This document shows positions 1 to 64,000 of a DNA stretch of 64,000 bases, piece after piece. Numbering within the stretch: the first letter of the stretch is position 1; the number at the start of each line of letters is the position of its first letter. This DNA is from Halobaculum sp. MBLA0147. Lineage in GTDB: Archaea > Halobacteriota > Halobacteria > Halobacteriales > Haloferacaceae. Location of the stretch: NCBI RefSeq assembly GCF_041361345.1, contig NZ_JBGKAD010000001.1, forward strand, positions 1,426,001-1,490,000. The letters run 5' to 3'. The notes under the pieces were generated by a model, which ran no database searches, was not told the DNA's origin, and saw nothing but the letters and a program-made list of their open reading frames with translations. A program made the position numbers and the translations under genes.

Positions 1-623
1 CGCGGTTCGTCGAGATCGCCGAGAACGTCGCCGTCGGCGATCCCCTCGACGAGGACACGTTCATGGGGCCGCTGATCGAGGACGAGCACGTCGAGAAGGT
101 GAAGAAGTACAACCAGCTCGCCCGCGACGAGGACGTGACCGTCCTGGTCGACCGCGAGGAGTTGGCCGACGACGAGATCCCCGACGGCCACGAGGAGGGG
201 TCGTGGGTCGGCCCGTTCGTCTACGAGGCGGACGCCCACGCCGACCTCCGGTGTACCCACGAGGAGGTGTTCGGTCCGCACGTGGCGCTGTTGGAGTACT
301 CCGGCGACATCGAGGAGGCCGTCGCGATCCACAACGACGTGGACTACGGGCTCGCAGGTGCCATCATCTCCGAGGACTACCGGCAGATCAACTACTACCG
401 CGACAACGCCGAGGTCGGGCTCGCCTACGGGAACCTCCCGTGTATCGGCGCGGAGGTCCAGCTCCCGTTCGGCGGCGTGAAACGCTCCGGGAAGGGTGCC
501 CCGAGCGCCCGCGAGGCGATCGAGGCCGTCACCGACCGCACCGCCTGGACGCTCAACAACGGCGACGACATCGAGATGGCACAGGGCCTCTCCGCCGAGA
601 TCGTCACCGAAGACGACGACTGA
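1..623 (+). CDS. Aldehyde dehydrogenase family protein, C-terminal part (5' end outside window)
   Basis: This is the C-terminal ~207 residues of an NAD(P)-dependent aldehyde dehydrogenase (ALDH superfamily), a cytoplasmic enzyme that oxidises an aldehyde to an acid. The frame is open from the first bases and ends at TGA 621-623, so the start and the catalytic Cys lie upstream of the window. Two family motifs are visible: the E-E-V-F-G-P block (residues ~80 of the fragment) and the late P-F-G-G-V-K-R-S-G-K-G block. The acidic tail (TEDDD) is typical of haloarchaea. Substrate cannot be told from this part: semialdehyde, glyceraldehyde-3-phosphate or pyrroline-5-carboxylate type enzymes are all possible. 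Followed by ~220 bp without a gene. Confidence 0.9.
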   Translation, partial: RFVEIAENVAVGDPLDEDTFMGPLIEDEHVEKVKKYNQLARDEDVTVLVDREELADDEIPDGHEEGSWVGPFVYEADAHADLRCTHEEVFGPHVALLEYSGDIEEAVAIHNDVDYGLAGAIISEDYRQINYYRDNAEVGLAYGNLPCIGAEVQLPFGGVKRSGKGAPSAREAIEAVTDRTAWTLNNGDDIEMAQGLSAEIVTEDDD

Positions 624-842
624 GAACGTCGTCTCACCACCCGTCTCTGAAGCGTCGTGTGCCCACCGGTCGAGACTCCAGCGGGTGAGCGTCGACCGGC
701 CGACGCGGAAGCGGTTCCGTCGGCGCCGTTCTCACCGATCTGTGTGACTCGTCGGTCACGACGACGGGTCCGAGGCCGTACCGAGACGGGCAGAGACGAG
801 TGCGGAGGAAGCGAGACAGAGAGCCGGGTATCGTCGAGCGCG

Positions 843-1601
843 TCACCGCACCAGCGCGGCGCGGATGGGCTCCGGGAGCGAGCCGTCGGTGTCGAAGTCG
901 ACCGCGACGCGCAGCCGCCGCTCCGGGCGGCCGAGGCCGCCGTCGTTCACGGGCACGGCGGTGATCAACCCCTCGTCGGCCAGCGAGTCGATCCGGCGTT
1001 GGACCGTCCGCGGGGCGGCCACGTCGAGGTCGCGGACGGTGTCGATCACCTCACCGACGCGGGCTTCCCCCTCGGCGCCGGCCCACACCAACAGCGAGAC
1101 GGGGTCGAGCGAGCCGAGCGACTCGCGGGTGGTCTCGACGGCGACCGTCTCGGCGGCGGACGCGCCCAGCGTCTCGCGGGTCCGCGCGAGCACGGTGTCG
1201 CGCCCCGGCGTCTCCAGGTCCACGGGCTCGCTGCGGTCGAACCGCTCGCGGTAGCGGTCGTACACGTCCGCCGCGCCGACGAGTCCCACCGGCGGTTCGA
1301 CGGAGGGGTCGAACGTCCCGACGGTCTCCGGGTCGACGACGACCACGTCGGCGGCGGGCCCCACACGCACGGACAGTCGCCCCTGCTCGACCAACGCCGC
1401 GGCGCGGATCCGCGTCGTCCACCGCAGGCGGTCGGGCACGCCCTCCGCCAACACCAGGTCCACACGACTCCCCTCGCGGTCCGCCAGCGCGGCCAGGAAC
1501 GCCCGCGTCTCGTCGCGCGCAGGCAGTGTCACCACCGGTTCGGACACGCGGTCGAGGAGAGCCGCGAAGACTTTGTTAGCTTGCCCCTCGATGGAATCCA
1601 T
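843..1601 (-). CDS. Winged-helix transcriptional regulator, haloarchaeal
   Basis: 252-residue acidic protein. The C-terminal ~75 residues look like a winged helix-turn-helix: a helix, A-P-R-T-V-Q-R-R-I-D-S-L as the likely recognition helix, then L-I-T-A-V and a basic wing G-R-P-E-R-R-L. The N-terminal ~170 residues form an alpha/beta domain that could sense a ligand. The order (sensor domain, then C-terminal wHTH) matches the TbsP-like gene at 4240-5172, so the two may be distant relatives, although identity is low. The start at ATG 1601 was chosen over an upstream in-frame ATG because a TATA-like box (about 1628-1640, read on this strand) lies ~30 nt before it, as in leaderless haloarchaeal genes. 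Target genes unknown. Confidence 0.65.
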   Translation of the reverse strand: MDSIEGQANKVFAALLDRVSEPVVTLPARDETRAFLAALADREGSRVDLVLAEGVPDRLRWTTRIRAAALVEQGRLSVRVGPAADVVVVDPETVGTFDPSVEPPVGLVGAADVYDRYRERFDRSEPVDLETPGRDTVLARTRETLGASAAETVAVETTRESLGSLDPVSLLVWAGAEGEARVGEVIDTVRDLDVAAPRTVQRRIDSLADEGLITAVPVNDGGLGRPERRLRVAVDFDTDGSLPEPIRAALVR

Positions 1602-1627
1602 ATCGGGTGTACCCAATATTCGAGAAG

Positions 1628-1640
1628 GGTTATAATTTTC
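1628..1640 (-). promoter_or_regulatory. TATA-like promoter of the wHTH regulator
   Basis: Read on the minus strand this is AAATTATAACC in otherwise GC-rich DNA, centred about 33 nt before the ATG at 1601. That fits a haloarchaeal TATA box driving a leaderless or nearly leaderless transcript. Confidence 0.5.
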
Positions 1641-1889
1641 TAATCTGGGTGGTCTCGGGTTCCTCGCCCGCAACCACAGGTTCCGCGGCTCGTGAACGTT
1701 TCTTCACACGACGTGGCAGTATCTACACACGAGTCTGTGGCGGCGGCGGAGCAGATTCCGTCGTCGTGATCGTCTATTCCGTCGTCGAGCGTCGGATTCG
1801 TTCGCCTCCGACGCCGAAACCGGATGACGACACAAAAAATTAGGTTGTCTCTTACTATCTAGCCCGTTAAAATCAAGTTGTCAGAGGCA

Positions 1890-2117
1890 ATGTATCGGAG
1901 TATGCGCTCACTGTTGACGCGCGTTCGGTGTGCCGCCGCGGCGCACCCGCGCCTCGTCGTGTCGTTGCTCGTCGTGACCACGTTCCTGCTCGCGAGCGGG
2001 ACCGCCGCTGCGGTGGAGAGTGAGTCAGTAGTAAGGTCAGTAGAATCCGCAATAGAGTTCACAACAGAGGAATCTGGGAACTCCTACGACGGACCAACCG
2101 ATCCGTCGTCTGAGTAA
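1890..2117 (+). CDS. Small predicted exported or membrane protein
   Basis: 75-residue reading frame starting at ATG 1890 (a second ATG lies at 1902). It has a basic N-terminus (RSLLTRVRC), a hydrophobic stretch (LVVSLLVVTTFLLASGTAAAV) that looks like a signal peptide or single membrane anchor ending in an A-x-A cleavage-like motif, and a short acidic tail. AT-rich sequence precedes it (1837-1880), which could hold a promoter. Its last 34 bp overlap the end of the convergent CHAT-protein gene. No family recognised. It may be a real small surface protein or a decayed remnant of a larger one. Confidence 0.4.
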   Translation: MYRSMRSLLTRVRCAAAAHPRLVVSLLVVTTFLLASGTAAAVESESVVRSVESAIEFTTEESGNSYDGPTDPSSE

Positions 2118-4177
2118 AGTCGATCGTAGGCATCCCACAAAAACTCCCCTTTATACATAACTGGACTCTGGTGGATTCTTAGCTCTCTTCTAGCTTTGCT
2201 ATTGTCAATATTTTTCTTTATTGGATTCTGCCTCATTTGACGCTTCGATGCAACATGGTCCTCAACTACCCCTCCAATGTCATTCAGCCCTGTATAATTT
2301 GTTATCAGATACTCTTCTTCCACTATCTTATACATTGGAGGTATATTTGCATTTGACTGTGCGACAGCGTGCGTCCCGTCTCCCACAGCCACGTACCCAC
2401 TCGGATCATCGATCTGCCGCGCGAACGACAGCGCCCGTTCGACACTCCACCCCAGCGAGATCAGCCGCGCCCAGTTCTGGCCGACGGAGGCGGCCTTCTC
2501 GTCGCTGACGGCGCGGGTCGTCACCGCGCCGGCGACCGCACCGCGGCGCACCAGCCGCTCGCCGAACTCGAAGGAGCCGCAGGCGTTCAGGAAGAACGTC
2601 TCCGCACCGCACGCGTCGACCGACCCGTGCGAGAGGAACCCGTCGCGACACTCGATCCCCCGGCCCTGCTCGTGGTGGCCGACGACGTGGACCAGGTCGT
2701 GGTCCGCCTCGAACAGTCGCGCGAGATCCGCCGTCGTCGGCCGCGCCAACAGCTCCACCGACAGCGGGAGGTCCCGCTCGCCGTACTGCTCGACCACCTC
2801 GCGACCGGGCATGTCCCGCGCCGTCAACGCCACGCGGATCGACAACTCGTCCTCCTCGCGCGGCCGGGGCCGTGGCGCGTCCACGAGGTTGAACGCCCCG
2901 AGCGCACGGCGCGGGGCCTGCCAGCCGACGGTGGCGGCGCGTTCCGCCGGCGAGACCCACACCTCGTCGTCCGTCGCTCGCGGCGCGGAACTGCGGAGCT
3001 TCCGCTCCTCGGCCCACTCGAACTGCTCGCTCACCGTCTCCAGCGTCGCCGCCTCCGGGGAGTACACGTCGCTCAACCCCGCGAGGTGGTGCGACAGCGC
3101 CGGCACGTTCTCCATCGACGGCTGGACGTGGACGCCGAGGTGCCACGTCGGCAGTTCCGCGTCGAGTCGCTCCGTGTCCGCCGCCGAGAGCGCGAGGTAC
3201 CGGCGGACGCGCTCCGCGATGGGCGCCTCGTACAGCGACGCCGCGTCCAACCCCGCCTCGACCAACAGGTGGTGTTCCGCCAACTGCTCGCCGTGCGGCC
3301 CCGCACTCCGCGCGAGACAGTCGAGGTAGAAGAGTCGTCGCAGGAGCCGCGACGCCTCGTGGTCCGCCGTCTCGGGATTGCCTCCCAACGACACCCGTCG
3401 GTCGCCGGCCCGGAGGTGCGCCGTGGCGTCGGGGGCGACGCGGACCGACGCGCCGAGGTAGTACGCCAGCGGCGCGGTCGGCAACAGGTACGCCAGCGCG
3501 TCCCGTTCGGGGACGACCAGCGACACGTCCGTCTCCGGCGGGTCGAACTCGTTGGTCGTGTCCGCGGCCGGGTCGTCACACAACTCGATGGCCGGCGGGT
3601 AGTTGCGGACGTTCGGCCAGGTGCGGTCCGGCGACGTGACCGGGATCGCACACCCCGCGGCGGTGATCGCGTTCGCGACACCCGCCGGCGAGCGGTGGAC
3701 CGACATCTCCCCCTCCGGGAAGTCCGCCTTCGTCCGGAACCCCAGCGTCACCGTCGCCGTCTCCGAGAGGTCGAGTACTGTCTCCGCGTCGCGACGGACC
3801 GTCCCCGAGGCGCCCGGCCGGACGAGCACCAACACCGGCGTGCGGACGACCACCAGCGTGTCCGGCCCGACGGCCATCGGCTCGTCGTCGGTCAGGCGAC
3901 TGTGCTCGCCGCTGTCCGGGTCGATCACCGTGACGCCCACCGGCGACGTGCGGAGCCCGTCCGTCTCGACGCGCACGGTCTCGTCGGCCTCGTAGGCCAC
4001 GGTCTCCCTGTCCGCGAACAGGTAGCCGCCACGCTCCAGCGTCGGCTCGTGACCCGTCTCCACACAGACGGACCGCCGCGCGCGATCGATCGCCGTCACG
4101 CCGTCCTCGTCGGGTGTCACCTTCACGGTCGTCGCTCCGTTCGACACCACCGAGGGCCGCACGTGATTTAACGACAC
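2084..4177 (-). CDS. CHAT/caspase-like domain protein
   Basis: Predicted 697-residue cytoplasmic protein with a C-terminal CHAT (caspase HetF associated with TPRs) cysteine-protease-like domain. The proposed catalytic dyad is visible: His in V-V-G-H-H-E-Q-G (residues ~501-502) and Cys in F-F-L-N-A-C-G-S (residue ~533). The N-terminal ~450 residues are a long haloarchaeal-type region without a recognised domain. The GTG start at 4177 is preceded at ~30 nt by an AT-rich element shared with the divergent tbsP-like gene. Upstream in-frame codons inside that neighbour read as low-complexity shadow sequence, so they were not used. The last ~90 codons (2084-2360) are much AT-richer and lysine/asparagine-rich (e.g. 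QNPIKKNIDNSKARR) than the rest, suggesting a recombined 3' end. CHAT proteases elsewhere act in programmed cell death or defence; substrate here unknown. Confidence 0.72.
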   Translation of the reverse strand: MSLNHVRPSVVSNGATTVKVTPDEDGVTAIDRARRSVCVETGHEPTLERGGYLFADRETVAYEADETVRVETDGLRTSPVGVTVIDPDSGEHSRLTDDEPMAVGPDTLVVVRTPVLVLVRPGASGTVRRDAETVLDLSETATVTLGFRTKADFPEGEMSVHRSPAGVANAITAAGCAIPVTSPDRTWPNVRNYPPAIELCDDPAADTTNEFDPPETDVSLVVPERDALAYLLPTAPLAYYLGASVRVAPDATAHLRAGDRRVSLGGNPETADHEASRLLRRLFYLDCLARSAGPHGEQLAEHHLLVEAGLDAASLYEAPIAERVRRYLALSAADTERLDAELPTWHLGVHVQPSMENVPALSHHLAGLSDVYSPEAATLETVSEQFEWAEERKLRSSAPRATDDEVWVSPAERAATVGWQAPRRALGAFNLVDAPRPRPREEDELSIRVALTARDMPGREVVEQYGERDLPLSVELLARPTTADLARLFEADHDLVHVVGHHEQGRGIECRDGFLSHGSVDACGAETFFLNACGSFEFGERLVRRGAVAGAVTTRAVSDEKAASVGQNWARLISLGWSVERALSFARQIDDPSGYVAVGDGTHAVAQSNANIPPMYKIVEEEYLITNYTGLNDIGGVVEDHVASKRQMRQNPIKKNIDNSKARRELRIHQSPVMYKGEFLWDAYDRLYSDDGSVGPS

Positions 4178-4202
4178 CGGTATCGGAACTGTCTCTTTCT
4201 GG

Positions 4203-4213
4203 CGTAATTTTGA
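4203..4213. promoter_or_regulatory. Shared TATA-like element between divergent CHAT and tbsP-like genes
   Basis: The sequence CGTAATTTTGA sits ~30 nt from the GTG of the CHAT gene on one side and ~30 nt from the ATG at 4240 on the other. It is the only AT-rich element in the 62 bp between the two starts, so both promoters probably overlap here. Positioned this way, an autoregulator bound at the site could control both genes. Confidence 0.45.
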
Positions 4214-4239
4214 TCGGGTGACCGCTAGTGGGTGTCGAG

Positions 4240-5172
4240 ATGACAGAGACGACGACGAGCGGCGGTGCGGACGGACACGAGGAGACACCGGAACGACCGA
4301 GTCGGACGGGGAGCGAGAGCCGTCGTGCGGACGGAGGCGAGGGTCACCACGCCGCGACGGCGACGACGACGGCGTCGGTCGTGGAGACGCTCCGTGAGCT
4401 GTTGGCGTCGGCCGAGGGCGGTCGTCAGTACCTGCTGGACCCGCCGCCGGCGTTCCTCGAGGCGCTGGAGGCGGCCGTCGACCAGGTCGAGAACCCACCC
4501 ACACTGCGGCTCCTCGCACCCCACGACACGCTGGTGTGGCTCCGGACGCGTCACCACGTCGCCACCCGCGTGGCGGATCTGATCGCAGACGACGTGGTGC
4601 GGCTCCGCGAGACGCCGTTGGCCGACGAGACGCCGGCGCTGGTCGGGCCGAATCGGCTCTCGGCGCTGGTGCTCGTCGGAGACGCGGCGGCGACCCTGCG
4701 CACGACGGAGACGGACGTGCCGGGCGAGGTGTACGAGCGCGCCGAGCAGTTGTGGGCCGACGCGGAGTCGTTCTCCCTGCGGACCCCGCCGTTGAGCGAG
4801 ACGCTGGCGACTGGCGAGCGCACCTTGGGCGAGGCGTTCCGTGCGGACTTCGCGGAGAGTCTCACCGTCGCCGCGGCGTTGGACGACGCCTCCACGTACC
4901 ACCCGGTACGGGCCGGGTTGGCGATCGCGGCGCGGCACGAACTGCTCCACTACGACGTGAGTCGGTGGGGAGATCGGACCGGGGTCGCGTCGACGGCCTC
5001 GTTCTCGCGACACAAGTCGACGCTGGAGGAACGCGGCGTGATCGAGACGGAGAAGGTGCCCGTCGAGACGGGGCGACCGCGCCAGCGGCTCCTGCTCACC
5101 GACGAGTACCGCCGACTCGCCGACGAGGAGGGGCTCGCGGCGCTGATCCGTGCGGCGGCCGTCGACGACTGA
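4240..5172 (+). CDS. tbsP: TbsP/DUF5821-like transcriptional regulator
   Basis: 310-residue regulator, ~50 residues longer than the usual family size because of a low-complexity N-terminal tail rich in Thr, Glu, Gly and Arg. Family hallmarks recalled from the haloarchaeal DUF5821/TbsP family are present: the F-S-L-R-T-P-P-L-S block in the middle, and a C-terminal wHTH reading Y-D-V-S-R-W-G-D-R-T-G-V-A-S-T-A-S-F-S-R-H-K followed by V-I-E-T-E-K-V-P-V-E-T-G-R-P-R. In Haloferax volcanii TbsP acts with TrmB on gluconeogenic gapII; whether the target is the same here is inference. ATG 4240 is preferred to GTG 4228 because of TATA spacing. Divergent from the CHAT gene with a shared promoter region. 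Confidence 0.68.
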   Translation: MTETTTSGGADGHEETPERPSRTGSESRRADGGEGHHAATATTTASVVETLRELLASAEGGRQYLLDPPPAFLEALEAAVDQVENPPTLRLLAPHDTLVWLRTRHHVATRVADLIADDVVRLRETPLADETPALVGPNRLSALVLVGDAAATLRTTETDVPGEVYERAEQLWADAESFSLRTPPLSETLATGERTLGEAFRADFAESLTVAAALDDASTYHPVRAGLAIAARHELLHYDVSRWGDRTGVASTASFSRHKSTLEERGVIETEKVPVETGRPRQRLLLTDEYRRLADEEGLAALIRAAAVDD

Positions 5173-5287
5173 CTCCTCGCGCGGCGCGGCCGACCGGTCC
5201 GGTGCGACGAGGTGACGGCGACGTGGGGAGATCGCGAGAATCGCGCCCCCCGCCGAGTTTATCTCTCCGCCGCGCGTGACCGGTGAC

Positions 5288-6478
5288 GTGACCGACGACG
5301 ACTTCCTCCTGTTGAACCCCGGTCCGGTGCCGGTGCGCCAGTCGGTGCTCGACGCGATGAACGAGCCGATGGTGTCCCACCGGTCTGCGGACTTCGAGGC
5401 CGTCTACGAGCGCGCACAGGCCGGCGTCGAGTACGTGTTCGAGCGGTCGACACCCGCCGGCGCGGCCACGAGCGACGGCGGGACGGCACTCCTGCTCAAC
5501 GGGACGGCGACGATGGGGATGGAGGCGGCCGTCGCCAACCTCGTCGGTCCAGAGGACCACGTCGTCGCACTCGTCAACGGGAAGTTCGGCCGGCGGTTCG
5601 CTCGGATCGCGGAACGCCACTCCGAGGACGTGACTCGCGTCGACGTGCCGTGGGGAGAGTCGATCCCGCTGTCGGCCGTCGAGGCGGCGATCGAACCCGA
5701 CACCGCACTGGTGACGATGGTCCACAACGAGACCTCGACCGGGCTCCAGAACCCCGTCTGGGGTGTCGGGGACCTGCTGGCGGACCACGACGCGCGGTTC
5801 GTCGTCGACGGCGTCACCAGTGTCGGCGGCGACGTGTTCTGTGTCGACGACTGGCACGTCGACGTGGCGATCACGGACGCCCAGAAGGCGCTGGAGACAC
5901 CGCCGGGGATCTCGGCGGTGTACGTGACCGACGACGTTCGCGACGCCTTCGACGGGGAGTCGGCGCCGTTCTACGAGGACCTCGACTGGCACCTCCGGAA
6001 GGCCGAGAGCCACCAGACGCCGTTCACCTCCGCGGTACCGCTGTTCCGGGCGATGGCCGAGGCGGTCGCGGCGATCGAGGCGGAGGGGATGCCCGCCCGG
6101 ATCGCGCGCCACTACCGCCAGGCGCGGGCGTTCCGCGCCGGCTTCGACGCGCTGGGACTGGAGCCGTTCCCGGACGCGACGGACCACACGGTCCGCTCGA
6201 ACACCGTCACGGCGATCCAGTTGCCGGACCCGATCTACGAGGACGCCGCCGACTTCTTCGCCGCCGTCGAGGAACGGAACGTCTCCATCTCCGGCGGACA
6301 GGCGCACCTCGGCGGCCAGATCTTCCGCGTCTCCAACATGGGGTCGCTCGCGGGCGAGGCCGTGGTGCGCGGGGTGCGTGCCGTCGGCGAGGCGCTCGAT
6401 CAGGTGGGCGTCGAGACGGACGTGGACGCGGGCGTCGCGGCCGCACGCGAGTGGGTCGTGACTGGGGACGGGTCGTGA
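5288..6478 (+). CDS. Class V aminotransferase (serine/alanine-glyoxylate-type)
   Basis: ~396-residue PLP-dependent fold-type I aminotransferase of class V, close to the alanine-glyoxylate / serine-pyruvate group (N-terminal L-N-P-G-P-V-P-V is the usual opening of that group). The PLP lysine is in I-T-D-A-Q-K-A-L-E-T-P-P-G, preceded by the D-G-V-T-S-V-G-G Asp-containing cofactor loop. The protein is cytoplasmic and transfers an amino group from serine, alanine or aspartate to glyoxylate or pyruvate; the exact substrate is not readable. GTG 5288 fits a TATA-like TTTATC at ~5258-5264 at leaderless spacing; an in-frame GTG at 5276 is the alternative start. It stands alone, ~115 bp after the tbsP-like gene. 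Confidence 0.85.
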   Translation: MTDDDFLLLNPGPVPVRQSVLDAMNEPMVSHRSADFEAVYERAQAGVEYVFERSTPAGAATSDGGTALLLNGTATMGMEAAVANLVGPEDHVVALVNGKFGRRFARIAERHSEDVTRVDVPWGESIPLSAVEAAIEPDTALVTMVHNETSTGLQNPVWGVGDLLADHDARFVVDGVTSVGGDVFCVDDWHVDVAITDAQKALETPPGISAVYVTDDVRDAFDGESAPFYEDLDWHLRKAESHQTPFTSAVPLFRAMAEAVAAIEAEGMPARIARHYRQARAFRAGFDALGLEPFPDATDHTVRSNTVTAIQLPDPIYEDAADFFAAVEERNVSISGGQAHLGGQIFRVSNMGSLAGEAVVRGVRAVGEALDQVGVETDVDAGVAAAREWVVTGDGS

Positions 6479-6534
6479 CCCTCGTGAGTGGGGACGGGTC
6501 GTGATCCTCGTGGTGGGCGACGAGCCAGGCTGAT

Positions 6535-7056
6535 TCACCACTCCCGCCCAACGGCCGCCAGCGTCGCGTCCAACTCTTCGCTCGTCGCGTTGCCAGAGCG
6601 GACGGCGTCGGCCGGGTCGCGGCCGCGGTCAGAGACGGTCACCACGGCGTCGTCGACGGTGTAGTCACACTCGGCGACGAGGTACGCCGCCAGCGCGACG
6701 CCGGTGCGGCCGATCCCGGCGTGGCAGTGGACGACCGCCGGGCTGTCGGCACTCGCCTCTGCGAGGAACGGGAGCACCTCGTCGACGAGCGTGTCGACGG
6801 ACGGGAGTTCGTGGTCCGTCACCGGGGCGTGCCGGACCGCGTCGGCACCGAACCGCTCGCGGTACCGGTCGAGCAGTCCGTCGTAGGCGGCGACCTGGCG
6901 CTCGCTCAGGAGACAACACACTCGGTCGATCCCGTGGTCCGCGACGGCGTCACACCACCGGGCGACGGGGTCGGCCGCAGTGCGGAACACCCACTGTGGG
7001 GAGCCGACGCCATACACCGCCGGCGCGTCCGGGGCGGCAGACTGGAGTCCCTTCAC
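6535..7056 (-). CDS. Dual-specificity / tyrosine protein phosphatase
   Basis: 173-residue cytoplasmic phosphatase of the cysteine-based (DSP/PTP) superfamily. The P-loop signature V-H-C-H-A-G-I-G-R-T-G has the nucleophile Cys111 and the phosphate-binding Arg117. The Asp in H-A-P-V-T-D-H-E (residue ~81) is a candidate general acid, and C-terminal helices complete a minimal catalytic domain. The GTG start at 7056 follows the only good upstream context. No partner kinase is nearby; it is convergent with the aminotransferase and divergent from the molybdopterin enzyme. Confidence 0.85.
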   Translation of the reverse strand: MKGLQSAAPDAPAVYGVGSPQWVFRTAADPVARWCDAVADHGIDRVCCLLSERQVAAYDGLLDRYRERFGADAVRHAPVTDHELPSVDTLVDEVLPFLAEASADSPAVVHCHAGIGRTGVALAAYLVAECDYTVDDAVVTVSDRGRDPADAVRSGNATSEELDATLAAVGREW

Positions 7057-7232
7057 GTGTCGTTCGTAGGCGGCGTCTCACCTGTAGGCTGTGGTTCCGC
7101 GAGTCGGCCGTCGTCGCGGGGCGCCGAGCCACCCCAACACGGTGAGTGTCGACCGTATCGCCGAGACAGTTGGAACGAATTTGGGTGAGTCTCCGGCCAA
7201 CACTTAACGAGCACAGGTCCCTCCGTCGACGT

Positions 7233-8945
7233 GTGCTCAGAGACACGCTCCCGTCGCTCCCGGCCGGCCTCCGGCCGTCGGACATCCTGCTCGCCGCGGT
7301 CGCGGGTCTCGCCGGGCTGACGGGCTCGTTCGCAGTCGCCGGGGTGACACCCGGGTTCGTCGCCGCGCCCATCGCGAACACGATGGCGGTGATCCTCCCG
7401 GGTGAGATCATCACCTTCGCCATCCTCGTGTTGGGCGATCTTGGGCAGCAGCTCAACGTGCTCAGTGCAGCCGGACTCGCGGCGGCGGGACTCGCCGGCC
7501 TCGCACTGCTGGCCGACCAGATCGGCGCGGAACTCGACGTACCCGGCGCGGGTGCCGTCGTCGGCGGCGTCCTCGGGACGCTCGCCTCCGTCGGCCTCGT
7601 CGGCGTCGGGCTCCCGAGTCTGGCGACCGGTGCCGGCGTCGCGGCGGTGCTCCTGGGTGGGGACCTCGGGGGGCGAGCGGCCGACACGACGGACGCGACC
7701 GACACCGGACGGCGACGGGTGCTCGGGGGGCTCCCGGGACTCGTCGGCGTCGGCGCGGCGGCGACGGTCGCGGCGCGCAGCGGCGGCGGTGGCAGCACCG
7801 AACCCGCCGAACCGGACGCCCTCGCGGGTGGCCGGGACGCGAACGGTGGCGGTGGCTCCGCCGCGACGAAGACCCACACACCGACGGAGACGACGCGGAC
7901 GCCCGCACCCGGGACCGGCGCGGCTGGAACCGCGGCGGGTGGTGCCGGCGGTGGTGAGAGCGGCGACGCAGACGCGGGCAGCGACGCCGGTGAGAGCGCC
8001 GAGACGGCGACGCCGACCGCGACACCCACACCGACCTCGGAGATCACGCGGCTGTTGAACGAGGCCGACCGAAAGACGCTCGACGTAGACGGCATCGAGC
8101 CGCTCGTCTCGCAGAAACACTACGTCGTCGACACCGCGGGCGTGGACCCGGACCTCTCGGCGAACGAGTGGAGCCTCTCGCTCACCGGACAGGTCGACGA
8201 GACGGTCACCTTCTCCTACGAGGACCTCACGTCGATGGCCGTCGACCACCGGTTCGTCACGCTGCGGTGTGTCGGCGAGGGCCGCAACGGCAAGAAGATG
8301 GACACCGCCCTGTGGACCGGCGTACCGGTCGACGACGTACTCGCCGAGGTCGATCCGGACGGCGACTGCGACTGCGTGATGCTGCGGTCGACGGACGGGT
8401 TCTACGAGGAGATCGAGCTGGACGAGATCCGCGGTGGGCTGTTGGCGTACGGGATGAACGGCGAGGTGTTGCCGCGCCGGCACGGCTACCCCGTCCGTAT
8501 CCTCGTCCCCGGGCACTGGGGCGAGGTGAACGTGAAGTGGATCGACGAGATCGAGTTCATGAACACGGAGAAGCCGGGGTACTGGGAGAAGCGCAACTGG
8601 CAGGGAACCGGGCCGGTCAACACCGTCGCCAAACTGAAGACGGTGAACCGTCCCGGCGACGGTCGAATCCAGGTCGGCGGCCACGCCTACGCTGGCACAC
8701 GCGGGATCTCGCGCGTCGAGGTGTCGACCGACGGCGGCGACTCGTGGACGGACGCGCGTCTCAGCGAGCAGTTGCCGGGCGACGACGTGTGGCGACAGTG
8801 GGAGTACACCTACGACAGCCCCGGCGTCGAACACGAGGTCGTCATCCGTGCGACCGACCAGAACGGGAACCTGCAGACGAAGGAACGGACCGGCCCGTTC
8901 CCGAGCGGCGCGACCGGCTGGGTGTCGAAGACCGTCGCCCCGTAG
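7233..8945 (+). CDS. Membrane-anchored molybdopterin oxidoreductase (sulfite oxidase-like)
   Basis: 570-residue protein in three parts. Residues ~15-145 hold about four hydrophobic segments. Residues ~158-183 read T-G-R-R-R-V-L-G-G-L-P-G-L followed by a hydrophobic run, resembling an internal twin-arginine signal-anchor. A Gly/Thr/Pro/Ala-rich linker (~184-260) then leads to a C-terminal oxidoreductase molybdopterin-binding domain. The Mo-ligand Cys is likely Cys346 in T-L-R-C-V-G-E, matching the conserved cysteine of sulfite oxidases. A C-terminal Mo-co dimerisation-like beta domain follows. The substrate (sulfite, sulfoxide or other) cannot be fixed. GTG 7233 was chosen because a TATA-like ACTTAACG lies ~28 nt before it; an in-frame GTG at 7146 would add 29 residues. 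Confidence 0.82.
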   Translation: MLRDTLPSLPAGLRPSDILLAAVAGLAGLTGSFAVAGVTPGFVAAPIANTMAVILPGEIITFAILVLGDLGQQLNVLSAAGLAAAGLAGLALLADQIGAELDVPGAGAVVGGVLGTLASVGLVGVGLPSLATGAGVAAVLLGGDLGGRAADTTDATDTGRRRVLGGLPGLVGVGAAATVAARSGGGGSTEPAEPDALAGGRDANGGGGSAATKTHTPTETTRTPAPGTGAAGTAAGGAGGGESGDADAGSDAGESAETATPTATPTPTSEITRLLNEADRKTLDVDGIEPLVSQKHYVVDTAGVDPDLSANEWSLSLTGQVDETVTFSYEDLTSMAVDHRFVTLRCVGEGRNGKKMDTALWTGVPVDDVLAEVDPDGDCDCVMLRSTDGFYEEIELDEIRGGLLAYGMNGEVLPRRHGYPVRILVPGHWGEVNVKWIDEIEFMNTEKPGYWEKRNWQGTGPVNTVAKLKTVNRPGDGRIQVGGHAYAGTRGISRVEVSTDGGDSWTDARLSEQLPGDDVWRQWEYTYDSPGVEHEVVIRATDQNGNLQTKERTGPFPSGATGWVSKTVAP

Positions 8946-9024
8946 TCGGCGTCGTCGACTCCCTCCGTCGTCGGCGCCCGACGCCGAACGACACCGCTAA
9001 CTGCCGGCGGCGGCGAGACGGAGC

Positions 9025-9831
9025 GTGCTCACTTTCGTCGGACTCGGACTGTACGACGAGCGGTCGATCACCGTCGAAGGCCGCGACCGGCTCCGCGAGG
9101 CGGATCGCGTCTTCGCCGAGACGTACACCAGCCGTCTCGTCGGCGCGACGCTCGACGAGGTGGCCGACGCTCACGGCGTCGAGATCGAGACACGCGACCG
9201 CGCCGGCGTCGAACGCGACCCGGAGCCGATCCTCGCGGCCGCCGAGTCGGACGACGTCGTCTTCTGTACCCCCGGCGACCCGCTGATCGCCACCACCCAC
9301 ACGGACCTCCGGCTCCGCGCCGAAGATCGCGGGATCGACACCCACGTGGTCCACGGCGTCACCGCGGCCGCCGCGGTCGCGTCGCTCACCGGCCTCCAGA
9401 ACTACCGCTTCGGACGGTCGGTGACGCTCCCGTTCCCGTACGCACACGGCGCCGACGGCGTCCCGGACAGCGTGGTCGAGGGGATCGAGGACAACCGCGA
9501 GCGTGGGCTCCACACGCTCGTCTTCCTCGACATCAAGGCCGCCGGCTCCTCGCCGGCCGGGCCGGACGGCGACCAGTTCATGACCGCGGACACCGCCGCC
9601 GGACTCCTCGTCGACGACTGGAACGCGGACACGCTCGCCGTCGCCGTCGCCCGTGCCGGCGGGCCCGACCCCGTCGTCGTCGCCGACACGCTCGCCGGAC
9701 TCGCCGATCGCGAGTTCGGGCCACCGCTACACGCGCTGGTCGTTCCCGGCGACCTCCACGCCGTCGAGGCGGACGCACTCCGGACACTCGCCGACGCCCC
9801 CGCCGACGCGGTCGCGCGACGCGAACGCTAG
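9025..9831 (+). CDS. dphB: Diphthine synthase (diphthamide methyltransferase)
   Basis: 268 residues, the usual length for archaeal DphB (Dph5), a SAM-dependent tetrapyrrole-methylase-fold enzyme. It trimethylates the modified histidine of elongation factor 2 on the way to diphthamide. Seen here: the opening L-T-F-V-G-L-G-L-Y-D, the SAM-site motif V-V-F-C-T-P-G-D-P-L-I-A-T-T-H (~residues 78-92), V-H-G-V-T-A-A-A-A-V, and N-Y-R-F-G-R-S-V-T-L-P-F. The protein is cytoplasmic. The GTG start is preceded at ~28 nt by an AT-richer element (CGCTAACTG). It is encoded alone, 79 bp after the molybdopterin enzyme. Confidence 0.95.
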   Translation: MLTFVGLGLYDERSITVEGRDRLREADRVFAETYTSRLVGATLDEVADAHGVEIETRDRAGVERDPEPILAAAESDDVVFCTPGDPLIATTHTDLRLRAEDRGIDTHVVHGVTAAAAVASLTGLQNYRFGRSVTLPFPYAHGADGVPDSVVEGIEDNRERGLHTLVFLDIKAAGSSPAGPDGDQFMTADTAAGLLVDDWNADTLAVAVARAGGPDPVVVADTLAGLADREFGPPLHALVVPGDLHAVEADALRTLADAPADAVARRER

Positions 9832-9941
9832 GTCGTCGGGAGACTCCGAGCGGACGACCGTCGTGATCCGCCGGAACGCGACGGAAGCTCGTCGTCCGCC
9901 GGTTCTCGACGTGGGTCAGTCGTCCACTGACGCAACGCGAG

Positions 9942-10919
9942 TCAGTCGTCCGCCGATCCACGCCCGGGCGGCTCCGTCGCCGGGTCACGCGGTAGGTCCA
10001 ACTCGCGGCGCAGGTCGTACTCTTCGTTGGTGACGACGTACAGCACGTCCTCGATCACGGTGAGTAGCTCCGGCAGTCGTCTGACGACGAGGTACGTCAC
10101 GCCGATCAACGCGACCACGGCCAGCACCTGACTGATCACCCGGTCCGACAGGAAGAACGACACCTTGTACGGGTCGGAGGCACCGAACAGCAGCAACACC
10201 ACGTCCGGGAACACGTGGAGGTACTGTTTCCCGAACGCGATCCCGATGAACGTCGTCCGGACGATGTTGAGCGCCCAGATGATCGGCACCGCGATCGCGA
10301 CGGCCGTCAGTTTCCGCCGCAGTGGCGCCCGCACCGCGGCCGCGAGCCCGACGAAGATCGCCATACTCCCGAGGCCCGTACACGCCAAGAGGACGGTGAA
10401 CCGCAGTTGGTGGCCCCCGTCGGTGACGAACTGGTAGGTGCTCCAGTAGCCCTCGGGTCCGCGGAGCAGTTCCGGGTGGTAGCCGAGCCACCCCATCGCC
10501 GCACCCGTCTGTGCGGCGACGACCTCGATCAACACCCGTCGCGGTGCCGGGAGGTCGAGTCCCAGCAGGGTGATCGCCGGGATCGTCTCGAACGGCAGGT
10601 AGACGAGTCCCATCACCGCGACGGCACGCGAGAGCACGAACAGTGAGTCGCGGCCCTGCCACAGCAGGTAGCCGACGTACACACACGCCGGGACCGCGAC
10701 CGCCGAGAGTACGCCCTCGACGTAGCTCTTCTGTGTGAACGCGAAGTGCGGGAACAGGACCAACCAGAACCCACCGAAGCCGACCCACGCGGCGGCCGCG
10801 AGGCGACGCGCCAGTTCGCGGCGGCCGCCACGGCTCCGGCCGACCCACTCGACGACGGCGGCGAGGAGGAACAGCGCGACCACGCCCCACGCGAACAGGT
10901 CGGTGAGTGTCCCGGGCAC
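9942..10919 (-). CDS. artA: Archaeosortase A
   Basis: 325-residue polytopic membrane cysteine transpeptidase of the exosortase/archaeosortase family. ArtA removes the C-terminal PGF-CTERM anchor of surface proteins and allows lipid attachment. The three family catalytic residues are visible: Cys180 in L-L-A-C-T-G-L-G-S-M, Arg221 in N-I-V-R-T-T-F-I-G and Arg260 in F-L-S-D-R-V-I-S. These have the same spacing as the Haloferax volcanii residues C173, R214 and R253, with a constant +7 offset. About eight transmembrane segments precede a cytoplasmic acidic tail. It lies on the same strand as, and 257 bp downstream of, an S-layer-type gene whose product carries the PGF-CTERM signal, so the substrate is probably next door. 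Confidence 0.97.
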   Translation of the reverse strand: MPGTLTDLFAWGVVALFLLAAVVEWVGRSRGGRRELARRLAAAAWVGFGGFWLVLFPHFAFTQKSYVEGVLSAVAVPACVYVGYLLWQGRDSLFVLSRAVAVMGLVYLPFETIPAITLLGLDLPAPRRVLIEVVAAQTGAAMGWLGYHPELLRGPEGYWSTYQFVTDGGHQLRFTVLLACTGLGSMAIFVGLAAAVRAPLRRKLTAVAIAVPIIWALNIVRTTFIGIAFGKQYLHVFPDVVLLLFGASDPYKVSFFLSDRVISQVLAVVALIGVTYLVVRRLPELLTVIEDVLYVVTNEEYDLRRELDLPRDPATEPPGRGSADD

Positions 10920-11126
10920 GGTCGAACGTACTCGTGAACGGCAATAGCTCTTGTCGTCTCTGGAGACGACGCCGGACAGCCGTCGGCGGGTCGACGGCCG
11001 TGATACGGGCGCGGGCCGACGGACACCACGGCAGCGGTGAACCGTACCGGCAGTCGGCCGTGTGAGCGGCGTGTGCGTCGCACGCCCGGACCCGTCCGGC
11101 GAGCGTGTCGCTGTCCGGGTCGCGTC

Positions 11127-11166
11127 GAAAGAAAGGGATCGTCAGAGTGACCGGTTTCGCCGGTCA
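11127..11166 (-). terminator. Hairpin plus T-rich tract after the S-layer gene
   Basis: Ten bases past the stop of the S-layer gene (reading the minus strand) lies a perfect 7-bp stem, TGACCGG / CCGGTCA (11148-11154 with 11160-11166, 5-nt loop). The T-rich stretch CCCTTTCTTTCG follows at 11127-11138. Archaeal termination needs mainly the T-tract; the combination here would fit a strong terminator for a highly expressed gene and would separate it from artA. Confidence 0.6.
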
Positions 11167-11176
11167 GTCGTGGTCG

Positions 11177-13672
11177 TCAGTTGCGACGGCGGAGTGCGAC
11201 GAGGGCGGCGCCGAGCAGCGCGACCACGCCGACGACGGCCGTGAAGCCGGGCGTGCCCGTGCTGGTCGTCGTCTCCTCAGTCTCCGTGGACTCCTCCGTC
11301 TCCGTCGGCTCGTCCGTCTCCGTCGGCTCCGGCGTGTCCGTCTCCGTGTCCGTCGGCTCCGGCGTGTCCGTCTCCGTGTCCGTCGGCTCCGGCGTGTCCG
11401 TCTCCGTGTCCGTCGGCTCCGGCGTGTCCGTCTCCGTCTCCGTGGAGGTCATGTTGCCCATCGTGGTGGGCGTCGCGGTCGGCGTCGCGTCGGCCTCCTG
11501 GAGGAAGCCGGTCGCACTCGCCGACGGCTCGCCGCCCGCAGACGGCTCGAAGACGATGTTGTACTCCTCACCGACCGTCCGATCGGCGAAGATAGCGAAC
11601 TCGGCGGAGACCGTACCGTCACGCTGGACGGTGACCTCCTTGGACTCGATGAACCCGTCCGTCGTCTCCTCAACCGAGGAGACCTCGACGCGGAACGTCG
11701 AGCCGGGTGCCACGTTCGTCTCGGCAACGACCGTGCCCGTCTCGGACTGGCTGGCGTTCGCCTGCGTGATCTCGACGTCCGTACTGACGACCTCGAAGCT
11801 CTGGTTGATCGACTCGTCGAACTCGGCGTCCGTGCCGTCGAAGTAGCCGGCAGAGACGTTCGACGCGTCGACCGTCAGCGTCGTCGTGAAGTCACCAGCG
11901 TTGACGACGTCGGAGACGTCGCCGTTGTTGACTTCACTGTTCTGCAGAGCGCCGGTGTCGACGATGATGAAGTATGTGTCGTTGGCGGTGTCACCGACAA
12001 CGTACGCGTTGTTCGGGGTCGGCGTGATCGACAACGGATCGTCGTTCGGCGCCGGGCTGTCCTGCTCGATGGTCAGGGCGAGCTCGTCACCGACTGCGTC
12101 GAGGAACTTCGCGTTCGTCGACGAACCGTTCTGGAGGTCGATGAGACCCTCGAGACCCGTGGTGTCACGGATCTGGTGGACGAGCAGGTCGTTGGCGGCG
12201 ATCGACTGATCCTGCGTGATCGCACCGTCGTCGATGCTCGTGTAGATCGCGTCCGAGGTCAGGTCGGACGGCGTGACCGTCTTCGGCGCGGTCCACATCT
12301 GGATGCTGCCGAGCGAGCGCTCGGTGACAGTCACCGAGGAGAACGCACTCGGGTTGTCCGCGTCCTCACCCGGGAAGACACGGAGCTGGTAGTTCGTCGG
12401 TGCGATGACGTTGTCGACATCGTTGTCCACGGACGAGGCCGTGAAGTTGATGTTGTCCTGGGTGTCCGTGTTCTCCGTCACGACGGAGAAGGCTTCCAGG
12501 TTCCCGTCTGCACTCGTGCTGTTCGCGCTGTTGTAGGTGTTCCAGCGGATCGTGACGGACTCGTCGTCGTCCGTGCCGTCGTTGACGCGCAGGGACACGT
12601 TGTACCCCTTGCTGTCACTACCGACCTGGACACGTGCGGTGTCCGTGTTCTCGAGGTTGACGGTGAACTCGACGATGTCACCACGCGGGACAGTGACGGA
12701 CTCCTCGAAGGAGGCGCTACTGTCCGGCTGTTCGACGACGACTGCGTCGCCGGTCGTCGCTTCGACGCCGGTGTTGTCGTCGGTCACCGTGATCGAGTAG
12801 TTCCCCGTGTCGTCGGACGCGCTGACGGGCACGGTGAACGTCGTCTGTCCGTTGTTGTTCAGGTCCTGGGTGGTCGAGTCGAACTCGTCACCGTTCGGGT
12901 CCTCGACGGTCAGCGTGACTGGGCGGTTGCCCTGGTTCGCGGACACGTCGACCGTGATCTCGTCCTCACCGCGGACGACTTCGGTCGAATCGAGGGACGC
13001 CGACAGGCCCAGCGAGCGCAGCGACAGGTTACCGAGCGTGTTCACGCCCGTCGAGTCGCGGAACTCGTGAATCTCGGCGGTCGGCTGGCCCTCGGTGTCA
13101 AGGGTCACGAGGAAGCTGTTCGCCCCCGTGGAGCCACCGAACTGGAACTCCCCGTCGTAGTACCGCTCGTACGCGAAGTCCGTGCTGGCGCCGGAGACGC
13201 CACTGAAGTCGACGGCGACGACGGCGCCCTCGTACGCGTTGACACGCGCACTAGAGGAGCCGTCGGCGACGAGGGTGTTCGCCGTGGTGGTGACCTCGGT
13301 GGTCTCGCCGAAGTACTCGATCTCCAGCGTGTCACCCGGCGTGATGGTCCCGTTGTCGTCGTCGTACTCCAGGACCGTACGTGCACCCGACGTCTTGACC
13401 GTGTAGTCGTCGTTGACGTTGTTGCCGTTGAGGGTGACGTTCAGGTCTGTACCGATGTCGGAGTTACTGATCGAATTACTCTGGTTGAACGCGATTTCGA
13501 TGTCGCCGTCGCCGGAGGAGCCATCTGCACCGAACTCGATGGCGCCTTCGACTGTGGCGTTTGTGTTCGCTGCCGCTGCTGCTCCGGAGAACGCGACGGT
13601 ACCAGCGAAGACGCTGAATACCATCAGCGCTGAGAGGAACAGCGCGCGGACTTTTTCGTTTGTGTCTGTCAT
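11177..13672 (-). CDS. S-layer / major surface glycoprotein with PGF-CTERM anchor
   Basis: 831-residue secreted protein. The signal peptide (residues 1-~35) has a hydrophobic core and an A-A-A-A cleavage region. A long acidic, Thr/Ser/Asn-rich beta-type ectodomain follows, with several N-X-S/T sequons (e.g. NAT just after the signal, NQS, NVT, NYS). It ends in a low-complexity Thr/Glu/Asp/Pro stalk with four T-E-T-D-T-P-E-P-T-D units, then P-G-F (808-810), a hydrophobic segment and a final R-R-R-N. That tripartite tail is the archaeosortase A signal, and artA is adjacent. It is probably the cell-wall S-layer glycoprotein or a close relative and would be the acceptor for the glycans made by the downstream locus. 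The strong upstream TATA and long leader fit high expression. Confidence 0.9.
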   Translation of the reverse strand: MTDTNEKVRALFLSALMVFSVFAGTVAFSGAAAAANTNATVEGAIEFGADGSSGDGDIEIAFNQSNSISNSDIGTDLNVTLNGNNVNDDYTVKTSGARTVLEYDDDNGTITPGDTLEIEYFGETTEVTTTANTLVADGSSSARVNAYEGAVVAVDFSGVSGASTDFAYERYYDGEFQFGGSTGANSFLVTLDTEGQPTAEIHEFRDSTGVNTLGNLSLRSLGLSASLDSTEVVRGEDEITVDVSANQGNRPVTLTVEDPNGDEFDSTTQDLNNNGQTTFTVPVSASDDTGNYSITVTDDNTGVEATTGDAVVVEQPDSSASFEESVTVPRGDIVEFTVNLENTDTARVQVGSDSKGYNVSLRVNDGTDDDESVTIRWNTYNSANSTSADGNLEAFSVVTENTDTQDNINFTASSVDNDVDNVIAPTNYQLRVFPGEDADNPSAFSSVTVTERSLGSIQMWTAPKTVTPSDLTSDAIYTSIDDGAITQDQSIAANDLLVHQIRDTTGLEGLIDLQNGSSTNAKFLDAVGDELALTIEQDSPAPNDDPLSITPTPNNAYVVGDTANDTYFIIVDTGALQNSEVNNGDVSDVVNAGDFTTTLTVDASNVSAGYFDGTDAEFDESINQSFEVVSTDVEITQANASQSETGTVVAETNVAPGSTFRVEVSSVEETTDGFIESKEVTVQRDGTVSAEFAIFADRTVGEEYNIVFEPSAGGEPSASATGFLQEADATPTATPTTMGNMTSTETETDTPEPTDTETDTPEPTDTETDTPEPTDTETDTPEPTETDEPTETEESTETEETTTSTGTPGFTAVVGVVALLGAALVALRRRN
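11317..11430 (-). repeat. 30-bp tandem repeat encoding the Thr/Glu/Asp/Pro stalk
   Basis: Three perfect 30-bp copies (11341-11370, 11371-11400, 11401-11430) plus a partial copy (11317-11340), in frame inside the S-layer gene. Each unit encodes ten residues, T-E-T-D-T-P-E-P-T-D. This is a cell-wall-spanning, probably O-glycosylated stalk before the PGF-CTERM segment. Copy number is likely to vary between strains by slippage. Confidence 0.9.
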
Positions 13673-13808
13673 GGTTAGCTTCGGGTTGCTGATCGGCGAC
13701 CCGTGCGCGTCCGTCGTGCGAGCCGACTGCCCCGACTCGCGCGACCGGCACGTTGCACTGGTGCCATGGGTAGGGGTATGACAAACTGCGTACGTCTGTT
13801 ATAAGTGC
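13673..13808 (-). promoter_or_regulatory. S-layer gene promoter and ~100-nt leader
   Basis: A clear TATA box (GCACTTATAAC on the minus strand, 13798-13808) lies ~130 nt before the ATG at 13672. The transcript would therefore start near 13775 and carry a leader of ~100 nt. No other TATA-like element lies nearer the start. Other genes in the window look leaderless, so the leader is exceptional; long S-layer mRNA leaders are known in haloarchaea. The rest of the gap to 14027 holds no credible gene. Confidence 0.6.
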
Positions 13809-13996
13809 TTTGTGATATTGAGGGGGGCTCTCTCGGCGGAGGTCCGACACGAGACCGTCTGTCACCCACGGTACGTGAACTCTCACCACATCATCTCGTC
13901 GTGTCGGTCGAGCGACTCGTCGTGTGAGAACAACGGTGGGTGTCGACACGGTGTCCTCGGTCGTCGTTCGGTGTCCGGTCGAGCGAGAGCCGGGCA

Positions 13997-14004
13997 GTTT
14001 ATAC
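13997..14004 (+). promoter_or_regulatory. TATA-like promoter of the 14028 gene
   Basis: GTTTATAC lies 24-31 nt before the GTG start at 14028, a standard haloarchaeal leaderless position, and stands out in GC-rich sequence. Confidence 0.5.
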
Positions 14005-14027
14005 GGTGACCCGCCTCTCCCACGTGT

Positions 14028-14951
14028 GTGACGCTGGGAGATTGGGTTCGGGAGACGACCACTCGTGTCGCAGACGACGGGCTCTCGGGTGTCCGGGAGA
14101 GTCTCTACGAGCTGTACCTGGGTGGACTGCGGCGTGTGACACCACTCACACCGGACGGGGCCTCCGTGTACACGCGTGATTGGGATCTGCTGGTCGTCCT
14201 CGACGGCTGTCGCGTCGACGTACTCCGGTCGGTCGCCGACGAGTACGACTGGCTCGGACCGGTCGACACGCACCGGTCGCCGGCGAGTTGCTCACCCGAG
14301 TGGCTCGACGCGACGTTTCACGACGAAGCCCACGCCGAGACCGTCGCCGAGACGGTCTACGTGACCGGCAACCCCTTCAGCGACCGCCAACTGGACCACT
14401 CGCGACTCCGACGTGTCGACGACCTCTGGCAGACGGCGTGGGACGAGGAACTCGGCACGATTCCGCCACGCCCGCTAACTGATCGTGTGATCGAGACGAT
14501 GCGTGCCGACGCCCCGGACCGACTCGTCGTCCACTACATGCAGCCACACTTCCCGTCGCCGCCCGACCCGGTGGGAGACGGGATCTCGCTGCAGGCGTTC
14601 GACGAGACGTGGCACTCCCCACTCGACCGACTCCGACGCGGTCGGATCGACGCCGAGCGTGTCTGGCAGTCGTACCGAGCGAACCTACGGTACGTGTTGG
14701 ACGACGTGGAACTCCTCTTGTCGAACGTCAACGCGGACACGGTCGCGATCACCGCCGACCACGGGGAGGCGTTCGGCGAGTGGGGTGTGTACGCACACCC
14801 CTGTGGCGTTCCGGTACCGACACTCCGGAGAGTCCCGTGGGTCGAGGTGTCGGCGACCGACACGGAGGAGTACGAACCGACGACCACCGAGGCCGAGACG
14901 ACACCGACGAGCGGTGTCGAATCGAAACTAGAGAGTCTCGGGTACGTCTGA
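14028..14951 (+). CDS. Sulfatase-like (alkaline phosphatase superfamily) protein
   Basis: 307-residue protein of the alkaline-phosphatase superfamily. The first metal-site region reads D-L-L-V-V-L-D-G-C-R-V-D-V (~residues 51-63) and the late one A-I-T-A-D-H-G-E-A-F-G-E-W (~245-257); H-Y-M-Q-P-H-F-P lies between. It ends L-E-S-L-G-Y-V, a tail shared with other members in this window. There is no obvious signal peptide, so it may act in the cytoplasm. Shares the D-x-C-R-x-D-V signature with the gene at 58915, making the two paralogues. Such proteins occur repeatedly in haloarchaeal glycan loci and may move phosphate or sulfate groups on glycans; the reaction is unknown. First gene of the glycan locus on this side. 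Confidence 0.75.
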   Translation: MTLGDWVRETTTRVADDGLSGVRESLYELYLGGLRRVTPLTPDGASVYTRDWDLLVVLDGCRVDVLRSVADEYDWLGPVDTHRSPASCSPEWLDATFHDEAHAETVAETVYVTGNPFSDRQLDHSRLRRVDDLWQTAWDEELGTIPPRPLTDRVIETMRADAPDRLVVHYMQPHFPSPPDPVGDGISLQAFDETWHSPLDRLRRGRIDAERVWQSYRANLRYVLDDVELLLSNVNADTVAITADHGEAFGEWGVYAHPCGVPVPTLRRVPWVEVSATDTEEYEPTTTEAETTPTSGVESKLESLGYV

Positions 14952-15096
14952 GTGGCGTGTGTCGACGACGAGCGATTTCCGTCGGGGGGAGACGGTACGT
15001 CGAGTGGCCACCACGACCACCCCGACGGACAGTCACAAGTACCACGGGCCGAGACGTGACGACGGTGTCGCGACCGAGACGCGACGACCGGGAACT

Positions 15097-15678
15097 ATGT
15101 CCGACAACACACTCGAAGACGTGAGCGTCGTCGTCCCGACAGCTAGGTCGGAGTTGACCACGCCCGAGACCGTACCCGAGGAGGCGGAACTCCTCGTCCG
15201 CCGTGACGACGGCCTCAACGTAGCACGTAACGCCGGCGTCGAACACGCTACGAACGACTGGATCGTGATCGCGGACGACGACATCGAGTTCCCGACCGAG
15301 ACGGTTCGTCGTGTCCTCCGGGAGGGTGACCGAACGACGTTGGCTGGCCTGGCCGACTTCCCGCCTGCACGGTGGGTCATCGGCCGACTCATGATCTTCC
15401 ACCGATCACTGTGGGAGCGTGTCGGTGGCTTCGACGAGCGGCGTCACCACGGTGGAGACACGGACTTCGCCATCCGTGTCGAGCGAGCCGGCGGGACCGT
15501 GTGGCGGCTCGACCGCGACACCGTCCCCCACTACGACGAGGACACGGGCGAGGGAATGACCACGACGGAACACCTTGAGTGGACGTGGTACCTCACACGG
15601 CGACACCCGGTGCAGTTCGGACCCGTCGCGGTCAGACTCCTCACTCGGAAGCTCGGCGGCGTCGTCCCCGGTCGCTGA
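15097..15678 (+). CDS. Glycosyltransferase family 2 (GT-A)
   Basis: 193-residue short GT2-type transferase. V-S-V-V-V-P-T-A-R starts the nucleotide-binding fold, I-V-I-A-D-D-D-I-E-F is the metal-binding D-x-D motif (~residues 59-68), and G-G-F-D-E-R followed by G-G-D-T-D-F-A-I-R is the usual G-G-x-D/E-D acceptor-side block. The start at ATG 15097 leaves a compact catalytic domain; longer upstream frames read as low-complexity. Expected to add one sugar to a lipid-linked glycan on the cytoplasmic face. It is shorter than most GT2 enzymes and has no membrane segment, so it may lack the C-terminal helices. Convergent with the next gene. Confidence 0.8.
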   Translation: MSDNTLEDVSVVVPTARSELTTPETVPEEAELLVRRDDGLNVARNAGVEHATNDWIVIADDDIEFPTETVRRVLREGDRTTLAGLADFPPARWVIGRLMIFHRSLWERVGGFDERRHHGGDTDFAIRVERAGGTVWRLDRDTVPHYDEDTGEGMTTTEHLEWTWYLTRRHPVQFGPVAVRLLTRKLGGVVPGR

Positions 15679-15690
15679 AGCGCGAGACCG

Positions 15691-16500
15691 TCACGTGTCG
15701 CCGTAACCGATACGATCGTACAACCACGGGAACTGCCGGCCGACGGCGTTGCGAACCACTGCCGGGAGGTGGCCGTCGACGGCGTTGAGGAGCTCCTGGC
15801 CGACGGCCACGTCGCCGTTGGCGAGGTGGTAGACGTACCCGTCGGCGACCAGCTCGTCGCGCCACTCCATGACGTGTTCACGCCGTGTCATCTTCTCGAC
15901 GGTCGCCTCGCTCGACGCCAGCGCGAGCGCGAACTGTTCTTTCGTGTACCCCTCGGAGTAGTAGTGGAGATCGTCCTCGATGTACCGTCGCCAGTCGTCC
16001 GCGACACGTCTGTGGTAGCCGTCTCGGAACACCAGGAACCCCGTGTTCGGGTACCACGACCGCGGTGTCCGGCCGTCTCGTTCGAACAGCGCCTCGAACC
16101 GGTCGGGGTCGGTCGCAGACAGAGGACGCGCCTTCAGATCGAACGATCCGTCGACGACCTCGGAGAGGTCTCTGGCGACGACGGTGTCACAGTCGAGGAA
16201 CACGACCGTGTCGGCGGTCACCTCGGTCAGTCGCCACTTCTCGGCGTACTCGGCGTGTCCGTCGCCGACGTGTGTTCGGAACCCGCCCGGGAAGACGGGA
16301 TCGACCTCGCGGACATCGACGCCGAGGTCCTCCAGCACACGTACGGCGTTTTTTGTCCCGGGTGGAGTGACGAACGTCACGATGTTCTTCGGCTCCGTGT
16401 CCGTAGTATTCAACAGAGAGTTGATCGACCTGACTGCGTTTTGCACGATGAATCTTGGTTCGCCAGATAGTGAGTATACGTACCGAGTAGAATCGGTCAT
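15691..16500 (-). CDS. GT8-like glycosyltransferase (GT-A fold)
   Basis: 269-residue protein resembling GT8/glycogenin-like nucleotide-diphospho-sugar transferases. The N-terminus opens with Y-V-Y-S-L-S-G, the metal-binding D-x-D is in V-V-F-L-D-C-D-T-V-V (~residues 99-108), and W-Y-P-N-T-G-F-L-V-F-R is the second conserved block. The C-terminal part (E-Q-F-A-L-A-L-A, then H-L-A-N-G) fits the sugar-binding half. No signal or membrane segment. A strong TATA box lies 24-33 nt upstream, implying a leaderless transcript. Donor and acceptor are unknown. Convergent with the GT2 gene, 12 bp apart. Confidence 0.75.
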   Translation of the reverse strand: MTDSTRYVYSLSGEPRFIVQNAVRSINSLLNTTDTEPKNIVTFVTPPGTKNAVRVLEDLGVDVREVDPVFPGGFRTHVGDGHAEYAEKWRLTEVTADTVVFLDCDTVVARDLSEVVDGSFDLKARPLSATDPDRFEALFERDGRTPRSWYPNTGFLVFRDGYHRRVADDWRRYIEDDLHYYSEGYTKEQFALALASSEATVEKMTRREHVMEWRDELVADGYVYHLANGDVAVGQELLNAVDGHLPAVVRNAVGRQFPWLYDRIGYGDT

Positions 16501-16523
16501 CGTCCACTTTATCAGCAGAACTT

Positions 16524-16533
16524 GTTATATATC
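16524..16533 (-). promoter_or_regulatory. TATA box of the GT8-like gene
   Basis: GATATATAAC on the minus strand, 24-33 nt before the ATG at 16500; among the clearest TATA boxes in the window. Confidence 0.6.
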
Positions 16534-16680
16534 TACGGAATCAGCTCATCAGTGGTCACCGCTCAACAACACAGTGACGACGGGAGGCAACGTGGTGAGA
16601 ACGTCCTAGAGTCCGCGTCTACGTAGCTCTCTGTTCAGTTCGAAGAGGTTATCTGAACTGCGTCGAAGAAGTGGGTCGAA

Positions 16681-18204
16681 ATGGACACCGGAACGGGTAC
16701 GGATCGATGGGGCCTCCTCCCAGGAGTCATCTCGGCAATTGTCGTCCTCTCCGTGTACGTCGTGAGTTTCGACTTCCCGGGCCACTACGGAGGACTGTAC
16801 CTCGATATGGCGACGGCACTGCTGGATCACGGCCCGGGATACGTACGGTCGATAGACGGGTACACGGTCGATGGAGTCCCGTTCGCGTACCCACCAGTCG
16901 GACTCGTGTTGTTGGCAGGGGGGCTGTGGCTTCAGGTCGACGTTGCGACGCTGTATTGGGTCCTTCCGTCCGTGTTCTATCTCCTGAGTGTTCCGGCGTT
17001 GTACAAGCTCGTCACCGAGATAACGGGGTCTACTCGTGTCGCTACACTCGCGAGCGTGCTGATCCTCACCTCTCCAGAGGTGTACCGCCCACTCGTTGTC
17101 GCGACGGGTGTGACTAGAGGCCCCGGATTCGTCTTCTCACTCGTCGGAATCCTGATCGGGATTCGACTGTTCGAAGCGGGAAATCCCCGACAGATCGTTC
17201 TCGGGGGAGTATTGTTCGGCCTCACAGTGATGAGTCATCCAGTGTACGCCACTTTCTACAGCATCTCGTATCTGTTGTTGTGGGCGGTCTACAGCCGATC
17301 AATTCGCGGATTCGCACTCGGTAGTGGTGTCGTCGGCGTCGGGCTGGTGGTCGCGCTCCCGTGGCTCGGGACGGTCGTGTCAAATCACGGCGTCGAGATC
17401 TTCCTCCGTACTAGTCGTGTGCGGGGTGGGATCGGCCCCGACCTCGTTGGCTTCGCGATCAGTTACTTCTACAACCCCAACGTGCCGGTCATCGCACTGT
17501 CACAGGGTGTCGGAATCCTCGGACTAATGTGGCTAGCGGTTCGGAGACGGCTCTTTCTCGTCCTCTGGTTCCTCTCGATCGGGGTGCTGGTGGGGAACCC
17601 GCGTTTTCTCCACGTCATCACCGGAATTTCGGCTGCCTGGTTCATCGTCAATGGCCTAGTTCCCTCGCTGGAACGACACGCCGACCTCACCGAGTGGCTC
17701 CGTCGCCTCCCCCTCCAGTCGGGAGAGCGAGTTGACCGGCTTGTCCCGGTTCTTGTAGTCACACTCGTCGCCACGTACAGTGTTCTCGGTGGAGTCGGGT
17801 TTCTCGTCGCCGAGAACAACGTCGAGAAAATCTCCAACGACGACAGAACGGCGATGGAGTGGGTAGGTGAGAACACCCCGGTCGGAGCGACCGTCCTCGT
17901 AGTAGGTGACGGGGCAGAGTGGCTACCGTGGTTCACGAACAGGACGGTACTCGTCACGCCGATGGGGTCCGAGTGGAAGGGTCCGTCGGCGTTTCGTCGA
18001 CAGTCCGAACTCCGGTCACAGCTACTGCAGTGTACGGGAGTGGCGTGTGTTGAGTCGGTGACCGAACAGCTCACCACCACCCCGGACTACGTCTACGTGC
18101 AGGAAGATCACCGGTCCGTCGCAGAGTCGCTCCAGAATTCCTCGAAGTACAGTGTAGTTCACAGACGGGGCGGCATATTCGTGTTCGAAGTACACGCCGA
18201 GTGA
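16681..18204 (+). CDS. Polytopic GT-C-like membrane glycosyltransferase
   Basis: 507 residues with about ten transmembrane segments over residues 15-370 and a C-terminal extracytoplasmic domain of ~135 residues. The first loop has Y-L-D-M-A-T-A-L-L-D and then G-V-P-F-A-Y-P-P-V-G. The acidic residue plus the F-x-Y-P-P motif is typical of GT-C (PMT/ArnT/GT39-like) enzymes that use polyprenyl-phosphate sugars on the outer face. Probably adds a late sugar to the lipid-linked glycan or directly to protein. ATG 16681 is preceded by a TATA-like GGTTATCTG at ~28 nt. Not an oligosaccharyltransferase of AglB type: no W-W-D-x-G motif was seen. Confidence 0.7.
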   Translation: MDTGTGTDRWGLLPGVISAIVVLSVYVVSFDFPGHYGGLYLDMATALLDHGPGYVRSIDGYTVDGVPFAYPPVGLVLLAGGLWLQVDVATLYWVLPSVFYLLSVPALYKLVTEITGSTRVATLASVLILTSPEVYRPLVVATGVTRGPGFVFSLVGILIGIRLFEAGNPRQIVLGGVLFGLTVMSHPVYATFYSISYLLLWAVYSRSIRGFALGSGVVGVGLVVALPWLGTVVSNHGVEIFLRTSRVRGGIGPDLVGFAISYFYNPNVPVIALSQGVGILGLMWLAVRRRLFLVLWFLSIGVLVGNPRFLHVITGISAAWFIVNGLVPSLERHADLTEWLRRLPLQSGERVDRLVPVLVVTLVATYSVLGGVGFLVAENNVEKISNDDRTAMEWVGENTPVGATVLVVGDGAEWLPWFTNRTVLVTPMGSEWKGPSAFRRQSELRSQLLQCTGVACVESVTEQLTTTPDYVYVQEDHRSVAESLQNSSKYSVVHRRGGIFVFEVHAE

Positions 18205-18281
18205 GCAACTGTCGGAATTGTACTCTTGACGACAAGATCAAGACGGAGACACCCCCAGTCAGATCACCGCCAGACGCCACC

Positions 18282-19616
18282 TCACGTCCGAGAGATCGGG
18301 CTTCGGAACCTGTACCCCCGCCAGTACGCCTCGGTGCCTGCCCACAGTGAGAGTATACCGGAGAGCAGTGCGAGGACGAGAAGTTCGATGGAACCCATCC
18401 ACCCTGGGAGGACGAATAACAGACCATTGACCACGAGCGACGGGAGGAAGCTCTTTATTGCGATCACGACACGCGATGCCAGAGGAGCAGACGAACTGTC
18501 AGCGTCGGAACTCTCGTCGACGACACGACTGTTCGTCCCAGCCAGTCCTGCGCGACTCGCAGCCATACCGCCGCTGCTCTCGTCACCGGTTCCCAACCGT
18601 TCGGCCTCGTACGGTGTGTCGACCGGAACGGACCAGACAATCTCCCCATCGCGGTTTAGTTCGAGAATCCGACCACCGTTCGAGTCCGTGACCAACGTAT
18701 GTCCGTTCGGAAGCCGGTCGGCGTCTCGGGGCCAGCTCATCCGGGCGTCGCTCCACGACCACGTCCGGACCCAGCCATCGTCCCTCCGCTCGTACTCTAC
18801 GACACGATTGTTCTCTGAGTCGGCGACGACGACCGCGGGTCCACCACGCTCCGCGGGGATGAAGTCGGGATTGTGTTGCTCGAATAGCCGAGAGTAGTTC
18901 CCATCGCTCCCCAAAGTCCGTGACTCTAACAGCCCCCGCTGCTTGTGTATGAATACGACTTGATCAAGATTCCGAGGACTTGCTATGATCGTTCCGTTGC
19001 CGAGCCACTCGACATCGTTCAGATGCGTCCAATCTTTGGGGAACGAGCCGCCATCTTCCCGTTTGAAGTCGGCACGGAAGTTGTACGCCCATGTTGTCAC
19101 GTCGCGTCGTGTGTTGTAGATTCTGATCTCATTGTTGATGTCAGCGATCAGGACCGTCTGTTCGTCAATTCTGTCGAAGTCGTGCCAGTCAGCTCGCAGT
19201 TGGGCCTGGAACCGTTCGAACACCTCTCGTTCACCAGTCGAGATGTTCACGCGGACAAAGACTGCGTCGGCACACGGCTCCGTCCCAGTCGGACACGTCA
19301 CCGAGGTGTCTTTCGCGACGAACTCAACTGTCGAAGACGTATTCCCGACAGGGTCGACATCGAAGTACTGTCTGTACCGTTCCTCGTAGTATTCGACACG
19401 ACCGTCTGGTCCCAGCGCGATCAGAGAGGCGTCGGTTCCCTTCCGTGGGGACGTAGTGATGACTGTCGTGCCGTTGGCAGTCGGGGCGACAGCTTGGGTG
19501 CCAGCGTTCTCGTACCGATCCTTAACCGTCGGAGATGTCGTCGCCGCGACGCTCAGTTGAACGACCGAGAGCAGTACGACTAGAGCGAAGACACCCCGGA
19601 GGGCTCGTCGTCTCAC
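18282..19616 (-). CDS. Arylsulfotransferase (ASST)-like beta-propeller membrane protein
   Basis: 444 residues. An N-terminal signal-anchor (R-R-R-A-L-R-G then a hydrophobic run) is followed by an extracytoplasmic propeller-like domain with repeated blade motifs (A-D-W-H-D-F-D-R, D-W-T-H-L-N-D-V, R-D-A-D-R-L-P-N-G-H-T-L-V-T-D) and two C-terminal transmembrane segments. The His-bearing blade motifs match the arylsulfotransferase family, whose bacterial members use a histidine to move sulfate between phenols; the haloarchaeal role, perhaps glycan sulfation, is inference. GTG 19616 is chosen because a TATA box (AACTTATAC) lies ~27 nt upstream and the product then begins with a normal signal; an ATG at 19661 is the alternative. 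An intact paralogue of the decayed gene just upstream. Confidence 0.72.
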   Translation of the reverse strand: MRRRALRGVFALVVLLSVVQLSVAATTSPTVKDRYENAGTQAVAPTANGTTVITTSPRKGTDASLIALGPDGRVEYYEERYRQYFDVDPVGNTSSTVEFVAKDTSVTCPTGTEPCADAVFVRVNISTGEREVFERFQAQLRADWHDFDRIDEQTVLIADINNEIRIYNTRRDVTTWAYNFRADFKREDGGSFPKDWTHLNDVEWLGNGTIIASPRNLDQVVFIHKQRGLLESRTLGSDGNYSRLFEQHNPDFIPAERGGPAVVVADSENNRVVEYERRDDGWVRTWSWSDARMSWPRDADRLPNGHTLVTDSNGGRILELNRDGEIVWSVPVDTPYEAERLGTGDESSGGMAASRAGLAGTNSRVVDESSDADSSSAPLASRVVIAIKSFLPSLVVNGLLFVLPGWMGSIELLVLALLSGILSLWAGTEAYWRGYRFRSPISRT

Positions 19617-19706
19617 GGTCGAAGTGTTTCCACTCGTGGTATAAGTTCTTTCGAGACTCACCGTCGGTGAACGGTAGTGTTTGGATTCTCAGCACCTAGT
19701 AAGATA

Positions 19707-21054
19707 CTATCTGTAAAAAATTCTATGTAATTTTTTTCTTATAACTTTTGTGTAGTCAGATCGGATTCCCACCCCAGAAAGGACTGCTACAACAGCGATA
19801 CATAGTAGAATACCGTCGACAACGCCGAACCACCAAGGGGTTGCGTAGCGAAGCGCATTTCGAATGATGCTGATTTGCGATGTCGGCTGGAAAGGTGTGG
19901 CAGTTACATACCCAGCATCTGTCCCGGAGAGATTTTCCGCGAGAGCACTGTGTCCACCAGCGGATTCATCACCGGTGCCGAATCGCTCTACATCGTAAAC
20001 CTCTGGTACTGGTCCGACAGACCACACGATGGAGCCATTTCGGTCTAGTTCGAATACTCGGGCACCATGGGTGTCTGCTATGAGAGTGTGCCCGTTCGGG
20101 AGCCGATCAGCATCCCGTGGCCAGGCAAGTTGTTCATCGCTCCATGACCAAGTCTGACGCCACTCACCACTATCACGCTGGTACTCGACTATACGATCGT
20201 TTTGTGAATCAGCGATAACAACTGCCGGGCCACCCCTAGCGGCTGGAATATAGTCTGGTTGATGCTGCTCATAGAGCCATTCGAACTCATTGTTATCACC
20301 TAACGTCCAGTCATGTTCAACCCCAGAGGTCTTGTTGACAAATATTACTTCATCATGGTTACGCATACTTATCATGATACGACCGTCTTGAAGGACTGTC
20401 ACATCATTGAGATGGGTCCAATCGTCAGGATATGAGCTAGCGCTGAATACGTTTGATCCCCCAGTACTGATATTGTAGTACGACTGAGGGTCCCAAGACC
20501 ACTCTATTATACCCGAAGAAGTGTTAACAATAAAACACTCTCTTTCGCCATATCAGCTACAATATTTTTTCCTTAGAGAGCCGGTCAACGTCATGCCACT
20601 CATTATTACGTTTTCCAGGCCTGTATCGGCTGTACACCTCAGTGCTTTCTCCCGTAGATAGGTTGTATCTCAATATAACTTCCCGTGTACACGGTGAGTC
20701 TGCCGGGCACTCACGACTTGAAAGCTGGTTCATCGCAGCAACTATGACATCATCACTTTCGGGTAAGGGGTCGACATCGTAGTACTCGTCGAACTCGTTT
20801 GCATATCGCCAGAGCGTTCCGTTCGCATGGATAGCAACAAGGTGACCCTCACCATCCCCGTACGCAGTGAAAACGGTTGCATTGGGTCGAGCATCAGCAA
20901 CTTGCGTCTCGCCTGACGTAGCGGCCGCAAACCGCTGGTATGGGTCTGCGCTGCTTTCTGCACTATTCACTTGATGCACGTTTGCTACTCCGGCAACACA
21001 GATAGAGAGAAGTGCTACTGCGAAGAGTATATTTCCGATGCGGTGAGCCTTCAT
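19707..21054 (-). pseudogene. Arylsulfotransferase-like paralogue, two frameshifts
   Basis: Homologous along its length to the intact ASST-like gene at 18282-19616: signal-anchor, E-W-H-D-V-D-R-L, D-W-T-H-L-N-D-V, R-D-A-D-R-L-P-N-G-H-T-L and C-terminal membrane segments. The frame breaks after S-K-E-K-I-L. Two separate one-base losses in A-runs on the coding strand restore the homologous reading: one at the six-base run 20565-20570 (giving K-N-I-V-A-D-M-A-K), one at 20543-20545 (giving R-E-C-F-I-V-N-T-S-S-G). The N-terminal 165 codons and C-terminal 231 codons remain open. The whole copy is AT-richer than its intact sister, so it was probably acquired separately rather than duplicated here. 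Confidence 0.8.
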
Positions 21055-22779
21055 CGGACAGCAATGAGTTCTCGGGGCATAAGAATGTCAAACATTTGTT
21101 TCCAATCCCACAGCACGCCGTCAGCGGATCAGTGTGTTTCGAGATCTTTTTTATTTGATTGGCCAGTCGGATAGAAAGCGCGGCGATTGTCAGCGTGGGG
21201 TTCATTGCACCACCAGTCACAAATACGCTAGAGGAAGAAATATAGAGATTTTCAAGATCGTGAGTCCGACACCTTGGATTTACTACACTGGTCTGGGGAT
21301 CCGTACCCATCCGTGTGGTACCCATGTGATGTGCCGCGTAACCCGGACTCGATATATCGGATGTAGTTATGTCTTTTGCCCCCATTTCTTTGAGTGTTTT
21401 TTCTGTATGTTGTGTGCTTTTTTCATCGTGGAAGTTGCGTGCTCGCCGACCTCAAATTGTATATCTGGAACGGGGTTCCCGTGGTTATCTGTACTGTCCG
21501 TATCCAGAGTGACTCTGTTTGATTTTTGGCAGAATTTCTATAACACCAGCGATAGAGGCCTGCCACTGGTCGCCAGACTTCACCACAGATTCTGGCATTT
21601 GAGTTCGTAGTGACCTATCACCATTGATTGGATCGACCATCTCGTCAGTAAGAGAGCTTTCAAACCCCCGAATTGCCTCGCTTGGAGACACAACGGGATT
21701 CTGTTTGAATTCTAGTTTTATGCTCCCTGGCTGAGTATTTTCGTGGTCATAAATTGATGGCTCTCTCGTGACCACCACCAGATGGGTTCTTGTCCCTCCG
21801 GTCTATCGATAGTCCCGCGTGCAGAAACGACAGGATGTTCCATGAAGTACCGTCCGACGGCACCGCTCGAGTTCGCGAGTCCGTCGGGGTACTGTTCCGA
21901 CCGGGACAACAACAGGAGTCGTGGTGTCTCGACACCACCGGCTGCGAGGACGAACCGGCGAGCCGACTGTTCGAGACCGGTCGCGTCGGGTGTGTCGTAG
22001 ACGACGTGCTCGACGCGGTCGCCAGATCGGTCGTGTTCGATCCGTTGGACCGGCGCACGGTCGATCACTCGTGCGCCGGCCGCCTCCGCCCGACGGACGT
22101 GAACGTCGCCACTGTACTTCGCACCGGAGGGGCACACGGGGTTACACGTGCTGTACCCGACACACGCGCTGCGGCCGTCGTACGCCTCGGAGTTGCGCGC
22201 CTGTGGTGCCGAGTGTAGCGTGATGTCCAACTCCGCACACGCTGCCTCGTACGACGCGTCGATCGGTCCCGGCGGGAACGCCGGCATCGGGTACGGCTCC
22301 TCGCGTGGCGGGGCGAACGGGTTGTCGACCGCGCCCGCGACCCCGATGGCGGACTCGGCCGCCGCGTACCAGGGTCTGAGATCGGCGTAGTCGATCGGCC
22401 AGTCCGACCCCAGTCCGTACTCCGACTCCATCTGGAAGTCCTTCTCGTGGAACCGTGGTGTCCAACCGCCCCACTTCAGTGTCGAGCCACCGACACCCTT
22501 CACTCGGTGTGTGTTCAGTTCGTAGTCGACCGCCCCGGAGGAGGAGTACGCGTCTCGCTCACCGCCCATGTCCCAGACACTCCGGTCCACGTCGGGGCGG
22601 ATCGCACGTTCCATCCGCTCGAGCCGGGAGTCGAAGTCGAATCGGGGTCCCGCCTCCAGTAGGACCACCTCTCGACCCGCCTCCGCGAGTCGGTGGGCGA
22701 CGAGACCGCCGGCCGGGCCACCACCGATCACACAGACGTCGACACGTTCGGACGGGGTTCAGTCGGTGTCACTCGTCAT
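20963..22779 (-). pseudogene. GMC oxidoreductase, nonsense codon plus three frameshifts
   Basis: Remnant of a FAD-dependent GMC (glucose-methanol-choline) oxidoreductase, catalytic partner of the gluconate dehydrogenase subunit-3-like protein encoded just upstream. The ATG at 22779 overlaps that gene's stop, but codon 7 is TGA (22759-22761); downstream in frame comes the FAD motif V-C-V-I-G-G-G-P-A-G-G. Frame breaks follow at ~21769-21782, ~21517-21527 and in the six-T run 21397-21402. After them the frame resumes with N-R-V-T-L-D and finally H-H-M-G-T-T-R-M-G and G-G-A-M-N-P-T-L-T, the GMC C-terminal signature. From ~21750 onwards the DNA is AT-rich whereas the N-terminal half is GC-rich. 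The homologous end lies near 21150; the frame then reads on into the next gene. Confidence 0.85.
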
Positions 22780-23302
22780 CCGCACGCACCTCCGTCTCGT
22801 CCCACTCGTCTGCGAAGCGTCTGTACGACTCGAACCCACCGGGGTAGCCGACCGGGTTGTCGATACCGAGCGGGGCGGTTCCCGCCGGTGTCACGAGGTA
22901 CGTGTACATCAGTGCGTTCGTCAGGTGGTGTCGGTACCGCTCGACGAGCGTACCGTCCGCACGCGACTGGACCCTGAACACGCCGAGGTGTGCGAGCAGA
23001 TCGCGACAGTCCGATCCAGACAGCGACGACAACGGCCGGCCGGTCTCGACGCGCGCACGGCGGTCGAGTCGACGACACAACGACCGGAGACGGTCGAACC
23101 GGTCTGGGGAGAGCCGCGAGATGGTCGTCTCTGCGACGGCACGGTGGCCTGCGTCCGGTGGGAGCACGGCCGTGGCGACGGTCTGCAGACGGGCGACGGT
23201 TCGGTCGGCGGTCCCCGAACGACGACCCGACAGCCGTGTCAGGCCTCCCGCCACCCCTGCGGCACCGACGAGCAGTGCACCACGTCGTGTCGTCTCTTTC
23301 AT
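22769..23302 (-). CDS. Gluconate 2-dehydrogenase subunit 3-like protein
   Basis: 177 residues with a twin-arginine-like signal (K-E-T-T-R-R-G-A-L-L-V-G-A-A-G). The rest matches the gluconate 2-dehydrogenase subunit-3 family, the small exported partner of GMC dehydrogenases: L-Q-T-V-A-T-A-V-L-P near the start and the late N-P-V-G-Y-P-G-G-F-E-S-Y-R-R-F. ATG 23302 overlaps the stop of the upstream membrane gene, and its own stop overlaps the ATG of the GMC gene, showing a former tightly coupled operon. Because the GMC gene is broken, this reading frame is probably an orphan on its way to decay. Confidence 0.75.
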   Translation of the reverse strand: MKETTRRGALLVGAAGVAGGLTRLSGRRSGTADRTVARLQTVATAVLPPDAGHRAVAETTISRLSPDRFDRLRSLCRRLDRRARVETGRPLSSLSGSDCRDLLAHLGVFRVQSRADGTLVERYRHHLTNALMYTYLVTPAGTAPLGIDNPVGYPGGFESYRRFADEWDETEVRADDE

Positions 23303-23962
23303 CGTCTCCTCCCGGTAGTGTCGAGTACCACGGTCGTGAGTAGTATCAAGCTGGCGACACCGAGTAACGCTTGGAGCCGCCACGCACCGACACCCCACAG
23401 TTCCGGACGACGTAACTGCAACAGTACGTCGAGACCGCGCCGAGTGAACACCCCGTCCGGGAGTCGTTCGAGGAACGTTCGGTAGCCGACACTACCGAGG
23501 ACACCGAGGGTGAACCACCCGGCGGCGACGAGCGAGACACCACCTGCCGCCGACGGTGCGTCCGCCGACTGTGCGTCCGGTGCCGCCGACTGTGCGTCCG
23601 GTGCCGCGACGGTGTCCCCGTGTGCGACGGAGACATCGAGTCGCCGTCGCGGTCGTCGTCCACGCGGCGACGGTCCCGGCGACGAGTGTCGGCACGGTCG
23701 CGAGACTCGGACCACCGGCTGCCAGCGCAGTCGCCAGGATACCTCCGGGAACGGCGGTGATCGCGACCGTCCCGGTCAGGAGTGCGACCGCCGGGACGAC
23801 GACGAGTGTGATCGACTGTGTGCCGAGAGGTCCCAGTGGCGAGGACGGAGCGAGCGGGAGGAGTGTCCCGGCGAGGTGGGTGACGGCGACGACCGTCGCG
23901 ACCGCCAGCCACCGTCGTTCCGTCGGGAACCGCCGTCCGAGGGTCGCGACGACACCACTCAT
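23299..23962 (-). pseudogene. Membrane protein gene with a frameshift
   Basis: Starts at ATG 23962, overlapping the stop of the sulfatase-like gene, and runs ~103 codons with three hydrophobic segments up to T-T-T-A-T-A-T-R (about 23650). In that frame the sequence then becomes Arg-rich shadow. The protein-like reading (L-D-V-S-V-A-H-G-D-T-V, an A-P-D-A-Q-S-A repeat, then two further membrane segments) continues in another frame to TGA at 23299, which overlaps the next start. A single indel near 23645-23655 explains it. No family recognised. A duplicated 21-bp segment (around 23571-23612) lies just past the break. Confidence 0.65.
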
Positions 23963-25434
23963 GCGTACCCTAAGTCCTCGAGACGCCGCTGAGTCGCCTC
24001 GTCGACTGGGCCTCCGCCGTCGCCGGTGCGGACACCGAGCGACTCGCGCTCGTCGAAGACGGACCCCACCCGCTCGGCGGCGTCCGTCTCCTCGACCCGC
24101 CGTCCCGTCTTGGCGTCCCAACACCGGACGGTCGCCGCCTCCGACCGCCACGTCACGTCCTTCCGCACGGCGTCACCGTCGTCGCTGTAGACGGCGCGTG
24201 CGTCCCCGTTGAACCGCCACAGGTCACCACAGTACCTACTGGCGCGCTCTTCCATCGGCTCTTCGAGTCCGTGCGAGGATGCGACCACCAGTCCATCCGG
24301 ACAGAACACGTCGCGCGTCCACTCGTCCGCGAGGAGTCGCTCGACGGCCGTCGGGAACCGCGTGAGCGTGGCGGCAGATTCGACTCGATCGCCGTCGGTG
24401 CCACCGGGCGGGCGGACGACGAGGGGGACGTGCAACAGTGCCTCGTGGATCCCAGCGCCGTGCGCGGCGACGCGTGCCCCGGGGCGGACGCGACTCGGTT
24501 CGCCGAACCCCTCGCCGTGGTCGGCAGTGACCACGACCAGTGTGTCGTCCAACTCCCCACGGTCCGCGAGCGTCTCGATCACGCGGCGGAGTTGGGTGTC
24601 CATCTGGTGGATCGTCCCGTCGTATAGTCCCTCGAGTGCTCGTCGTTGCCACCACGGTCGTCGACCGCCGTTGAACTCCCAGACTTGGTCCCCCATCTCG
24701 TCTTGTAACTCGCGCAGGGTCTCGCCGCCCCACTGATCGTGTTCCGGGTCCGGTTCGTACGGGAGGTGGCCGTCCATGAAATTGACACAGGCGGCCCACG
24801 GGGCGTCAGTCTCGGCGGTCCAATCCAAGAAGAGGTCGGCGTAGACGGACGCCGGGGTACTGGCGCTCAAGGCGTCCGGGAGGTACTGAGGGTAGTCCCA
24901 GGCGAGCTTGGTCACGACCCCGTTCGCCAGCGACTGGATCGGGTGGTCGTCGGCGAGACAGCGCCGCAGGTACGCCGCGTACTGTCCTTGCCCCTCGGAG
25001 AGGACGAAGTTACTCGGGTCGATCGCGTCCGGGTACGGCAGGTTCCGAGCGCCCTCCACGGTGTCGAAGGCGTCCTTCAGTCCGACCGCCATGTCCGTGA
25101 TCCAGGTGTTCTCGGAGAACACCCCGGTCCGGTACTCGTGGTCGTCACGGAGTCGTTCGAAGATCGTGTGGCCGGGTTCCAGCGCGTGTTTCGCACGGGT
25201 GACCTCGTGTTCGACCACGTCGTACCCCGTGAACATGCTCGCGTGGCTCGGGAGACTCCACGTTCCGGGAGACCGTGCCTGTTCGTAGACGGTCGCCGTC
25301 TCCGCGAACGACTCCAAGAACGGGGTCGTCTCGTGTTCGTGTCCGTGGAGGCTGGTGTTCCCGGCCCGGACACTGTCGAGGACGACGAGGAGGACGTTCG
25401 GCTTCACACCGCTCCGAACGACAGTCACGTACAT
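23959..25434 (-). CDS. Sulfatase-family hydrolase (alkaline phosphatase superfamily)
   Basis: 491 residues with the full sulfatase layout. K-P-N-V-L-L-V-V-L-D-S-V-R-A (residues ~11-24) opens the first metal site, W-S-L-P-S-H-A-S-M-F-T-G (~57-68) is the nucleophile region, V-V-T-A-D-H-G-E-G-F-G-E (~309-320) is the second metal site, and the tail is R-R-L-E-D-L-G-Y-A. The C/S-x-P-x-R sulfatase signature is altered: the position is S-x-P-S-H, with no Cys to become formylglycine, so a true arylsulfatase activity is doubtful; phosphodiesterase or phosphotransferase chemistry is possible. No signal peptide. First gene of a four-gene overlapping operon whose membrane-protein and GMC members are broken. 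Confidence 0.82.
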   Translation of the reverse strand: MYVTVVRSGVKPNVLLVVLDSVRAGNTSLHGHEHETTPFLESFAETATVYEQARSPGTWSLPSHASMFTGYDVVEHEVTRAKHALEPGHTIFERLRDDHEYRTGVFSENTWITDMAVGLKDAFDTVEGARNLPYPDAIDPSNFVLSEGQGQYAAYLRRCLADDHPIQSLANGVVTKLAWDYPQYLPDALSASTPASVYADLFLDWTAETDAPWAACVNFMDGHLPYEPDPEHDQWGGETLRELQDEMGDQVWEFNGGRRPWWQRRALEGLYDGTIHQMDTQLRRVIETLADRGELDDTLVVVTADHGEGFGEPSRVRPGARVAAHGAGIHEALLHVPLVVRPPGGTDGDRVESAATLTRFPTAVERLLADEWTRDVFCPDGLVVASSHGLEEPMEERASRYCGDLWRFNGDARAVYSDDGDAVRKDVTWRSEAATVRCWDAKTGRRVEETDAAERVGSVFDERESLGVRTGDGGGPVDEATQRRLEDLGYA

Positions 25435-25590
25435 ACGCGTTACTGTCGCTCGGCCGAGTGACCGTCGAGCGCCGACGTACCCGTCCGCCGGGGAGCGACG
25501 CGGCGAGAGCGACCCGTCCGGGTCCGTTGGAGTCGCTGCTCGACGTGCCGACCAGTGACACTAAGAGGACTCCTCGGTTAGAGTCGCGAC

Positions 25591-26511
25591 ATGACACTCG
25601 TCGTCCTCGCGCTGGACGCGCTCGACACCGAACTCGCCGCAGAGTTCGGTGACGGCTCGTTCGAACTCTCGACACACGGACATATGGAGTCGGTCGCGCA
25701 CATGTTCGACGACCGCCCACATACCGGAGAAGTGTGGCCGACCGTCGCGACCGGACTCCACCCGCGGGACCACGGGATCACGGGTGGCGGCGAGAGTGAG
25801 TGGAGCAACCCACTCGTCGAACTCGGGTCGCGGATGATCAACAAGTTCGACACACAGATGAGTACCCGTAACAGACTCGGCGACATCGTCGAAGACGTGA
25901 CCGGTGCGAGTTGGGAGATGGCGACGGTCGACGACCCGACGTTCTTCGACGCCCCGGGGCGAGTGGTCCACAACTGGCCCGGCGTCCACCGTAACGAGGA
26001 ACTCCACCGCATCTGGGACGTGATCGAGGAGGGCATCCGGAACGGCGACGACAACATGCCCCGAGAAGTGTACGAGCGGCGTGTCCGTGGGATCGCCGCC
26101 GAACAGTTCGGGTGGGTGACGGAGATGCTCGATCACGACCTCGCGTTGGTCGCCTCTCACGTACACGTCCTCGACGCGCTCGGTCACGCGTACTCGGACG
26201 ACCGCGAGAACATGCGGCGTGCCTACGAGTGGTGTGCACGGAAGGTGGACGCACTCCGTAGAGAGATGGCCGACGACGACGAGTTGCTCCTCCTCAGTGA
26301 CCACGGGATGGAGACGACGTGGACGGACGGACAGAATCCACACGGGACACACTCGTGGCGATCCTTCTCCGCGAGTACGCTCGAGAGTCGCCCCGACGAC
26401 GTGCACGACGTCAAGGCATGGGTCGAAGCACACGTCTCCGACCGAACGGCGACGGAGTCGGAACTCGACCTCCCCGAAGAGCAGCTCCGACAGCTCGGCT
26501 ACGTCGAATAA
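25591..26511 (+). CDS. Type I phosphodiesterase / nucleotide pyrophosphatase-like protein
   Basis: 306-residue cytoplasmic protein of the alkaline-phosphatase superfamily, nearest to type I phosphodiesterases. L-V-V-L-A-L-D-A-L-D opens the metal site, V-W-P-T-V-A-T-G-L-H-P carries the nucleophile Thr, H-V-L-D-A-L-G-H-A-Y is the middle metal block, and L-L-L-S-D-H-G-M-E the last one. It ends L-R-Q-L-G-Y-V-E like the other superfamily members here. Its stop overlaps the start of the flippase gene (TAATG), so the two are translated together and it probably serves glycan lipid export or modification. Substrate unknown. Confidence 0.75.
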   Translation: MTLVVLALDALDTELAAEFGDGSFELSTHGHMESVAHMFDDRPHTGEVWPTVATGLHPRDHGITGGGESEWSNPLVELGSRMINKFDTQMSTRNRLGDIVEDVTGASWEMATVDDPTFFDAPGRVVHNWPGVHRNEELHRIWDVIEEGIRNGDDNMPREVYERRVRGIAAEQFGWVTEMLDHDLALVASHVHVLDALGHAYSDDRENMRRAYEWCARKVDALRREMADDDELLLLSDHGMETTWTDGQNPHGTHSWRSFSASTLESRPDDVHDVKAWVEAHVSDRTATESELDLPEEQLRQLGYVE

Positions 26512-27947
26512 TGGGCGACGCGAGCGAGATGAGCCTCGGGCTGGAGAGTGTGAAGGCCTTCTCCGGCAAGATCACGCAGGCGGTGTTCGGCTTCGTCGGA
26601 GCCGTCGTCTTCGCCCGGGCGCTCGGTGCGGACGGGTTCGGTGGGTTCTACTCGTTGCTCGCCGTCGTCCTCGTCGCCGATCGACCGGTCCGCGGCGTCG
26701 CACAGGCGGTCGAGAAACGGAGCACCGAGGTTGACGCGGTACGATCGGAGGTCGTCGGTGCGGGTGTTCTCGCCGCCGCCGTGGTCGTCGCGACACTGTC
26801 CGTCGCCGCGTTCCTGCTCCGGAGTCGTCTCCGGGACGTCGCCGGGTTCCAGAACGCGTGGGTCGTCTTCGTCGTCTTACTGGCCGCGCTCAGTGGGTTC
26901 ACGCTCGTCCAGAAACTGCTGGGTGCGGAGGGCGTCATCGGGGTCCAGACGTGGAACGACACGCTCCGCTCGCTGCTCACGCTGCCCGCACAGATCGGAC
27001 TTGTACTCGCCGGGGTCGGAGCGGCGGGACTCGGGTACGGACTCGCGGCCGCGACGGTGGCCGTGATCCCGGTCGGACTGTGGTTCGCTCGACCGGGTCT
27101 GTCTGTCCCGTCGGTCGCGACGCTCCGTTCGGTGTGGTCGTTCGCACGTCACAGTGCCGTCGGGACCCTCGTCGGGAAGGCGTACGACCAGTTCGACATT
27201 CTCCTCTTGAACGTCGTGCTGGGCCAAGCCGTCTCCGGGTACTACAAGGCGGCGTTCAGTCTCGCGATGCCGGGTGTGTTCCTCGCGAACGTGGTCGCGT
27301 CCGGTCTGGCACCGAAGCTCTCGAACCAACTCTCGAAGGGTGGCGAGGCACGAGCCGACGTGACCAACGGCGTCTCGTACGCCAGTCTGTTCGCCGTCCC
27401 GGTGTTCTTCGGCGCACTCGCGCTCCCGGACGCACTCATGCGGACGGTGTTCGGCGGTGCCTTCGACGGGACGGGAGCGTTCCTCGTCGGACTCGCGTTG
27501 TACAATCTCCTCCACTCGCAAGTCGTGATCTACCAGCACGCACTCAACGGGCTCGACAGACCGGACCTCGAGGCGCGAGTCAGCACCGTGACACTCGTCG
27601 GGAACGTCGTGTTGGGTGTCGCTGCGGTGTACGTCGTCGGTGGGATCGGCGTCGTGATCGCAACTGTCCTCGCGGAGGCCTGCCGTGCGGTCGCGTTCGC
27701 ACACTCCGTCCGGTCGCTCGTCCCGGACATCGAAGTGTTCCCCCGGCCGCTGGTGAAACAACTCGTCGCGGGCGTGACGATGGCCGCCGTCCTCGTCGTC
27801 GTCCGAGAACTGGTGCCGATCGGGTCCGTGCTCGGACTGGCGGCCGCCGTCGCCGTCGGCGCGGTCGTCTACCTCGGGGGACTCCTTGCGATCAGTGCCG
27901 AGTTGCGGCTCACACTCCGGGCCGTCTACGCCGACGCGGTCGGGTGA
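26511..27947 (+). CDS. MOP-superfamily polysaccharide/lipid-linked glycan flippase
   Basis: 478 residues and about 12-14 transmembrane segments in the pattern of the MOP (Wzx/RfbX, AglR-like) transporters. The N-terminus S-V-K-A-F-S-G-K-I-T-Q-A-V-F-G-F and F-A-R-A-L-G-A-D-G-F-G matches the usual first helix and loop, and Y-D-Q-F-D-I-L-L-L-N is the conserved mid-protein loop. Likely moves dolichol-linked glycans across the membrane. ATG 26511 overlaps the stop of the phosphodiesterase-like gene. A second, ABC-type candidate flippase lies at 51045. Confidence 0.88.
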   Translation: MGDASEMSLGLESVKAFSGKITQAVFGFVGAVVFARALGADGFGGFYSLLAVVLVADRPVRGVAQAVEKRSTEVDAVRSEVVGAGVLAAAVVVATLSVAAFLLRSRLRDVAGFQNAWVVFVVLLAALSGFTLVQKLLGAEGVIGVQTWNDTLRSLLTLPAQIGLVLAGVGAAGLGYGLAAATVAVIPVGLWFARPGLSVPSVATLRSVWSFARHSAVGTLVGKAYDQFDILLLNVVLGQAVSGYYKAAFSLAMPGVFLANVVASGLAPKLSNQLSKGGEARADVTNGVSYASLFAVPVFFGALALPDALMRTVFGGAFDGTGAFLVGLALYNLLHSQVVIYQHALNGLDRPDLEARVSTVTLVGNVVLGVAAVYVVGGIGVVIATVLAEACRAVAFAHSVRSLVPDIEVFPRPLVKQLVAGVTMAAVLVVVRELVPIGSVLGLAAAVAVGAVVYLGGLLAISAELRLTLRAVYADAVG

Positions 27948-27974
27948 CCGTCGTGGCTCGTCGGTCCGGGCCGG

Positions 27975-29285
27975 TCACTCGCCGGTCAGGACTCGTTCAC
28001 CCGGAATCGTCGTCTCGTCGGTGTCCAACACGACGCCAGCGTTGAGACTCGTCTGGATCCCCGTCTTCACGCCGTCGCCACACACCACGCCGTACTTCCG
28101 GCGCCCGGTCGAGACGCGTTCGCCCTTCACGACGGTCTCGACGGCCGCGTCGTCGTGGCGCAGGTTCGCGACCGTGGTGCCGGCACCGAAGTTCACGTCG
28201 CGGCCGAGGACACTGTCCCCGACGTACGAGAGGTGCCCGACGGTCGCACCGCCCATCAGGACGCTGTTCTTCACCTCGACGGCGTGACCCACCTTCGTGT
28301 CGGGGCCGAGCAGCGTCGCCCCGCGGACGTAGGCGTTCGGGCCGACCTCTGCACCCGACTGGATCAGCGCCGGGCCCTCGATCACGACGCCACTGTCGAC
28401 GTGGGCGCCCGCCTCGACGACCACGTCACCACGGAGCTCCGCGTCCGCGTGGACTTCGCCGTCGATCCGCCGGTCGAGGTCGCCGAGTCGCCACTCGTTG
28501 GCGGCCAACAGCTCCCACGGGCGACCCACGTCGAGCCACCGCTCGAACGACACCGCTCGGACCGTCGTCATCTCGCAGGCGCGTGCGAGCACGTCCGTGA
28601 GTTCCGCCTCCCCGCGCTCACTCTCCGAGACGTCGAGCCACTCGTGTGCGGCCGCCGGGAACACGTACGCACCGGTGTTGACCAAGTTCGACGGCGGGTC
28701 CGCCGGCTTCTCCGTCACGCCCGTGACTCGGGGGAGTTCCTCGACCGCCGTCTCGTCGTCCGCCCCGACCGTCGTCTCGTCGGCGGTGTCGACGGTCGTC
28801 TCGGTGTCGGCGTCAACCGCGTCGGCGGACGCCTCCGTGGCGTCGTCCGCGATGGCGTCGTCCGCGAGGTGGAGCACGCCGTACGCCGAGGGGTTCTCGA
28901 CGCGGAACGAGCCGACCGCCGGGCCGGCGTCGTACAACGTCGTCAACGACGCGTGGTCGTACAACGCGTCCCCGTTGAGCACGACGAACGGCTCGTCGTC
29001 CAAGTGGGCGGCCGCGGCGCGGACGGCGTCGGCGGTGCCACGCTGCCGGTCTTGCACGGCGTACGTGACGGGCACGCCGGCGAACTCGTCGCCGAAGTGT
29101 TCGCGGACGGCCGCGGCCTCGTACCCGACGACGAGCACCAGGCGTGTCGCGCCGGCCGCGACGGCGGCGCGGGCGGTGTGTGCCGCCAGCGGCTCGCCGG
29201 CGACTGGGAGCATCGGCTTCGGGCGGCGGTCCGTGAGCGGTCGCATCCGCGTCCCTTGTCCGGCTGCGAGGAGTACCGTTTGCAC
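27975..29285 (-). CDS. GlmU-like bifunctional sugar-1-phosphate nucleotidylyltransferase / acetyltransferase
   Basis: 436 residues. The N-terminal nucleotidylyltransferase has L-L-A-A-G-Q-G-T-R-M-R-P-L-T and R-P-K-P-M-L-P (~residues 5-26). The C-terminal left-handed beta-helix of hexapeptide repeats carries the acetyltransferase block (V-K-N-S-V-L-M, H-L-S-Y-V-G-D-S-V-L-G, N-F-G-A-G-T-T-V-A-N). This is the archaeal GlmU arrangement that makes UDP-GlcNAc from GlcN-1-P. An acidic Asp/Glu/Thr/Ala-rich insertion of ~40 residues interrupts the first domain at ~residues 144-185. The GTG start at 29285 begins right at the fold. A second gene of the same architecture is at 36682, so one may have another sugar specificity. 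Confidence 0.85.
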   Translation of the reverse strand: MQTVLLAAGQGTRMRPLTDRRPKPMLPVAGEPLAAHTARAAVAAGATRLVLVVGYEAAAVREHFGDEFAGVPVTYAVQDRQRGTADAVRAAAAHLDDEPFVVLNGDALYDHASLTTLYDAGPAVGSFRVENPSAYGVLHLADDAIADDATEASADAVDADTETTVDTADETTVGADDETAVEELPRVTGVTEKPADPPSNLVNTGAYVFPAAAHEWLDVSESERGEAELTDVLARACEMTTVRAVSFERWLDVGRPWELLAANEWRLGDLDRRIDGEVHADAELRGDVVVEAGAHVDSGVVIEGPALIQSGAEVGPNAYVRGATLLGPDTKVGHAVEVKNSVLMGGATVGHLSYVGDSVLGRDVNFGAGTTVANLRHDDAAVETVVKGERVSTGRRKYGVVCGDGVKTGIQTSLNAGVVLDTDETTIPGERVLTGE

Positions 29286-29440
29286 GTCTCCGGCGACGAC
29301 GGACGCGAGCAAAGTCGTTGTGACTCGGTATCGGGTGTAGTCGGCGTCAGTGTGCGACCCACGGCGGTCGACCACACCGGCGACACGCGTCGCGAGTCGT
29401 ACAGGTTCAAGTGTGGCCGTCTCCCTCGGTCAGACGACTG

Positions 29441-30382
29441 ATGGATCGGGCACTCCTCGTCGCGGTGGTCGTCGGCGTCGTCCAGGGGATCTTCGAGTGG
29501 CTGCCGATCTCCAGTGAGGGGAACGTCGCGCTGGCACTGTCGCTGCTCGGCCGGTCACCCGAGGAGGCGGTCGCGTTCGCGCTGTTCCTCCATGTCGGCA
29601 CCGCCGGGTCGGCGGCGGTGTACTACCGGACGCGACTCGGCGAACTACTGCGGGCGCTGCCGCGGTGGCGGCCGTGGCGCGACGGCCACCGTGTGGGGTC
29701 TTCGAACAGTGGAGGTGCACAGGCGTCGCTCAACGGTGCCGGCACGGGTGTGGCGGGCGAGGGTGCGAGCACGTCGGCCGGCGCGGAGGGCACGCCCGGC
29801 ACGAGTGCCGCAGACGAGGAGATACACCGCACACTGACGTTCTTTGCGGTCGCGACGCTGGCATCGGGTATCGTCGGGATCACCGCCTACGAGACGCTCG
29901 TCGGGTTCGTCTCGGAGACTGGCGGGGGCGTCTTCGTCGTCGTCGTCGGAGTCTTGTTGGTCGCAACGGGCGCGTTCCAGCGACTCTCCGACGAGCGCGC
30001 GACGGAGACGAAGACGACACCCACACTGGTCGACGCGGTGGTGGTCGGTGCCGGGCAGGGACTCGCGATCCTCCCGGGCGTCTCGCGGTCCGGCACGACC
30101 ACCGGGTTGCTGTTGTTGCGCGGCTACGAGGAGTCGCGCTCGTTCGAGTTGTCGTTCGTGTTGTCGATCCCGGCCGCGCTGGGTGCCGGCGTGTTGGCGT
30201 TCCTCGACACCGGACTGGCGGTCACGGTCGGGCCCGCGGTCGCGGCGCTCGTCGTCGCGGGGCTCGTCGGCTACTTGACCATCGACGCCTTGCTGCGGAT
30301 AGTCGAGCGGGTCGCCTTCTGGGCGGTGTGTGTCGGACTCGGGGGGTTGGCGGTGGTCGGTGGGACGGTTCTAGTCGTGTGA
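29441..30382 (+). CDS. uppP: Undecaprenyl-type lipid diphosphatase (UppP/BacA family)
   Basis: 313-residue membrane enzyme that recycles polyprenyl diphosphate carriers. Signature motifs: G-I-F-E-W-L-P-I-S-S-E-G-N (residues ~15-27) and P-G-V-S-R-S-G-T-T (~219-227), with about eight membrane segments. Residues ~86-130 are a Ser/Gly/Ala/Thr-rich insertion in the loop after the second helix pair, absent from bacterial BacA. ATG 29441 is preferred over an in-frame ATG at 29411, since a TATA-like TTCAAGTG lies ~30 nt before it. Likely releases dolichyl phosphate for glycan assembly. Divergent from the GlmU-like gene. Confidence 0.93.
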   Translation: MDRALLVAVVVGVVQGIFEWLPISSEGNVALALSLLGRSPEEAVAFALFLHVGTAGSAAVYYRTRLGELLRALPRWRPWRDGHRVGSSNSGGAQASLNGAGTGVAGEGASTSAGAEGTPGTSAADEEIHRTLTFFAVATLASGIVGITAYETLVGFVSETGGGVFVVVVGVLLVATGAFQRLSDERATETKTTPTLVDAVVVGAGQGLAILPGVSRSGTTTGLLLLRGYEESRSFELSFVLSIPAALGAGVLAFLDTGLAVTVGPAVAALVVAGLVGYLTIDALLRIVERVAFWAVCVGLGGLAVVGGTVLVV

Positions 30383-30683
30383 CGAGTTGGTGAGCGATGT
30401 TCGAGGCTGGCCGTCCCGAGTGAAGATGTGAGTGACTAGTGACGGCGAACGGAGAGGAGTCGTCAACGACCAACTCCAAAGGCCCGGGTTGATGGTCCTT
30501 ACGGTAGCAAGCCTAGACGGCGATCTGAACCCCGACAGCCGGACTGAGTCCCGTAGCCACACGGCCGTATCACGTCGGTGTACTGTGTAATTCAGTTGTC
30601 CCTGTCTCACACAGCACCCGCGACTGCAACGGTCGAGTGCCGGACAGTGGAACCCACCAGTGGTGTGATGGTATGACGTGAAG
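30383..30683. other. Intergenic, no gene seen
   Basis: About 300 bp between the convergent uppP and aglM-type genes. Short frames on either strand show no protein-like pattern, and no tRNA-like fold or repeat was recognised. Confidence 0.5.
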
Positions 30684-31967
30684 TCACCAAGTCAATCCGT
30701 CGTACGTCACCCAGTCGGGAACATCGACCCGGCGACCGTCGATCACAACTGGCTGGTCCATCCGTTCGTAGTCGTCGCCGATACAGTCGAACTCGTCCCA
30801 GTCTGTGACGATCAGCGCTGCGACTGCACCGTCGAGCGCCTCTCCGGGACTGTCAGTGTACGTCACGTCCGGGCGGCGGCTACGCATCGTCTTGACCGCT
30901 ACAGGGTCGTACGCAACGATATCGGCACCGCGTGCTTGGAGACCGTCGATCACTGGCACCGCTCGCGAGCCACGCGTGTCGTCCGTGCCAGGCTTGAACG
31001 AGAGACCGAGCACCGCCACACGCTCGTTGGTCACGTCCACGTGCTCGTCAAGACGCTGTAGCAGACGGTCTGGTTGGCGGTCGTTCACGTCGACGGCTGC
31101 CTCAAGAACTGCCGGGTGGTAGTCGCGACTTCGTGCGGCGGCGATCAGTGCGGCAGTGTCTTTCGGGAAACACGAACCGCCCCACCCGAGCCCACTCCTG
31201 AGGAACTGCTCGGAGATTCGGTGATCGAGTCCGAGCGCGTCGGCGATCTCGTAAGCGTCGACACCGAACTCCTTGCAGATGTTCCCGATGTCGTTGATCA
31301 AGCTCACCTTACTCGCCAAGAAGGCGTTGTTGGCATACTTGATCATCTCGGCTTCCCTGAGACCAGTCGTGACGAGGTGTGCGGACGCGCTCGTCGCCTC
31401 GCGAATCGGGCCGTACAACGTCGTCAATGTCTCGATGGCTGCCCTGTCGCCACCGATGACGATCTTGTCTGGGTGTCGGAAGTCCTCGACAGCTGATCCC
31501 ATCCGCAGGAACTCAGGGTTCGCGGCCACGTGAACCGTCGTGTCACCCGCCCGCTCGCGGACGGTGGGTGCGATACGACGGTCCGTCGTCCCCGGGATCA
31601 CCGTACTCTTGACCGCCAGTGTGTGGTCGCCTTCGGTGTCGGCCAGTACGTCCCCGACTGCCTCCGCGGCAGCTTCGACGTAGGATGTGTCGATGCTTCC
31701 GTCGTCGTTGGACGGTGTCGGTAACGCGAGCAGCGTCACGTCCGTCTCACGAATCCGGTGGTACTCCGTGGTCGCTGTGATCCCCGCACCCGCGTACTCC
31801 GCGAGAAGGTCCTCGACGCCCGGCTCGCCAACCGGGGTCTCTCCTGCGTTGATCCGTTCGACGACCGACTCGTCGACGTCGACGTTCACTACCTCGTGGC
31901 CGTAGTCGGCGAGGCAGGCTGCGACCGTCGTCCCGACGTATCCGCTCCCGACGATGCTCACGTCCAT
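30684..31967 (-). CDS. aglM: UDP-glucose 6-dehydrogenase (AglM-type)
   Basis: 427-residue NAD-dependent nucleotide-sugar dehydrogenase that oxidises UDP-glucose to UDP-glucuronate in two steps. The dinucleotide-binding motif V-G-S-G-Y-V-G-T-T (residues ~6-14) opens the protein; the catalytic Cys266 is in G-W-G-G-S-C-F-P-K-D; K-S-T-V-I-P-G-T and A-N-P-E-F-L-R-M-G-S-A are family blocks. ATG 31967 starts directly at the fold. It lies 42 bp after the AglF-type gene on the same strand; AglF and AglM act together in Haloferax volcanii to make the hexuronic acids of the S-layer N-glycan, supporting the call. Confidence 0.92.
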   Translation of the reverse strand: MDVSIVGSGYVGTTVAACLADYGHEVVNVDVDESVVERINAGETPVGEPGVEDLLAEYAGAGITATTEYHRIRETDVTLLALPTPSNDDGSIDTSYVEAAAEAVGDVLADTEGDHTLAVKSTVIPGTTDRRIAPTVRERAGDTTVHVAANPEFLRMGSAVEDFRHPDKIVIGGDRAAIETLTTLYGPIREATSASAHLVTTGLREAEMIKYANNAFLASKVSLINDIGNICKEFGVDAYEIADALGLDHRISEQFLRSGLGWGGSCFPKDTAALIAAARSRDYHPAVLEAAVDVNDRQPDRLLQRLDEHVDVTNERVAVLGLSFKPGTDDTRGSRAVPVIDGLQARGADIVAYDPVAVKTMRSRRPDVTYTDSPGEALDGAVAALIVTDWDEFDCIGDDYERMDQPVVIDGRRVDVPDWVTYDGLTW

Positions 31968-32009
31968 GTGTGGCTGTGTGTTGTGTGGTGTCGTCCGTTG
32001 CAAGACTCG

Positions 32010-32720
32010 CTACTCTTGGAGGCGTTCTTCTGCCCTGTCACGGTCGTCGGGGTAGCCAACGTCGACGCGCCAGCCGTCCATCCGGATGGCGTCGATTGTC
32101 CGGCCACTCTCGATCAGGAGGTCGACTGCGTCGCTCAGTTCGTACTCGCCTCGGTCGGACGGTTGGACCAAGTGGCAAGCGTGGAAGATCGCCGGAGAGA
32201 ACGCATAAAAACCCGTCATCACGAGGTTCGACGGAGGGTCGGACGGTTTCTCGACCACGTTGGTAATCTCACCGTACTCGTTGGTGTCACACACGCCGTA
32301 TCGACTTGCCTCCTCGTAGGGGACTTCTTCGACGAGGAACGCCGCGTCGGGACGCTGTTCTCGCTGTCGGCGAACTACGTCTCCCAAATTCGCCTGAAAG
32401 ACGTTGTCGCCGAGCATCAACAGGAAGTCGTCGTCGACGTGTTCCTCGGCGGTCAACAGTGCGTGGGCGAGGCCGTTCTGCTCTCGTTGGTGTGTATAGG
32501 TGATCGGTACACCGTCGTACTCGTCGTCGTAGTGGTCGATGATCCGTTGCTTGAGGTACCCGACGACGACGACGAACTCGTCGGCACCGAGCTCTGCGAG
32601 TTGGTCGAAACAGTGCGACAGAATCGGTTTACCGTCGACTTCAACGAGCGCCTTCGGCTTGTCTTCGGTGAGGGGACGGAGGCGTGTGCCTTCGCCAGCG
32701 GCGAGGACGACTGCTTGCAC
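32010..32720 (-). CDS. aglF: Glucose-1-phosphate nucleotidylyltransferase (AglF-type)
   Basis: 236-residue single-domain nucleotidylyltransferase: V-L-A-A-G-E-G-T-R-L-R-P-L-T (residues ~5-18), K-P-K-A-L-V-E-V-D-G-K-P, L-M-L-G-D-N-V-F as the metal-binding block, and V-E-K-P-S-D-P-P-S-N-L-V-M-T-G. Couples glucose-1-phosphate with UTP (or dTTP) to supply the dehydrogenase encoded next. GTG start at 32720, with a TATA box at 22-31 nt, gives a leaderless message probably covering both genes. No beta-helix domain, unlike the GlmU-like genes. Confidence 0.9.
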   Translation of the reverse strand: MQAVVLAAGEGTRLRPLTEDKPKALVEVDGKPILSHCFDQLAELGADEFVVVVGYLKQRIIDHYDDEYDGVPITYTHQREQNGLAHALLTAEEHVDDDFLLMLGDNVFQANLGDVVRRQREQRPDAAFLVEEVPYEEASRYGVCDTNEYGEITNVVEKPSDPPSNLVMTGFYAFSPAIFHACHLVQPSDRGEYELSDAVDLLIESGRTIDAIRMDGWRVDVGYPDDRDRAEERLQE

Positions 32721-33399
32721 GGACCTGGATTGAGTACTCTATCATATAACGATAGCGTATCGTCCAGCACCATCGTATCGAGAGTTGTACCACATCATTA
32801 CTGTGTCGGGGGGTGGTTCGTCGTCGCGAACCTCGGCTGGTGTCCAACGGTAGTCGAACGCGTCGTACGAGCGCCCGTCCCGAAGCCACACAGTTGTTCG
32901 GCTCGGACCACAATGGGCGTGGTATGTTCTGCCACCAAAATTACTCACCGTCAGCGGTACCAAGCCGATGAGTCAGTCAGCGTTCATCTGTTGTGGCCCG
33001 TTCGTCGTGTCGACGGCGATCTCTCGCTGAAGAGAGCCAAACGGAGTAGCCACGGTCGCAGTGGGAACAGCTACGAGGGTGACTGCGGTCGGAACCGGCA
33101 CCGCAATCCCTTGTATTGACGTGGGTCACCCTCTCAGATCGATGGTGATCGATCTGGCCTGCTCAGTATTCCCCACCGATAACGGCAGAGTCAGGACTCG
33201 AACCTGATCAACCGGAGCAGCGATCAACCGTCCGAGTGCCGTGAGTGAGGCGATGGGGTCCCCTGTGCCGCCGGGGAACGTGGTTCCGACGACCATGACA
33301 GACGGATCGATCACACGGGTCGCCGGACCGTCTTCTACACGTCGGGAGAGGCGCAGACCGTCGGAGGGGTTTTCCGTGGTCGTGGTGATCCGTCGAACG
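32721..33399. other. Intergenic region with aglF promoter; no firm gene
   Basis: About 680 bp between divergent aglF and the phosphohexomutase gene. A 73-codon minus-strand frame (32742-32963, with aromatic residues and H-x-H-C) has some coding look but no relatives were recognised and its end overlaps the aglF TATA box. A 106-codon frame at 33126-33446 is equally unsupported. Either could be a remnant. Confidence 0.4.
32742..32751 (-). promoter_or_regulatory. TATA box of aglF
   Basis: CGTTATATGA on the minus strand, 22-31 nt before the GTG start at 32720, in a short AT-rich patch; a leaderless promoter for aglF-aglM. Confidence 0.6.
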
Positions 33400-34776
33400 A
33401 TGTTCGGAACTAGCGGCGTCCGCGGCCCCATCGGCGAGGAGATCACGGCCGAGACGGCACTCGCGGTCGGTCGCGCGCTGCCGTCGTGTGGCTACGATCA
33501 CGTCGTCGTCGGGCGCGACCCGCGCGAGACCGGTGCCGTGCTCGTCGACGCACTCGCCAGTGGGGTCCGAGAGTGTGGCGGCGACGTGGTCGAGTTGGGA
33601 CTGGCGGCGACACCGACGGTCGCACGGAGCGTCGCCGAGTTGGACGCCGACGCGGGTGTCTCCGTCACGGCCTCACACAACCCCGCGCCGGACAACGGCC
33701 TCAAACTGTGGACCCCCTCGGGGCAGGCGTTCGACGAGCGCCGCCGCGGCGAGATCACGGCGTGTGTCGAGAACGAGGCGTGGGAGTTCGCCGACTGGGA
33801 CGCGTTTGGTGACCGGCGGCGTGACGAGGACGCGACCGAACGACACCGGGACGCGCTTGTCGCAGCGGTGCGCGGGGCGACCAGCGGCTCGGAGACGGCG
33901 TTGAGTGGTGGAGAGCCGAGTGTCGCCACGCCGCTCGACGAGACGGTGGTCGTCGATGTGGGCAACGGTGCTGGCGGTGTTACCGCGGTGGCGTTGGACC
34001 GGCTCGGGTGCTCGGTCCAGACGCTGAACGGACAGCCCGACGGGCGGTTTCCCGGCCGTCCGAGCGAGCCGACGGCCGAGAACTGTGCGCTGTTGCAGAC
34101 GACCGTCGCGAACTCCCCGGCGACGGTCGGGATCGCCCACGACGGGGACGCCGACCGGACGATGGTCGTCGACGAGACGGGCGGGTTCGTGAGCGGCGAC
34201 GCGCTGTTGGCCATCCTGGCCCGCGAGGCCGCAGCGCCGGGCGACACCGTCGCCGTCCCGGTCGACACGAGTCTCGCCGTCGACGACACGCTCGCCGAAC
34301 ACGACGTGCACGTGACGCGGACGGCCGTCGGGGACGTGTTCGTCGCAGAGGCGGCGAGCGAGGACGGCGTCGTCTTCGGCGGCGAGCCGTCAGGGGCGTG
34401 GATCTGGCCCGACGAGACGCTGTGTCCCGACGGGCCGCTCGCGGCCTGTCACGTGGTCGAACTCGTCGCCCGCGAGGGGTCGTTGTCGGCGCTGGCGGAC
34501 GGCGTCGCCTCGTACCCGATTCACCGCGAGAACGTCGAGACGGACCGGAAGACGGCGGTGATGGAGCGTGTCGCCGAACTGGCGAGCGAGCGGTATCCCG
34601 ACGAGGACGTGACGACACTCGACGGGATTCGCGTCGCCCGCGAGTCCGGGTGGTTCCTGATCCGCGACAGTGGGACCCAGCCGCTGATCCGGGTGACGGC
34701 CGAGGCACGCGAGGAGACTGCCGCCAGTCGACTCCGCGAGGAGGTGTCGGCGATGTTGGACAGCGCACAGGCGTGA
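33400..34776 (+). CDS. Phosphohexomutase (GlmM/phosphomannomutase family)
   Basis: 458-residue alpha-D-phosphohexomutase, cytoplasmic. Opening M-F-G-T-S-G-V-R-G-P-I-G is the usual substrate/metal start. The phosphoserine is Ser92 in S-V-T-A-S-H-N-P-A-P-D-N-G; the metal loop is D-G-D-A-D-R-T-M-V-V-D; the sugar-binding loop is G-G-E-P-S-G-A-W-I-W; the phosphate-binding tail is R-D-S-G-T-Q-P-L-I-R. Interconverts hexose 6- and 1-phosphates; with GlmS and GlmU-like enzymes in the same locus, phosphoglucosamine mutase is the likeliest role, phosphoglucomutase or phosphomannomutase the alternatives. ATG 33400 sits exactly at the family start. Confidence 0.88.
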   Translation: MFGTSGVRGPIGEEITAETALAVGRALPSCGYDHVVVGRDPRETGAVLVDALASGVRECGGDVVELGLAATPTVARSVAELDADAGVSVTASHNPAPDNGLKLWTPSGQAFDERRRGEITACVENEAWEFADWDAFGDRRRDEDATERHRDALVAAVRGATSGSETALSGGEPSVATPLDETVVVDVGNGAGGVTAVALDRLGCSVQTLNGQPDGRFPGRPSEPTAENCALLQTTVANSPATVGIAHDGDADRTMVVDETGGFVSGDALLAILAREAAAPGDTVAVPVDTSLAVDDTLAEHDVHVTRTAVGDVFVAEAASEDGVVFGGEPSGAWIWPDETLCPDGPLAACHVVELVAREGSLSALADGVASYPIHRENVETDRKTAVMERVAELASERYPDEDVTTLDGIRVARESGWFLIRDSGTQPLIRVTAEAREETAASRLREEVSAMLDSAQA

Positions 34777-35066
34777 TCGCCGGTGAGTCGACGAGTTGCC
34801 GCCCGGGCGACGACGTTCGACGACAGCCGGATCTCTGGCACATGTGAGACCGCGAGCACGTGACGACGGCGGGTGTGGTAGAGCGGTAATAGACTGGTAC
34901 CGAGAGATACAGTGGCTCGAACAGTCGGCTGGGTGTCACGATCACCGTCGAGTGTGCTGGCGGTGTTTCGCAACAACGGAGGACCGAACACCACCGTAGA
35001 CAGGGCTATACATGTCTCCACGGTAGTAGCCTCACCGAGTTCAACTCCGTCCACGAACCATGATCG

Positions 35067-36053
35067 TCAGGAGTTTTGCACGAGCGGCTCGTACCAGTCG
35101 CGGTTCTGCTCGTACCAGTCGACGAACTCTGCAATCCCCTGTCTGATCGTGTACGATGGTTCGTAGTCTAATAGTTCTGCGGCTTTGCTGGTATCGGCGT
35201 GTGTATGCTCGGCGTCTGCCTCGTGGCGTTCGTCGAACGTCAACTCAAGATTGGGGTCGATCTGGTCACGAATCTCTCGTGCAAGTTCGACGATCTCGAT
35301 GTTGTCGGTGCTCCCGACGTTGACGATTTCGCCGTCTGCTGCGTTCGTCGACAACAGCGTCTGGTTCACGTCGACGATGTCACCGATGTACGTCAGGTCG
35401 CGCGTCTGTGTCCCGTCACCGTACACGACCGGCGGTTCGCCGTTCGTACACCGAGAGACGAAGTTCGAGATGGCCATGTTCGGGCGCATTCGTGGCCCGT
35501 AGACGGTGAAGTACCGCAACACGACCGTCGAGAGGTCGAACAGTTCGTGGTACACACGTGCGTAGTGATCCGTCGAGAGTTTCGAAACACCGTACGGACT
35601 CACCGGTTCGGTCGGGTGCTCCTCGTCGTACGGGAGGTACTCCGGCTTCCCGTACACGGACGAGGAGCCGGCGATCACCACTCGTTCCGTATCGGTGTCG
35701 CGTGCGGCCTCTAGTATTTCGAGTGTGCCGACGACGTTGATGTCTGTCACCTCGACCGGTTCCTCGACACTCGTTCTGACACCGGCCTGTGCGGCTTGGT
35801 GGAAGACGACACGCGTTCCCTCAACGACGCTCTGGACCGTCGCGCTGTCGCGAACGTCTCCGCGAACGAGTTCGTATGATCCGTCACCGTCCGCCGCGGC
35901 GGCCCGAGCCGACTCGACATTGTGTTCTTTGATCCCACGGTCGTAATACGGTCGGAAATTGTCGAGTACCGTCACGTCGTGACCGTTCCGTACGAATGTC
36001 TCGGCGAGGTGGCCACCGATGAATCCAGCACCGCCGGTGACAGCTATCTCCAT
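35067..36053 (-). CDS. NAD-dependent nucleotide-sugar epimerase (extended SDR)
   Basis: 328-residue extended short-chain dehydrogenase/reductase: T-G-G-A-G-F-I-G-G (residues 6-14) binds NAD, the catalytic set is Ser131/Tyr154/Lys158 in G-S-S-S-V-Y-G and Y-G-V-S-K, and R-D-L-T-Y-I-G-D-I is the substrate-side block. Most like UDP-glucose/UDP-glucuronate/UDP-GlcNAc 4-epimerases. It lacks the Asp-Glu pair (T-D-E-V-Y-G) of sugar 4,6-dehydratases. Probably changes the configuration of a UDP-uronate or UDP-HexNAc for glycan assembly. Stands alone with ~290 bp of gene-free DNA on one side and ~630 bp on the other. Confidence 0.88.
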   Translation of the reverse strand: MEIAVTGGAGFIGGHLAETFVRNGHDVTVLDNFRPYYDRGIKEHNVESARAAAADGDGSYELVRGDVRDSATVQSVVEGTRVVFHQAAQAGVRTSVEEPVEVTDINVVGTLEILEAARDTDTERVVIAGSSSVYGKPEYLPYDEEHPTEPVSPYGVSKLSTDHYARVYHELFDLSTVVLRYFTVYGPRMRPNMAISNFVSRCTNGEPPVVYGDGTQTRDLTYIGDIVDVNQTLLSTNAADGEIVNVGSTDNIEIVELAREIRDQIDPNLELTFDERHEADAEHTHADTSKAAELLDYEPSYTIRQGIAEFVDWYEQNRDWYEPLVQNS

Positions 36054-36681
36054 GGCTCACGCGTCACCGACCCAGAGCCAAAGTCTGTCGGTTTCCGTCG
36101 AGTTCCCCGTAGGAATCAAGAACAGTGGTGCCGTTCTGGGTGAGCGTCATCCGTACGGACACTGGGTCTATCGGCGTGGCGATTGGCGAGGGTCTTGACA
36201 TCGGTCAATGCAGCAGCCCGGACGTGTCAGTCAACACTGCGACATCTCGATCCGGGATGAGCGCCGCCTTGAGTTCCTCGGAGCTGATGTCACGAGTAAC
36301 CCCCTACACGATCGGTGTACTCTTGTGGGTCACTTCTCTCGTCTTGTCCGAGTTGTCCAACGTCCCAAGGACCGTTGATCACAGCCGCGAAAATAAACCC
36401 ATGTCGACATTTTCGACCGCTGTGTGAACAACTTCCTCGTCAAAGAGCTATCACCGTGGGTTCAGGTGAAGTTCGCTTAGCGGTCGGGCAACTCACATCT
36501 GGGTCGATCGTCTCGGCGTTTTCTAGTTGGATGTGAACAATGCTTTCGTGACAACCACATGGTGGGGCTACGCCACCACACGTTGGACGGTTCAACCCTC
36601 GATCACACGACGTATCATCTTACAAACATCGGCCATGTGGCAGGACAAGTCATAACTGTTGTCGCGGACGACGACGAAAAT
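36054..36681. other. Divergent intergenic region, promoters; no firm gene
   Basis: About 630 bp between the epimerase and the GlmU-like gene. AT-richer than its flanks in places. A TATA-like CATAACTG (36650-36657) fits the GTG at 36682. The sequence TGTGAACAA occurs twice (36425 and 36533 regions). Reading frames here are short and not protein-like. It could be the scar of a lost mobile element, but no transposase remnant or matching ends were identified. Confidence 0.4.
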
Positions 36682-37874
36682 GTGAATATTGAATCCGCGA
36701 TTGTCCTCGCAGCCGGCGAGGGAAACCGCCTCCGGCCACTGACCGAGTTCAGACCCAAGCCGATGTTGCCGGCGGCGACGCAACCGATCCTCCAGCACGT
36801 CTTCGACGGGTTGATCGACGCCGGCGTCGACGACATCCACGTCGTCGTCGGCTACCGGCGTGACCGCGTCCGGAACTACTTCGGCCCGACGTACCGCGAC
36901 CGGACGCTCACGTACCACACTCAAGAGACACAACTCGGGAGCGGTCACGCACTGTTGCAGGCCGCCGGCGCGGTCGACGACGACTTCCTCGTCGTGAACG
37001 GCGACGAGGTGATTCCGTCGACGATGGCGGAACGCGTGATCGACGCCCACGACCGCGAGAGCGTGGCGACGCTGGCCGTCGTCGAGAGCGACGAGCCACG
37101 CGAGTACGCCGGCGTCGAACTCGACGACGATCTGGTGACGACAATCGATGAGCGACCCGAATCCGGGGAGTACCGGTTGTTCAACGCCGGCGTGTACGCG
37201 TTCGGGCCGTCGGTGTTCTCCGAGATTCAAAACACCCCGCAGACCGACGGAGAACGGGCGCTCACCGACACGGTCGTCGAACTGGTCGAGCGGACCGGGA
37301 ACGTCCGTGGCGTCCGGGTCGAGAGTCCTCGTGTCGCGGTGACGTACCCGTGGGACCTGTTGCGGGTGGCGAGTGGCGAACAGACGGGCGTCCCGCGTGA
37401 CGTCCGACGACGCGTCGACGGGGCACACGTCGACGGGAGCGCGATGCTCCACGACGACGCCGTCGTGCGGCCGCCGGTCGTCGTCGGGCCGGACGCGGTC
37501 GTCGAGGCGGGCGCGGTGGTCGGGCCCGACACGGCGGTCGGGCGCAACGCGACGGTCGCCGCGAACGCGACGGTGCGTGGCTCCGTGATCGACGACGACA
37601 CGCGCGTCGGCGAGGCGGCGACGCTCGTCGACACCGTCACCGGGACCGACGTCGAGATCGGTGCCGGCGTCACCGTTCCCGGCGGGCCAGCCGACGTCCG
37701 GATCGGGACGACGGTGTACGAGGGGCGCCAGTTGGGTGCCGTCCTCGCGGACCGCGCGACGGTCGGCGGCGGCGCGACCGTCTGTGACGGGGTCTTGATC
37801 GGTCCCGAGGCACGGGTCGCCGCGGGGAGTACCGTCCGGACGAACGTCGCGGCACGAACGGAGGTGACTCAGTG

Positions 37875-37875
<1 letters not shown>
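36682..37875 (+). CDS. GlmU-like sugar nucleotidylyltransferase with beta-helix domain
   Basis: 397 residues: nucleotidylyltransferase domain (V-L-A-A-G-E-G-N-R-L-R-P-L-T, F-R-P-K-P-M-L-P, V-V-N-G-D-E-V) followed from ~residue 250 by hexapeptide repeats (V-V-R-P-P-V-V-V-G-P-D-A-V-V-E-A-G-A). Overlaps GlmS by TGATG, so UDP-GlcNAc synthesis is the natural role: GlmS makes GlcN-6-P, a mutase isomerises it, and this protein uridylylates (and may acetylate) it. The repeats are shorter than in the gene at 27975 and lack its N-F-G-A-G-T-T-V-A-N block, so acetylation is uncertain. GTG 36682 has a TATA-like element at ~28 nt. Confidence 0.82.
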
Positions 37876-39680
<1,805 letters not shown>

Positions 39681-39844
39681 ACGACAGTCGGCACCAACGA
39701 CGAGGCGTTGTCGGAACACCTGCGAAATGGTGTCGATGTGGGACTTTTCTAATTATATCAGGTGTAAATATATCAGTAACGTAAGTACCGCGTCTGTTGT
39801 GGCCAATCGTACATCATACGACCTGTGGCACCGAAGCGCACGTG

Positions 39845-39852
39845 TTTAATTA
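39845..39852 (+). promoter_or_regulatory. TATA box before the nonulosonate synthase gene
   Basis: TTTAATTA lies 23-30 nt before the ATG at 39875 and marks a leaderless start for the synthase/2-epimerase operon. The preceding 39741-39800 stretch is also AT-rich. Confidence 0.55.
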
Positions 39853-39874
39853 CCTCGAAGGGTAGATGCCCTCC

Positions 39875-40975
39875 ATGAGGATCGACGGGACACCGATCGG
39901 TGTCGAGGAAGGTGTGTACTACATTGCTGAGGCCGGTGTTAACCACAATGGGGACATCGAAATCGCAAAGAAGTTGATCGACGCGGCTGCCGACGCCGGG
40001 GCGGACGCGGTCAAGTTGCAGACGTTCTCTGCGGACGACCTCGTGGTCGAGTCGGCCCCGAAAGCCGAGTATCAGAAGCAGCACACCGACGAGTCACAGT
40101 ACGAGATGCTCCAGAAGTACGAACTGGACAGAGCAGAACACGAGGAACTGCTCGACCACGCCGAGGAGTGCTCGGTAACGCTGCTCTCGACGCCGTGCGA
40201 CGGGGAGAGTGTCCGGCTCTTGGACGAACTGGACCGCCCGGCTATCAAGATCGGGTCGGGTGACCTGAACAACCACCCGATGCTCGAACAGATCGCGGTG
40301 GCCGGACGGCCGATGATCGTCAGCACCGGGATGAGCACGATGCCGGAAGTCGAGCGAGCGGTCGAGGTGATCCGGGAGGCGAACCCGGACGTGCCGCTCG
40401 CGCTGCTTCACTGCACCAGCGAGTACCCCACCGCGGTGGAGGACGTGAACCTGCGGGCGATGGAACGGATGGCCGAGCAGTTCTCCGTTCCTGTCGGACA
40501 CTCAGATCACACCACCGCCGTCGAGACGCCAGCGATGGCTGTGGCCGCGGGTGCCTGTATCGTCGAGAAGCACTTCACACTGGGTAGACGCCTTCCCGGT
40601 CCCGACCACGAGGCCTCGCTCGAACCAGACGAACTACGCGAGTCGGTCCGGTTCGCTCGGGCCAGCGCGCTCGCCCGTGGGAGCAGTGTCAAACGGCCCA
40701 CGGCCGGCGAGTGGACCACCCGGACACGCGTCCGGAAGAGCCTCCACACCAGCCGCGAACTCTCCCCCGGCGAGTCGCTGTCGCGGGCGGACCTGACGGT
40801 GGTCCGTCCTGCCGACGGCCTCCCGCCCGGGGCACTCGACCGTGTCGTCGGACGAACGGTCACGGAGAGAGTCGAGCGAGAGGCACCGGTGACCGCCGAC
40901 GTCGTCGAGGGAGACATCGACCTCTCGGGCCTCCCGTCGCTCGACGTCGACCGACGGGAGCAGACAGATGAGTAG
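39875..40975 (+). CDS. Nonulosonic acid (sialic/legionaminic-type) synthase
   Basis: 366-residue NeuB/LegI family enzyme that condenses phosphoenolpyruvate with a 6-carbon N-acyl-mannosamine-type sugar. TIM-barrel domain first (Y-I-A-E-A-G-V-N-H-N-G-D, D-A-V-K-L-Q-T-F, I-K-I-G-S-G-D-L-N-N, G-H-S-D-H-T, E-K-H-F-T-L-G-R), then a C-terminal SAF/antifreeze-like domain (~residues 275-345; T-R-V-R-K-S-L, then P-P-G-A-L-D-R-V-V-G-R). K-L-Q-T and the L-G-R-x-L-P-G-P-D-H signature are typical. ATG 39875 fits the TATA spacing; ATG 39866 is in frame. Its end overlaps the 2-epimerase gene (ATGAGTAG). The product could be sialic, legionaminic or a related acid; sequence alone does not decide. Confidence 0.93.
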   Translation: MRIDGTPIGVEEGVYYIAEAGVNHNGDIEIAKKLIDAAADAGADAVKLQTFSADDLVVESAPKAEYQKQHTDESQYEMLQKYELDRAEHEELLDHAEECSVTLLSTPCDGESVRLLDELDRPAIKIGSGDLNNHPMLEQIAVAGRPMIVSTGMSTMPEVERAVEVIREANPDVPLALLHCTSEYPTAVEDVNLRAMERMAEQFSVPVGHSDHTTAVETPAMAVAAGACIVEKHFTLGRRLPGPDHEASLEPDELRESVRFARASALARGSSVKRPTAGEWTTRTRVRKSLHTSRELSPGESLSRADLTVVRPADGLPPGALDRVVGRTVTERVEREAPVTADVVEGDIDLSGLPSLDVDRREQTDE

Positions 40976-42128
40976 ACGTATCACCGTTGTCACCGGGACG
41001 AGAGCTGAGTACGGACTCCTATCCTCGCCGATGGAGGCGATCCGACGGCACCCGTCCCTCGAACTGACCACTGTCGCCACCGGAATGCACCTGTCGGAGA
41101 CGTACGGACACACGGTCGACGAGATCGAAGCGGACGGGTTCACCGTCGACAGAACCGTCGAGACCCTCCTGAACAGCGACACCGGACGCGGCATGGCGAA
41201 GTCACTCGGACTGGGAATCAACGGGACTGCCGAGGCACTCGCGTCTCTGGACACGGACGTGACGCTGGTCCTCGGCGACCGCGACGAGGCACTGGCCGGC
41301 GCGGTGGCCTCGGCGCACATGAACGTCCCAGTCGCACACATCCACGGTGGGGACTCGATGCACGGTGCGACCATCGACGACAGCATCAGACACGCGATCA
41401 CCAAGTTCGCACATGTCCACTTCCCAGCCTCGGATCGGAGTGCGGATCGGATCGAACAGCTCGGCGAAGAGTCGTGGCGGATCACGACGGTCGGGGCACC
41501 CGGGCTAGACGCGATACTGGCCGACGAGTACGAGTCTGGCGAGACCGTCCGCTCGAAACACGGACTCAACGACGACGCCCCGCTTATTGTCGTCGTCCAA
41601 CATCCGGTCACGACACAGAGCGAGCGAGCGGCCGACCAGATGCGAGCGACACTCAAGGCCGTCTGCGACCGTGACGCGTCGGTCGTCGTGATATATCCGA
41701 ACTCGGACAGCGGCTCTGCAGGGATGATCGAGGCCCTCGACTCCTTCCAAGACGAAGTCCGAGATTTCAAGAGCTTGCCTCGCGGAGAGTACCTCGGACT
41801 GCTGGACGCAGCCGATGTCCTCGTCGGGAACTCTTCGAGCGGAATCATCGAGGCTCCGTCGCTCGATCTCCCGGTCGTCGATGTCGGGCCACGCCAAGAC
41901 GGCCGGCAGCGAGCCGACAACGTCCTCTCCGTCCCGCACGACCGGTCCCAGATCGCTCGGGCCGTCGAGCAGTGTCTCGAGGGAGGCGACGTCCGAGAGC
42001 GGGCCGTCGACTGTGACAACCCGTACGACCGGGGAGGGGCGGGAGACAGGATCGCCGAAGCGCTCGCTGCCGTCGACCTCGACGAGGAGTTGTCGACGAA
42101 GCGGTTCGTCGAACGAGACACGCGGTGA
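40968..42128 (+). CDS. UDP-N-acetylglucosamine 2-epimerase (hydrolysing), NeuC/LegG type
   Basis: 386-residue GT-B-fold enzyme that inverts C2 of a UDP-HexNAc and hydrolyses it to the free mannosamine-type sugar used by the synthase encoded just before. Motifs: V-T-G-T-R-A-E-Y-G-L-L (residues ~7-17), V-L-G-D-R-D-E-A-L-A, H-I-H-G-G-D-S-M-H-G-A-T-I-D-D-S-I-R-H-A-I-T-K, and V-G-N-S-S-S-G-I-I-E-A-P-S. The H-G-G-D and T-K-x-A-H-V-H-F order is the hydrolysing NeuC/LegG class rather than the WecB class. Translationally coupled to the synthase; convergent with the acetyltransferase gene. Confidence 0.93.
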   Translation: MSRRITVVTGTRAEYGLLSSPMEAIRRHPSLELTTVATGMHLSETYGHTVDEIEADGFTVDRTVETLLNSDTGRGMAKSLGLGINGTAEALASLDTDVTLVLGDRDEALAGAVASAHMNVPVAHIHGGDSMHGATIDDSIRHAITKFAHVHFPASDRSADRIEQLGEESWRITTVGAPGLDAILADEYESGETVRSKHGLNDDAPLIVVVQHPVTTQSERAADQMRATLKAVCDRDASVVVIYPNSDSGSAGMIEALDSFQDEVRDFKSLPRGEYLGLLDAADVLVGNSSSGIIEAPSLDLPVVDVGPRQDGRQRADNVLSVPHDRSQIARAVEQCLEGGDVRERAVDCDNPYDRGGAGDRIAEALAAVDLDEELSTKRFVERDTR

Positions 42129-42177
42129 CACGCGACGCCGGGAGGCGGGACCGATCTGTGTCACCACCCCGGCTGTG

Positions 42178-42813
42178 TCAGAGCTCTCCCGAGGTGACTT
42201 CCTCGATGTCCCTCACCTTCTCCGCGGGCGTTCCGACGACGACGGTGTTCGACGGCACGTCGTCGACGACCGTCGCGCCGGCACCGACGACGACATCCGA
42301 TCCGATAGAGACGTCCGGTCTGACCGTCGATCCGAGTCCAACGAAACTGTTCGCCCCGATCTCGACGTCGCCGCCGAGGGTCGTGTTCGGCGCGAGCGTC
42401 ACGTTCGGCCCGACCGTGGTCTCGTGTCCGACGTAAACGCCCCCGTCTAGGAGTACGTTCGCGCCGAGCGTCACCTCCGCACAGACGTAACACCCAGCCG
42501 AGACGTACACGTGAGACAGCGTGTCCGTCTCGACGTCCACCACTGCGTCTCGGTCGACGAAACTCCGACACTCTCCACCGGTCGTCGTTATCTGGTCGGC
42601 GATCAGGGCACGGACGCTGCCGACGCCGTTCGCGACGATCCAGTCGTGATCCTCCAGCACGTCGTCCTCCGGGCGACGCACCTCGTGTCCGCGGTGTGTC
42701 GTCCCGAGGACGCTCTCGTCGTCGTCGACGACCATGTCCACTGGCTCGCCGCTCCGAGCGAGCGCCTCGATCACAGTCTTCGAGTGACCACCCGCACAGT
42801 AGATCCCGACCAT
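42178..42813 (-). CDS. NeuD/LegH/PglD-like sugar O/N-acetyltransferase
   Basis: 211 residues. An N-terminal Rossmann-like PglD_N domain (G-I-Y-C-A-G-G-H-S-K-T-V-I-E-A) is followed by a left-handed beta-helix of hexapeptide repeats (V-T-L-G-A-N-V-L-L-D-G-G-V-Y-V-G-H, then V-V-V-G-A-G-A-T-V-V-D-D-V) ending in V-V-G-T-P-A-E-K-V. Such proteins acetylate an amino- or hydroxyl group of UDP-sugars or nonulosonic acids. With the upstream PLP aminotransferase it could N-acetylate the 4-amino sugar (LegH role) or O-acetylate the acid (NeuD role). Last gene of the minus-strand module. Confidence 0.85.
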   Translation of the reverse strand: MVGIYCAGGHSKTVIEALARSGEPVDMVVDDDESVLGTTHRGHEVRRPEDDVLEDHDWIVANGVGSVRALIADQITTTGGECRSFVDRDAVVDVETDTLSHVYVSAGCYVCAEVTLGANVLLDGGVYVGHETTVGPNVTLAPNTTLGGDVEIGANSFVGLGSTVRPDVSIGSDVVVGAGATVVDDVPSNTVVVGTPAEKVRDIEEVTSGEL

Positions 42814-42881
42814 ATGACCGCTCTCCCGTCTCTCGGAGACATACCTCTGTCGGTCCCTCGTCCGGTGATCGTCACCCGCGA

Positions 42882-43577
42882 TCACAGCAACTCTCGGACC
42901 AACGACAGCTCCCACGGTTCGTCGATGTCGAACGACCGTTCCGGCGGCATCTCGTAGGCCACCGTGTCAGGCGTATAGAACGACTCGTGCTCGCGCCACG
43001 CCTCGACGGTCGCGGCGAACACGGCTCCGTTCGGGTGGTAAAGCTCCGTCAGTTCCTGACTCCGGTCGGTCTCCGCGTCGAACAACGACGGTGGGTCGAA
43101 CTGCTCCGAGACGCGTCCGTCCTCACCGATGGTCACGGCCCACTGTGGCGGCGTGTGGTACGCGGAGACACTGACTGCACTCTCCGCGTCGGCGTCTAGT
43201 AACGACCGAACCGTCCCGTCGATGTCCTCCGTGTCCCTCAGTGGTGTCGTCACCTGCAACAGAGCCACGACGTCGAATGACTTGCCGGCGTCTGCCGCCC
43301 AGTCGAGTGCGTGCGTGACCACGTCACTCGCGGCACTCTCGTCGGTCGCCAACTCGGCCGGTCGGCGGAACGGGACTGATCCACCACTGGCCTCGGCGAC
43401 ACGCTCGATCTCCTCGTCGTCGGTCGAGACGATGGCCTCGTCGACGGTCTCCGCCTCGGCCGCCTGCTCGACCGTCCGCGCGACAAGCGGTTTCCCACCG
43501 ACCTCCCGTACGTTCTTCCGGGGGACACGCTTGGACCCGCCACGCGCCGGGATCAGTCCCAGGACAGACGTACTCAT
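42882..43577 (-). CDS. CMP-nonulosonic acid synthetase (NeuA/LegF type)
   Basis: 231-residue acylneuraminate cytidylyltransferase: I-P-A-R-G-G-S-K-R-V-P-R-K-N (residues ~9-22) is the CTP-binding signature, followed by I-V-S-T-D-D-E-E-I, V-A-L-L-Q-V-T-T-P-L-R (catalytic Q-x-T-S/T-P-L-R block) and the D-I-D-E-P-W-E-L end. Activates the nonulosonic acid to its CMP form for a glycosyltransferase. Only 6 bp after the CBS-SDR gene. No dedicated sialyltransferase was recognised in the window. Confidence 0.94.
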   Translation of the reverse strand: MSTSVLGLIPARGGSKRVPRKNVREVGGKPLVARTVEQAAEAETVDEAIVSTDDEEIERVAEASGGSVPFRRPAELATDESAASDVVTHALDWAADAGKSFDVVALLQVTTPLRDTEDIDGTVRSLLDADAESAVSVSAYHTPPQWAVTIGEDGRVSEQFDPPSLFDAETDRSQELTELYHPNGAVFAATVEAWREHESFYTPDTVAYEMPPERSFDIDEPWELSLVRELL

Positions 43578-43583
43578 TCTGTC

Positions 43584-44987
43584 CTAGATCGTGTCTTCGA
43601 GCGTCCGATAGTTGCTGTATCGATCACTCGTGTAGTCGTCGAACCGGTCGTCGGCGATCGCTTCGCCGATCGCCTCGCTGCTCTCGCCGATCGTGTGCTC
43701 CGTCTCGTACCCTAGGACGCGTTCGATCTTCGAGAAGTCGACCTGGTAGCTCCGTTCGTCCTCCTGCTCTCTGTCGAAGTCGATCTCGGCGTCTGGGTAC
43801 CGCTCGGAGATGATGTACCCGATCTCCTCAATCTGGTAGTTCTGTTCGTTCGATCCGACGTTGAACACCTCGCCGGAGACATCCTCTATCGGGGCCTCGA
43901 TACAGTCGATGTACGCCTGTGCGGCGTCTGCGACGTGGACGTTCGGTCGGTACTGCTTCCCACCGAAGATCGGGATGGTCCCCTCGGTCTGTGCCTTCGC
44001 AGAGAGGATGTTGACAACGAGATCGAACCGCATCCGTGGGGAGAGGCCGTAGACGGTCGCCATACGGAGGATCGTCGGCGAGAAGTTCTCGTCGGACAAC
44101 TCCGTGAGCGCGCGTTCCGACTGAATCTTCGACTTCGCGTACAGCGAGACCGGGTTCAGCGGTGACTCCTCCGTCAGGAGCGTCTCCGGGTCGTCTGCCT
44201 GCCCGTACACGCTGCAGGTGGAGGCGAAGAGAAACCGGTTGATCTGGTGGTACTTCGCGATCCGAGCCGCCAGTGCGGTCGCGTGGTAGTTGACCTCAAG
44301 TGTCTCCTGTGGATCGATGCTGGAGGCAGGATCACCGACCAGCGCGCCGAGGTGTACAGCAGCGTCTGCGCCGTTCATAGCGTCCACCAGGTCCTCGATA
44401 GACCGCATGTCGCCTTCGATGAACGTGAATCGATCGTCCCCAAAGAACTGCTCTATCCCCGTATCCTCGTACAACAGGTTGTCGAGCACCCTGACGTTGT
44501 ACCCCTGTGAGAGGAGTTTCTCACACAGGACAGAGCCAATGTAACCCGCACCGCCGATCACGAGTACGGTGTCGACACTGGTCTGGTTCATTCCGCTGGC
44601 CGAACTGTCGATCCGTGAAGCGTTCTCGTCAAGGAACGTGATGTCGACAACCTCGTCACCGTCAAGGACAGGGACAGTCAGCGTCCCAAATTCGTCTGTC
44701 TTCTGTTCAATCTGTTGTATAGAGACCTTCTCGGACAGGTCGGTATCGTCCCAGTCTGCTTGGATGGCTATTGGATCTGCGGTGGCTACCTCCGATACGG
44801 CCGTTGAGAGACTCTGTCCAGATAGAATCCCTCGGCGGATGTCGCCGTCGGTCGCCGTCCCGCGAAGTTCACCGTCTGCGTCGGTGATAAACACGATGCC
44901 GAGCCCCGACTTGTCGATCGTCTGCATTGACTCCCGGAGGCTGGTGTCCGGCCGAACACAGACATCCGACAGCGTGATGTTGTCCAT
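43584..44987 (-). CDS. CBS-domain pair fused to an extended SDR (nucleotide-sugar epimerase-like)
   Basis: 467 residues. Residues ~1-122 form two CBS domains (V-C-V-R-P-D-T-S-L-R-E-S-M, I-V-F-I-T-D-A-D-G-E-L-R-G-T-A-T-D-G-D-I-R-R as the first repeat; L-T-V-P-V-L-D-G-D-E-V-V-D as the second). From ~138 comes an NAD-binding SDR: V-I-G-G-A-G-Y-I-G-S (144-152), A-S-T-C-S-V-Y-G (255-261), Y283-A-K-S-K287, and a tail S-D-R-Y-S-N-Y-R. The SDR part resembles epimerases of LPS-type loci, not 4,6-dehydratases (no T-D-E-V-Y-G). In bacterial legionaminic loci CBS pairs are fused to a nucleotidylyltransferase (PtmE); fusion to an SDR is unusual. Own TATA-like GATAAGTTGG overlaps the end of the upstream aminotransferase gene. 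Confidence 0.85.
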   Translation of the reverse strand: MDNITLSDVCVRPDTSLRESMQTIDKSGLGIVFITDADGELRGTATDGDIRRGILSGQSLSTAVSEVATADPIAIQADWDDTDLSEKVSIQQIEQKTDEFGTLTVPVLDGDEVVDITFLDENASRIDSSASGMNQTSVDTVLVIGGAGYIGSVLCEKLLSQGYNVRVLDNLLYEDTGIEQFFGDDRFTFIEGDMRSIEDLVDAMNGADAAVHLGALVGDPASSIDPQETLEVNYHATALAARIAKYHQINRFLFASTCSVYGQADDPETLLTEESPLNPVSLYAKSKIQSERALTELSDENFSPTILRMATVYGLSPRMRFDLVVNILSAKAQTEGTIPIFGGKQYRPNVHVADAAQAYIDCIEAPIEDVSGEVFNVGSNEQNYQIEEIGYIISERYPDAEIDFDREQEDERSYQVDFSKIERVLGYETEHTIGESSEAIGEAIADDRFDDYTSDRYSNYRTLEDTI

Positions 44988-45013
44988 TGACGTTCTGTAG
45001 TGAGGATACCAAC

Positions 45014-46153
45014 TTATCGCTTTTCGTTTTCGAGTGCCGTCCCGACTGCATCTACGATCCGATCGGTACTCTCCACGGAGAGATTCGGGTGCATCGGGAG
45101 AGACAGGACGGTCGAGGCGACGATTTCGGTCGTCGACAGGTCCCCCGAAGGACATTCTTCACCTCGGTAGTAGTCTGTGGCGTGGACAGGTGGGTCCCAG
45201 TACACTTTCGAACTGATCCCGTGGTCGTCAAGCACCTTCACGACATACTCTCTGTCTACCCACTCGTCGAACTGGACGGTGTACAACTGGTAGACGTGGC
45301 GACCGTTCTCCGGTTGTGGATGCGGAGTGACACCTTCGATGTCCTCGAATCCGTCGTTCAACCGCATCGCGACATCGCGACGTCGCTCGATCAGATCCTC
45401 TACCTTGTCTATCTGTGCACATCCGATGCTGGCGACGAGATCAGACATCCGAAGATTCGAGCCCAGGCTCGAATACTGTCCTGTTCCAGCCGACTGGAAG
45501 TACTCGCCGCTGGCCCGTCCGTGGGACCTGAACAGTTCGGCTTCGGCGGCGATGTCGTCGTCGTCGGTGATCACGGCACCGCCTTCTCCGGTCGTGATGA
45601 CCTTGTTCTGACAGAAACTGAGTGCGGCGACGTCTCCGAACGTCCCGAGGTACTCTCCCTCGTGGGTGGCACCGAACGTCTCGGCGGCGTCCTCGACGAG
45701 TGGAACATCGTGTCGATCCGTCACACGAAGGAGTCCCTCTAGATCCCCTGCACGGCCGTAGGGATGGACGGTGAGGACGGCGGCGGTGTCTTCGGTGATC
45801 TGTGCCTCCACGGCCTCTGGATCGAGTGCGAACGTCTCTGGATCGACATCGGCGAATACAGGTTCTGCCCCAGTTATTTTCACTGAATTTGCAGTAGCTA
45901 TAAAAGTGAAAGACGGGACGACGACCTCGTCTCCGTCACCGACGCCGAGGCTACGGAGCGCGACGACGAGGGCACTCGTTCCAGAGTTGACCGTGACGGC
46001 GTGTTCCGTTCCGAGGTACTCCTCGATCTCGTCTTCGAACTCGGAGACGTACGGTCCTTTCGCCCAGTACCCACCACGCGTGATCGAATCCACAGCGTTC
46101 TTTACGTCTTTCTCGTCCCACGCTATCTCGAACAACGGGATGTCCTCTGGCAC
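45014..46153 (-). CDS. DegT/DnrJ/EryC1 family sugar aminotransferase (LegC-like)
   Basis: 379-residue PLP-dependent aminotransferase of the sugar-modifying DegT/ArnB group. PLP lysine is Lys184 in L-S-F-C-Q-N-K-V-I-T-T-G-E-G-G; N-S-G-T-S-A-L (56-62) binds cofactor phosphate; E-D-A-A-E-T-F-G (154-161) holds the ring-nitrogen Asp. Aminates a 4-keto UDP-sugar, giving a 4-amino sugar. First gene of the module LegC-like, CBS-SDR, CMP-synthetase, acetyltransferase. GTG 46153 is set by a clear TATA box 26-33 nt upstream. A 4,6-dehydratase to make its keto substrate was not found in the window. Confidence 0.9.
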   Translation of the reverse strand: MPEDIPLFEIAWDEKDVKNAVDSITRGGYWAKGPYVSEFEDEIEEYLGTEHAVTVNSGTSALVVALRSLGVGDGDEVVVPSFTFIATANSVKITGAEPVFADVDPETFALDPEAVEAQITEDTAAVLTVHPYGRAGDLEGLLRVTDRHDVPLVEDAAETFGATHEGEYLGTFGDVAALSFCQNKVITTGEGGAVITDDDDIAAEAELFRSHGRASGEYFQSAGTGQYSSLGSNLRMSDLVASIGCAQIDKVEDLIERRRDVAMRLNDGFEDIEGVTPHPQPENGRHVYQLYTVQFDEWVDREYVVKVLDDHGISSKVYWDPPVHATDYYRGEECPSGDLSTTEIVASTVLSLPMHPNLSVESTDRIVDAVGTALENEKR

Positions 46154-46178
46154 GGTTATCAGTTGGTCAGTCCGGAGG

Positions 46179-46186
46179 TATATAAC
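46179..46186 (-). promoter_or_regulatory. TATA box of the LegC-like operon
   Basis: GTTATATAC on the minus strand, 26-33 nt before GTG 46153. The remaining ~310 bp to the next gene at 46504 hold no convincing frame; a TATA-like TCATTTAC (46474) serves the plus-strand gene. Confidence 0.6.
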
Positions 46187-46503
46187 TCCCCACATTCTCC
46201 GGAATACAGTGTTCCGGTGTGGCCGTCTCGACGGCGAACGGTCCGCGGTCTCCCCGGACAGTGCCGCCACCGGCCCGACCCCACGGCTGGTGAGTGGCTA
46301 CCGGACGACTTGCAGTGCTCGGAGAACAACGACTCCGTGAACAACCTGCTCGCAGACGATAGCTGAATACACGACGATTCTGTTGTGACAACAAAATAAC
46401 AGTCGATCTCTCCGATCCGACCCGCCTGTCTACGTCTCTATCCGATCAGGTGGTGACTACACCCTCCGAAGACTTCATTTACACCTGCAGGCAAGTGGTG
46501 CTC

Positions 46504-46989
46504 ATGGCCGACGGTTCCCAGACAGTATCGTGGTCGACTCTCTTGGTCGTTCTCTGTGTCCTCACGGTCACGGCCGCTGCCCCCGTCGTGGGGGAGATTT
46601 CTGGGCGACTGACAGGTTCGCCGTCGCAACCGCTTCAGGCGAGTGACGCGACGATCAGCGGCGATATGCAGATACAACGGAGTAGTTTCGGCGCGGAAAC
46701 GTACCACTTGAGTGAGATACAGATACGTCTATCCGACCTGAGCGGTGAGGGTGTACTCGTCGTACAGATTGGCATCCCCAAATTGAACAGATACGTGCTG
46801 ACTTGGAAACGAAACGTGAGCGTCTCGACGCCGACGGACAGGCTGGTGCGGTACCAACCACTGGTGGAGCTTCACCCGGATCGGGTCACCGACGACGTGT
46901 ACGGGGCAAGTATAACGGTCCGGCTCCGGTCGGACGGCGCGACGACACTCATCGCAGAGCGAAACATCCGCATGGAGGTAGTCGGCTGA
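46504..46989 (+). CDS. Small exported or membrane-anchored protein
   Basis: 161 residues. An N-terminal hydrophobic segment (residues ~10-30, L-L-V-V-L-C-V-L-T-V-T-A-A-A-P-V-V-G) reads as a signal or anchor; the rest is a beta-rich, soluble ectodomain (E-T-Y-H-L-S-E-I-Q-I-R-L, G-V-L-V-V-Q-I-G-I-P) ending in E-R-N-I-R-M-E-V-V-G. No family recognised. Its stop overlaps the start of the large membrane protein (TGATG), so the two are co-translated and probably form one complex. ATG 46504 has a TATA-like element at ~28 nt. Confidence 0.65.
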   Translation: MADGSQTVSWSTLLVVLCVLTVTAAAPVVGEISGRLTGSPSQPLQASDATISGDMQIQRSSFGAETYHLSEIQIRLSDLSGEGVLVVQIGIPKLNRYVLTWKRNVSVSTPTDRLVRYQPLVELHPDRVTDDVYGASITVRLRSDGATTLIAERNIRMEVVG

Positions 46990-49043
46990 TGTTCCGCCTC
47001 GTGATAGCGAAGGTGACAGACAGTCTCACCACCGGATGGCTCCGCGGTGGGACCACCGACGAAGACGACGTAGAGCGGTCGATTCGGAGGCTGAAGTCCG
47101 CCTTGTTCTCGGACGACCTCGGCCTCTTGGTATTCCTCACCTCTGTTCTGTTCTTCACCCTCGTCCTCCGACTAAGCGTGTCGATAAACGACTCTTACGC
47201 CGTCTCCAACACGTTACTAGCTGTCTCCGACGGGACTGTGTTCCTCACAGACTTCGTCCTCGGCCCGGAGTCTGGCGCACAGCCGGGAATTTCGCGGACA
47301 GAGACACGACTGGTGGGACGCAACTACGGCCAAGTTTTCCTGACTCTTCCGGTGTACTTGCTACTCTCTGGACTCTCGTTGGTGTTCGAACTTCACGCCG
47401 TTCTCCTCGGGATGTGGGCACTGCTACTGTACGCAACCCTCATTGTTGCTGCTCGATACACGGGGGTTGGTAGTGCGCCGAAAGTTGGGATCCTCACGAT
47501 AGGGGTGCTGGTCGCGAACGTTGCTGTCGCGACTCCGGTATCGGAGCGTCTGACGAGTTACATCTCGCTCCAGCTCACTACGATGATCGCGGCAGGTTTT
47601 ATTGGTGTTGTACTGTACAAATTGTTCCGTCGAGAGCTGGGTGACCGTACCGCCGCGATGGTTGGACTACTCGGAACTATCGGGACACCCATCGGCTTCT
47701 TCAGTACGATCCCGAAGCGACACACGTTCTCGGCGTTGTTTCTCCTTTTAGCGATGTTTACTCTCTACCGTTCTGGAGTGGTGGAGAACGATCACAGACG
47801 ACATGTCTACAAGATGTGTGCGTACGCGACGGTGGGTGCAATGACCTGGATACACGCCCCAGAGGGATTCATCCTTCTGATCAGCGTCGGGATCGCCGAT
47901 CTCACCACACCAGGGTCACTCCGGCCGAAGGATATTGCCTTCTCGGCCACCGGGCTCTGCCTCTCGTTGGTGCCGTTCTTTCTGACCAACACCCTCATCT
48001 CCGGCAATCCACTCCAGCCTCCGAGACTGTTGGAGGGGTATAAAGGGGAGGGGTTGGAAGCACCACCAGAACCCGGTACAGGTGGCGAACCGGGTAACGG
48101 GACGCCCAAAGGTGGCACACCAGGGGACGGAGAGTCCGAAGGTGGCACACCGGGTCCCCCCGGTGGGGAAGACCCCTCTTCGCCCGGAACTGGTATCGTC
48201 GAGAGGTTCCGATCGGTACTGCTCGGTGTTACTTCACTCGTTTACCGTCTAGTCCTGACGACAGTAGAGCTCGGTGAAAAGGTGCTCTCGATGGTCGGAT
48301 CCCTCGCTGAGATCGTCGTAGGACGGATCGGTTCTTCCCTATCGATCGTCTACGATGGGGACAGACTCTGGAAGCTGTTCGGTCGTCGTGGATTCATGGA
48401 ATCGGTTCCGGTCGGGAAGCATCGACCGGTGAATCTCTCCCTGACAGAGTCGATGCCGGCACTGGGTCTACTCGTGGGCATCGTATCCCACGGGACTCGG
48501 ACAGGCCGGACGGACCTCCGACGGTGGCGTCACTCGCCGTACTTTCCGGCTGACATGGCTGCAGTGGTCTACTCTGGGTTACTCCTCCTGCTTGCACTCC
48601 CATCGCTTCCCATTCATACGAGCCTCACCGTGCGGTATCTACACCCACTGTACGCGGTTGGACTCTACGCGGTCGTCCGGCTGCCACTCGGTCGAAGTCT
48701 GTTGAAAGAGTACCCTCGTCACCTGTGGCACTCGTATCTCGTCTCGGTAGCTGTCTTCACGGCGGTGTCTACAATTCTCGTCCCCCAACTCGTGACCGTC
48801 CCAGGTGAAGCAGTCCAACTGTACGCGTCGGTCGCCTTTGGCTTGGCCGTCGCGTTGACACTCTTCACTGCCGGAGTATCATTCCGTCGGTCGCGACGCG
48901 GGACGATTGCGATTGCAATTCTCACCGGTAGTGCCTTCGGTCTCGTGACGACGTACCTCGTCTGTGTGAGTCTGGTCGTGTTCGGGCCGGAACCGAACGC
49001 AGTTCCGATCGTCGAGGAACTGTCGAAAGTCGTTGGGCTTTGA
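46989..49043 (+). CDS. Large polytopic membrane protein with Gly/Pro-rich loop
   Basis: 684 residues. About nine transmembrane segments in the first ~345 residues, then a soluble low-complexity loop (~349-402) rich in Gly, Pro, Thr and Glu (repeated G-G-T-P-G), then four or five more membrane segments. The loop before it, L-I-S-G-N-P-L-Q-P-P-R-L-L-E-G-Y, resembles the N-P-containing loop of GT-C glycosyltransferases, so a lipid-phosphate-sugar transferase is one possibility; a polymerase or ligase is another. Translationally coupled to the small exported protein before it. Function unknown. Confidence 0.6.
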   Translation: MFRLVIAKVTDSLTTGWLRGGTTDEDDVERSIRRLKSALFSDDLGLLVFLTSVLFFTLVLRLSVSINDSYAVSNTLLAVSDGTVFLTDFVLGPESGAQPGISRTETRLVGRNYGQVFLTLPVYLLLSGLSLVFELHAVLLGMWALLLYATLIVAARYTGVGSAPKVGILTIGVLVANVAVATPVSERLTSYISLQLTTMIAAGFIGVVLYKLFRRELGDRTAAMVGLLGTIGTPIGFFSTIPKRHTFSALFLLLAMFTLYRSGVVENDHRRHVYKMCAYATVGAMTWIHAPEGFILLISVGIADLTTPGSLRPKDIAFSATGLCLSLVPFFLTNTLISGNPLQPPRLLEGYKGEGLEAPPEPGTGGEPGNGTPKGGTPGDGESEGGTPGPPGGEDPSSPGTGIVERFRSVLLGVTSLVYRLVLTTVELGEKVLSMVGSLAEIVVGRIGSSLSIVYDGDRLWKLFGRRGFMESVPVGKHRPVNLSLTESMPALGLLVGIVSHGTRTGRTDLRRWRHSPYFPADMAAVVYSGLLLLLALPSLPIHTSLTVRYLHPLYAVGLYAVVRLPLGRSLLKEYPRHLWHSYLVSVAVFTAVSTILVPQLVTVPGEAVQLYASVAFGLAVALTLFTAGVSFRRSRRGTIAIAILTGSAFGLVTTYLVCVSLVVFGPEPNAVPIVEELSKVVGL

Positions 49044-49048
49044 GTAGT

Positions 49049-49068
49049 CGACTAGAGCGATCTAGTCG
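49049..49068. other. Perfect palindromic hairpin after the membrane-protein gene
   Basis: CGACTAGA-GCGA-TCTAGTCG: a perfect 8-bp stem with a 4-nt loop, starting 5 bp after the TGA at 49041-49043. May be a 3' mRNA structure or a protein binding site. No T-tract follows, so it is not a standard archaeal terminator. Confidence 0.5.
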
Positions 49069-49328
49069 CTGGCGCTTCGGCGGTAAGGACCGTCTCCACT
49101 GAGGTTCGAGGGTTGCCCGCTCGTCGAGTAGCTCGCCCACCCGCTGAGATCGTTCACGTCTCATCTGGTGGGGACTCAACCGACGAACTCTCCGCGTACA
49201 CGTTGCTCACATCATCTCGACGAGAGAGCGATCGGGTGAGGACCTCTGCGAACGTCGGCACGTGATCGAAACCGCTCACCTTTCACACCGGGGGCACCAA
49301 TGAAGAGAACGCTCCAATTCCGAGCCTC

Positions 49329-50600
49329 TCACAGACGAACGACGTGTGACGCGTGTGCTCCCTTCGTGGCATTTCGAGTGTCGAAGACGAGTGTCGCTGC
49401 ATCGACGATGGCGTCGATGTCGACTGCGGTGTGGTCCGTGAGGAGTAACACACAGTCGGCCTCACTCACTCGGCCTGGCGTGGGTGGGACAGAAGTGAAC
49501 GTCTGCTCGCCGATATTGACCTCCGGAACGTGTGGATCGTGGTATTGGATGTTCGCGTCCCAGTCCTCAAGTTCCGCGATGATATCGATTGCAGGAGACT
49601 CACGAACGTCGGACACGTCTTTTTTATATGAAACCCCGACTATGAACACATCCGAGTTCGAGAGGGAGACACCCCGCTCGTTGAGTAACTTGACGACCCG
49701 CCGGACTACGTGGTCGGGCATCTCTCGGTTGACCGTGTCGGCTAACGAGATGAAGCGGGTGTCGATGCCCTGTTGATCTGCCTTCCAAGAGAGATACAGT
49801 GGATCAACTGGTATGCAGTGACCACCGAGGCCGGGGCCTGGATAGAACGGCATGAAACCGAAAGGTTTGGTCTTTGCGGCCTCAATAGTGTCCCAGATGT
49901 CAACGTCAAGTTGGTGTGCGATCTGTGCGAGTTCGTTTATCAAACCAATGTTGACTGCACGGAACGTATTTTCCAGCAGCTTTACGAACTCTGCTTCCGT
50001 CGCAGACCCCACGCGCACGATTTCCTCGAAGACGGGACTGTACAGTGCCTCTGCCCGGGTGCCACACTCCGGGGTAACTCCACCGAGTACCTTCGGGATG
50101 TCTGTCGGGCTGAACACGTCGTTACCAGGGTCGATACGCTCGGGAGAGAAAGCAAGATAGACGTCCTCTCCGACGGACATTCCGGTGTCTTCGAAGATGT
50201 CGCTGACGACCTCCTTCGTCGCACCCGGATACACTGTGCTCTCGAGGATGATCGTACAACCCTCGGGGACGACAGTAGCGAGTCGTTCGACGGCATCGAC
50301 GACGAACGACAGATCTGGGGCATCGGTCTTCCGCAGCGGCGTCGGAACACAGATTGACACGCCATCGACATCGGCGAGGTCCTCGTAGTCTGTGGTGAGT
50401 GTCAGACCATTACGGACAGCTTCGGCAACACGGTCGTCGGTGACATCGCTCACCGTCGACTCACCGCTGTGAAGCGTCTCGATCTTGTCTGCGTCAATGT
50501 CGAGACCGACCACGTCGTACCCCGCACTCTGCATCGTGAGTGCCAGCGGGAGGCCCACATACCCTAACCCGACGATGCCGACACGCGTTTGCTGCTCCAT
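49329..50600 (-). CDS. UDP-HexNAc/UDP-hexose dehydrogenase (WbpA/TviB/WecC type)
   Basis: 423-residue nucleotide-sugar dehydrogenase: V-G-I-V-G-L-G-Y-V-G-L-P (residues 7-18) binds NAD, Cys262 in G-L-G-G-H-C-I-P-V-D-P is catalytic, F-S-P-E-R-I-D-P-G-N (151-160) and V-S-Y-K-K-D-V-S-D-V-R-E-S-P are marks of the branch acting on UDP-N-acetyl sugars (WbpA, TviB), distinct from the AglM-type enzyme at 30684. Probably makes a UDP-N-acetyl-hexosaminuronate. Such acids are often amidated, fitting the asparagine-synthase-like genes a few kb away. ATG start at 50600; preceded by ~440 bp of gene-free DNA. Confidence 0.9.
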   Translation of the reverse strand: MEQQTRVGIVGLGYVGLPLALTMQSAGYDVVGLDIDADKIETLHSGESTVSDVTDDRVAEAVRNGLTLTTDYEDLADVDGVSICVPTPLRKTDAPDLSFVVDAVERLATVVPEGCTIILESTVYPGATKEVVSDIFEDTGMSVGEDVYLAFSPERIDPGNDVFSPTDIPKVLGGVTPECGTRAEALYSPVFEEIVRVGSATEAEFVKLLENTFRAVNIGLINELAQIAHQLDVDIWDTIEAAKTKPFGFMPFYPGPGLGGHCIPVDPLYLSWKADQQGIDTRFISLADTVNREMPDHVVRRVVKLLNERGVSLSNSDVFIVGVSYKKDVSDVRESPAIDIIAELEDWDANIQYHDPHVPEVNIGEQTFTSVPPTPGRVSEADCVLLLTDHTAVDIDAIVDAATLVFDTRNATKGAHASHVVRL

Positions 50601-51044
50601 GCCGCAGTCGAATGGTCCACGAGAATTTAGTGTATTGTTTTTCTAACTCGCCCACGACTGTCGGCACCGGCAGTTCGAATCAGCCGGTAGCCTACTGGAT
50701 GTTGACTGGCGTGGTGGCTCTGCCGAGCACTGGGGAACCGTGTCCGACGGACGGGGCGGCGCTGCGACACCGGTCGAGTCTGTCTCGGTGTTCCGACAGA
50801 CCTCGACTCCGGACGAATCTCCCGGCAACAGAGTTCGTAAGAGTAAAGTATTCCAGTACGACACCCAGTATTACACGTGCTGTTGTCGGCACGGAGAGTC
50901 TCTAGTCGAACCAGTTCGCCTCTTGAGCACACACGACTCTGGTGTGTGTTCTGGGGTACCCGGCAGTGGGAGACGAACGTGGCTCCCGTCCGCCCGAGGC
51001 TAACCGGTCGTCGTCCGGTGAAAATCACACGTACCTAGATACAT
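50601..51044. other. Divergent intergenic region, no gene seen
   Basis: About 440 bp between the divergent dehydrogenase and ABC-transporter genes. It should hold both promoters (e.g. an AT-rich stretch just after 50625, TTAGTGTATTGTTTTTC, for the dehydrogenase). Short frames do not look coding. Confidence 0.45.
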
Positions 51045-52829
51045 ATGAACGATGACGTCACTCGTCGAGACAAGATGTCGGCTCTCTGGCGAGCCGTACA
51101 GTACCAGCCTAAGGTCGTCGCCGGGACTATCGCTGCAAGTGTTGTCGCGGCGTTACTAGAGGGTATCGGTATCGGGTTCATTTTCCCGATCGTCGAACTG
51201 GCGAGGGGTTCGAAAGATCTGTCACAGACGACAGGAGTCCTCGGTGTCTTCGCAGACGTTTACACGGCACTCGGTGTACCGCTCACCCTCGGGTATCTGG
51301 TCGCCGGTGTCGCCCTGATCCTCACCGTGCGATACTTAATGAGCTTCCTCGTCCGGTGGCTTCGGGGTGCGATACAGGTTTACTACCACCGCCACCTCCA
51401 ACGACGCGCGTTCGAAGGGTCACTGTCGGCTCAGGTCGGATACTTCGACAGGCGTGGCTCCGATGACGTTCTCAACATGATCGTCACGGAGGCGCACCAT
51501 GCCAGTCGCGCGCTTCGTCGTATCGTCCGGTTCGTCGAACAGGGGTTCCTCACGACGATGTACTTCGCCGTCGCCCTCTACATGGCTCCGGTGTTGACGC
51601 TCGGTGCCGGCGGCGTCTTCGCCGTGATAACGCTCGTGTTTCGGAATCTCGTTGCCGACGGGTATGAGATTGGCGATCAGGTCGCCGAGACCAACGAGCA
51701 GATACAGACGAACGCTCAGGCAGGCGTACAGGGAATCCGTGACGTGAAGCTGTTCGGGATGGAGAGCGAGATAGCCGACAGGTTCAACGACGCCCTGGAC
51801 AGGTTCGCCGCCGGAATGACGAAGCACTTCAGGAACCAAGCCGCGATACAGAACTTCTATCAGTTCTTGACGGCCATCTCCGTGTTCGTACTGATCTACG
51901 TCGCCCTGACCTTCTTCGATCTCTCTCTCGGCGCGCTCGGCGTGTTCCTGTTCGCGATCTTCCGGTTGGGTCCACGACTGAGCTCGATGAACAGCCTGCT
52001 GTACCAGATCAACGGGGATCTGCCACACCTCGTCCGAACACAACGTTCGACCGATACACTCGAAGAGCGTGCGGAACCACAGACCGGGGAAGAGCCCGTC
52101 CCGGACGACATCGAACGTGTGGAGTTCGAGGACATCTCGTTTGCGTACCGCGAAGAGAACGTCCTCGACGGAGTCTCCTTCAGTTTCGAACGAGGCGACT
52201 TCGTCGCGTTCGTCGGCACGTCTGGTGCCGGGAAGTCGACACTCGTGTCGTTGCTCGCAAGGCTGTACGCTCCCGACACCGGAACGATTCGGGCGAACGG
52301 GACGCCGATCGAGCAGTTCGACATCGCAGAGTGGCGGTCGAACATCGCAGTCGTCAGACAGGACCCGTACATCTTCAACGACACTCTCGAACGTAACATC
52401 ACGATCGGCGACCGTGACGCGACGCGGGAGGAGGTCGAACGGGTCTGTGAGATTGCACGGGTGACACAGTTCCTCGACGACCTCCAGAACGGTTACGAGA
52501 CCAACCTCGGCGACGACGGGGTCAGGCTCTCGGGCGGACAGCGACAGCGTGTCGCACTCGCACGGGCACTGCTGAAGGACACCGACCTGATCGTACTCGA
52601 CGAGGCGACGAGCGACCTCGACACGGGGATCGAGCAGGAGGTTCAGTCGGCAATCGAGTCGATGGATCGAGACGCCGCCATACTCACCATTGCTCATCGG
52701 CTGTCGACCGTCAGGAACGCGGATTGCATCTACACGATGGAGGACGGGCAGATAACCGAATCGGGACCCCACGAGACGCTGATGTCGAGAGACGGGCCGT
52801 ACGCCGAACTCTACACGACACAACACTGA
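51045..52829 (+). CDS. ABC transporter, fused permease and ATPase (lipid/glycan flippase-like)
   Basis: 594-residue half-transporter of the MsbA/PglK type: six transmembrane segments (~22-310) followed by an ATPase domain. Walker A G-T-S-G-A-G-K-S-T (~390-398), Q-loop V-R-Q-D-P, signature L-S-G-G-Q-R-Q-R (~494-501), Walker B L-I-V-L-D-E-A-T, and switch His in T-I-A-H-R-L-S-T. Dimeric export of a lipid-linked glycan (as PglK does in Campylobacter) is the likely role given the locus. Flanked by gene-free DNA on both sides. A MOP-type flippase at 26511 is the other candidate. Confidence 0.9.
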   Translation: MNDDVTRRDKMSALWRAVQYQPKVVAGTIAASVVAALLEGIGIGFIFPIVELARGSKDLSQTTGVLGVFADVYTALGVPLTLGYLVAGVALILTVRYLMSFLVRWLRGAIQVYYHRHLQRRAFEGSLSAQVGYFDRRGSDDVLNMIVTEAHHASRALRRIVRFVEQGFLTTMYFAVALYMAPVLTLGAGGVFAVITLVFRNLVADGYEIGDQVAETNEQIQTNAQAGVQGIRDVKLFGMESEIADRFNDALDRFAAGMTKHFRNQAAIQNFYQFLTAISVFVLIYVALTFFDLSLGALGVFLFAIFRLGPRLSSMNSLLYQINGDLPHLVRTQRSTDTLEERAEPQTGEEPVPDDIERVEFEDISFAYREENVLDGVSFSFERGDFVAFVGTSGAGKSTLVSLLARLYAPDTGTIRANGTPIEQFDIAEWRSNIAVVRQDPYIFNDTLERNITIGDRDATREEVERVCEIARVTQFLDDLQNGYETNLGDDGVRLSGGQRQRVALARALLKDTDLIVLDEATSDLDTGIEQEVQSAIESMDRDAAILTIAHRLSTVRNADCIYTMEDGQITESGPHETLMSRDGPYAELYTTQH

Positions 52830-53298
52830 ACGGCCCACTGTCCGTGGATACCCACGTAGGACACCGAATTTGGAGACGAGCGTCGTGCTTCCTGCGGATC
52901 GACGAACACTCCGAGACGTACGCTCTCGGGAACAGACACTTCGAAGACGCGCGCCTCATCCTCCAGTCTTCGTCTGAATGCCACCAAACACGTATCAGCC
53001 ACCTCGACACTAATCAGACTCTCGTCTCAGTGCGGTTCCACAACAGCGGATAAGCAGATACCACTCTCACTCTGCGGTTCTCTGGGTTACGCGAATTACT
53101 GTGGCCACGTTCCTTGCGATTGAGTCTTGTGACTCGACACGGTGACGATCGACATAGGTCAGAGCCGTAATGTGGTCCGGTTCACCGTGTGGTAAGATCT
53201 GGGACTCGAGGACACGGTCGGTGGGGTCGAATCGCCCTCCGGCCCCCTAGTCGGGGTACAGCGAACTCCAGTCGCGCTCTGAACGTGGTACAGTCGGT
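52830..53298. other. Convergent intergenic region, no gene seen
   Basis: About 470 bp after the ABC transporter and after the stop of the asparagine-synthase-like gene on the other strand. One plus-strand frame (to 53053) stays open past the transporter end but shows no protein-like pattern. Confidence 0.4.
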
Positions 53299-55113
53299 TC
53301 AGATATCCAGGTACGCACGTGACAGAACGAGCTCGATATTGAGCACTCGGATCGGCATATACACGTCTGGATAGGACGTGAAGACCGGCGAGTCGGCAGC
53401 CTCGAACACCTCCCGGTACAACTTCTCAATCGACCGGCTGTCGACTCCGAGTTCGTTGAGCAGGACCGACCTCGACGGGTCAACCAGTCGTTCGTTGCGC
53501 TTCAGAAGTGTCGACCGCTTCGACTCCGACCACGACCTGTCCGGAAGAGATCCGATAGACTCGTGGTACGGTTGATTGAGTGCGGACCGAGTCTCGTCGT
53601 ATATTTCCTTCTTCGGGTGTCTCGCTCTGTCCATCCTGTTCTCGTTGGACAGGAAGTAGGACACGGACGGCCCCCAAGAGAACGGTGCCTCGACAGGACT
53701 ACCCGTAGACGCCGGGAACTTCGACAGGTGGGCCAACGTGTTTTGCCCATTCATGATATACATCAGTCTCCTAATCGTCTCGTACGTGTTTGTCCCCGCA
53801 TCAATCCGGAGGAACCGTTCGATTTCTTCCCGTATGAAATCGATATCGAACGACGAGTCAAGTTCCGTGATCGTCGCCTCGGACACTACGTCTGAGTTGA
53901 ACCGCAGCTCCGAGCCGACGTAGTTCGGCCGCCCGGACGTCAGTAGTCCAGTGAAGATTCCAGCCTCGTCCGGGTCGGTGCTGTACTTCTCACTGTAGTG
54001 GTAGTTCCGCGGGTTGTACTTTTTTTCTGGGAAGTCGTCTCCGCGTACTCTCCGGCCGAGTCGGTACAGCCGCGGGGCGAGAAGCAGGTACAACCGACGG
54101 AACAACTCGTTCTCGGTGTAGTTGCGGGTGAACGGGAGGTTCACCCCGAAACGCGCGAGAGAGCCGAACATCTGGCTCACCGACTGCTCCGAGAGACTCT
54201 GATAGGTCCTCTGATTCCGCATCTTCAACATCGACAGGTTGTCGGCGTTCTGACCGTAGATGAACACCTCCTCCTCGTCCGCGTACGACTCCGAGACGTA
54301 GTACGTCGGGGAGTACGGCGGGACGATGTCCTGTGACATCAATTCCTCTATCCGCTCGGCTGATCCCTCGTCCAGCGGCCTCGGAGAGTCCACGACATCG
54401 TGATCGAACCCCAGCTGCTCGGCCATCCTCCGACCGGCCACGGGCGCAGGGTCGTATCCGGGGCCGAAGTCGAACGTCACCGCTCTGAACGAGATCTCCG
54501 ATTCGTTCAGGAAGCATCCTAACGCCGTACTGTCGGCACCGCCCGAGAGACACAGTATCACCTCACGGTCTGCGAGCGCGTCGAGGAGCATCCCCTTCGC
54601 CTCCTCGAAGCTCTCGGGGGACCCCTCACCGGAGATGTACGTCTGCATCTCCCACCCGTGCCCATTCCCCGTCACCACGACGCCGGGCGGAATCCGGCTC
54701 ACTTGCTCGAAGACGGTCGACAGTGGCGGTCGTTCCTCCAGATGTCTGGCGACGTACGACCGGTATCGGTTCAGGTCGACCGACAGTTCCGCCGGGGGAA
54801 CCTTCGATACTGCCTCCGACAGCGTGTCGGTGATGTGTAGTTCCTCACCGCAGTCAACTAAGTGCCCACCCGAATATGCCGTCGACGTGACCACCGTGAC
54901 TCGGTCACCGGACGCATCGATCAGGAGGTAGTTCCCACACGACTGGGTCCGCTCTGAGGCCAGAAAGTCCTCTCGAGAGTCGCGGTACCGGTCGATCAGC
55001 TGCTCTTCGGTCGCGTGATACGGTGTCCCGACGACAGCGTACTCGCCGTCGACCGTGCTGTTCTGTCGTCGCTCGCCTTCGTACGAGACACTTAGGTCGG
55101 CTTTGTCTATCAT
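53299..55113 (-). CDS. Asparagine-synthase-like protein lacking the glutaminase cysteine
   Basis: 604 residues. The C-terminal two thirds are an asparagine-synthetase/ATP-pyrophosphatase domain: P-loop L-C-L-S-G-G-A-D-S-T (residues ~187-196), then Y-G-Q-N-A-D-N-L-S. The N-terminal ~170 residues have the outline of a class II amidotransferase domain (C-G-N-Y-L-L-I-D, T-S-T-A-Y-S-G-G) but the product begins M-I-D-K, so the nucleophile Cys2 is absent and glutamine hydrolysis is not expected. Probably activates a carboxylate (e.g. a uronate) for amidation or ligation using another amine source, or needs a partner. Same strand as, and 88 bp downstream of, the capsule-type gene. Confidence 0.78.
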   Translation of the reverse strand: MIDKADLSVSYEGERRQNSTVDGEYAVVGTPYHATEEQLIDRYRDSREDFLASERTQSCGNYLLIDASGDRVTVVTSTAYSGGHLVDCGEELHITDTLSEAVSKVPPAELSVDLNRYRSYVARHLEERPPLSTVFEQVSRIPPGVVVTGNGHGWEMQTYISGEGSPESFEEAKGMLLDALADREVILCLSGGADSTALGCFLNESEISFRAVTFDFGPGYDPAPVAGRRMAEQLGFDHDVVDSPRPLDEGSAERIEELMSQDIVPPYSPTYYVSESYADEEEVFIYGQNADNLSMLKMRNQRTYQSLSEQSVSQMFGSLARFGVNLPFTRNYTENELFRRLYLLLAPRLYRLGRRVRGDDFPEKKYNPRNYHYSEKYSTDPDEAGIFTGLLTSGRPNYVGSELRFNSDVVSEATITELDSSFDIDFIREEIERFLRIDAGTNTYETIRRLMYIMNGQNTLAHLSKFPASTGSPVEAPFSWGPSVSYFLSNENRMDRARHPKKEIYDETRSALNQPYHESIGSLPDRSWSESKRSTLLKRNERLVDPSRSVLLNELGVDSRSIEKLYREVFEAADSPVFTSYPDVYMPIRVLNIELVLSRAYLDI

Positions 55114-55201
55114 CGTTTTGTCCTGTGGCCGCGCTACTCCGCAGTGAGTCCTCGTTGGGAACCTGTACCGAGACACGAGTGTCGGGACGGTTGCACTGTA
55201 A

Positions 55202-56815
55202 TCACTCCTCTCTCATCCCGTAGTAGAGCTTGTTGTCGTACGACTTGAAACTCTCTGCGAGGTTCTGTAACTGTGTGTCGTCTCGAATCTCGTCGTAGGA
55301 TTCGATCGTCAGGAATCGGTCCTCCTCCGCTTCGGTGAGTCCCTGCGGGTGGAGACTCTCGAAGTGAACCGGTCGGTCGATGAAGAAGTTGTACGTGTAC
55401 TTCAACGCTCGTAGACGAGCCGCCTCCGACAAGTCGAGTGTCGCCGGGTCCGTCGTGAGGAGGTCGAAGTACTCCTCTCTCGTACTCGCATCGTGTGTGA
55501 ACCCCTTGCCGGTGTAGTGGGCGTCCCCGACTGCGATGACGGGGTTCCCCTTGTACGCACTTTCTAGACCCGCAGTCGATGTCATCGCCAGTGTGACGTC
55601 CGTGAAGTCGATCAAATCGTACGTGTTGATCTCCGTCTCTGGCGGTAACACCGTCACACTCGACGGCAGTGAATCGTACCTGGCGTCGATGAGGCTCCCG
55701 ACACCTTGGTTGGTGCCGCGGACTTTCTCTGCCGGGTGTGTCTTGACGATCAGCTGATCGTCGCGGTCCTCGAACGCGTCGATCGTCTCGAACACCCACT
55801 CGTTGTGATCTTCGAACACTCTGGAGACACGCTTCGCCACCGCAGCGTCCCACAGGATGTGTGTAAACAGCACGTAGACGTTGTGCTCCCGTGTGTCGAG
55901 ACCGAGTTGTGTGGCGATGTCGGTCCCGCGTCTGGCGTACTGCTGATAGGTCGCAGACTCGAATCGTTCGGCCATGAACGAGTCTAGTTCCTCTAGTTGG
56001 TCGTCATCCAAGTCTCTGGCTTCGACCTCTTCCCAGCCCTCTTCGGACATATAACTCACGAGCGGGCGGTCGCCTTTGTTGAACAGGAAGCCGTTTCCCC
56101 ACCCGAAGACTGGATCGGCGACACCGAGGATGTTCTTGTCGTGTGCGTCCAGGTACTCGAAGGACCCTCTCGCCGGGAGACCCGGGCCCATGTTTATGAC
56201 CGCGTAGTCGTAGCCGAAGCGTCGGTTTGCCCCCTGTGCGGCCTGCCACGCGATCTCTCCAGCTCTCTGGTACTGTTCGAGGAGTCGCCGGTGGTAGGGG
56301 TCGTCCTCGTCCGTCTCGGCGATCCTGAGTTTCCCCTTGACAGACCCCTCCGCGTACCGCGACAGTCTGTCGCTGACTTCTTCCGGGACCTCCGATCCGC
56401 TCTCGGCGAGTTCTCCGACACCGTGGTGCTGTATCCCGAAAACGTCTGCCAACTTGTCCGACTTCTTGACGCACTCCACACAGTCCGCCTCACTGTTTTT
56501 TTTGCCGCATATCGGGAGTGCCTTGTCTCCGAAAAGAAAGATTGACCCGATCCCGTTCTGGTAGAGTGCGTGAGCCAGCACAGCTTTGAATACGGTCCGG
56601 TGGTTCTCTGGGGCAAAGTCTGGGAACAGAGCGACGTGTTCGGTCTGTGAGTTGTCGATCTCCGGGAAATCGATACGTTCTATCTCCCGCCGAATCGAAG
56701 GGTCCAGCGGCCGAAGACCGTAGTAGACCTCCGACAGGTACCGTTCAGTCGCTTTCGACTGGAGAACGGGACCGAGAATATCCTTGATCTCTTTGACGAG
56801 AGAGTCAACTGCCAT
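55202..56815 (-). CDS. Capsule polysaccharide synthesis-type (GT-B-like) protein
   Basis: 537 residues, resembling capsular polysaccharide biosynthesis/export proteins (Capsule_synth, KpsS-like) that add sugars to lipid or glycan primers. Seen: V-Y-V-L-F-T-H-I-L-W-D-A-A (~residues 325-337), Q-L-I-V-K-T-H-P-A-E-K-V, I-N-T-Y-D-L-I-D-F-T-D-V, and T-S-T-A-G-L-E-S-A-Y-K-G-N-P-V-I, the usual nucleotide-sugar-binding C-terminal half. The N-terminal domain contains a C-G-K-K / C-V-E-C cysteine set that may bind zinc. ATG 56815 has a TATA box (GCATATAC) at ~27 nt. Divergent from asnB. Confidence 0.68.
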   Translation of the reverse strand: MAVDSLVKEIKDILGPVLQSKATERYLSEVYYGLRPLDPSIRREIERIDFPEIDNSQTEHVALFPDFAPENHRTVFKAVLAHALYQNGIGSIFLFGDKALPICGKKNSEADCVECVKKSDKLADVFGIQHHGVGELAESGSEVPEEVSDRLSRYAEGSVKGKLRIAETDEDDPYHRRLLEQYQRAGEIAWQAAQGANRRFGYDYAVINMGPGLPARGSFEYLDAHDKNILGVADPVFGWGNGFLFNKGDRPLVSYMSEEGWEEVEARDLDDDQLEELDSFMAERFESATYQQYARRGTDIATQLGLDTREHNVYVLFTHILWDAAVAKRVSRVFEDHNEWVFETIDAFEDRDDQLIVKTHPAEKVRGTNQGVGSLIDARYDSLPSSVTVLPPETEINTYDLIDFTDVTLAMTSTAGLESAYKGNPVIAVGDAHYTGKGFTHDASTREEYFDLLTTDPATLDLSEAARLRALKYTYNFFIDRPVHFESLHPQGLTEAEEDRFLTIESYDEIRDDTQLQNLAESFKSYDNKLYYGMREE

Positions 56816-56839
56816 TTGGCGGTATTGTGTCGAACTGAC

Positions 56840-56847
56840 GTATATGC
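56840..56847 (-). promoter_or_regulatory. TATA box of the capsule-type gene
   Basis: GCATATAC on the minus strand, 25-32 nt before the ATG at 56815. The divergent asnB start at 56952 has an AT-rich stretch (CAAAAGGTATAG, about 56916-56927) at a matching distance. Confidence 0.55.
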
Positions 56848-56951
56848 TTATCGGAGTCACGGATCGGATGCTCACCGGGGTGTTCCCTCTCACGTCCAGT
56901 GTCCTCACCCTATCAAAAGGTATAGAACCAGCGCCCTTTTTGTGTCGGTGC

Positions 56952-58787
56952 ATGTGTGGCATCATCGGAGAGATATCTTCCGAGCCGGTCGATCTATCCA
57001 CCTTCTGTCGTATGCGTGATGAACTTTCACATAGAGGTCCCGACGGGTCTGGCCTCTACACTAGCGCGGACGAACGAGTCGCACTCGGGTTTCGCCGTCT
57101 CGCGATCATCGATCTGAGTGACGACGGGATGCAACCGATGGCGAACGAAGACGAGTCTTTGTATCTCTTGTTCAACGGTGAAATCTACAACTACCAGTCG
57201 CTTCGCTCGGAACTCGTCGACGCCGGACACGTCTTCTCCAGTGAGACGGACTCGGAAGTCATCCTCCACGGTTACGAGGAGTGGGGTGAAGCAGTGCTCA
57301 ACCGACTCCGAGGGATGTTCGCCTTCGCCATCTGGGACGAGTCCGAGGGTTCTCTCTTCGCAGCTCGTGATCCATTCGGTATCAAGCCACTGTACTTCTA
57401 CGATGGCGAGGATCGATTCGTGTTCTCCTCGGAATTAAAAGGTATCCTCGCCGACTCGTCGATCGATCGAACGCTCTCAACACAGGGCGTCCAGAGCTAC
57501 CTGAAGTACGGGTACGTCCCGGCACCGCTGACGATATGGGAGAACATGTCGAAACTCGTACCGGGGGAGTACCTCCGGTACGACGGCCACACGGTCGAGA
57601 CCGAGTCCTACTGGTCCCCGACGGACTACCTCGACGAGCGATCACCACCGTACCCAGAGGCGGTCTCCGAACTTCAACGGATCCTCAACGACTCGGTAGA
57701 TCATCACCTCGTGAGTGATGTTCCCCTGAGTGTACTCCTCAGTGGTGGTGTCGATTCGAGCACGATAGCGGCACTCGCGGTCGACGAGGCTTCGGGTCTG
57801 TCCGCGTTCTCAATGGGGTTCGACGGCGGGGACGACGAGCTCAATGCGGCCAGAGAGGTCGCCTCGTTGTTGGGTGTCGATCAGACTCGAGACGTTCTGG
57901 ACTCGGATGCACTCGAGTCGCTCCTCGATGAGGTGTTCTACCACTTCGACGAACCACTCGCCGATACGTCTATATTCCCGACGTTTCTGCTCATGGAGAG
58001 CGTCAGTGACCACTTCAAGGTAGTGTTGTCTGGGGACGGCGGTGACGAACTGTTCGCCGGGTACAACTGGTACGACCGGTACGCACGGTACAAGCGGTTC
58101 AACCGACTCTCTCCGATCTTCTCTCTCGTGACCGAGGGACTGGATTCGCTCTCCAGTGATGTCGGGATTTCGCTCGTCCAGTCGCTCAAGTGGCGCGCCT
58201 CTCTGGCCAGCAAGAGTGGTCTCGACCAGTACGTTTCGGCGAAGGGTGCGACCTTCTCCTCCGACGAATTGACCACGCTCCTGGACGGTCGATTCGGGCG
58301 AGACACCGACACGACGGCAGTTGAGCGATACGAAGTCGAGTGGTCGACTATCAAAGGGGCACAGTGTTTCGACATGCGGACCTTCCTGCCCAGTATCCTC
58401 ACGAAGGTTGATCGCGCGAGCATGGCGAACTCCGTCGAAGCACGCGTTCCGTTGCTCGACCGGGAGGTGGCCGAATACGCCCTGTCACTCGACGGGAGCT
58501 ACCACTACAATCGGGGCGAGAAGAAGCGACTCCTCCGGTCCGTCTCGCGTGAGATCCTCCCGGACAGGGTCGTCGACCGACCGAAGTCTGGGTTTGGGGC
58601 ACCACTCGAATCGATGGACTTCTTTAGCGAGAACATCGACGCCCTCGAAGCGTCTCGGGCCGCGGAGGACGGCATCTTCGATCAGAACACACTCGACTCG
58701 TACTTGACCGACGACTCACCGCGCCAGAAGCTGTTCCGACTCCTGATCTTCGAACTGTGGTACCGACGGTGGCGTCAGACTGACTGA
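56952..58787 (+). CDS. asnB: Asparagine synthase (glutamine-hydrolysing)
   Basis: 611-residue AsnB-type amidotransferase with both domains intact. N-terminal glutaminase: Cys2 (M-C-G-I-I-G-E), R-G-P-D-G-S-G, F-N-G-E-I-Y-N-Y. ATP-dependent synthase domain: V-L-L-S-G-G-V-D-S-S, L-S-G-D-G-G-D-E-L-F-A-G-Y and P-K-S-G-F-G-A-P-L. In polysaccharide loci such proteins often amidate sugar carboxylates (e.g. WbpS-type in Pseudomonas O-antigen) instead of making free asparagine; both are possible here. ATG 56952 is fixed by the requirement for Cys at position 2. Confidence 0.93.
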   Translation: MCGIIGEISSEPVDLSTFCRMRDELSHRGPDGSGLYTSADERVALGFRRLAIIDLSDDGMQPMANEDESLYLLFNGEIYNYQSLRSELVDAGHVFSSETDSEVILHGYEEWGEAVLNRLRGMFAFAIWDESEGSLFAARDPFGIKPLYFYDGEDRFVFSSELKGILADSSIDRTLSTQGVQSYLKYGYVPAPLTIWENMSKLVPGEYLRYDGHTVETESYWSPTDYLDERSPPYPEAVSELQRILNDSVDHHLVSDVPLSVLLSGGVDSSTIAALAVDEASGLSAFSMGFDGGDDELNAAREVASLLGVDQTRDVLDSDALESLLDEVFYHFDEPLADTSIFPTFLLMESVSDHFKVVLSGDGGDELFAGYNWYDRYARYKRFNRLSPIFSLVTEGLDSLSSDVGISLVQSLKWRASLASKSGLDQYVSAKGATFSSDELTTLLDGRFGRDTDTTAVERYEVEWSTIKGAQCFDMRTFLPSILTKVDRASMANSVEARVPLLDREVAEYALSLDGSYHYNRGEKKRLLRSVSREILPDRVVDRPKSGFGAPLESMDFFSENIDALEASRAAEDGIFDQNTLDSYLTDDSPRQKLFRLLIFELWYRRWRQTD

Positions 58788-58914
58788 CGTAGCCGTGTGC
58801 TGGCGTGTCGCCGTGTGGAAAGTGTTGCTCGTTCGTCTCTCCAGGTAGAGAGATGAATACATTTTTCCCGGACTCCGACTCAGGTGGGCACACAAGACGG
58901 CGACGCGTAGCCCG

Positions 58915-59805
58915 ATGGCCATCTCGTGTGTTTCGATCATGAATTTCAGCCACACGTCAAAGATAGCAGAACTGAACAAACGCATCAACCACTGGCACGC
59001 CGGTGTCGACTACAACGCGGCTGGGACACACATCTTCGAGGAAGACTGGGACAACCTCGTCATTCTGGACGCCTGTCGGTTCGACGTCTTCTCCGCTCAC
59101 CACCCGTTCGAAGGGAGGTTAGAGTCACGAATCTCCCGCGGCAGCACGACCAAGGAGTTCATCAGAGCGAACTTCCGGGAGGAACGACGGCTCGACACTG
59201 CGTACCTGTCAGACAACGGGTGGTACGGTCGTCTGTTCGAGCAACTCGACTCTCACCTGTACGATTTTCAGTTGTGTTCCCGTGATGCCTTCGACGGTGC
59301 GGTCTCACATCCAACGACCGTGACGGACGCGGCGAGAGCGTACACACAGGAGCACCCGAACAAACGGCTGATAGTCCACTACCTCCAGCCCCACGACCCG
59401 TACTTCGATCGGAACGGAGACGAGCGGTTCGCCCTCGTCTCCTCTGACCCCCGGGAGTTGGCACAAGCGGGCTACTCGGCCGAGACCATCGCAGACGCCT
59501 ATATCGAGAGTTTCGAGTACGTCGCCACGGAGGTTCAGAAGCTCCTCAAGGAGCTCCACGGGAAAACGGTCATCACAGCAGATCACGGGGAACTGCTCGG
59601 CGAGCGAATGCGACCCATCCCGGCACGCTGCTTCGAACATCCCGAGGGGGTCTACGTCGACGAACTAGTCAAGGTTCCGTGGTTCATCGCCGACTTCGAC
59701 GAGCGGAAGACCATCCAACCCGCCTCGGAACCGACCGACTGGGAGTATACGGATCCGCATCTAGACGATGTCGAGTCTCAACTGGAGCAGTTGGGATACC
59801 TGTGA
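58915..59805 (+). CDS. Sulfatase-like (alkaline phosphatase superfamily) protein
   Basis: 296 residues, paralogue of the protein at 14028-14951. Shared blocks: W-D-N-L-V-I-L-D-A-C-R-F-D-V-F (~residues 45-59), H-Y-L-Q-P-H-D-P-Y, V-I-T-A-D-H-G-E-L-L-G-E, and the tail L-E-Q-L-G-Y-L. Metal-binding Asp/His are kept, but the nucleophile region (G-S-T-T-K-E-F) is not a sulfatase signature. No signal peptide. May transfer or remove a phosphate or sulfate group on the glycan or its lipid. ATG 58915 or 58939 are both possible starts. Followed in the same direction by a GT4 and a methyltransferase gene, likely one transcription unit. Confidence 0.75.
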   Translation: MAISCVSIMNFSHTSKIAELNKRINHWHAGVDYNAAGTHIFEEDWDNLVILDACRFDVFSAHHPFEGRLESRISRGSTTKEFIRANFREERRLDTAYLSDNGWYGRLFEQLDSHLYDFQLCSRDAFDGAVSHPTTVTDAARAYTQEHPNKRLIVHYLQPHDPYFDRNGDERFALVSSDPRELAQAGYSAETIADAYIESFEYVATEVQKLLKELHGKTVITADHGELLGERMRPIPARCFEHPEGVYVDELVKVPWFIADFDERKTIQPASEPTDWEYTDPHLDDVESQLEQLGYL

Positions 59806-59863
59806 CTCCGACCGACGACGGTATTCGACCGGCGAGTACGCACCCACGTGAGAGGGAAGATCG

Positions 59864-61036
59864 ATGAGCCACACAGTCGGGTTCGTCATCGTCAGCGGCG
59901 AGTTCGGTGGCGCGGAGACTGTCGTCTACAACGTTCTCGACAGACTGAGTTCGAGACGATCCGACCTGACGCTGTTCGCGAACACGGTTGTCGCCGACGA
60001 GTTCCGAGAGATCGACAGTCTACGTGTCGTCGATATTGGTGACATCCCGTACCACTCTTACCGGTCGTACCTCGGTCTCGACCAGGGATACGCGGCGGCC
60101 CAGTCGATAATCGGTGAAACCTGTCGAAACGAGGAAATCGACGCTCTGGTCTACAACCTTCCGGGAACGCTGTTCCTCCGCCCGGAGCACACGAACCTCT
60201 CGGAGATTTTCGTGATGCACGGTGCGATGGGGTTCGACGTGGACGAACGGCCCGAGAGCAGTAGCCTGTTGGATCGGGAGTCACGCTCGGGGCTCCGCAG
60301 CCGACTGTTGTCGGCTGTCCGACGGAACGTGAACACTAAAGAAGTCGCGACGGTCGATCACGTGATACTAACGTGCAACTACTTCGGACAGTTACTCGAC
60401 CGCCGAGGCGTCTCCGTTGAGCGGACAGTCATCCCCAACGGTGTCGACCCCGCTATCGTCTACGACCGACGAGAGGTCGTCGACATCACGGAGCCGACTG
60501 TCTGTTACATCGGTGGTGCTCGGAACGTCAAAGGGTGGGACCTCCTCGTGCAAGCCATCGACAGGCTCGCAGACGACAGAGACTCCCTGACGGTCTACGT
60601 GCTTCGTGACGTGCCGCAAGACCACCAGATGCGGCAGTACCTCGCGCGGCGTGGCGTCCGCGACCACGTGGAGTTCGTCGGTTACGTTGACCGAGAGACG
60701 TATCTTGACTACCTCTTCAGCTGTGACGTGTTCTGTCTCCCGTCGTACAGTGAGTCGATCCCTGCATCGGCACTCGATGCAGTCGCCCTGGGGAAACCGA
60801 TCGTCGCGACGGATGTCGGCGGGACATCTGAAGTCGTCACACACGAGGGGAACGGATATCTGTGTGATCCGACGCCGTCGTCTGTCGCCGCCGGGATCGA
60901 GTACTTCCTCGACGACGTCCGCCGAATGCGCCGTGCCAGTCGCGCGAGCTTCGAACTCGTCGAGCGGTTCTGCTGGCAAACTGTCGTCGACCAGTACGAG
61001 CGGTGCTTGCGGGAGCGACTGACCGAAGAGTCGTGA
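59864..61036 (+). CDS. Glycosyltransferase family 4 (GT-B)
   Basis: 390-residue retaining glycosyltransferase. N-terminal acceptor domain opens G-F-V-I-V-S-G-E-F-G-G-A-E-T-V; C-terminal donor domain has V-I-P-N-G-V-D-P, C-Y-I-G-G-A-R-N-V-K-G-W-D, and C-L-P-S-Y-S-E-S-I-P-A-S-A-L-D-A-V-A-L-G-K-P-I-V-A-T-D-V-G-G (the E-x7-E sugar-phosphate motif has S-E-S-I-P-A-S-A-L-D, with Asp at the second acidic position). Adds one sugar on the cytoplasmic face of the lipid-linked glycan. Starts 58 bp after the sulfatase-like gene. Confidence 0.9.
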   Translation: MSHTVGFVIVSGEFGGAETVVYNVLDRLSSRRSDLTLFANTVVADEFREIDSLRVVDIGDIPYHSYRSYLGLDQGYAAAQSIIGETCRNEEIDALVYNLPGTLFLRPEHTNLSEIFVMHGAMGFDVDERPESSSLLDRESRSGLRSRLLSAVRRNVNTKEVATVDHVILTCNYFGQLLDRRGVSVERTVIPNGVDPAIVYDRREVVDITEPTVCYIGGARNVKGWDLLVQAIDRLADDRDSLTVYVLRDVPQDHQMRQYLARRGVRDHVEFVGYVDRETYLDYLFSCDVFCLPSYSESIPASALDAVALGKPIVATDVGGTSEVVTHEGNGYLCDPTPSSVAAGIEYFLDDVRRMRRASRASFELVERFCWQTVVDQYERCLRERLTEES

Positions 61037-61160
61037 CGTTCTCTGCCCCGGCGTCCGTCGTTTCGTGTGTCTCCACGGAGTCGGCGACGATACCGCAGCG
61101 GACAGCCCAACGTGGGATCTTCCCCGGTGCAGGAAGATTGAAGTAGGACACGACAACCGA

Positions 61161-61895
61161 ATGGCTATGGACTACTACTCGGTGGTCGAGACACACGATC
61201 TCTATCCAGATTTCACTCTGCCGGTCGACGAGCGGTCGGGTCTCGAGACGTATCTCTCGCATCTGTTCGACGGAATCGATCTCGCTGGGAAACGCGTCTT
61301 GGAGGTCGGTGCAGGTGACGGGAGACACGCGCTGTACATGGCTTCACGAGGTGCGGATGTCCTCGCACTGGAGCCCGAAGCGGCGGGGGCCACGGAACAG
61401 AACGTGCGTTCGACACTGACTGCCTTGTCGGAGCACTGTGACCGGTTGCAGGTCGACTCGTCCACGTTCCAAGAGTTCGAGGCCCGGGAGTCGTTCGACT
61501 TCGTGTTCATGCACAACGTCGTCAACCACCTCGACGAGGCAGCCACCCAACGGCTACACGATAGTCGACAGGCCAAAGAGACGTACCGAGAGCTTTTCCA
61601 GAAACTTCGCCGGATCCTCACCCACGACGGGAGTGCCCTCATCGCCGACGCCGACCGAACACACTTCTACCAGTTCTTGGGACTCGACCATCCACTCGCG
61701 GGTCACATCGAATGGGAGAAGCACCAGCCACCGTCTCTCTGGCTCGAACTGTTGGAGGATGTCGGGTTCGAACGCCGACGGCTGACCTGGACACCGGCAG
61801 CGAGTACGGGTGTGTTCGCCCCACTAACCAGTAATTACGTCGTCTCTCACTTCCTACGGTGTCACTTCTGTCTGGTCGTCACGTTGGACGAGTGA
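61161..61895 (+). CDS. SAM-dependent methyltransferase (class I)
   Basis: 244 residues with the class I SAM-binding motif V-L-E-V-G-A-G-D-G-R-H-A (residues ~47-58), acidic motif II V-L-A-L-E-P-E, and motif post-III F-D-F-V-F-M-H-N-V-V-N-H-L. Probably methylates a sugar of the glycan; O-methyl hexuronic acid esters are known in haloarchaeal N-glycans (the Haloferax enzyme is AglP, but identity with AglP cannot be shown from sequence alone). ATG 61161, with a second at 61167, starts just before the catalytic domain. Convergent with the polymerase-like gene, 4 bp apart. Confidence 0.82.
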   Translation: MAMDYYSVVETHDLYPDFTLPVDERSGLETYLSHLFDGIDLAGKRVLEVGAGDGRHALYMASRGADVLALEPEAAGATEQNVRSTLTALSEHCDRLQVDSSTFQEFEARESFDFVFMHNVVNHLDEAATQRLHDSRQAKETYRELFQKLRRILTHDGSALIADADRTHFYQFLGLDHPLAGHIEWEKHQPPSLWLELLEDVGFERRRLTWTPAASTGVFAPLTSNYVVSHFLRCHFCLVVTLDE

Positions 61896-61899
61896 CCGT

Positions 61900-63093
61900 T
61901 CACCCGTCCGAAGTTGTCTCTTCTCTGTGTGGAACGTGGGAGGATTGGGGGTTAGTTCCGAAACGATCCTCGTCGAAGGTGAGACTGACCATCGACCCCA
62001 CCGTCCAGAGGAAGTGGAACTGTATCCACGCCCAGACGAACACTGTCTGGTACCGGTGTCGCACGCCCCAGAGGTCGGGGAGTAGTGAGTAGAACACCAC
62101 CACCACCAGTAGATACGACAAGAGTATTCGAGCGGTTTTTCGTCGGATGAACAGTCTTCCAGCACCGTACAGGGCTGGAATCAGGAACAACCAGTGGAGT
62201 ACCGCCGGGAGTTGGAGAAACCAGTAGTTGGGAGCGATAGACCACGGCTGGGGTGTCAGAGTGAATCTGATCAGTCCGAACAGTATCGATTCGAACACGA
62301 ACCGGTCCAGAGCGTGACTCCACTGGTTGAACACGTACATCGCCGGTGCTATCAACAGTCCACTGGTGAGCAGCGCTTGCCTACTGTCGAAGAGTGCCCA
62401 CAGTACGGCTGCAGCAGTTATTAGAACTGGAACGTAGAAACGAAGCCAGTAGAGAGTCGCCACACTAGCGGCAATCATGACCGCATAGTATATGCTCGCT
62501 TTGTTTTTTCCTATTCTTTTAATTTTAATTAAATATAGTAGGATTGTCAGAGAGAGGAGCATCACCATAGTCCCCTTCGTGTTCGTGAAACTCGTCCACG
62601 CGAGGACATCCCAGTGGAGCAGAAAGAACACGGTACCGTATCGCGAGTAACTGCTCCCGTGGCCTGACTCGATCAAGAAGTGGTAGAATGCCACGCCACC
62701 GACGACAGATAAAAAGATATTGGCCAGTATCGGAGCATGGTACGAAGTACCAAGAATGTCGACAGAGACGATGTTCCACCAGTAGTAGAGCACGTGCTGT
62801 GTGTCCAGTTCCGAGACGAGTATGTCGACGCCACTCGGTGGGTACATCAGTTCGGACCGTCCGTACGCATCCCCGACCAGCGCCAACGAGTCCTGATAGT
62901 AGCTGATCCCGTCACCGAGCCCGAAGTTGTTCTTTTTCGGTAGGCTAAAATACACTGCCGACGGTACAAACTTGAGGGTCACTACGAGGAGGGCAGTACG
63001 CTTGCCGATGTACGGTGCCAGCAACAGGTAGCTGACGGCAGAAAGAACGATCAGTGGGACAAGGAGAACGTCCAACTCAACAGGCATCATCAA
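61900..63093 (-). CDS. Polytopic membrane protein, candidate Wzy-like polymerase
   Basis: 397 residues, ~10-11 transmembrane segments spread over the full length, with one larger extracytoplasmic loop carrying L-G-D-G-I-S-Y-Y-Q-D and Y-P-P-S-G-V-D (~residues 58-88), and a short charged C-terminal tail. The topology and the locus fit a Wzy-type glycan polymerase or GT-C enzyme, but no diagnostic motif was found. Codon use is AT-richer than that of the cytoplasmic enzymes around it, particularly near 62500-62560. Start is one of three clustered Met codons (63093, 63090, 63087). Confidence 0.6.
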   Translation of the reverse strand: MMMPVELDVLLVPLIVLSAVSYLLLAPYIGKRTALLVVTLKFVPSAVYFSLPKKNNFGLGDGISYYQDSLALVGDAYGRSELMYPPSGVDILVSELDTQHVLYYWWNIVSVDILGTSYHAPILANIFLSVVGGVAFYHFLIESGHGSSYSRYGTVFFLLHWDVLAWTSFTNTKGTMVMLLSLTILLYLIKIKRIGKNKASIYYAVMIAASVATLYWLRFYVPVLITAAAVLWALFDSRQALLTSGLLIAPAMYVFNQWSHALDRFVFESILFGLIRFTLTPQPWSIAPNYWFLQLPAVLHWLFLIPALYGAGRLFIRRKTARILLSYLLVVVVFYSLLPDLWGVRHRYQTVFVWAWIQFHFLWTVGSMVSLTFDEDRFGTNPQSSHVPHREETTSDG

Positions 63094-63208
63094 CGGCTAC
63101 GCAGGCGTGGAACTACTAATACCCTCGCATCGGACCCGGGACCCACGCGTATCGTTTTTCTTCTACGAATAGCAAGCCACGACGAACCGAGCCCAGCAAA
63201 GCGGACGA

Positions 63209-64000
63209 TCACCCGTCAAGAGCGTCCATGATTATATTCTCGTACTGTCTCGCAACCTGGTCGATGGTGAAGTTCGCTCTGAAGTACTCTTTCGCCGGAG
63301 TACTCAGTTCTGTCCAGTACGATTCGTCTGTCGACAGCCTGCGAACGATTTCGACGAGTTCCGCCGTGTCTCCGTCCGCGTAACCCGACGGACCAGGAAA
63401 ATCTACGAATCGACCCGGGTCGACATCCAGCCCTACTACAGGCGTCGCACAGCGCCACGCCTCCAGGAACGTGTTCGGGAACCCTTCTTTCGGTGACGTG
63501 TTGACGAGTGCAGTCGCTCGTCTGAAGTAGGTGTGTATCTTCGAGGAGTCCACCGCACCGGTGTAATCGACGTTGTCGAGACCCTCGGCCCGGTCTATGA
63601 TGTACCGGTGGTACTCGGGATCGGTCGACTCGGGACCGATCATAACGAACTCGGTGTCGGGACACTGCTCGGCAAGGTCCAGAAAGAGGTGGGGCCGTTT
63701 CACTTCCTCGTCGACGTTCCCGACCCAGAGGACGAACTCGCGTTCGTCACGTGATCGCACCGTCTCTGCCGGCGGATACCCGTTCGGGACCACGACGGAC
63801 GTCACTCCCAACTTTGTCGAAACTGCTTCCGATTGGTACGCCGTCTGTGAGACGACTGCCCCCGCGTTGTCTACGGCGCGGTCGAACAACCGTGAGAACG
63901 GCATCGACAGCCCTTCCAGATCACGACCGACGTTCTTGTCACTCGAAAGGCTGTACAACCACGGCACCCCGAGAAGCTCGAAGCAAACGTTCAATACGGC
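63209..64000 (-). CDS. Glycosyltransferase family 4, C-terminal part (5' end outside window)
   Basis: The last ~263 residues of a GT-B, GT4-type transferase; the frame is open to the window edge, so the start lies beyond 64000. Donor-domain motifs are V-V-V-P-N-G-Y-P, F-V-L-W-V-G-N-V-D, F-V-M-I-G-P-E and N-T-S-P-K-E-G-F-P-N-T-F-L-E-A-W-R-C-A-T-P-V, the E-x7-E nucleotide-sugar motif being E-G-F-P-N-T-F-L-E. Expected role is addition of a sugar to the lipid-linked glycan. Separated from the polymerase-like gene by 115 bp on the same strand. Confidence 0.88.
   Translation of the reverse strand, partial: AVLNVCFELLGVPWLYSLSSDKNVGRDLEGLSMPFSRLFDRAVDNAGAVVSQTAYQSEAVSTKLGVTSVVVPNGYPPAETVRSRDEREFVLWVGNVDEEVKRPHLFLDLAEQCPDTEFVMIGPESTDPEYHRYIIDRAEGLDNVDYTGAVDSSKIHTYFRRATALVNTSPKEGFPNTFLEAWRCATPVVGLDVDPGRFVDFPGPSGYADGDTAELVEIVRRLSTDESYWTELSTPAKEYFRANFTIDQVARQYENIIMDALDG

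Follow-up and report, generated by a model that had tools for sequence, protein, structure and literature searches.

What does a protein that joins a pair of CBS domains to a nucleotide-sugar SDR do in a haloarchaeal operon for nonulosonic acid (NulO) synthesis? The question is raised by a gene of Halobaculum sp. MBLA0147, lying in what we call the window: the whole 64,000-nucleotide stretch that was analyzed (positions 1,426,001 to 1,490,000 of contig NZ_JBGKAD010000001.1, or G000:C1:1426001-1490000), from a genome of 4.3 Mb that is 97.4% complete. The fusion comes second in a compact cluster of minus-strand genes, ordered aminotransferase, 26 bp, CBS-SDR fusion, 6 bp, CMP-NulO synthetase, and NeuD-type acetyltransferase, the last of which begins within the 3′ end of the synthetase gene (Table 1). 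Facing this group on the plus strand are the GlmU-like, GlmS-like, NeuB, and NeuC genes; the GlmS-like gene groups with genes adjoining other haloarchaeal NulO clusters. The first-pass annotation, made from the sequence alone, had placed the fusion in a NulO operon directly upstream of the CMP-synthetase gene, and the Pfam and NCBIfam assignments of the neighbors and the 6-bp gap bear this out.

Table 1. The CBS-SDR fusion and the surrounding NulO genes, in window coordinates
Feature	Position	Strand	Description and evidence
CBS-SDR fusion gene	43584..44987	minus	467 aa, single frame without internal stop; ATG at 44987
CBS pair	44622..44987	minus	residues 1-122; CBS1 ~9-58, divergent CBS2 ~62-120; Pfam CBS, AF2, Foldseek
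CBS1 T-D-G-D, residues 46-49	44841..44852	minus	T-x-x-D nucleotide-site motif
Flexible linker, residues 123-138	44574..44621	minus	pLDDT <50 at 129-136
Extended SDR domain, residues 139-440	43668..44573	minus	Pfam Epimerase; best PDB match Cj1427
Active-site T257-C258-S259	44211..44219	minus	catalytic Thr without dehydratase acid/base pair
Catalytic Y283-x3-K287	44127..44141	minus	conserved in alignment of fusions
LegC/PseC-type sugar aminotransferase	45014..46270	minus	DegT_DnrJ_EryC1 E 7e-114; best NCBIfam matches PseC, LegC
CMP-NulO synthetase, PseF/LegF-like	42882..43577	minus	PseF TIGR03584 E 3e-50
NeuD/PglD-type sugar N-acetyltransferase	42178..42912	minus	TIGR03570 E 9e-44
NeuC/LegG-type hydrolyzing 2-epimerase	40968..42128	plus	TIGR03568, 404.7 bits, above cut-off
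NeuB/LegI-type NulO synthase	39866..40975	plus	TIGR03569, 401.7 bits, above cut-off
GlmS-like glucosamine-6-phosphate synthase, precursor supply	37872..39680	plus	name read from translation alone
GlmU-like nucleotidyltransferase + hexapeptide domain, UDP-GlcNAc supply	36559..37875	plus	Pfam NTP_transferase, Hexapep

That the CBS-SDR fusion itself is real is near certain. Its frame, whose stop codon ends at 43584, carries a Pfam CBS domain at residues 9 to 54 (E 9e-6, above the cut-off) and a Pfam Epimerase domain at residues 141 to 378 (E 1e-45), and because the full-length architecture recurs in five other genomes at 55 to 60% identity, it cannot be put down to chance read-through. The original reading of a single fused CBS pair and nucleotide-sugar SDR thus stands, and structure prediction, proposed as a check at the time, agrees with it: in AF2 models built from shallow input alignments (12 and 4 sequences), the whole fusion has a mean pLDDT of 86 with a floppy linker at residues 129 to 136, and the CBS half alone folds as a CBS pair (pLDDT 81.5) and matches solved CBS pairs in Foldseek at E 5.6e-9. 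A fusion created by sequencing or assembly was rejected, as the architecture recurs in 25 other genomes. Two separate proteins, divided by a break or internal start near Met133, had been named as grounds for refutation and were likewise rejected: conservation is lowest across residues 121 to 138 (mean pairwise identity among homologues of 0.15, compared with 0.54 for CBS1, 0.33 for CBS2, and 0.67 for the SDR), Met133 itself varies, and none of the homologues begins or breaks off at this point. A longer 523-aa ORF starting at 45155 is unlikely because it would run into the aminotransferase gene; of the five homologues, four have their start codon near 44987, and in L036, the remaining one, a Met stands at the equivalent position.

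Searching 394 haloarchaeal genomes with the window's fusion protein recovered the CBS-SDR fusion in 26, six with an intact CBS half (the window included) and 20 with a degenerate one; the architecture is therefore not unique, and the 20 degenerate copies lie outside any NulO locus. The five intact relatives (L036-L040) are full-length, and the intact set comes from three GTDB families (f1, f3, and f4), whereas the degenerate relatives (L041-L060; ~47 to 54% identity) all belong to f4, a family shared by one intact-CBS genome. Plasmid copies of the degenerate type occur in Haloterrigena, Natrinema, and Natronorubrum, which marks f4 as Natrialbaceae, an example being L205 on pHTUR04 of Haloterrigena turkmenica. 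No additional fusion appeared in the 171 genomes of the window's own family that were examined, and across the 394 genomes, no further protein matching the CBS half below E 1e-6 was an SDR. A scan of genome contigs with the single fusion protein gave no match; an alignment-based scan with two narrow patterns returned unfused SDRs and three named genomes with the fusion (two Halomarina and one Halobium). In the SDR tree, all fusions form one clade (99/98), within which the 20 degenerate proteins are a nested clade (100/100) and the intact ones a basal grade, a topology from which it is most simply read that the fusion arose once and that its CBS half decayed later.

The aminotransferase gene lies directly upstream of the fusion in 25 of the 26 genomes; in G370, the fusion directly precedes neuB, and the aminotransferase, with an identity of only 35%, is farther off. 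The degenerate clade retains the aminotransferase and the SDR without neuB, mostly with a gene for a 128-aa protein alongside and with shikimate kinase and chorismate mutase genes in the vicinity, and this retention means that the pair must serve something else too. Unfused relatives were also seen. An SDR ~40% identical on a Klebsiella variicola plasmid (NZ_CP103421.1, 7001-9170; L203) adjoins a DegT-type aminotransferase, by which the aminotransferase-SDR pair may be of old origin and shared with bacteria. Unfused haloarchaeal SDRs (L061-L068) that share ~46 to 50% identity with the SDR half are found close to a distant aminotransferase, in surroundings that resemble other glycan clusters, and no NeuB or NeuC gene was recognized within those stretches.

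The SDR half has the signatures of its class: the GGAGYIGS Gly-rich NAD motif, T257, and Y283-x3-K287 are conserved, and the catalytic Thr/Ser-Tyr-Lys is kept in all 26 fusions, including those with a degenerate CBS half. The acid/base pair of NDP-sugar 4,6-dehydratases is missing. Dehydratases with an assigned acid and base carry a pair (DE, DK, or SE) beside the catalytic Thr/Ser (Table 1 of PMC8987622); at this place the window's protein has T-C-S, with T or S as the first residue across the fusions, and its TCS..Yx3K fits the epimerase/oxidoreductase pattern and not any acid/base-assigned dehydratase of that table. Scores against LegB (TIGR04180; 93.5 bits versus a cut-off of 475) and GalE (TIGR01179; 118.7 bits versus 262.3) fall well short of both NCBIfam thresholds, and what follows the CBS pair is an SDR, not the nucleotidyltransferase domain of PtmE-like proteins. 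No acid/base pair was found at the active site of any extended SDR of the window's genome; among the stronger matches in the other five intact-fusion genomes, the dehydratase-type SDRs were an RmlB-like protein encoded 57 kb away from the fusion in G260 and a GMD-like protein in G370.

The top solved relative of the SDR by sequence (2e-43), profile (2e-58; next match, 5e-36), and Foldseek is Cj1427 of Campylobacter jejuni, an NAD-dependent GDP-D-glycero-D-manno-heptose C4-dehydrogenase (PDB 6vo6/6vo8), with an identity of only 32 to 34% and a target TM of 0.90 to 0.94. Cj1427 likewise has no dehydratase acid/base, and the two proteins have an SPRMR-x-DL-x-VN segment in common; unlike the fusion, Cj1427 is without a CBS domain and acts on GDP-heptose. 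We know of no aminotransferase partner adjacent to Cj1427. The enzyme oxidizes C4 of GDP-heptose by a 2-oxoglutarate-dependent ping-pong reaction (PMC10680097), and some WbpB enzymes, which stand next to WbpE, also reoxidize NADH with 2-oxoglutarate (PMC10622841).

A comparison of gene neighborhoods indicates which enzyme the fusion stands in for. Ten other haloarchaeal NulO clusters (L157, L160, L162-L167, L169, and L170) have a PF02719-type SDR (317 to 344 bits in the two tested), with the active site STDKASNP(T/A)SVMGATK (STDKSSNP in L170 and STDKAAQPTSTMGATK in L160); the TDK..Mx3K pattern is that of PglF/WbpM-type UDP-GlcNAc 4,6-dehydratases (PMC8987622), of which SpsM begins the synthesis of UDP-linked legionaminic acid in B. 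subtilis (PMC7439481). These dehydratases occupy the same operon position as the fusion and have the same aminotransferase partner, which in nine of the ten clusters shares 53 to 60% identity with that of the window, yet they belong to another SDR branch and are without CBS domains. No PF02719-type dehydratase scored above 55 bits in any of the six intact-fusion genomes, compared with 266 to 731 bits in three controls, and the aminotransferases of both partner sets fall in one clade (100/100) that is not split into two groups. Since the dehydratase is missing from the fusion genomes and the aminotransferases are unsplit by partner, the CBS-SDR takes over the dehydratase's position.

One way to take a dehydratase's place is to be one: the fusion could be a noncanonical 4,6-dehydratase replacing PglF/SpsM, with the CBS pair regulating it and an ordinary 9-deoxy legionaminic-type acid as its product. 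Its exact positional match and the unsplit aminotransferase tree would both follow, and Cys in the acid position has a precedent in the T-C-E of TunA (PMC8987622). We nevertheless regard this reading as unlikely, in that T-C-S offers none of the Asp/Glu/Lys acid/base residues present in all assigned dehydratases of PMC8987622 and Cj1427, the closest relative, is simply a C4-dehydrogenase. Less probable again is a GalE-like 4-epimerase, with the keto sugar for the aminotransferase coming from another enzyme. The triad pattern is compatible with this, and the second solved relative is the UDP-GlcNAc C4-epimerase 6wjb; against it, the window's genome yielded no other dehydratase, and the SDR is paired with an aminotransferase in nearly all fusions as well as beside an unfused bacterial relative. 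The label "epimerase-like" given in the first-pass annotation is probably wrong on two grounds, the replacement of a 4,6-dehydratase and the closeness to Cj1427 in sequence, profile, and fold.

Our best explanation, which we give an even chance, is that the fusion is a CBS-regulated NDP-hexosamine C4-dehydrogenase that catalyzes the first committed step in NulO synthesis, with its CBS pair binding the end product; what we infer here are the reaction, how the cofactor is recycled, the product and the ligand, and the direction in which the CBS pair regulates. GlmS and GlmU would supply UDP-GlcNAc, and the SDR would oxidize its C4 with a tightly held NAD, leaving a 4-keto sugar for the adjacent PLP aminotransferase to turn into a 4-amino sugar. 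With glutamate as the assumed donor, the 2-oxoglutarate released by the aminotransferase may reoxidize the NADH of the SDR, a route known from Cj1427 and from certain WbpB enzymes. The NeuD-type enzyme would then N-acylate the 4-amino sugar, NeuC release the 2-epimerized sugar, NeuB condense it with PEP, and the PseF/LegF-like enzyme convert the product to CMP-NulO; the CBS pair would bind an end product, with CMP-NulO or a similar cytidine nucleotide as the likeliest, and tune the SDR. Because a pathway without a dehydratase leaves the 6-hydroxyl of the sugar in place, the NulO probably keeps its 9-hydroxyl. The fuller proposal, in which a CBS-fused, 2-oxoglutarate-recycled C4-dehydrogenase and the aminotransferase make up a dehydratase-free pathway to a 5,7-diamino-3,5,7-trideoxy NulO (9-OH) under CMP-NulO feedback, is tentative and less likely than not. 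Weighing against the C4-dehydrogenase explanation are the low identity to Cj1427 and that enzyme's GDP-heptose substrate, the Cys in the acid position, the other dehydratase-type SDRs in G260 and G370, the gene arrangement in G370, the retention of the aminotransferase-SDR pair where neuB is absent, and the poor conservation of CBS2. We know of no description of a 5,7-diamino-3,5,7-trideoxy nonulosonic acid with a 9-hydroxyl.

The CBS half bears its conservation unevenly. CBS2 is below Pfam detection but is conserved among the homologues and folds as part of the CBS pair; its T-x-x-D is not conserved, and the TDGD of CBS1 is invariant in all six intact fusions. Position 49 is Asp in these six and Arg or Gln in all 19 readable degenerate fusions, the count omitting L052, which is broken in this region, probably by an assembly fault. 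Among fusion genomes, the integrity of the CBS half tracks neuB: every intact-TDGD genome has neuB on the contig of the fusion, 0.09 to 17 kb away, whereas none of the 20 degenerate-CBS genomes of the haloarchaeal class sample has neuB at E 1e-30 (Fisher p 4e-6, a value that ignores kinship). Since the 20 degenerate fusions form one clade, this association reflects few independent evolutionary events. The decay of the CBS half across one clade, with the catalytic domain kept, and the weak conservation of CBS2 could also mean that the pair is a structural or oligomerization element or an evolutionary leftover. We find this very doubtful, given that TDGDIR is invariant across the intact members of three families, far above the surrounding conservation. 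Read from the sequences, the CBS pair is very probably part of a regulatory switch at a committed step.

What such a switch would sense is suggested by its relatives. Both the closest solved and the closest annotated CBS pairs belong to arabinose-5-phosphate isomerases: NCBIfam matches include KpsF/GutQ, the profile search gave 3k2v (E 1e-10) along with 3fna and 4o9k, and 3k2v and 4o9k are within the top three by Foldseek. Arabinose-5-phosphate isomerase stands early in the CMP-Kdo pathway, and 4o9k is, as we take it, a complex of a CBS pair with CMP-Kdo. As CMP-NulO is also a CMP-activated ulosonic acid, it is a plausible candidate ligand and the one that we favor, by analogy; in animals, the entry enzyme GNE is subject to feedback by CMP-sialic acid. 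CBS pairs whose ligands are known mostly bind adenosine compounds, and the Foldseek matches include solved pairs with AMP, ADP, or ATP, both of which would suit an energy sensor (an AMP/ADP/ATP or SAM-type ligand) on an oxidoreductase without CMP-NulO feedback. Energy sensing is a credible but rather unlikely alternative: the closest CBS pairs come from Kdo-pathway enzymes, and the integrity of the site follows neuB. The first-pass annotation had left energy and CMP-sugar sensing side by side, and the isomerase-like CBS pair and the decay of the site without neuB favor CMP-sugar sensing of the two.

The KdsD/KpsF/GutQ enzymes (3k2v, 3fna, and 4o9k) resemble the fusion in the LG..TDGD-RR motif of their CBS pairs and in their early place in a CMP-ulosonic acid pathway, and they differ in that the pair follows a sugar isomerase domain at the C terminus and belongs to the Kdo pathway. 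The PtmE-like CBS-nucleotidyltransferase (L107) has a CBS pair with TDGDIRR that is 34% identical to that of the fusion over the whole pair, but its catalytic half is a nucleotidyltransferase rather than an SDR. In the legionaminic cluster of Halorubrum sp. PV6, genes are ordered LegC-LegB-LegF-LegG, with an SDR at the place of the fusion; the annotated LegB, compared by its description, is not called a CBS fusion (PMC6137143). Further CBS fusions were met in other contexts: L106 and L112 (G467 and G471) combine the same kind of pair, with SDGDIRRG, and a cupin that, from its sequence, resembles mannose-6-phosphate isomerase type II, and L109 and L110, from the haloarchaea G007 and G027, are KpsF/KdsD-like isomerase + CBS proteins (the isomerase half again by sequence reading). 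To our knowledge, Kdo is not expected in haloarchaea. Together, this suggests a common TDGD CBS module placed on unrelated nucleotide-sugar enzymes: a nucleotidyltransferase, an isomerase, a cupin, and an SDR.

The CBS-SDR is thus a real, conserved, and apparently undescribed architecture: as the first-pass annotation had supposed, the papers searched contain no description of such an enzyme. If our explanation is true, it would represent a new enzyme architecture, with an archaeal NulO pathway feedback-controlled at its entry, and would predict a NulO that may be undescribed; a self-limiting route toward a surface sugar not yet described is thereby hinted at. Fusions with an intact CBS half and neuB, set against degenerate ones without neuB, offer a ready comparison for what the CBS pair senses.

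Elsewhere in the window, a gene at 46803-49043 (+) encodes a predicted 746-aa membrane protein with a Gly/Pro-rich insert and without a Pfam match. A divergent asparagine-synthase-like protein (53299-55176, -) is encoded near a complete glutamine-dependent asparagine-synthase-type enzyme (56784-58787, +), and between these two lies a capsule-synthesis-like gene.
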